Positions 1 to 22,132 of a stretch of 22,132 bases of DNA are shown here, one piece after another. The DNA comes from a virus. The notes beneath the pieces were generated by a model that saw only the letters and a program-made list of their open reading frames with translations, was not told the DNA's origin and made no database searches. The DNA lies in the IMG/VR virus record IMGVR_UViG_3300046467_001677, positions 1-22,132 of that record; one strand, written 5' to 3'. The translations under genes were made by a program, and so were the position numbers. Numbering within the stretch: the stretch's first letter is position 1; every line of letters begins with the position of its first letter.

Positions 1-487
1 ACCACCATACATATCCATCTGATTCCAGAGTTAATGTACTATTTGTTGTATGAGTTGGTTTTTGAGTTGAAGCCGCGGCTGTGGTTGATCCTAAAACTCC
101 AGTTCCGTTAGATATACATTTGTATACATTATAATCATCTGTTATAACATAGTAAAGTGAGTCCCACAAAGTTGTGGCTCCACTTGTTGCTGTATTAGAT
201 GCGCTATAGTTATGACGATATTCGTCATAGGTTGTTCCTGTTGTCCAATCTCGTCTAACAATCGCATGCGATACATCTGTATTCGTTATTTTTTTCAATG
301 CTACCATATTACGATATGCATCGAATTCATCATTTGGACTGTCTACTGGAGTTGGCGGTACAGAATCATCTGACCACGCATGCCCTCTGCCGATAAAAGT
401 ATATGCACCTGAACTGGTTTGACTTATATCTTCAACAAATTGCTTAGCATTGTTCAAACGAAATTTTTCAGTTATTATTGCTGCCAT
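1..487 (-). CDS. 8: Baseplate wedge protein gp8 (N-terminal part, cut by window edge)
   Basis: This is the first 162 residues of a T4 gp8-like wedge protein; the rest lies beyond the left edge. In T4, gp8 is a dimer in each baseplate wedge and contacts gp7 and gp10. The translation follows T4 gp8 in order: an opening like the T4 'AIVTSKFR' region (AAIITEKFRLNNAKQF), a 'TFIGRGHAWSDD' block matching T4 'FITFGRSEPWSS', an 'AIVRRDW' block matching 'AVIPRRDW', and a 'DGYVW' block matching 'DGYVWEY'. The start ATG has an AAGGG ribosome site about 7 bases upstream and a TATAAATA late box 37 bases upstream. It is the last gene of the leftward baseplate operon visible here, directly after the gp7-like gene, which is the T4 order 6-7-8. 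Homology is by recall of the T4 sequence. Confidence 0.85.
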   Translation of the reverse strand, partial: MAAIITEKFRLNNAKQFVEDISQTSSGAYTFIGRGHAWSDDSVPPTPVDSPNDEFDAYRNMVALKKITNTDVSHAIVRRDWTTGTTYDEYRHNYSASNTATSGATTLWDSLYYVITDDYNVYKCISNGTGVLGSTTAAASTQKPTHTTNSTLTLESDGYVWW

Positions 488-523
488 TGTTTTACCCTTG
501 TAATTTAATTAATTGTTAATAGT

Positions 524-531
524 TATTTATA
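524..531 (-). promoter_or_regulatory. T4-type late promoter box (TATAAATA) ahead of gp8
   Basis: A perfect TATAAATA on the minus strand lies in the 48-bp gap between the gp7-like stop and the gp8 start. This is the consensus -10 element recognised by the T4 gp55/gp33/gp45 late transcription machinery. It would give a leader of about 30 bases carrying the AAGGG ribosome site of gp8. Confidence 0.65.
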
Positions 532-535
532 TCAT

Positions 536-3500
536 TTATCCTGTCTGAACTACAGCAGAATGATTTAAATTTGTTCTTCTGCCTAATTCTCTTTCAAGAT
601 TGCTTACTAATCTGTTCGGATACATACTACTTATGTCACTAATCCGAAGTCCTTCTGAAGGAGACTCTTGTAACATATGCTCTCCAGTCTCTAACATGAC
701 ATCATCTGATTCAGATACAAGTAAAGTATTATCTTCCATTAAGATATTATCACTATCGGTTTCATCAAGAACATAAAAATCTTCTTCATATACTTTATTC
801 ATTATCCCATAGTTCTCACTAAACATGATATTCCCTAAATCACCCATACTTGGTCCAGATTGATTTGATTCTTTCTGACCAACCATAAGCGCTTCTTCTA
901 ATATGATAGGTTTACTGAGTGTTTCATCAATAATTCTATCATTATTGTCACCAACAAAATTGTATGATGCAATTTGAGTTGATTCTTCAGACACAAAATA
1001 ATGTGTGTCCTCTAGTATTGTTTCTGTTTCAAACAACATTTCAGTATCATCTTCTAGTAAGACGATACCATCTCCACCAAAATATTCTCCAATGATATTA
1101 CCATGATCATCTTCTGGAACTATACTGTCTCCAGTTTCTGTGATTAATTTCTCTGAAATAATATTCGTTGATTCGTATAATTTCTGTCCTGCAGGTCTAA
1201 ATCCCCAATTAACACCACCAGCGATATCTGGATATGTTGCATTATTTGGTACACCATCAGTAGTGTCCGCGGCCACTTGAGCTGAAGTTCTAGAATCTCC
1301 AGGCAATCGACTTACACTATTCTTAATATCATCTAATCTTAATGCTGTTCCATTAATAGCTAGATACGGTTGAGCTGTATCTCCAGCTACTATAACTGTT
1401 GTTCTTCTTGTTGTTGATCGGTCACCCGCCACATAGGTTTCTGCAGCTCTTTGATTAAGTGGTGTCTTAGTATTATTAGAAGCAGATAATGCTCGTCTTC
1501 GTTGTGTTGATCCTGAAGTGTATAACGGAGATGAGATTAAAGTGACCTTTCTTTGTTTCATTTCTGAATCATAAGATTCTGAATGATCAGTTAATACTAA
1601 AGTCTTTCCTCTACCATGCCAACCACCTACATATCCTGGATTTGGAGCTGGAATAGTTGTATGAGTATATGTTTCTCCACCACCTTCTGCAGCTGTTTTT
1701 TGTGCTTGACTTGGTATATATGTATCTGCTGTAATTGCTGTAGGTTCTCGTTTCGTTACAATATCTTCTGGAGTCCAATTAAGTTCTATTGAAGTTCCTG
1801 TAAAGTAGTTTGTAGAAGCTGCTGTGTTTTGTATAATTTCTGTTCCAGAGAATTGTGATCCGGCTTTACCCCAATCTTTCTGATCTCTATGAACAATAAT
1901 AAATTTGTTTGTTGTGTCGTGTTGCATTACAATACCTAAGGCATCAGAAGTAGCACCTCTTACTTTAGTTCCTACTGCTAAGGCATTGTTTAATGTTGAA
2001 TAATATATCTTATGTTGATTGTATGCTGGGAATATTTCTAATCGTTTATTAACTCTATGTCCCTTTACTGAAACTTCAGCCATGAGATATCTATTAAAGA
2101 AATCTCTATCAGCCGGTTCAAATGTTGTCCCTACAATAAGAGCTTGTGCCCCCTCCGGAGTATTTGGAACAGTTGAATAGAATATTCCTGATGCTTGATC
2201 TTTAAAAACTTTATAACCGATTGCTTGTGGGGGATCTTGGCTATCATAAAGGATTGGTGCGTAACGATCTTCTATTGACAAGAATCTTTCAGTAGACATG
2301 ACACCTTCACCAGTTTCTAATTCTATCTTACCAATTGGATCAGCTGAACTTGTAAATGTTAAATGACTACTTGTTTCTAATGGAGATCCAACTTCTGAAA
2401 TTTCAAAAGTTGCAAAGGGTGTAGACGGACTTGTTTCAGTTCCACCTACCATCTCTTGATGAATAGTAAATGTATCTCCTTCTCTATAGTCTGTACCTCT
2501 AGTAATGATTTGTAAGTTTGAATATGTTGTATTTGACATTAATTGTAATGATACTGTACACCCTGAACCAGGAACTCCACCAGCAGTATGAACAACAGGA
2601 CTTATATTTGTGTATACTCCTGTAGCTCCAGTTCCTGTCAATGTTAATTGATTTAATCTTGTTATCCCACCCGGAACTGTTCCATCTTCTAAGGCTAGGT
2701 CAGCCACATCCATTCTTGAACCAATAATTAATGTTGGAACAAACGCTCTTGTACTTGGCCCATCCATCACTGCCGTATCTGGATCATCTCCTCCAAAACT
2801 GGCTTTATATACAGTTGCTCTTGCGTCAATTTGATTTCTAATGGCCATTTCACCAAAGAAAATTGATCCTGCAGGAGATAATAATGATTTAACAATACTT
2901 CTAAATTGATTAATACTTGTACCGACTTTAATTATATATGAGTAATCTTGATAAACTTTACCATCATGTAATCTTTGTGAATCGACTGAAGGGAATCCTG
3001 TATCATTAGTAAAGTTTCCACCTATTAAAGAAGTACCTTGTAATACTCCCCGAGCGGTTGCAGGGTTAATTTTAGCAATGAAGAAAGTTTTTGATGGACT
3101 CTCATCTGTAGTACAATAATCTCCATCATTAAATATACCTTTCACATCTTTTAATGTAACAATATTTTTTGAAGGATCAAAAGTATGGATTGTTCCAGTC
3201 GCTCCTGTTAAACTAGCTGTAACTTTTGTAGCTCCAACAAGAGCACCTGAAGCAGATTTAACTATAGCATGTTGTCTATAATTACCAATACCACCTTCAT
3301 CAAAGTCATGACCTACATTTTGCATCTCCAATTTTTTGATTGAACCAATGTCATCACCCCAAGCCCACAGTTTAGCACCTTGAACAGAACCATATACACC
3401 TCCGGCCGTTACATTCGTTTGTAGTATAGTACATGATGAAGCTGATGTCAGACCTGTGATTGTTCCTGACGGAACTCCGGCAACATCTGTAGTTCTTTTA

Positions 3501-5965
3501 TAAACTAATATTCTTTTCTTGTCAGTATCCTGACTTACTACGACCATTAGACCATTACTTCCTGATTCTCTTATGACTTCTCCAACTGTAAAAGTTGTAC
3601 CTGTTGTCATAGTGTCATAATAAATAAATCCACCTACAAAAACTTGTGGTGGAGTTTTATAATTTATTCCAGGATTTGTTATTTGTATTTTGTTGATAGC
3701 TCCTGCTTCTTCATTAGTAACATAACCTGGTTCAGGTTCAAACTCTTGTGTTACTACATTCCATCTGTCTGGTCTTAATGCATTTTCTAACGCTAATCCT
3801 CTGAATGATGCGATCACTTCTACAACATCACTATTAGCAAGAGTGTATGATACTCCTTGAGTATCCAAGACTGCTAAATTACCTATAAGAGTTATTTTTT
3901 GACCTGACTGATCTGTTATGAAATCTGTTTCTCTAGTTAATTCTGTTAAGTTACCAGCTTCATTACTTGCAAAAACTTCTACTTTTGTTGGATCGAAACC
4001 TAGTACTCTACCTTCATTACTTAAACCTTGAAATATTGTTTGACCAGCTGTAGCTGTATAAGTATGAATTCCAAATGTTGTTCCTGACTCTAATTCTATA
4101 TTTCCATCAGTCACACCTACAATTGCTGATGCAAGAGAACCAGCTGTACCGTCATTAAGAAATACTAACTGATCGCCTGTTGAATACCCTCGCGTAGCTA
4201 GTGGTACACCACCGGTATTTCCACTGACAGCTGAATATCCTCCATGACCAATTCCACCATCATCAATAATTACTTCAGTAATTCCACCTCTACCAATTGA
4301 ACTAATAAGATTGAGTGATTGTGAAGCTGTTCCTCCAGCTGGAGATTGATAATTGAAACTTTCATCTTCTACATATAAAGAACCTGTTGATGCTTCTTCT
4401 CCGTAAAGTCCACCAGCCATACTTCTAACACTTGGTTGTAAATTTATCCATTGTTGATCTGGTATTTGTGAATCGTTACTCAATAATACACCATACGCAT
4501 CTTCAAGTTGTATATTCTCGTTACTTTCCATTATCAATATTACTTCTGGGTTATGTGTAACCATACCATCATAAAAATCTGTATTTTCATCTAGTAAAAC
4601 ATAATCAGTAATTAAATTTTCATCTATGTCATAAACTGATTCTTCTGTTAATAATGAACCAACTCCTGTTCCTGTTTCTAATCCTAAAGGTCTTACATCA
4701 TAATCTTCTGAATGTAAAGCATGTTCAAATGTAAGTGAATCATCATCTTCATATAAGATATTATCGCCGTCCTCATTTAAGATATAAATAGTAGTAGGGT
4801 TCTCTACACGAATGATATCTTCTGAGTCTCCAGCAGTACCATCTTCTATCCCAACATAAATACTACCTTCAGTAGGATCTATATTACTCATGATACCACG
4901 AACTGTACCTAAGGCATCTATTCTAAGTCCATCTCTGTCACTTATAACAACTGGATCTCCTTGATCGAAAATTCCTTTATGAGGTAAAATAGGTTCTATC
5001 TCATAAGCATTTCCACCGTCATTTGTACCACCAACACCACTAGACTTATTAATCCAAGCTTGTGCTATAATAGTTGCTCCAGTATATTTTGTAATTTGTC
5101 CACCGACATATTTTGTTAAGTCAGCTGTACTGTATACTCTCATTACAGTAGGTTGATCGAATTCTGATTCAGAAGCCCTTATGACATTCTCTGTCGGGAA
5201 TGTTATTTCAGCCTCTTGGCCATAAAGTATTCTGAATAAAAACTCGTATGATTCTTTTGTACCTTTTGCTAAGTATAATTCTTTAATGTGCTTTTGTAAT
5301 AATCTTTTATTTACTTTAATATCTACTGGAGAAAGTGAAAAATCAATAAATGGCATGAAGTCTCGTCTGAAGTATTCTACAAAATCTCCAGAAGTCTTGT
5401 CAATATCAGCATATGATAGTAAATTGTTTGCAGCATGTAAAGGACTAGCTTTGAAACCAGCTACTTTAGCCGTCATGGTAGAAGTCATTCCTGTTATAGT
5501 TTCATCTATATCAAATTGAGCTTCTGAGAATTGTTCTATATAAAGGTTAGAACTTGAACCTATGACCTCGATTTTTCCAATAGCACCTGAAATAGATCCT
5601 ACAACATATTCACCCATCTCAAAAGATGTTGGTTGTGGTGCTACATCTCCTCCCACATCTGGTGGAACATCAACATCATATTCATAATTTAATTTGGCCG
5701 AGGTGATCGAAGATGGAGCATAACTTCCTGGCTCTTGTAACATATTGCCTCTCTGGCCGTCTGTATTAAAAGCCTCTCCAGCTACTGTTCCATCTTCTAA
5801 ACCAATATAATCAATGTCTGCCGCATCTTTATAGATCAGTTGTCCTTTCTCTAAAAACTCAAAATAAGCTTTCAGGAAAGAGATAAATCGAGGTCCTTCT
5901 TCCTGATAAAACTCAGGTAGTAGTTCCTCGACTTGATCCGCGATTCTGTCGTAAAAGATCGGCAT
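536..5965 (-). CDS. 7: Giant baseplate wedge protein, gp7-like (1809 aa)
   Basis: Structural wedge protein, much longer than T4 gp7 (1032 aa). Three blocks match T4 gp7: an N-terminal helix (residues about 15-40, LLPEFYQEEGPRFISFLKAY, like T4 'MMPDSYLLQDSNFEAFCEAY'); residues about 225-257 ending KGTKESYEFLFRILYGQEAE, like T4 'KGIEASYKFLFKVLYNEEVE'; and residues about 1010-1045, YSYIIKVGTS then LLSPAGSIFFGEM, like T4 'YYVMKIKS' then 'FVHPVGFGFIAI'. Between and after these blocks are beta-rich insertions: several copies of a 'GE-V-G-SGA-G' module, one 'YTATAGQT' domain (about 635-722), and many acidic 'LLEDDT/MLETG' repeats, densest at about 1608-1771. The ATG has no clear ribosome site (it follows TTAATTAATT), so coupling to the 154-aa gene, whose stop is 13 bases upstream, is likely. 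Position between gp6 and gp8 supports the call. The T4 N-terminal fibronectin-like region is absent. Confidence 0.85.
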   Translation of the reverse strand: MPIFYDRIADQVEELLPEFYQEEGPRFISFLKAYFEFLEKGQLIYKDAADIDYIGLEDGTVAGEAFNTDGQRGNMLQEPGSYAPSSITSAKLNYEYDVDVPPDVGGDVAPQPTSFEMGEYVVGSISGAIGKIEVIGSSSNLYIEQFSEAQFDIDETITGMTSTMTAKVAGFKASPLHAANNLLSYADIDKTSGDFVEYFRRDFMPFIDFSLSPVDIKVNKRLLQKHIKELYLAKGTKESYEFLFRILYGQEAEITFPTENVIRASESEFDQPTVMRVYSTADLTKYVGGQITKYTGATIIAQAWINKSSGVGGTNDGGNAYEIEPILPHKGIFDQGDPVVISDRDGLRIDALGTVRGIMSNIDPTEGSIYVGIEDGTAGDSEDIIRVENPTTIYILNEDGDNILYEDDDSLTFEHALHSEDYDVRPLGLETGTGVGSLLTEESVYDIDENLITDYVLLDENTDFYDGMVTHNPEVILIMESNENIQLEDAYGVLLSNDSQIPDQQWINLQPSVRSMAGGLYGEEASTGSLYVEDESFNYQSPAGGTASQSLNLISSIGRGGITEVIIDDGGIGHGGYSAVSGNTGGVPLATRGYSTGDQLVFLNDGTAGSLASAIVGVTDGNIELESGTTFGIHTYTATAGQTIFQGLSNEGRVLGFDPTKVEVFASNEAGNLTELTRETDFITDQSGQKITLIGNLAVLDTQGVSYTLANSDVVEVIASFRGLALENALRPDRWNVVTQEFEPEPGYVTNEEAGAINKIQITNPGINYKTPPQVFVGGFIYYDTMTTGTTFTVGEVIRESGSNGLMVVVSQDTDKKRILVYKRTTDVAGVPSGTITGLTSASSCTILQTNVTAGGVYGSVQGAKLWAWGDDIGSIKKLEMQNVGHDFDEGGIGNYRQHAIVKSASGALVGATKVTASLTGATGTIHTFDPSKNIVTLKDVKGIFNDGDYCTTDESPSKTFFIAKINPATARGVLQGTSLIGGNFTNDTGFPSVDSQRLHDGKVYQDYSYIIKVGTSINQFRSIVKSLLSPAGSIFFGEMAIRNQIDARATVYKASFGGDDPDTAVMDGPSTRAFVPTLIIGSRMDVADLALEDGTVPGGITRLNQLTLTGTGATGVYTNISPVVHTAGGVPGSGCTVSLQLMSNTTYSNLQIITRGTDYREGDTFTIHQEMVGGTETSPSTPFATFEISEVGSPLETSSHLTFTSSADPIGKIELETGEGVMSTERFLSIEDRYAPILYDSQDPPQAIGYKVFKDQASGIFYSTVPNTPEGAQALIVGTTFEPADRDFFNRYLMAEVSVKGHRVNKRLEIFPAYNQHKIYYSTLNNALAVGTKVRGATSDALGIVMQHDTTNKFIIVHRDQKDWGKAGSQFSGTEIIQNTAASTNYFTGTSIELNWTPEDIVTKREPTAITADTYIPSQAQKTAAEGGGETYTHTTIPAPNPGYVGGWHGRGKTLVLTDHSESYDSEMKQRKVTLISSPLYTSGSTQRRRALSASNNTKTPLNQRAAETYVAGDRSTTRRTTVIVAGDTAQPYLAINGTALRLDDIKNSVSRLPGDSRTSAQVAADTTDGVPNNATYPDIAGGVNWGFRPAGQKLYESTNIISEKLITETGDSIVPEDDHGNIIGEYFGGDGIVLLEDDTEMLFETETILEDTHYFVSEESTQIASYNFVGDNNDRIIDETLSKPIILEEALMVGQKESNQSGPSMGDLGNIMFSENYGIMNKVYEEDFYVLDETDSDNILMEDNTLLVSESDDVMLETGEHMLQESPSEGLRISDISSMYPNRLVSNLERELGRRTNLNHSAVVQTG

Positions 5966-5978
5966 AATTAATTAATTA

Positions 5979-6443
5979 TTACGCTAATGCGCCACCTTGA
6001 TTGGATAAAATTACCCAATTTGAACCATTGAAATACAGTACAACTGCATCACCAACTTCAGCAAAAGTTATAGTTGCATAACCCAACAAATTTGCTGGTG
6101 TTATAACTGTTGTTTGCGTATTAGTTGTTTCAACTGCTTGATACATGAATTTTAACATTCCTTGTGTACCATTAGCCAAACTTACAGCATTTGCACCTGA
6201 ACTAGATGTACCTGTAGTAAAAGCAGTAACAGGTAGTGCTACACTCGCAACACCTCCATTCGTTAATGCTTGTTGTTGGTCTGCAGCAAATGCTAGGAAT
6301 GATGGTAAGTAATTTAATACGTTAGCAACTGTGACCTTTTTGTTTACTGGAGTTCCAGCAGGGTCATCAATTACGTGTAGTAAATCCACACTATCTATTC
6401 CTGTGCTTAAATCGGTAAGCGCCGTTATTTTTTTATCAGCCAT
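5979..6443 (-). CDS. Small phage structural protein of unknown role (154 aa)
   Basis: A short protein with a hydrophilic N-terminal segment ('[20 protein letters not shown]' then '[20 protein letters not shown]') that resembles an opening found on many phage fibre and decoration proteins. The rest is small-residue and Val/Thr-rich, predicted mostly beta, ending in a '[19 protein letters not shown]' strand pair typical of collar or fibre-tip domains. It has no signal peptide or TM segment. It has the strongest ribosome site in the window (AAGGAGGAA, about 8 bases before the ATG). A hairpin terminator sits just upstream, so it seems to be expressed at a level different from gp6. Its place between gp6 and gp7 suggests a baseplate or fibre accessory that T4 lacks. 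Identification as structural is inference from composition and context. Confidence 0.7.
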
Positions 6444-6450
6444 TTTTAGT

Positions 6451-6459
6451 TTCCTCCTT
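6451..6459 (-). promoter_or_regulatory. Unusually strong Shine-Dalgarno site for the 154-aa gene
   Basis: The minus strand reads AAGGAGGAAACTAAAA then ATG, a nearly complete anti-16S match at ideal spacing. Most other genes here have only GAGG, AGGA or nothing. High-level translation of the 154-aa protein is inferred. Confidence 0.7.
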
Positions 6460-6472
6460 AAATAGCATTGTT

Positions 6473-6489
6473 AAAACCCCTTTCGGGGG
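6473..6489 (-). terminator. Rho-independent terminator-like hairpin after gp6
   Basis: On the minus strand CCCC-GAAA-GGGG is followed directly by TTTT: a compact GC stem with a stable GNRA-type tetraloop and a short U tract. It lies about 33 bases downstream of the gp6 stop and 30 bases upstream of the next ATG. The T run is only four bases, so it may attenuate rather than stop transcription, or protect mRNA 3' ends. On the plus strand there is no T run. Confidence 0.6.
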
Positions 6490-6496
6490 ATCCTAC

Positions 6497-6514
6497 TCCA
6501 TGCATATACATGGA
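6497..6514 (-). repeat. Inverted repeat between gp6 stop and terminator
   Basis: TCCATG-CATATA-CATGGA is a perfect 6-bp stem with a 6-base loop immediately 3' of the gp6 stop codon and just upstream of the terminator hairpin, giving two tandem hairpins in a 78-bp gap. A role in mRNA stability or processing is inferred. Confidence 0.5.
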
Positions 6515-6521
6515 TCATAGT

Positions 6522-8387
6522 TTAGGAGTAACTAGAAGTGGTTGTATAACCAACTCCAGCACTCGTTTCACCACTTGCAACCGTATCTGCTACACCCGTA
6601 ACAGAGATTTCGGAAGCTGTGATATCCAACAGTTGATTCCGACTCGATATGACATCATATGAGCGTGGAATAACTGTGAAATCTATTGTATCATCAGTAT
6701 TAGATGTAGAACTCATTATTAATGAATTCAAATTTACTTTACCTGATGAATATGTTATTGTTCCTGCTGTATTATCTTTATAAACGCGTGTAGAACTTGA
6801 GACATAAAATCTTCTTACGGCACCTGAACCATCGTCATCATAAAAATATTCTTGTGCGTCACCAGAAATATAAAAACCTGTTGTTGCTAAAATCCCACCA
6901 CCTGTTTTATTGTGATCAACATGCGGGTTGTACAAAGCATTACCAAAATCTAATATATAAGACGCCGCGGTTCCATCTGTTGTAGTCAATAAATTCTTTC
7001 TTAATTTGATTTTTGTGATATTAGAAAGAACAGATGTTTCTGTCGCATCTATTTTAGTTGATAATTGAGATTGTCTGAACATAGTATCGAATCCTGCAAG
7101 ACTTTGAGTATCGTAAGATAGAATAGAAGCTCTAACTAATGTTTCTAATGCTGATTGAGTTTGAGATGTTTTTGTTGGATTAAACTTAAAATCACTTGTA
7201 ACAAGTATTTGTAATATCTCTGAATCTAGTACTTCTGGTCTTACTGTTAAAACACTCAACTCTTTTAAAGATTTTTTTAATGTATCTTTTTCAGTTGTTG
7301 TTAAATTGTTTGAATATTGAGAAGGTTTAATAGAAACATATACCTTTCCATATGATATAGGATCATGGTCTTCTCCACCCCATACAGCTATTGAATCTGC
7401 TCCTGGATATAACTCTTGTAATTTTGCTTTGTAATCTTGAACTGTAACTAATCTATTTTGTGAAGTATAGAATTTACTAGCTGAGAATTTAATTTGGTCT
7501 GGAGTCTCAATGTCTTTACCACCTGATGCCATTACTGTACTTGTAAATGATACATCAGAGTTCCCATTAATTGATGTGGCCATTGAAAAAATGGACGCTC
7601 CATTAGCATGTTCTGTATCTGTTACTAAATAAGAGATAGAAATTATATCGCTATCTTTTGGTTGTTTTCCAATTACATCATCTCCAAAATATATTTCAAA
7701 CAAACCATCATCATTTTCTTGAAGATAAAACACTTCTGATGTTGATGTAATACCTGTTAAATCACCAGCCAAACTCCAACTTGTTACTACACTATTTGAA
7801 GTCATGTTAATTGTTATCGTTGATGTATCGACATCAGCATTTAATATTGGAAATCTTTGATTAGCAATTTGACCACTGTACCTATAAATATCAGTAGATA
7901 ATTGTCCTTGATAAATCTCTAAATCTTTAAATACAAATGTTGTTCCTGATGGTACTATTGTTTTATTATCTAAAGCTATAAATGTATATGATGTTCCATC
8001 AAAAACAGTTGTGAATTCATGGCCTCTCAACATAGTTAAACTAGATGGAGTATTACCCGCTACTGATGGATTTCTAACCGTTAAATCAAAAGTAGCTTTA
8101 GCGGCTGTTCGGGAAGAAGGTGTATATCCTAATTCTTTAGCTCGCGACACCACATTCTTTCGGATTTGTGCTGTGTCTAAAAACATCTCCGATGCTATCA
8201 TGTTAGCATTGAATGCTGAAGTGTGAGCAGAGTATGCTAACAAATCTGTAAGTAAAGATAAATTAGATCCTTCAAACTCATAGTCTTTTAAAACTGATTG
8301 TCCTTTTAAGTATTCTTTTAGACTTGCTTCTACTTCATCAAAGTCTAAATCTGTTATATTAATATTTGAACTGTTTATTGTTGCCAT
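6522..8387 (-). CDS. 6: Baseplate wedge protein gp6
   Basis: At 621 aa this is close to T4 gp6 (660 aa). gp6 forms the inner ring that joins the six wedges and is related to the phage Mu/P2 baseplate J family. The N-terminal region has the family pattern: a short 'NITDLDFDEVEASLKEYLK' motif, then 'YEFEGSNLSLLTDLLAYSAH' and 'NANMIASEMFLDTAQIRKNV', and 'AKELGYTP'. These are the signature segments of J/gp6 proteins, where successive helices pack before a beta domain. The middle has 'GLFEIYFGDDVIGKQPKD', matching the family 'FGDG--G--P' turn, and a later 'VTVQDYKAKLQELYPGADSIAVWGGEDHDP' segment typical of gp6/J C-terminal halves. The ATG follows the gp25 stop by one base (TAACATG), so translation is probably coupled. 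The call is firm. Confidence 0.93.
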   Translation of the reverse strand: MATINSSNINITDLDFDEVEASLKEYLKGQSVLKDYEFEGSNLSLLTDLLAYSAHTSAFNANMIASEMFLDTAQIRKNVVSRAKELGYTPSSRTAAKATFDLTVRNPSVAGNTPSSLTMLRGHEFTTVFDGTSYTFIALDNKTIVPSGTTFVFKDLEIYQGQLSTDIYRYSGQIANQRFPILNADVDTSTITINMTSNSVVTSWSLAGDLTGITSTSEVFYLQENDDGLFEIYFGDDVIGKQPKDSDIISISYLVTDTEHANGASIFSMATSINGNSDVSFTSTVMASGGKDIETPDQIKFSASKFYTSQNRLVTVQDYKAKLQELYPGADSIAVWGGEDHDPISYGKVYVSIKPSQYSNNLTTTEKDTLKKSLKELSVLTVRPEVLDSEILQILVTSDFKFNPTKTSQTQSALETLVRASILSYDTQSLAGFDTMFRQSQLSTKIDATETSVLSNITKIKLRKNLLTTTDGTAASYILDFGNALYNPHVDHNKTGGGILATTGFYISGDAQEYFYDDDGSGAVRRFYVSSSTRVYKDNTAGTITYSSGKVNLNSLIMSSTSNTDDTIDFTVIPRSYDVISSRNQLLDITASEISVTGVADTVASGETSAGVGYTTTSSYS

Positions 8388-8388
8388 G

Positions 8389-8802
8389 TTATCTTATTCT
8401 CTCTAATGTCAGATTTAATTCGTGTGGACTGGGATCATTCCCAACAGCATAAACCAAAAGAACATTTAATGAATGTCCTCGAGATTGAGCCATTACACTT
8501 GTAACAGTAGCTCGAGGCTCATTACTTTCTATTAAATCAATTATATCATTTTCTAAAACTTTAGTATGAGCCATATCTAATTCAAATAACTTACTTCTAA
8601 GATTGAGTCCTAAACTAGGTTTGAATGGTCTTTCATAATGATTTGTTTGTAATAAATTTTTAATTGATCTACTTACTGCATGCATATCATATTTCAAAAC
8701 AACATCCCTACTATTTGGATGTAATCTCATATTTATATCAATATCAGTAAACCACCTTCGTGCTGTTCTTGTTGCTTTATTTTTACTATTAAATTGGGCC
8801 AT
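8389..8802 (-). CDS. 25: Baseplate wedge protein gp25 (lysozyme-like fold family)
   Basis: 137 aa, close to T4 gp25 (132 aa), of the GPW/gp25 family. gp25 sits in the core wedge bundle with gp6 and gp53 and starts sheath assembly. Visible family features are the early 'FTDIDINMRLHP' segment, 'AVSRSIKNLLQTNHYERPFKPSLGLNLRSKLFE' (T4: 'SIKNSLLGIITTRKGSRPFDPEFGCDLSDQLFE') and the conserved 'ESNEPRATV' motif containing the EPR triad. The N-terminus carries about ten extra basic residues (NSKNKATRTARRW). The start lacks a Shine-Dalgarno site but lies exactly five bases after a TATAAATA late box, so leaderless translation is possible. It precedes gp6, as in many myophages. Confidence 0.93.
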   Translation of the reverse strand: MAQFNSKNKATRTARRWFTDIDINMRLHPNSRDVVLKYDMHAVSRSIKNLLQTNHYERPFKPSLGLNLRSKLFELDMAHTKVLENDIIDLIESNEPRATVTSVMAQSRGHSLNVLLVYAVGNDPSPHELNLTLERIR

Positions 8803-8807
8803 ACTAC

Positions 8808-8815
8808 TATTTATA
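8808..8815 (-). promoter_or_regulatory. Late promoter box (TATAAATA) five bases from the gp25 ATG
   Basis: Minus-strand TATAAATA-GTAGT-ATG in the 28-bp gap between the 623-aa gene and gp25. With T4 late-promoter geometry, where initiation falls about six bases after the box, transcription would begin at or next to the A of the start codon. Confidence 0.65.
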
Positions 8816-8830
8816 TCATTTTATCCATTA

Positions 8831-10702
8831 CTAACTACTACCGCCAGTTAAAATAAAAATAACATCTCCTGCAACTGCTGGTTCTGTAAGAACTATTGAT
8901 GTACCATTTGTTGCTGTATATTGACTAGATACTTCAAATTCCATATCATCCTTCACAGAGCCTTCCTCTCCGCGGAGAATTTCATTAGAAGATTCCAATA
9001 CAAGGGTGTCTCCGGTTTCATCTATAACATAATCTTCTAATGAAACACCCGATTTAAATACTGTTGTCTCTCCTGCTGTATAACTTAATGCATCGCCTTC
9101 ATCACCAGTTCCACTAAATGTAGTTTGATTTTCAGTCGCTGTAAATATTGGTAATGCATCGGCCGCATCTTTCATAGCCTGTTCTTCTGTAGTTAATTCA
9201 AATCCCGTTGGAAGAGCTGAAGTCACATCACTACCAATCTCTTTAATTTTTTCTGTAAAACTTAAATCAACAACCTTTGGAAATCCTATTATTCCTAAGA
9301 AAGTACAAAAATCTAAACCTATAAATTCTACCAGTTTACCTAAGCCAATAGCTTTAAAGAATTTAGTCACTATTTCCATCCACTTTCTAAGTAAAAAGAA
9401 TACATAGTTATCTTTAAACCTTCCTATTTCTTCACATATTCTTTTCTTTTTTAAAGTAAGAGTTTCAACCGGATCATCAATATCTCCACCTATCATATCC
9501 ATTACCGAAAAACCGGCGACCTTTATTGATTCTAAACCTCCTAACATTGCTTCACCCATTGTATCAAATGCTGCTATCTTAGCATCTATCAATGTTGAAC
9601 CTGCTAATGCTTCTACCGCCTCATTATAAGCTTCTTCTCCTAATGCCTCTTTGTCAAGAGCTGCTATTTGTGCTTTAACATCTTCACTTAGACCTTCTAA
9701 TTTCCCTGCAGCTGTTAAAGATTGTAAGTCTTCTATTGCTGCAGTAAACTTTGCTTTCTCCGCCTCTACAATTTCCTTGATCATGGCTCCTATATCTAAA
9801 CTTAAAGGAATTGGTAAGTCTGGTAATCCTAATAATTTCCAAATCTTATCAAAGAGACTGATAAGTTTACCAATAAGATCCATTAATATTCCCACTCCAA
9901 GTCCACTCATCTTAGATTCTATGAAAGCTATTACAGCTTGACCTTTTAATTCTGGAATTTCTAAACCTTCTTCACCCCCAAATGACTGCCACTCTGGTGG
10001 AAGTATTTCATACAATGGATCTATAATAGCACCTTTTAATTCATTCACCTTATCCATGTAAGCCCCTGTGGCCATTTCAGCTGCAGAAGGAAGTGCTGCT
10101 ATTTGTGCTTTGATTTCTTCAGGTGATAAATCTGCAGAAGCCTTTATCTCGTCTACTTTCTTTGTGAACGCTTCTAATCCTAGTGCTGTAGGATCTAGCT
10201 CTGATAGTAAAGCAGTTATGTCTGGACCATTTCCTGTTAGTTTAGCTATTAACTCAGCCTTGTATTCTTTATCACCAACAAATTTAATGATATCAATTTT
10301 GATAGGAAGTGGTGGAATAGGAATTTCAAATTTAAACTTTATAATCTTAGCTATAATTTTTAGTATTTCTGTTATAAGAAAAGTAGGATATTTCTGCATG
10401 AGTTTATCAATACCAATCTCACCTCTTAAATCAGGCCATTCTATACTAGCGAAATTAGGAGCATCAATAACCTCTAAAAGTTGTTCTACTACTTCTTGTA
10501 ATTGTTCTACTTCACTCATCAGGCCATCAATTTCATCTTGTGCCATAGTTGCAGCTTGAACTTGAATCAAAGCTGTTATCTTAGCCGGCAAAGCAGCGAT
10601 CTGCTTAATCATATTTTTCATATCTGCCGGAGTTGGCATCAATGTTTCTGGACAGCCTAATTTTGGGATTTCAATTGGTGCAATTGAAGCTACTGTAGTC
10701 AT
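8831..10702 (-). CDS. Unknown baseplate-cluster protein with three tandem ~165-residue repeats (623 aa)
   Basis: I do not recognise a T4 counterpart. Residues 1-490 are amphipathic helices separated by Pro-rich hydrophobic strands. Two landmarks recur: QIAAL at residues 34, 200 and 345, and a Pro/hydrophobic strand at about 127-138 (IPIPPLPIKIDI), 293-304 (LPDLPIPLSLDI) and 473-486 (FPKVVDLSF). This suggests three degenerate tandem repeats. Residues 515-623 resemble a beta domain common in phage fibres (FTATENQTTF ... QYTATNGTSIVL ... AGDVIFIL), interrupted by an acidic segment (about 555-590, IDETGDTLVLESSNEIL) of the same type as in the gp7-like protein. No signal peptide is seen; the hydrophobic strands are too Pro-rich for TM helices. 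The gene starts inside the gp5 stop (TAATG overlap), so the two are translationally coupled. A virion protein near the hub is inferred. Confidence 0.7.
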   Translation of the reverse strand: MTTVASIAPIEIPKLGCPETLMPTPADMKNMIKQIAALPAKITALIQVQAATMAQDEIDGLMSEVEQLQEVVEQLLEVIDAPNFASIEWPDLRGEIGIDKLMQKYPTFLITEILKIIAKIIKFKFEIPIPPLPIKIDIIKFVGDKEYKAELIAKLTGNGPDITALLSELDPTALGLEAFTKKVDEIKASADLSPEEIKAQIAALPSAAEMATGAYMDKVNELKGAIIDPLYEILPPEWQSFGGEEGLEIPELKGQAVIAFIESKMSGLGVGILMDLIGKLISLFDKIWKLLGLPDLPIPLSLDIGAMIKEIVEAEKAKFTAAIEDLQSLTAAGKLEGLSEDVKAQIAALDKEALGEEAYNEAVEALAGSTLIDAKIAAFDTMGEAMLGGLESIKVAGFSVMDMIGGDIDDPVETLTLKKKRICEEIGRFKDNYVFFLLRKWMEIVTKFFKAIGLGKLVEFIGLDFCTFLGIIGFPKVVDLSFTEKIKEIGSDVTSALPTGFELTTEEQAMKDAADALPIFTATENQTTFSGTGDEGDALSYTAGETTVFKSGVSLEDYVIDETGDTLVLESSNEILRGEEGSVKDDMEFEVSSQYTATNGTSIVLTEPAVAGDVIFILTGGSS

Positions 10703-11757
10703 TACTGTATTTTAACTTTGTCGATTGACTGGACTTTTATAGCTTTAGCAGCTACTATATCAGCTGTAGTTGAAGCTAGAACTTTTACATGCTTTGATGA
10801 TACTATATTTACATCTGTAGCTGTAACTCCAACATTTCCTTCTGCAGTGAGATCGACATTTCCTTTTACATTGATTGTTACATTTCCTGTAACTGTAATA
10901 GTATCATCTCCCAGAATAACAGAATACTTATCTTTAACTACTCTTTCTACATAGCTTCCGTCTTTGTCTATTTCTATTCTTGTTCCCTTTCTATGGAATA
11001 AATGTATTCTCTCATAATCAGGAGTGTCATCTAATTCAATTACATGACCGGATTCAGATTCGTGGACATGATTGAATGGATATTTTGGTTTTAAATAATC
11101 AGCTCTATCGGGTTCACCAGTTAATTGATTAAGAACAGGATATGCATTTTCTATCTTATTCTCTCCTTCAATACCTACAGCTAATAAATTAACATCTGTC
11201 ATTCCCATATAAACTTCTCTAGGATAACTAACTGCGGCGTCAGTTCCCCCAAGTTTGGGAGATTTATCTAATGCTAATGTTAATCCATAATTTCGATTTA
11301 TGTGTTTAGGATTTTTTCCATCAGGAGTTCCATCATAAGCAGACTCTGCAGCTAATCTTGGATCATTGAATCCCTCTGTTGAAGCTCTATCTATCTTTGT
11401 AAAACTTCTTACACCTGAATCATCAATCGTTTCATCTACTCTTGAAAACTTTTGTGGAATACCTATAAAAGAACCCATAACAACAGAGTCTTGTAAGTCT
11501 AAACCATCACGCCAAAAGCCCATGACTGTAGAACCTTCTACTAGTCCATGTGTTGTTGTACCCATTCCTGATAAAGAAGGAGATGTAGTTGGCATTAATA
11601 CTTCAGACCATGGTAAGTCTGGAGTAGCTATAAGTTGTTTATCGTGTGTATGTACACCATATATTCTGACACGAACTCTATTTAAAAATAAAGGATCATT
11701 TCTATCTTCTACAATACCTGTAAACCAAATTAATCCTGCTTTACCTTGAAATCTCAT
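10702..11757 (-). CDS. 5: Baseplate hub / tail spike protein gp5, lysozyme-less
   Basis: 351 aa against 575 in T4. The N-terminal OB-fold is clear (residues 1-125: 'LIWFTGIVEDRNDPLFLNRVRVRI' then 'WSEVLMPTT' and 'GLVEGSTVMGFWRDG-D-QDSVVMGSF', the VgrG/gp5 OB signature). The C-terminal 70-80 residues are short V/T/I-rich repeats with 'VTGNVTINVKGNVDLTAEGN' steps, the intertwined triple beta-helix that forms the membrane-piercing needle. The middle (about 130-270) has none of the T4 lysozyme domain motifs, so peptidoglycan cleavage must be done elsewhere. The ATG overlaps the stop of the gp27-like gene (ATGA), and the stop overlaps the next start, so three hub genes are translationally linked. 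gp5 sits on the gp27 trimer in T4, consistent with this neighbour. Confidence 0.9.
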   Translation of the reverse strand: MRFQGKAGLIWFTGIVEDRNDPLFLNRVRVRIYGVHTHDKQLIATPDLPWSEVLMPTTSPSLSGMGTTTHGLVEGSTVMGFWRDGLDLQDSVVMGSFIGIPQKFSRVDETIDDSGVRSFTKIDRASTEGFNDPRLAAESAYDGTPDGKNPKHINRNYGLTLALDKSPKLGGTDAAVSYPREVYMGMTDVNLLAVGIEGENKIENAYPVLNQLTGEPDRADYLKPKYPFNHVHESESGHVIELDDTPDYERIHLFHRKGTRIEIDKDGSYVERVVKDKYSVILGDDTITVTGNVTINVKGNVDLTAEGNVGVTATDVNIVSSKHVKVLASTTADIVAAKAIKVQSIDKVKIQ

Positions 11758-13241
11758 GTTGTTCCTTCCTCTAACGGTGAGAATTCTGGTTGTGTTGTTT
11801 CAATTTGACTGATTGTAGAATCTTTTATCACTTTAATATTAGTTCTACATTCATTTGGAGTTAAACTCCATTTTATCTCTGTAATTAAATGCATACCACT
11901 ATGAAATAAAGCTGGATTTTCTTCTTTAGATAAACCTCTTGTTGGTGGAATGATTAAATTGATTAATTGTCCTACTGAAATATCAGTTCTAGTTGGTAGC
12001 AATACATTCATTGTATAATATTTAAGTAATTGACTAACAGCTGTTCTAAATTGTGCTTGTCCTAAATGTGTATTATGATTTGCTTGATTTATTATATTTT
12101 TTTCATCATTAACAAAATGAGAATCACTTTCTAATGTTGTAACGGCATTTGGATAAGAACTTATATGACCATACTGTATATGAGGAGATACACTCACATC
12201 TTCTTCATCTCCTGCTGGTTCTCCTATAAAGATTTGTTCTGGCGTTTGCCTTACTAAAGGAAACTCATTCATTGCCATGTTCTTTCCACTATAAAATTTT
12301 TCAAGATAGCTATATGTTTTTTCAGTTTGATATTTATATGTGTTATCAATAGTTATTTGTTTTTGAGCAAATAGACCATCCATTATACCTTCTAATACAT
12401 TTGCACCTGAACCTATAGTGTAATCTAATATTCTTCTACCAGGCCCTATGCCCTTTTCTGTTTCATCCCAAGCTAAATCTGTTTTATTATTTGCTGCAGG
12501 AGCATATGTAAAGGGATCGCCTGCAAGATATTCAACACCCATCATAGAAGCTACAGATTGAATTCTGTAACCGCCATTAGCTGTTTGAAAAAAGAAATAA
12601 GAATCTTGTAACCCACTTTGTGAATCAATACCTTGAGCTTGTGAACAACACCAATTCATAGCATAATTAATAGTCCAATTCGGAATAACGACATGGTACT
12701 TATCTCCTTGAGATTTTTCTCTTACTTGGAAATAGGGTGTTAATTTGGGAGCTTTATCTACTAATGATTTATCAATAGCTATTCCTAAATGATCTTTACC
12801 CAACCGACCGGCCATGTCTGTCATAGAGCCTCTTAATGCTTGACTGACTCGAATTCTTTTTGCGTGTATTAATTCTGGAGAACCAAAATTTAATTTATAG
12901 ACAGTAGTGTTCTGACCCATTCGGCGAATACCACTGACTTTATAAATTCTAAAAATTTGATCTATCGTATCTTCTTCTGGAGTTTTGTCACCTTTACCGT
13001 ATGGTTGTTTGAATCTTATTCTTAAAGATTCTTGGCCAAATATCTTAGCATTTTCTAATAATCCAACAGCATCAGCTATTGCTATTTCTCCAGAAAGAAA
13101 ATTATTTCTGATGTTTTCATAAATATTACATTGCAACATCATTTCACGAATATCAAACCCTTCACCTTCGTTATTAACAAGAGTTAAAACTTCTAATTCA
13201 TAACTTAACGGGTTACTTGCCCAATCCAAACCTGCGGCCAT
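11754..13241 (-). CDS. 27: Baseplate hub protein, gp27-like
   Basis: 495 aa, longer than T4 gp27 (390). It lies directly upstream of gp5 with a 4-base overlap, the expected position for the trimeric hub that carries the gp5 spike and plugs the tail tube. The N-terminal half reads as a beta-barrel ('YELEVLTLVNNEGEGFDIRE', 'EIAIADAVGLLENAKIFGQE', 'FRIYKVSGIRR', 'YKLNFGSPELI'), as in gp27/gpD/gp44-type hubs. The C-terminal part ('TMNVLLPTRTDISVGQLINL' then 'SGMHLITEIKWSL') matches the hub pattern 'G-L-PG--I-l ... L-----H' that ends the second barrel. The start ATG has GAGGG about 8 bases upstream. Direct residue identity to T4 gp27 is weak, so the name rests on fold pattern and synteny. Confidence 0.78.
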   Translation of the reverse strand: MAAGLDWASNPLSYELEVLTLVNNEGEGFDIREMMLQCNIYENIRNNFLSGEIAIADAVGLLENAKIFGQESLRIRFKQPYGKGDKTPEEDTIDQIFRIYKVSGIRRMGQNTTVYKLNFGSPELIHAKRIRVSQALRGSMTDMAGRLGKDHLGIAIDKSLVDKAPKLTPYFQVREKSQGDKYHVVIPNWTINYAMNWCCSQAQGIDSQSGLQDSYFFFQTANGGYRIQSVASMMGVEYLAGDPFTYAPAANNKTDLAWDETEKGIGPGRRILDYTIGSGANVLEGIMDGLFAQKQITIDNTYKYQTEKTYSYLEKFYSGKNMAMNEFPLVRQTPEQIFIGEPAGDEEDVSVSPHIQYGHISSYPNAVTTLESDSHFVNDEKNIINQANHNTHLGQAQFRTAVSQLLKYYTMNVLLPTRTDISVGQLINLIIPPTRGLSKEENPALFHSGMHLITEIKWSLTPNECRTNIKVIKDSTISQIETTQPEFSPLEEGTT

Positions 13242-13243
13242 AA

Positions 13244-14029
13244 TTAATCCCTCACTAAACTAACAAATTCTCTTACCACTCTACTCATATAATGAGCGGG
13301 AATATATCTAATTAAATGTTTTTCTTCATTTAAATCTAATTCATATTTTTCATTTGTTACAACTGTATTGTTTGTTGGTACTGTTGTTCTAAAAGTATGT
13401 TTCACTTCCCCTGCATTTGTTATAACATCTGTTAAATAATGATTCGCTGCATCGCGTTCATTTTGTATACTTGATATTGTAAAACTTTTTCCTGAAGTGG
13501 CTCCTGTAACAGTCGAGGCTATAGTAAATGAATCTGTTGAACTTGTTTGAACTGTAATTCTATTATGTGTTGGATTAACGTCTGTAACAAAACCATAAGC
13601 TGATGATGATTGTGAAACTTTTTCTCCTAATACAAATTTACGATTTGCTGATTGCTTATCATCATCTAATGAATGATCGTATGAAACTATATCTGTAGAG
13701 TTTGCAGCTACTAAACATTTACCTGAATATTTTCTGTCTAGAAATTTTTCAAATAATCTTTGAGACTTTGGCCAATCACTATGGTCTTGTAAATTTTCAT
13801 TGACTAACCAAAATGTCCAATATAAAGTAGAATCACCATAAAGTTTAGCTGCTACTACATCAGGTCTTTCTCCTTCAGTTATACGATAATAACTATAACC
13901 AGCAATACCTTCTTGTAGATAATCCCAAACAGACACTTTACGAAACAAATCTTTTGCCTCATAGTATTTACCATCACTCTTAAAATCGTAATTGATGTTT
14001 GGTATATGTTTAAAAAATCCTTGTGCCAT
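13244..14029 (-). CDS. 53: Baseplate wedge protein gp53
   Basis: 261 aa against 196 in T4. gp53 is a LysM-like wedge protein that clamps the inner baseplate ring. Residues about 30-95 match T4 closely: 'DLFRKVSVWDYLQEGIAGYSY' (T4 'DIFRNYKDYFKRALAGYR'), 'RITEGERPDVVAAKLYGDST' (T4 'YIKGSPRPEELANAIYGNPQ'), 'LYWTFWLVNENLQDHSDWPKSQ' (T4 'LYWVLLMCNDNYDPYYGWITSQ'). Residues about 120-190 are an extra beta module ('LGEKVSQSSSAYGFVTDVN' to 'VTGATSGKSFTISSI') absent from T4, of the same type as repeats in the gp7-like protein. The C-terminus resumes the T4 pattern ('IRYIPAHYMSRVVREFVSLV'). The ATG has GGGAG about 6 bases upstream; it follows gp48 by two bases. Confidence 0.9.
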   Translation of the reverse strand: MAQGFFKHIPNINYDFKSDGKYYEAKDLFRKVSVWDYLQEGIAGYSYYRITEGERPDVVAAKLYGDSTLYWTFWLVNENLQDHSDWPKSQRLFEKFLDRKYSGKCLVAANSTDIVSYDHSLDDDKQSANRKFVLGEKVSQSSSAYGFVTDVNPTHNRITVQTSSTDSFTIASTVTGATSGKSFTISSIQNERDAANHYLTDVITNAGEVKHTFRTTVPTNNTVVTNEKYELDLNEEKHLIRYIPAHYMSRVVREFVSLVRD

Positions 14030-14031
14030 AA

Positions 14032-15375
14032 TTAACTCCCGTGATTACCACCTTCAGTACTACCACCTTGAATTTGTTTAATTTGTTCATCTGATAAATT
14101 ATCTAAAGCCCCTAGTTTTGTTCCTTCGTCAGCTAGTGATTTTCTATTTGAATTACCTGCACCAACTTGAGCCGAAAATTTTTGTCTTGATAATTGTCCT
14201 GTTTCAATAAAACTTAATGCCAAAGTAATTGAACTTGGAGCTCCATCTCCTTTCCCTCCTTTATCTCCAGCCATTAGATATTGACTATAATCAACTGTTG
14301 CTCCTGTACAAACAGCTGTTAATGGAAAATCAACCCAATCTCTTATTGGACCTTGAAATTGAATAGCCCATTCATTTGGTAAAGTCCAAATCATATTGTT
14401 TTCTCCAGCTGTTCCAGGTAACATAGATTTTTTAAAAGCAAAAACAATAGCCTTTATCATCTCGGCTTCAGCTGGTGATGTGGGTTTTAATGTAAACGAA
14501 TAATTATAACTTCTAAAATTAACATTCTTTAAGGTTTGAAACACCATTGGATTAGTCATATGCCCTGCTGCTTTCTGCATTATTTCTCCACCAGGCATCA
14601 TTCCTTTAAACATAGTCAGAATTTCATTCATGTCAAAATTCCTTTCACCTGACATTCCCTCAACATCATCTCCTCCAAACATTTTTGCAAAGAACTGTTG
14701 CATTGCTCCCGCCGAAGCTTCTGAATATTCAACTTTAACTTCATCTGATAATTTCTCTGGAAGATGTAAAAAGATATCATAAATAGTTTCGTCTGCTGGA
14801 TTGACTGAACCGTGTGCCCCTATATCCTTATTCCAATTCCGTTTCATGTCATCGGCCGAACCCCCCATGTTTTCAGTTAATTTATCACGGGGCCCTACTG
14901 CCTCTTCTGAATGGTCTTGTTGTTTTCTAGCTAATGTTCTAAAGTGTATTGAATTAGGAAAGTTTAATGTTGTGGTTCCATCACCAAGAGTGCCTCTAGT
15001 GCCAGCTCCTTGACGATCTGTTGGCTCTTCTTCAATTCCAATAAAATAATTTATAGGAAATTGTAAAGTGACTTGTGTGCCTGGAGTACCCGCAGCTCTT
15101 GATCCTTTAGTTACGGCGGCTTGTCTTTTCAATCTTGCTTTTTCTTTTGCGTCTAATACAGCACCTGATATCTCAGGTACTTTTGACATTTTGATACCTA
15201 ACGCACCTCCAAGTAAATCACTAAGACCATCTTGTAATCTTTGATCAAATTTATTAGAGAAGCTTCTTCCAATACCAAACTTATCACTCAATGAGGCATT
15301 AGCATCTCCTTTACTAGAAGATATCAAACCTTTAATTTTCTTTGCTGCTTTTTTTATTTTTGCGCCACCGGCCAT
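14032..15375 (-). CDS. 48: Baseplate tail-tube cap protein, gp48-like
   Basis: 447 aa (T4 gp48 is 364). First gene of the leftward operon. In T4, gp48 caps the baseplate hub and with gp54 starts tube polymerisation. The diagnostic part is residues about 285-400: 'NVNFRSYNYSFTLKPTSPAE' followed by 'AEMIKAIVFAFKKSMLPG', 'PNEWAIQFQG', 'FPLTAVCTGATVDYSQY' and 'SITLALSFIETGQLSRQKF', the tube-like beta layout of gp48/gp54 proteins where a central 'FRS(Y/F)-F-F-L-P-S--EA--I--I---FK---LP' motif is conserved. The N-terminus is Lys-rich (AKIKKAAKKIKGLISSS) and the middle is Gly/Met-rich (MFGGDD ... MFKGMMPGGEIMQ). AGGAAA lies 8 bases before the ATG. Distinction from gp54 relies on length and order. Confidence 0.72.
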   Translation of the reverse strand: MAGGAKIKKAAKKIKGLISSSKGDANASLSDKFGIGRSFSNKFDQRLQDGLSDLLGGALGIKMSKVPEISGAVLDAKEKARLKRQAAVTKGSRAAGTPGTQVTLQFPINYFIGIEEEPTDRQGAGTRGTLGDGTTTLNFPNSIHFRTLARKQQDHSEEAVGPRDKLTENMGGSADDMKRNWNKDIGAHGSVNPADETIYDIFLHLPEKLSDEVKVEYSEASAGAMQQFFAKMFGGDDVEGMSGERNFDMNEILTMFKGMMPGGEIMQKAAGHMTNPMVFQTLKNVNFRSYNYSFTLKPTSPAEAEMIKAIVFAFKKSMLPGTAGENNMIWTLPNEWAIQFQGPIRDWVDFPLTAVCTGATVDYSQYLMAGDKGGKGDGAPSSITLALSFIETGQLSRQKFSAQVGAGNSNRKSLADEGTKLGALDNLSDEQIKQIQGGSTEGGNHGS

Positions 15376-15413
15376 ACTAGTTTCCTGTAATATATACTAT
15401 ATAGTAGTTATTT
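15376..15413. promoter_or_regulatory. Divergent intergenic promoter region with 12-bp palindrome
   Basis: Only 38 bp separate the divergent gp48 and gp4 starts. The centre is a perfect 12-bp palindrome, TACTATATAGTA (15395-15406). A leftward late box CATAAATA lies at 15409-15416. No standard rightward box or Shine-Dalgarno site is seen before gp4. The palindrome could be a protein site or could simply give promoter-like sequence in both directions. Confidence 0.5.
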
Positions 15414-15416
15414 ATG
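15409..15416 (-). promoter_or_regulatory. Late promoter box (CATAAATA) for the leftward baseplate operon
   Basis: CATAAATA on the minus strand, one mismatch from the T4 late consensus. It is the only candidate ahead of gp48, the first leftward gene, 34 bases from its ATG. The box overlaps the ATG of gp4 on the other strand. Confidence 0.55.
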
Positions 15417-15869
15417 TCTTATAAAGGAAAGTTTAAACCAAAGAACCCAAAAAAGTACAATGGTAATCCTACTAATATCATATATCGTTCTCTCTTAGAG
15501 AGGAGATTTATGGTATATTTAGACAATACACCAGCTGTATTAAAATGGAGTTCTGAGGAAATCATTATACCGTATGTCTCACCGTTAGACAATCGGGTGC
15601 ACCGCTATTTTCCAGACTTCTATATGAAGTATAAAAACAAATCAAACCTGATAGTAGAAGACCTTATTGAAGTAAAACCCTTCAAACAAACATCTCCACC
15701 CAATCCTAAAAGAAAATTGACAAAAACAGGGAGAAAATCTAAAAGGTATCTAAGAGAAGTCAACACTTATATCATAAATGACGCAAAATGGAAACAAGCT
15801 ATCAAATATTGTGAAGAAAGAAACTGGAATTGGAGAATTATTACAGAAAAGGAAATTAATATCTATTAA
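15414..15869 (+). CDS. 4: Head completion protein gp4 (PD-(D/E)xK nuclease fold)
   Basis: 151 aa, essentially the length of T4 gp4 (150). The protein finishes filled heads before tail joining and resembles the N-terminal endonuclease domain of TnsA. The catalytic pattern is visible: E29 in 'YRSLLERRFMVYLD', D68 in 'HRYFPDFYMKY', and E86-V-K88 in 'DLIEVKPF', i.e. the E...D...ExK arrangement of PD-(D/E)xK nucleases. The N-terminus 'MSYKGKFKPKNPKKYNGNPT' is the usual basic gp4 opening. The start has no clear Shine-Dalgarno site and the ATG overlaps a leftward promoter box. It is the first gene of the rightward operon and sits next to tail genes, as in T4 where gene 4 neighbours 53 and 5. Confidence 0.9.
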   Translation: MSYKGKFKPKNPKKYNGNPTNIIYRSLLERRFMVYLDNTPAVLKWSSEEIIIPYVSPLDNRVHRYFPDFYMKYKNKSNLIVEDLIEVKPFKQTSPPNPKRKLTKTGRKSKRYLREVNTYIINDAKWKQAIKYCEERNWNWRIITEKEINIY

Positions 15870-15873
15870 ATGA

Positions 15874-15881
15874 CATAAATA
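15874..15881 (+). promoter_or_regulatory. Late promoter box (CATAAATA) five bases from the next ATG
   Basis: CATAAATA-CTTAC-ATG in the 17-bp gap after gp4. Same five-base spacing to the ATG as at gp25, and again no Shine-Dalgarno site, so transcription could start at the start codon. Confidence 0.55.
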
Positions 15882-15886
15882 CTTAC

Positions 15887-16465
15887 ATGGCTGAAAGATT
15901 ATTTGACAGATTAGAACGAGAAGCATTTAGAGCGGGGGTACAAGCCCGTACTCAAGAATCTATGGCTTGGTTCAGGAATAGGGTTAGTAATCTTAGGGTT
16001 TCACGCGTAGGACTTTTAGCTCAAGGGCCAGAAAGAGCTAGACATCAATATGGAAGGATGTATAATTTTCAATATGATCCTAAATTTAAGACATCATTAC
16101 CATATTATGACAGATTTCCTTTATGTATTCCTATACAGAGAGCAAAGGGTGGATTTCATGGTATGAATTTACATTACTTACATCCTGTGATCAGAGCTCA
16201 ATTCTTAGATGCATTAATGGATTTTTCAAGTGATCAAAGATATGACATAGGAACAAAAATGAGATTAACTTATAACATGCTTAAAGGTAGTGCAAAATTA
16301 AAATGGTTTAAACCATGTTTCAAACATTATTTAAGTAGTCATATTCAATCTCCATTATTATTAATTCAACCCGCTGATTGGGAAATAGCAATATTTCTAC
16401 CAACTGATTCATTTAGAAAAGTTGACGCCAGTTCAGTTTGGGGCCAAAGTAGGAAAATCGTATGA
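15887..16465 (+). CDS. Conserved-looking T4-like phage protein of unknown function (192 aa)
   Basis: I cannot assign a T4 gene. The protein is soluble, basic and aromatic: 'MAERLFDRLEREAFRAGV' (a charged helix), 'GRMYNFQYDPKFKTSLPYYD' then 'RFPLCIPIQRAKGGFHGMNL' and 'HYLHPVIRAQFLDALMDF', and 'KLKWFKPCFKHYLSSHIQSP' then 'LLLIQPADWEIAIFLPTDSF'. The well-formed 'YDPK---LPYYD-FPL--P' and 'W-P--W--A-FLPT--F' blocks look like a compact conserved domain. No TM, signal peptide or nuclease motif was found. Its stop overlaps the start of the tube-like gene (ATGA), so translation is coupled. Position between gp4 and tail-tube genes suggests a neck, tail-completion or hub role; this is inference. Confidence 0.7.
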   Translation: MAERLFDRLEREAFRAGVQARTQESMAWFRNRVSNLRVSRVGLLAQGPERARHQYGRMYNFQYDPKFKTSLPYYDRFPLCIPIQRAKGGFHGMNLHYLHPVIRAQFLDALMDFSSDQRYDIGTKMRLTYNMLKGSAKLKWFKPCFKHYLSSHIQSPLLLIQPADWEIAIFLPTDSFRKVDASSVWGQSRKIV

Positions 16466-17073
16466 AACTAAGTAGATTTATGTCCCATATAGACAGTATG
16501 GCTAGACAAAATAGATTTGAAGTTGAAATCTTTATGCCAAATCTCGGTATAAGAATACGAGGTATGCGAGTTTCAAAGGCCGCAATGCCGGGTAGAAAAA
16601 TTACTACAGAATCATATAGTGAAATTCCTGGTGGACCTGCTCGTAAATATCCTCAAAAAGTTGAATACGACCAAGAGATTACAATAACATTTCTTAGTGA
16701 CAATACTCTTGTTGACAGACAAGCCATAGAAACTTGGATGGAATATATGTATAATGGAGAGTATGCAATGAAGTATCCCTATGCTGATAATGGATATACG
16801 GGAACTGTTGTTTTAAGACAATTAGATAGAAGTGACGCGGCCATATATGAAGTAGAATTAATTGATGCTTTCCCAGAAACATTATCAGGATTCTCATTAG
16901 ATACAAGTTCATCAGCAATACAAACTTTTGATGTAACTTTCGGGTATAGAACTTGGAAATCATCATATGAAAATGAACCTGCAAACAGTATTCTTGGAGC
17001 TCTATTCAAGAAAGTAGGTAAAAAGATTAAAGGGAAGGTTAGAAAAAAGACCGAAGATTTCTTTTTTGATTAA
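16462..17073 (+). CDS. 54: Tail-tube-fold protein (gp19 family; probable gp54 tube initiator)
   Basis: 203 aa with the T4 gp19 tube pattern: 'QNRFEVEIFMPNLGIRIRGM' then 'RVSKAAMPGRKITT', 'GPARKYPQKVEYDQEITITF' then 'LSDNTLVDRQAIETWMEYMY', 'YPYADNGYTGTVVLRQLD', 'YEVELIDAFPETLSGFSLDT' then 'SSSAIQTFDVTFGYRTWKSS'. These blocks (F-V-i-mP, lPGR, fl-D---------W, G-----QLD, a-P-------d-s------F-V-f-YR-W) are those of contractile-tail tube subunits. It could be the main tube (gp19) or the gp54 baseplate-tube initiator. Neighbouring baseplate genes and a Lys-rich C-terminal tail (KKVGKKIKGKVRKK), like the Lys-rich N-terminus of the gp48-like protein, favour gp54. T4 gp54 is longer (320 aa). The start overlaps the upstream stop. 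Confidence 0.7.
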   Translation: MKLSRFMSHIDSMARQNRFEVEIFMPNLGIRIRGMRVSKAAMPGRKITTESYSEIPGGPARKYPQKVEYDQEITITFLSDNTLVDRQAIETWMEYMYNGEYAMKYPYADNGYTGTVVLRQLDRSDAAIYEVELIDAFPETLSGFSLDTSSSAIQTFDVTFGYRTWKSSYENEPANSILGALFKKVGKKIKGKVRKKTEDFFFD

Positions 17074-17092
17074 AAGAGTCTTAGAAATAGAT

Positions 17093-17100
17093 TATAAATA
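17093..17100 (+). promoter_or_regulatory. Late promoter box (TATAAATA) ahead of gp26
   Basis: Perfect TATAAATA in the 60-bp gap between the tube-like gene and gp26, 33 bases before the ATG. The leader would carry the GAGGAA ribosome site at 17121-17126. It probably drives gp26, the frameshift extension, the envelope genes and the tape measure. Confidence 0.7.
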
Positions 17101-17133
17101 ATGATTATATTATAAAAATGAGGAAATAATATT

Positions 17134-17841
17134 ATGGGATTACCAATACTTGAAACCCCGATGCACAGTTGTGTATTACCATCTTCAAACGAAAGAGTAG
17201 AATTTAGACCTTTCTTAGTTGGAGAACAAAAGATTTTGATGATTGCTCAAGAAAGTGATGATCAAAATACACAAGTCAAAGAAATGATTAGATTGATTAA
17301 TGTTTGTTGTGATGATATTACAGCAGAGAAGCTTCCTACAATAGATTTAGAATATTTGTTTCTACAAATAAGAATAAAATCTGTTGGAGAAACTTCAGAT
17401 ATTAGTATGAAATGTAGTAAATGTGAAACGGAAAATAATTTTACAGTAGACTTAGAAACAGCTAAAGTTAAACGAGAGAAAGAAGTATCTAATATAGTTA
17501 AACTAACTAATGATATATCTATAGAATTACAATTTGCAAATTATGAAGCAATGAAAGGTTTAGATATAACTACAGATGATACTAATACTGTAGAAGCTTT
17601 TAAATTGATGGAAAGATGTATTGTTGCAGTTATCCAAGGTGAAGAAGTTTTCACTACAGATGATTTTACAGAAAAAGAATTAACAAAATTCATGGATTCT
17701 ATGTCTCTTGAAATGTTTGACGGTGTACAAAAATATTTAGGAAGTGCTCCAGTTCTATCAATAGTGACTGAGTATAAATGTAAGACTTGTGAAAGTCAAG
17801 AAACTGTTAAATTAGAGGGCATAGGAAATTTTTTCGACTAG
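17134..17841 (+). CDS. 26: Baseplate hub / tail assembly protein gp26-like
   Basis: 235 aa (T4 gp26 is 208). The family acts in hub and tape-measure assembly in T4-like phages. The pattern 'MGLPILETPMHSCVLPSSNE' with 'RVEFRPFLVGEQKILMIAQE' is the typical opening (P-------lPs--k-v-frPf-v-ekk-lliA-e). Two CxxC pairs, C94/C97 (KCSKCETE) and C216/C219 (CKTCESQE), could bind zinc. The ATG has GAGGAA 8 bases upstream. The last codons are GGA AAT TTT TTC GAC TAG, giving the slippery heptamer A AAT TTT; the -1 frame continues open for 66 codons into the next ORF. Position two blocks upstream of the tape measure matches tail-chaperone genes of other phages. Confidence 0.82.
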   Translation: MGLPILETPMHSCVLPSSNERVEFRPFLVGEQKILMIAQESDDQNTQVKEMIRLINVCCDDITAEKLPTIDLEYLFLQIRIKSVGETSDISMKCSKCETENNFTVDLETAKVKREKEVSNIVKLTNDISIELQFANYEAMKGLDITTDDTNTVEAFKLMERCIVAVIQGEEVFTTDDFTEKELTKFMDSMSLEMFDGVQKYLGSAPVLSIVTEYKCKTCESQETVKLEGIGNFFD

Positions 17842-17949
17842 CCCTCTCACATGATAACTTATATAATTTTACACACACTAATTTTGGATTAATGCAACAT
17901 CATAAATATAGTTTAACAGAACTATATAATATGATACCTTGGGAGAGGG
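17824..17949 (+). other. Candidate -1 programmed frameshift signal at the gp26 stop
   Basis: The heptamer A AAT TTT is in the gp26 reading frame at 17826-17832, 6 bases before the TAG. A 9-base spacer follows. CCCTCTC (17842-17848) can then pair perfectly with GAGAGGG (17943-17949); an 8-bp hairpin, ATATAGTT-TAACAG-AACTATAT (17906-17927), folds inside that loop. A slip here would make a protein of about 299 residues (233 from gp26 plus 66). The elements are seen in the sequence; frameshifting is inferred from the lambda G/GT and P2 E/E+E' precedents. Confidence 0.55.
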
Positions 17950-18032
17950 AAGTCTACGTTCAACTGTTAATGAAATGGTTGGAAGAAGAAGAAGCTCGGC
18001 ATAAAGCTGCCGAAGCTAAAATGAAAACTTAG
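17892..18032 (+). CDS. Short ORF in -1 frame of gp26: tail assembly chaperone extension (gp51-position)
   Basis: From its own ATG this encodes 46 aa, 'MQHHKYSLTELYNMIPWERE' then 'VYVQLLMKWLEEEEARHKAA', a helical acidic segment with an 'E(L/M)---MIP-ER-VY---L---L' pattern like the T-type segments of tail assembly chaperones. The ATG has no Shine-Dalgarno site, and its frame stays open upstream through the end of gp26 (17811-17891), encoding LALSHDNLYNFTHTNFGL just before it. It may therefore be made only as a gp26 fusion through -1 frameshifting. A separate 46-aa protein, reached by re-initiation, is the alternative. In T4 the small gene after 26 is 51; no identity to T4 gp51 could be established. 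Confidence 0.6.
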   Translation: MQHHKYSLTELYNMIPWEREVYVQLLMKWLEEEEARHKAAEAKMKT

Positions 18033-18043
18033 AGGAAATAAAA

Positions 18044-18421
18044 ATGGCAGAAGAAATAAGAGAAGCTTATAATGTACGGAATCAAGTACAAATTGATTTA
18101 GTAGAATATGAAGCTAAGAATGCACAGATAGGGGCACTCAAAGATCAAATACAAAAGATGAAGGATGCCGCAGGGCCTAATAAAATGGGTTGGATGTGGT
18201 TAGCTCCTGAATATTTTTCTAGATGGAGAATATTCCCAAGAGCATTTATTACAATGTATATCTATTTACTGTTCACATCAGCTGATTGGTTCATGGCATT
18301 AGCCGATCCATCAGTAGCACAGTCTGGACTAATCTCAGTATTAGTCGGAGCAGGTGCAGCATGGTTTGGTTTGTATGTTAATTCAACATCAACTCAACAT
18401 GAAGTAGTAGCTAAAGATTAA
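18044..18421 (+). CDS. Two-TM inner-membrane protein with N-terminal coiled coil (holin-like size)
   Basis: 125 aa. Residues about 5-42 are a charged helix/coiled coil (IREAYNVRNQVQIDLVEYEA). An amphipathic segment, 'MGWMWLAPEYFSRWRIFPRA', is followed by TM1 (about 66-84, 'FITMYIYLLFTSADWFMALA') and TM2 (about 93-111, 'GLISVLVGAGAAWFGLYVNS'), with a short polar tail. The 'GAGAAWFGLYVNS' ending of TM2 looks like a conserved element of phage membrane proteins. Size and topology would fit a class II-type holin, but no lysozyme lies next to it, so the role is open. AGAGG lies 7 bases before the ATG. Its stop overlaps the start of the outer-membrane gene (TAATG), so the two are translationally coupled. 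Confidence 0.7.
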   Translation: MAEEIREAYNVRNQVQIDLVEYEAKNAQIGALKDQIQKMKDAAGPNKMGWMWLAPEYFSRWRIFPRAFITMYIYLLFTSADWFMALADPSVAQSGLISVLVGAGAAWFGLYVNSTSTQHEVVAKD

Positions 18422-19122
18422 TGAAACATAAAATTATAGAATTCCTTTTATCGGGAGCAGTATATGTTATTGGTGTAGTTGCCATTGGACTAATATTGTT
18501 TTGGCCTCAGATAGTCGGTGCATCTGGTCAAGCTGACTTCGGTGGTAAACTTGATGATGGTGATCTATCTATTAATACAAGTATAGATTATAGTTGGCCA
18601 GCTGGAAAATTTGAAAGAGATATTGAATTTGATTATCGTTATAAAGAACTTGATGAACTCAAAGATACAAACAAAGGTTTAATAGCATTCAAACAAAGAT
18701 ACGAATTCAAACCAAAACATTATACATTTGGATTAGTCAGATATGATTATAATGAATTCAGACCTATTACTCATAGACGCCAAGTTAATGTGGGTTGGGG
18801 ATATAAACTTATCAGAAGTGAAAAGATTAAAATGAGTAATGAGTTTGCTGTAGGTTATTTAAATTCAAAAATGGGTACATCCTCTAATTCAGTAAATGAA
18901 ATTCTTTTTAGAAACAGTCTTTGGTTCTTTTATAAAGTAGCACCCAAATTAAATCTTACAAATAAGTTTCTTTATGAAGCTTCTAATGTTCCGTTGATCA
19001 GAAACGAAACAGCATTCAATTATCTACTAACAGATAAAATTAGAATCAGTCTTAAAAATGTTTATACAGAAGATCCACACAATAAGAATTACTTATCCTT
19101 TAATGTAGGGTACACCTTTTAG
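18421..19122 (+). CDS. Phage-encoded outer-membrane beta-barrel, DUF481 (YdiY) type
   Basis: 233 aa. The N-terminus is a signal peptide: 'MKHKIIEFLLSGAVYVIGVV' plus a hydrophobic stretch to residue 28, then 'VGASG-QADF', a plausible signal peptidase I site after residue 36. The mature part is alternating strands with aromatic girdles: 'LSINTSIDYSWPAGKFERDI', 'GLIAFKQRYEFKPKHYTFGL', 'VRYDYNEFRPITHRRQVNVG', 'WGYKLIRSEKIKMSNEFAVG'. The '(Y)TFGLVRYDYNEF...HRRQVNVGWGYKLI--EK-K---E-AVGY' layout is that of DUF481, the salt-induced outer-membrane protein family. It ends 'LSFNVGYTF', with the terminal aromatic residue read by the BAM complex. It is not a known T4 gene. Host-derived acquisition is likely; codon use looks like the neighbours, so it is not very recent. 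Confidence 0.8.
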   Translation: MKHKIIEFLLSGAVYVIGVVAIGLILFWPQIVGASGQADFGGKLDDGDLSINTSIDYSWPAGKFERDIEFDYRYKELDELKDTNKGLIAFKQRYEFKPKHYTFGLVRYDYNEFRPITHRRQVNVGWGYKLIRSEKIKMSNEFAVGYLNSKMGTSSNSVNEILFRNSLWFFYKVAPKLNLTNKFLYEASNVPLIRNETAFNYLLTDKIRISLKNVYTEDPHNKNYLSFNVGYTF

Positions 19123-19130
19123 GAAACACT

Positions 19131-19541
19131 ATGCCAGAGATAGTACTTAGTCAATTTTATATAGAGTTCATAGGATTTGTTCTTACTCTTATTGTAGCAT
19201 TAGCTATGAGAGATTGGGCTACATCTTTTATTAAAGGAATGAAGTTCAAAATGAACAAAGCCTTTACAGAAGGAGACAAAGTTATTCTTGATGGGTGTCC
19301 TGCTCTGATAGTAAAGATCGGTATGAGTGAAACAGTCTTTGGTGTTTATGGTAAAGAAGGATACACATGGAGATATGTACCTAATGAAAGAATTGCCTTT
19401 CTTAAATTAGAAAAGATTGTTGATCCTGACTTACATAGAGATAGTGATGAAGAAAAAGCTCAAAAAATAATCGACCAAATTCAAACTTCTAACATAAATA
19501 CTAATAGTAAGGAAATCGAAAAAATTAAAAACGGTAAATAA
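19131..19541 (+). CDS. Minimal MscS-like membrane protein (one TM plus beta domain)
   Basis: 136 aa. One TM helix (about 9-27, 'FYIEFIGFVLTLIVALAM') leads straight into 'RDWATSFIKGMKFKMNKAFT' and 'EGDKVILDGCPALIVKIGMS', then 'ETVFGVYGKEGYTWRYVPNE' and 'RIAFLKLEKI'. This aligns well with TM3 plus the beta domain of MscS-family channels (E. coli: '[20 protein letters not shown]' then 'RPFRAGEYVDLGG', later 'VIPNGKII'), including F45-x-E-G48-D and the PN turn at 84-85. TM1, TM2 and most of the C-terminal cytoplasmic vestibule are missing; instead there is a charged helix (105-135). Gly spacing in TM3 is reduced and the helix carries extra Lys. AGGAAAC is 4 bases before the ATG, which follows the barrel gene by 8 bases. 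Confidence 0.72.
   Translation: MPEIVLSQFYIEFIGFVLTLIVALAMRDWATSFIKGMKFKMNKAFTEGDKVILDGCPALIVKIGMSETVFGVYGKEGYTWRYVPNERIAFLKLEKIVDPDLHRDSDEEKAQKIIDQIQTSNINTNSKEIEKIKNGK
19493..19500 (+). promoter_or_regulatory. Late promoter-like box (CATAAATA) ahead of the tape measure gene
   Basis: CATAAATA inside the 3' end of the MscS-like gene, 43 bases before the tape-measure ATG. One mismatch from consensus and inside coding sequence, so chance is possible in AT-rich DNA. Confidence 0.35.
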
Positions 19542-19543
19542 TA

Positions 19544-21361
19544 ATGGCTAAAGAAATTACAGGCAAAGAACAATATGACCAAATATCAGAATTGATATCG
19601 GCAGTTGAAGAACAAGGTACGACAGGATCTGCAAAAGAAAGAGCTGCGAATTTGAAAAAAACTTTAGATAATCAAAAGGAATTATTAAAAGTTTTTGAAG
19701 GTGGTATTCCTGCGAATTTAGGTGCTGCAGATCAAAAAGCTATAATGCAAGCTGTACAAGGTGCAGGCATTGAAATAACCGACAAAGATGAAGATAGAAG
19801 TATAGAAACAGAAAGATTTCTTTTAGATGTAGCTTTTAAAGCTAAGAAAGAACGATTAACTGAAGCGAGAGAAAAGGCCAGACAAGATAAGGACTTAACT
19901 AAACAGGCTGGTCTACATATGCAGGGTTTGTGGATGGATGCCACTAATTCAATTACAAGTGGTATTCTTGATTTAAAAGAATGGGTTGCAGGAGCTACTG
20001 ATATTGGTAATATGAAAAATGCACTCTCTCAAGATTTTCAAATGTTGACAATGGGATTTAGTGAACTCATGAATATACCAGGAATGAAAACTATGGTGGC
20101 TGGGATTAAATATATAGCAGGTTGGATCGGGAGAAGTCTTGCGCCAATAATCCATGCATGGTATAAAGGCTTAGTAACGGATAGGATAAAGAGGAAAGTA
20201 GCTAAAGAGGCTGGGACTTATCATAATATCTTTCAACGGATGGGATTATTCTTCAAAAAGTCTAAGAAAATTGAAGACCTGGCAGAAGCGAAGCCAACAT
20301 CATCGGCCGTCAAGATGAAAAGAATGGTAGCCGGAGATATATATCCACCCAAAGATTCTAAACAACAAATCTTTGACTTCAAAGAAAAGCCTTTAGAGAG
20401 TGGAGGCAAAGATAGTACTCTGACTAAGATCGGAAATTCATTCAAAAAGATGGGAACACATTTGAATAAACGTCTTATACCATTAAAAAAATCTTTTAAT
20501 AATTTCTTCACAGAAAAAGACGGGAGGGGATTCACCAAAGCAACAAAAGCTTTTAGAAAAGGTCAAGCCGCTTACAAAATAGGTCTCAGAAAAATGACCC
20601 GTGGTTTCAAAGACTTTGGTAAAAATCTTAAAAGATCAGCAAAACATCTAGCCGCAAGAGCATTAGGATTTATAGTCAATATAGGTATATTTTTAGCTGG
20701 TATGGTAATGCTCATAGCAGGTTTCATAATGGCAAACTTACCCATAATAGCTCTCGTAGCATTAATAGTTTTACTAGTAATTGGGTTAGTTATATTATTT
20801 AAGAAACTTAGTGAAAGTTGGGAAACGATAAAAGTAAAAATGGCTATGGCAATGGATAGATTAAAACTAGTAGGTACAAAAATAATCAACTGGTTTAAAG
20901 ACGCTGGTGCCGATATTGGATATCGGATAAGACAACTGATTGCTAAAATTAAAGACGGTCTTGTCTGGATAATAAATGCGGCACTTGAGGCATTCGCGAA
21001 GATGATGCCTGATGGACCTTTAGGTAGAAGAGCGAAGAAGAAAATAAGAGCTTTCAAAATGGAAGAAGGTGCAGCATCAGCTAAAGTTGACGCTGATCGT
21101 AGTGCTCAATTAGCTGCAAGAGAATTACGCGACAAACAACTTGAAGCTGACTTTGAAGCTAAATATGCTGAGAGAGGAAAACAATTAGAAGACGCAGCTA
21201 AAAAAGATGCTGATAGAAAAGCTGAAAAAGATGCTGATAGAAAGACAGAGGTTAATACAACTGCCGTTGTTACTACGAATGAAGCCTCAAGTAATCTATA
21301 TACCCAAGGAACAGGTCAGACTGATTTTGCAACTCTACAAGCCATACAGGCACGTGGATAA
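19544..21361 (+). CDS. 29: Tail tape measure protein, gp29-like
   Basis: 605 aa, close to T4 gp29 (590). Tape measures sit in the tube lumen, set tail length and leave during DNA ejection. By the usual 0.15 nm per residue the tail would be about 90 nm; this is inference. Residues 1-150 are charged helices ('KEITGKEQYDQISELISAVE', 'ERLTEAREKARQDKDLTKQA'). The middle is strongly basic ('KKMGTHLNKRLIPLKKSFNN', 'GLRKMTRGFKDFGKNLKRSA'). Residues about 373-422 form two adjacent TM-like helices ('IVNIGIFLAGMVMLIAGFIM' and 'IIALVALIVLLVIGLVILF'), the usual tape-measure membrane segment, followed by amphipathic helices. A coiled, acidic/basic C-terminal tail (510-575) ends in a short polar segment. 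The start has only a weak GGTAA upstream. It follows the chaperone-like gp26 region, the standard tail-gene order apart from the envelope insertion. Confidence 0.82.
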   Translation: MAKEITGKEQYDQISELISAVEEQGTTGSAKERAANLKKTLDNQKELLKVFEGGIPANLGAADQKAIMQAVQGAGIEITDKDEDRSIETERFLLDVAFKAKKERLTEAREKARQDKDLTKQAGLHMQGLWMDATNSITSGILDLKEWVAGATDIGNMKNALSQDFQMLTMGFSELMNIPGMKTMVAGIKYIAGWIGRSLAPIIHAWYKGLVTDRIKRKVAKEAGTYHNIFQRMGLFFKKSKKIEDLAEAKPTSSAVKMKRMVAGDIYPPKDSKQQIFDFKEKPLESGGKDSTLTKIGNSFKKMGTHLNKRLIPLKKSFNNFFTEKDGRGFTKATKAFRKGQAAYKIGLRKMTRGFKDFGKNLKRSAKHLAARALGFIVNIGIFLAGMVMLIAGFIMANLPIIALVALIVLLVIGLVILFKKLSESWETIKVKMAMAMDRLKLVGTKIINWFKDAGADIGYRIRQLIAKIKDGLVWIINAALEAFAKMMPDGPLGRRAKKKIRAFKMEEGAASAKVDADRSAQLAARELRDKQLEADFEAKYAERGKQLEDAAKKDADRKAEKDADRKTEVNTTAVVTTNEASSNLYTQGTGQTDFATLQAIQARG

Positions 21362-21369
21362 ATTTATAG

Positions 21370-21531
21370 AAGTGTAGAACTGGCCCCGTTCACCCGCCGT
21401 TACTACGATATCGCCTGCCGCATTCGATACCTTTCCGCTGTTGATATTAAGAATCCCCATTCTTAACAGTCCCACCCACTAAGATTTAGTGAGTACAAGG
21501 GCTGACACGATGCCCTATCCCAATACTAGGT
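21370..21531 (-). ncRNA. Candidate structured RNA in the GC-rich convergent gap
   Basis: This stretch fills most of the 199-bp gap between the tape measure and gp32. Bases 21381-21440 are 60% GC in an AT-rich genome. Five hairpins can be drawn (plus coordinates): 21498-21516 (AGGGC/GCCCT), 21477-21491 (CACTAA-GAT-TTAGTG), 21438-21469 (8-bp core TTAAGAAT/ATTCTTAA, tetraloop, outer CTG/CAG), 21407-21431 (7-bp stem, 11-base loop) and 21374-21406 (4+3+3 bp, two bulged bases, 11-base loop). The 21407-21431 stem is continuous only as minus-strand RNA, through a G-U pair; on the plus strand it has an A-C mismatch. A leftward TATAAATA box precedes it. No known RNA class was recognised. Confidence 0.45.
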
Positions 21532-21536
21532 ATATG

Positions 21537-21544
21537 TATTTATA
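21537..21544 (-). promoter_or_regulatory. Late promoter box (TATAAATA) pointing into the structured gap
   Basis: Perfect leftward TATAAATA, 17 bases past the gp32 stop. It reads away from gp32 and toward the end of the tape-measure gene, where no leftward protein gene follows; hence the proposal of a non-coding transcript. Confidence 0.5.
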
Positions 21545-21560
21545 ACCGTGTGATGGTTAT
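21542..21560. terminator. Hairpin at the gp32 3' end, possible weak terminator
   Basis: ATAACC-GTGTGAT-GGTTAT forms a 6-bp stem directly after the gp32 stop codon on the minus strand. No U tract follows on that strand (AAATACATA), and only a short TTTA on the plus strand, so it is more likely a 3'-end stabiliser than a strong terminator. It partly overlaps the TATAAATA box. Confidence 0.35.
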
Positions 21561-22132
21561 TTACGCGTCTTGAGCAAGTTTTTCAAAGTAAGATAGAGAA
21601 CTATCTTCTTGTTTTGAAGACGTTGATGTTGTATCAACATTACTCCAAGGTTGTTCATCTGCTGTAGCTACGTTTCCTGCTGAATTATCATCAGCGATTG
21701 TTTCTGCTGTAGCGCCTGAAACTGTACCTGTTATACCTAATACTCTTTCCAACTTGACTTTCATCTCGTCATAAGACTTGAATTGGTCAGGAGCAATAAT
21801 CTCTGCTAGAGAATGTTGCTTGTTATAGATGGACTCAAGTTCAGAATCATCTTCCGACAAAGGAGTCGGAGCTGAGAATTCTGATTTATCATAATTCCAA
21901 TAGCCATCTACTTTTCTGACTTTTAATTTAAAGTCAGCACCTTCCCATAAATCAAATGGATTGAGGGGTTTTTCATCTTCAAACTGTGGTTGCATTGCAT
22001 CTTTTACTTTCTCAAAGATTTTCTTGCCGAATCTATACAGCATTACTTTACCTTCGTATTCTGGATGCTTTGTATCAGAAACAACCAAAACATTAGCGAC
22101 ATAGTGTAACCTACGTTTCTGTTTCCTGGCTT
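21561..22132 (-). CDS. 32: ssDNA-binding protein gp32 (C-terminal part, cut by window edge)
   Basis: The last 189 codons; the N-terminal basic and zinc-binding regions lie beyond the right edge. The frame enters the window reading ARKQKRRLHYVANVLVVSDT, so the first Met-like TTG at 22088 is not the true start. Matches to T4 gp32: 'VANVLVVSDTKHPEYEGKV' then 'LYRFGKKIFEKVKDAM' (T4 '[20 protein letters not shown]' then 'KYRFGKKIWDKINAM'), 'PFDLWEGADFKLKVRKVDGY' and 'WNYDKSEF' (T4 'CPWEGANFVLKVKQVSGF' then 'SNYDESKF'), 'DQFKSYDEMKVKLERVLG' (T4 'DKFKSFEELNTKFNQVMG'). The Ser/Asp-rich C-terminus is the acidic tail that contacts replication and repair partners. gp32 is a replication gene, so a module boundary falls in the gap before it. 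Confidence 0.95.
   Translation of the reverse strand, partial: ARKQKRRLHYVANVLVVSDTKHPEYEGKVMLYRFGKKIFEKVKDAMQPQFEDEKPLNPFDLWEGADFKLKVRKVDGYWNYDKSEFSAPTPLSEDDSELESIYNKQHSLAEIIAPDQFKSYDEMKVKLERVLGITGTVSGATAETIADDNSAGNVATADEQPWSNVDTTSTSSKQEDSSLSYFEKLAQDA

Follow-up and report, generated by a model that had tools for sequence, protein, structure and literature searches.

Does the gene 26 homologue of this marine T4-like phage end at its own stop codon, or do some ribosomes carry its product on into the -1 frame? The window analysed here is a 22,132-base virus record, in which the 3' end of the gp26 frame reads GGA AAT TTT TTC GAC TAG and the -1 frame, already open before this site is reached, stays so as far as 18032. 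A preliminary description had proposed a -1 ribosomal frameshift at A AAT TTT, fusing gp26 to a chaperone-like segment in a protein of about 299 residues. That heptamer is indeed present in frame at 17826-17832, the -1 frame does run to 18032 (65 codons past the slip and a TAG), and the predicted fusion has 299 amino acids (234 + 65). The same product, ...GIGNFFRLALSHD..., would result from slippage at either of the two overlapping heptamers listed in Table 1. Among the genes of the window, gp26 alone combines an in-frame X_XXY_YYZ less than 60 nt from its stop with a -1 frame that is open across the site and for more than 60 codons. By codon sampling, the chance of a heptamer so near the gp26 stop is about 2.8%; the decisive evidence for the putative slip site is its conservation across relatives.

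Table 1. Features of the gene 26 locus, numbered from the first base of the window.
Feature	Position	Strand	Remarks
Shine-Dalgarno GAGGAAA of gp26	17120-17126	+	sequence
gp26-like ORF, short chaperone isoform (TAC-N)	17134-17841	+	235 aa; PF12322 E=1.5e-50, phrog_150 E=1.6e-55
Heptamer A AAT TTT, overlapping T TTT TTC	17826-17832	+	in 15/81 loci
Conserved -1 slip site, slippery heptamer T TTT TTC	17829-17835	+	T6N in frame across relatives
-1 frame extension (TAC-C, 'gp51' domain)	17835-18032	+	65 codons + stop TAG 18030-18032
0-frame stop TAG	17839-17841	+	3 nt past heptamer; same distance in 70/81 loci
5' arm CCCTCTC, putative long-range stimulatory stem	17842-17848	+	covariation with 3' arm; 6-nt spacer from heptamer
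Internal ATG, -1 frame, usual annotated gp51 start	17892-17894	+	no Shine-Dalgarno; judged not to be a real start
3' arm GAGAGGG, putative stem	17943-17949	+	RNAalifold consensus, 43 loci; shuffle/slide pair counts; 94-nt loop between arms

The short form belongs to the T4 gp26 family (PF12322/phrog_150; hhalign probability with T4 gp26 of 99.2). Its AlphaFold2 model has a pLDDT of 91.8 and matches viral gp26-like models. No significant match to the model was found among solved structures; the HK97 chaperone (gp13) 2ob9 ranked 34th (E=1.8, target TM 0.39), which is not significant.

Conservation of the slip site

The main comparison set comprised 80 uncultured-virus loci and the window, 81 in all, and was collected with a query that began at the FF residues of the extension. 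In all 81 loci there is an in-frame run of six T followed by C (63 loci), A (11) or T (7), and the 0-frame stop lies 0-24 nt past this heptamer, exactly 3 nt past it in 70. The downstream ORF is in the -1 frame in every relative compared. A further 117 of 118 distinct loci keep T6N, bringing the heptamer in the right frame to 198 of 199 loci, most of which come from one collection and all of which are related in sequence. Because the query for the 81 loci started at the FF residues, the search was also made with gp26 alone; xxT TTT TTC and a -1 ORF were present in 17/17 of the loci found in that way. The T6 heptamer is kept as well in cultured cyanophages, Pelagibacter phage Mosig, Vibrio phages KVP40 and D479, Cronobacter phage S13 and Stenotrophomonas phage Mendera, and in Rhizobium phage AF3 the slip site is TTTTTTG. 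It is this comparison that fixes the site, its frame and the conserved fused reading.

The proposal of a -1 slippery heptamer at the end of gp26 thus stands, but its location has to be moved. A AAT TTT is present in just 15/81 loci, against 81/81 for T6N, and was rejected as the main slip site, though it may add to slipping at T TTT TTC. The run consists of exactly six T in 74 of the 81 loci, and the first two codons of the -1 frame are TTT TTT in every one. Elsewhere phenylalanine is encoded by 119 TTT and 16 TTC codons in the extension, and by 597 TTT and 228 TTC codons in gp26; the T run is therefore kept beyond what codon preference would give.

The heptamer rule is not universal, because a gp26 relative in Vibrio phage VAP7 (Ackermannviridae; L019 2489-3417) has no T6 heptamer and its next ORF starts at an overlapping TAATG. 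Coupling may take the place of shifting in that phage. A distant gp26 relative in another locus (L003, 3001-3863) carries A AAT TTT TTC, followed by an unrelated and longer -1 extension which opens with the GC-rich stretch GGCGCCGCC and is possibly a different chaperone tail.

The -1 extension and its start

From its residue 2 onwards, the -1 peptide is similar to phrog_634 ('baseplate hub assembly catalyst', gp51; E=1.2e-25). It also matches the C-terminus of the gp26 family profile phrog_150 (E=5e-7), and therefore some members of the family evidently hold both parts in one chain. When the peptide was compared with the DNA of phage records 596 matched, usually from its first or second residue. 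Conservation begins at the slip site, upstream of the usual ATG, with FF, L6, L11 and NF invariant in an 11-member alignment. The AlphaFold2 model of the extension is all helix and of low confidence (pLDDT 71.7), and it has no significant match.

In relatives the gp51 segment is often annotated from an ATG further in, and many genomes list it in this way as a small gene of its own. Such a gene would be translated from that ATG, perhaps by ribosomes that restart after ending gp26 close by. The overlap of the ATG with the gp26 stop (TAATG or TGATG) in KVP40, AF3, Mendera and VAP7 would suit such a gene. However, an SD-like site precedes the first -1-frame ATG in only 2 of the 81 loci (79 are without one), compared with 55 of 74 for the gp26 ATG. 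The position of that first ATG wanders between residues 3 and 34, yet the stretch before it is conserved. An independent gp51 would also leave the T6 heptamer kept for no reason, and T4 gp51 is an unbroken fusion. An own-start gp51 gene was rejected on the missing SD-like sites and the variable ATG, and we consider it very unlikely. The preliminary description had already remarked that the ATG at 17892 lacks a ribosome site, and none is seen there, as opposed to the GAGGAAA before gp26. It had also named beforehand what would speak against a frameshift, namely relatives with the downstream ORF in other frames, or with a ribosome site of its own and no slippery sequence; the relatives gave an ORF always in the -1 frame, a retained T6 heptamer and the few SD-like sites just mentioned, an outcome that favours the frameshift.

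On the frameshift reading, the stand-alone gp51 annotated in hundreds of marine and cyanobacterial T4-like genomes would really be the tail of a fusion. Cyanophage gp51 has been described as having only about 20% of the length seen in other T4-like phages, without the first 200 or so residues (Sullivan et al. 2010, PMC3037559), and frameshift fusion would account for that shortness.

A long-range RNA stem past the slip site

Over 90 loci, the 125 nt following the heptamer fold more stably than controls with synonymous codons, with a mean z of -2.33 as against -0.51 to -1.32 for stretches within gp26. In the window itself the post-slip fold is not exceptional and its stability is not decisive there, because the end of gp26 folds well too (z -3.08 versus -2.55). 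In a gapless alignment of 92 loci, pairs 14/119 and 17/116 were the top two out of 990 covariations between codon third positions, and they lie on one antiparallel diagonal. Both belong to a 7-bp stem, which in the window would pair 17842-17848 with 17943-17949 after a spacer of 6 nt and around a loop of 94 nt. A 6-nt spacing is the usual distance of a stimulatory stem.

Pair 17/116 was tabulated in 43 loci with matching Leu-Ser codons, giving C-G in 19, T-A in 18, C-A in 1, T-G in none and other combinations in 5; this subset was chosen partly by the stem positions, so that evidence can be drawn from no more than the two variable third positions. The RNAalifold consensus of the 43 loci finds the stem unprompted. 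Shuffle and slide controls favoured it on the cells paired and on the covariation score, but not on the number of covarying pairs. Tree-independent changes at the two pairs were 3:0 and 5:0, few but one-sided. Among 117 new loci the same pairs again ranked first and second (Fisher p 7.5e-9 and 1.4e-7, kinship ignored), whereas shifted pairs gave p of 0.14-1.

The long-range stem is absent in many relatives (FRHDN, MAHE and cyanophage types), and a stem common to all of them was rejected, several clades being without it. Five loci that are without it (L074, L094, L025, L044 and L098) have strong local hairpins past the slip site, which suggests that frameshift stimulators turn over. In the clade that has it, the 7-bp stem is likely to act as a frameshift stimulator, judging from the covariation. 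No description of a downstream long-range stem was found in the literature searched, to which the paper of Vladimirov et al. (2022) did not belong, and a conserved stem just past the slip site looks undescribed. We lean towards the fuller statement that this marine clade uses a conserved long-range RNA stem, so far undescribed, to stimulate frameshifting; the stem has 7 bp, begins 6 nt after U UUU UUC and encloses about 94 nt of coding sequence. Synonymous changes would preserve it by covarying at two places, the Leu/Ala codons that directly follow the slip site and the Glu-Arg codons within the conserved PWER motif; in other clades it has apparently given way to local hairpins or been lost. 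It offers a concrete, testable candidate for a stimulator of phage chaperone frameshifting.

The stem also bears on whether the two frames might be joined before translation, by RNA polymerase slipping on the T6 run to give edited transcripts. The site is a run of T and the joined frame would be identical. But the run keeps a fixed phase to the codons, and the covarying stem stands at ribosomal spacing. A run of six T, the exact length in 74 of the 81 loci, is moreover short for programmed transcriptional slippage. We regard this as a highly improbable source of the fusion, and ribosomal frameshifting as the preferred one. A gene split by mutation or sequencing error, with the short form as the only product, has nothing in its favour beyond the absence of an assay and is already contradicted by conservation, since the same layout recurs in about 200 distinct uncultured-virus loci as well as in cultured cyanophages, Mosig, KVP40 and others, and its probability is negligible.

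Comparison with known chaperone systems

The T4 genes 26 and 51 lie on opposite strands and both products belong to PF12322, but only gp51 carries the phrog_634 tail. As in the window there are short and long forms of a PF12322 protein, with the same C-terminal domain in gp51; unlike the window, these are two separate genes and there is no frameshift. The gp51 sequence, VFKLLVNPDEIFTF..., runs unbroken through the position where the marine phages shift frame. Aligned by hhalign, the -1 extension and the C-terminal part of T4 gp51 gave E=1.6e-4 over 45 columns, with a probability of only 50.6. In an unrooted tree the 26-type and 51-type proteins of T4 separate into one group each, and all the frameshift-type proteins fall on the 26 side. 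This fits a duplication by which the T4 group would have come to separate the short form from the long one. Vladimirov, Gautam and Davidson reportedly found that frameshifting is kept in several T4-like groups, whereas in the T4 group genes 26 and 51 serve instead.

The tail assembly chaperone genes of T4-like phages (TAC-N/TAC-NC) and their frameshift signals were identified by Vladimirov, Gautam and Davidson (2022, Virology 566:9-15); the protein family, gp26/gp51, is the one seen here, and outside the T4 group a poly-T -1 frameshift close to the 3' end of TAC-N is likewise proposed. Two later papers cite that work for T4-like phages with separate short and long genes (PRFect, PMC10885494) and for poly-T slip signals in T4-like TAC-N genes (PMC12846349). 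The chaperone and frameshift reading is thus prior art, published for several T4-like groups (Vladimirov et al. 2022); the present window differs from the published systems in coming from an uncultured phage.

Lambda G/GT likewise consists of a short form and a minor -1 frameshift extension; in lambda the pair lies between tail tube and tape measure. P2 E/E+E' also shifts to the -1 frame close to where the upstream gene stops, and the tape measure gene follows immediately. A profile comparison (hhalign) of the extension with P2 E' gave no relation (probability 1.5%), and kinship of the two was rejected. That gp26 and gp51 form a G/GT-type pair, as had been suggested for this lineage, is supported by T4 gp51 being an in-frame fusion and agrees with the published work of Vladimirov et al. 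(2022).

Proposed mechanism

Taken as a whole, we think it very probable that the locus encodes a T4-like TAC-N/TAC-NC pair, made by -1 frameshifting at T TTT TTC. Most ribosomes would end at the TAG at 17841 and give the 235-aa short form (TAC-N, gp26). On a minority, tRNA-Phe on UUU (P site) and on UUC (A site) of U UUU UUC would move back one base, both tRNAs being able to re-pair in the -1 frame, and translation would go on to 18032. In E. coli, heptamers of the form H_HH.U_UU.Y belong to the efficient motifs (PMC4066793). The slipped ribosomes would yield the 299-aa long form (TAC-NC), bearing the helical domain annotated as gp51 in relatives. The stem, starting 6 nt past the heptamer, probably makes the ribosome stall and thereby determines the ratio of the two forms. 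Ratio and function are taken by analogy from lambda G/GT (reviewed in PMC5009743): the short and long forms would coat the tape measure and bring in subunits of the tail tube. The slipping itself, the ratio, the part played by the stem and the chaperone activity are inferred.

Neighbouring genes

A tail-tube family gene (phrog_45, 16462-17073) lies directly upstream of gp26. The preliminary description had placed the pair just upstream of the tape measure. The window does not bear this out: three genes separate the chaperone from the tape measure candidate (19544-21361). That is a 605-aa protein with hydrophobic helices, a candidate by position, with no detectable relatives among 50,697 phage records; a comparison with the long ORF that follows gp51 in phage Mosig showed no relationship either. 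The intervening region (18044-19541) holds three small ORFs, putative membrane-protein genes of which two are apparently membrane-bound. The remaining one (18421-19122) encodes a DUF481 outer-membrane barrel-like protein without a match in the 50,697 phage records. The first two of the three are also carried by one relative (L021). The C-terminal half (phrog_10198) of the 18044-18421 product has matches among the proteins of 355 phage records, for the most part from Vibrio phages; the KVP40 match is about 129 kb away from gene 26.
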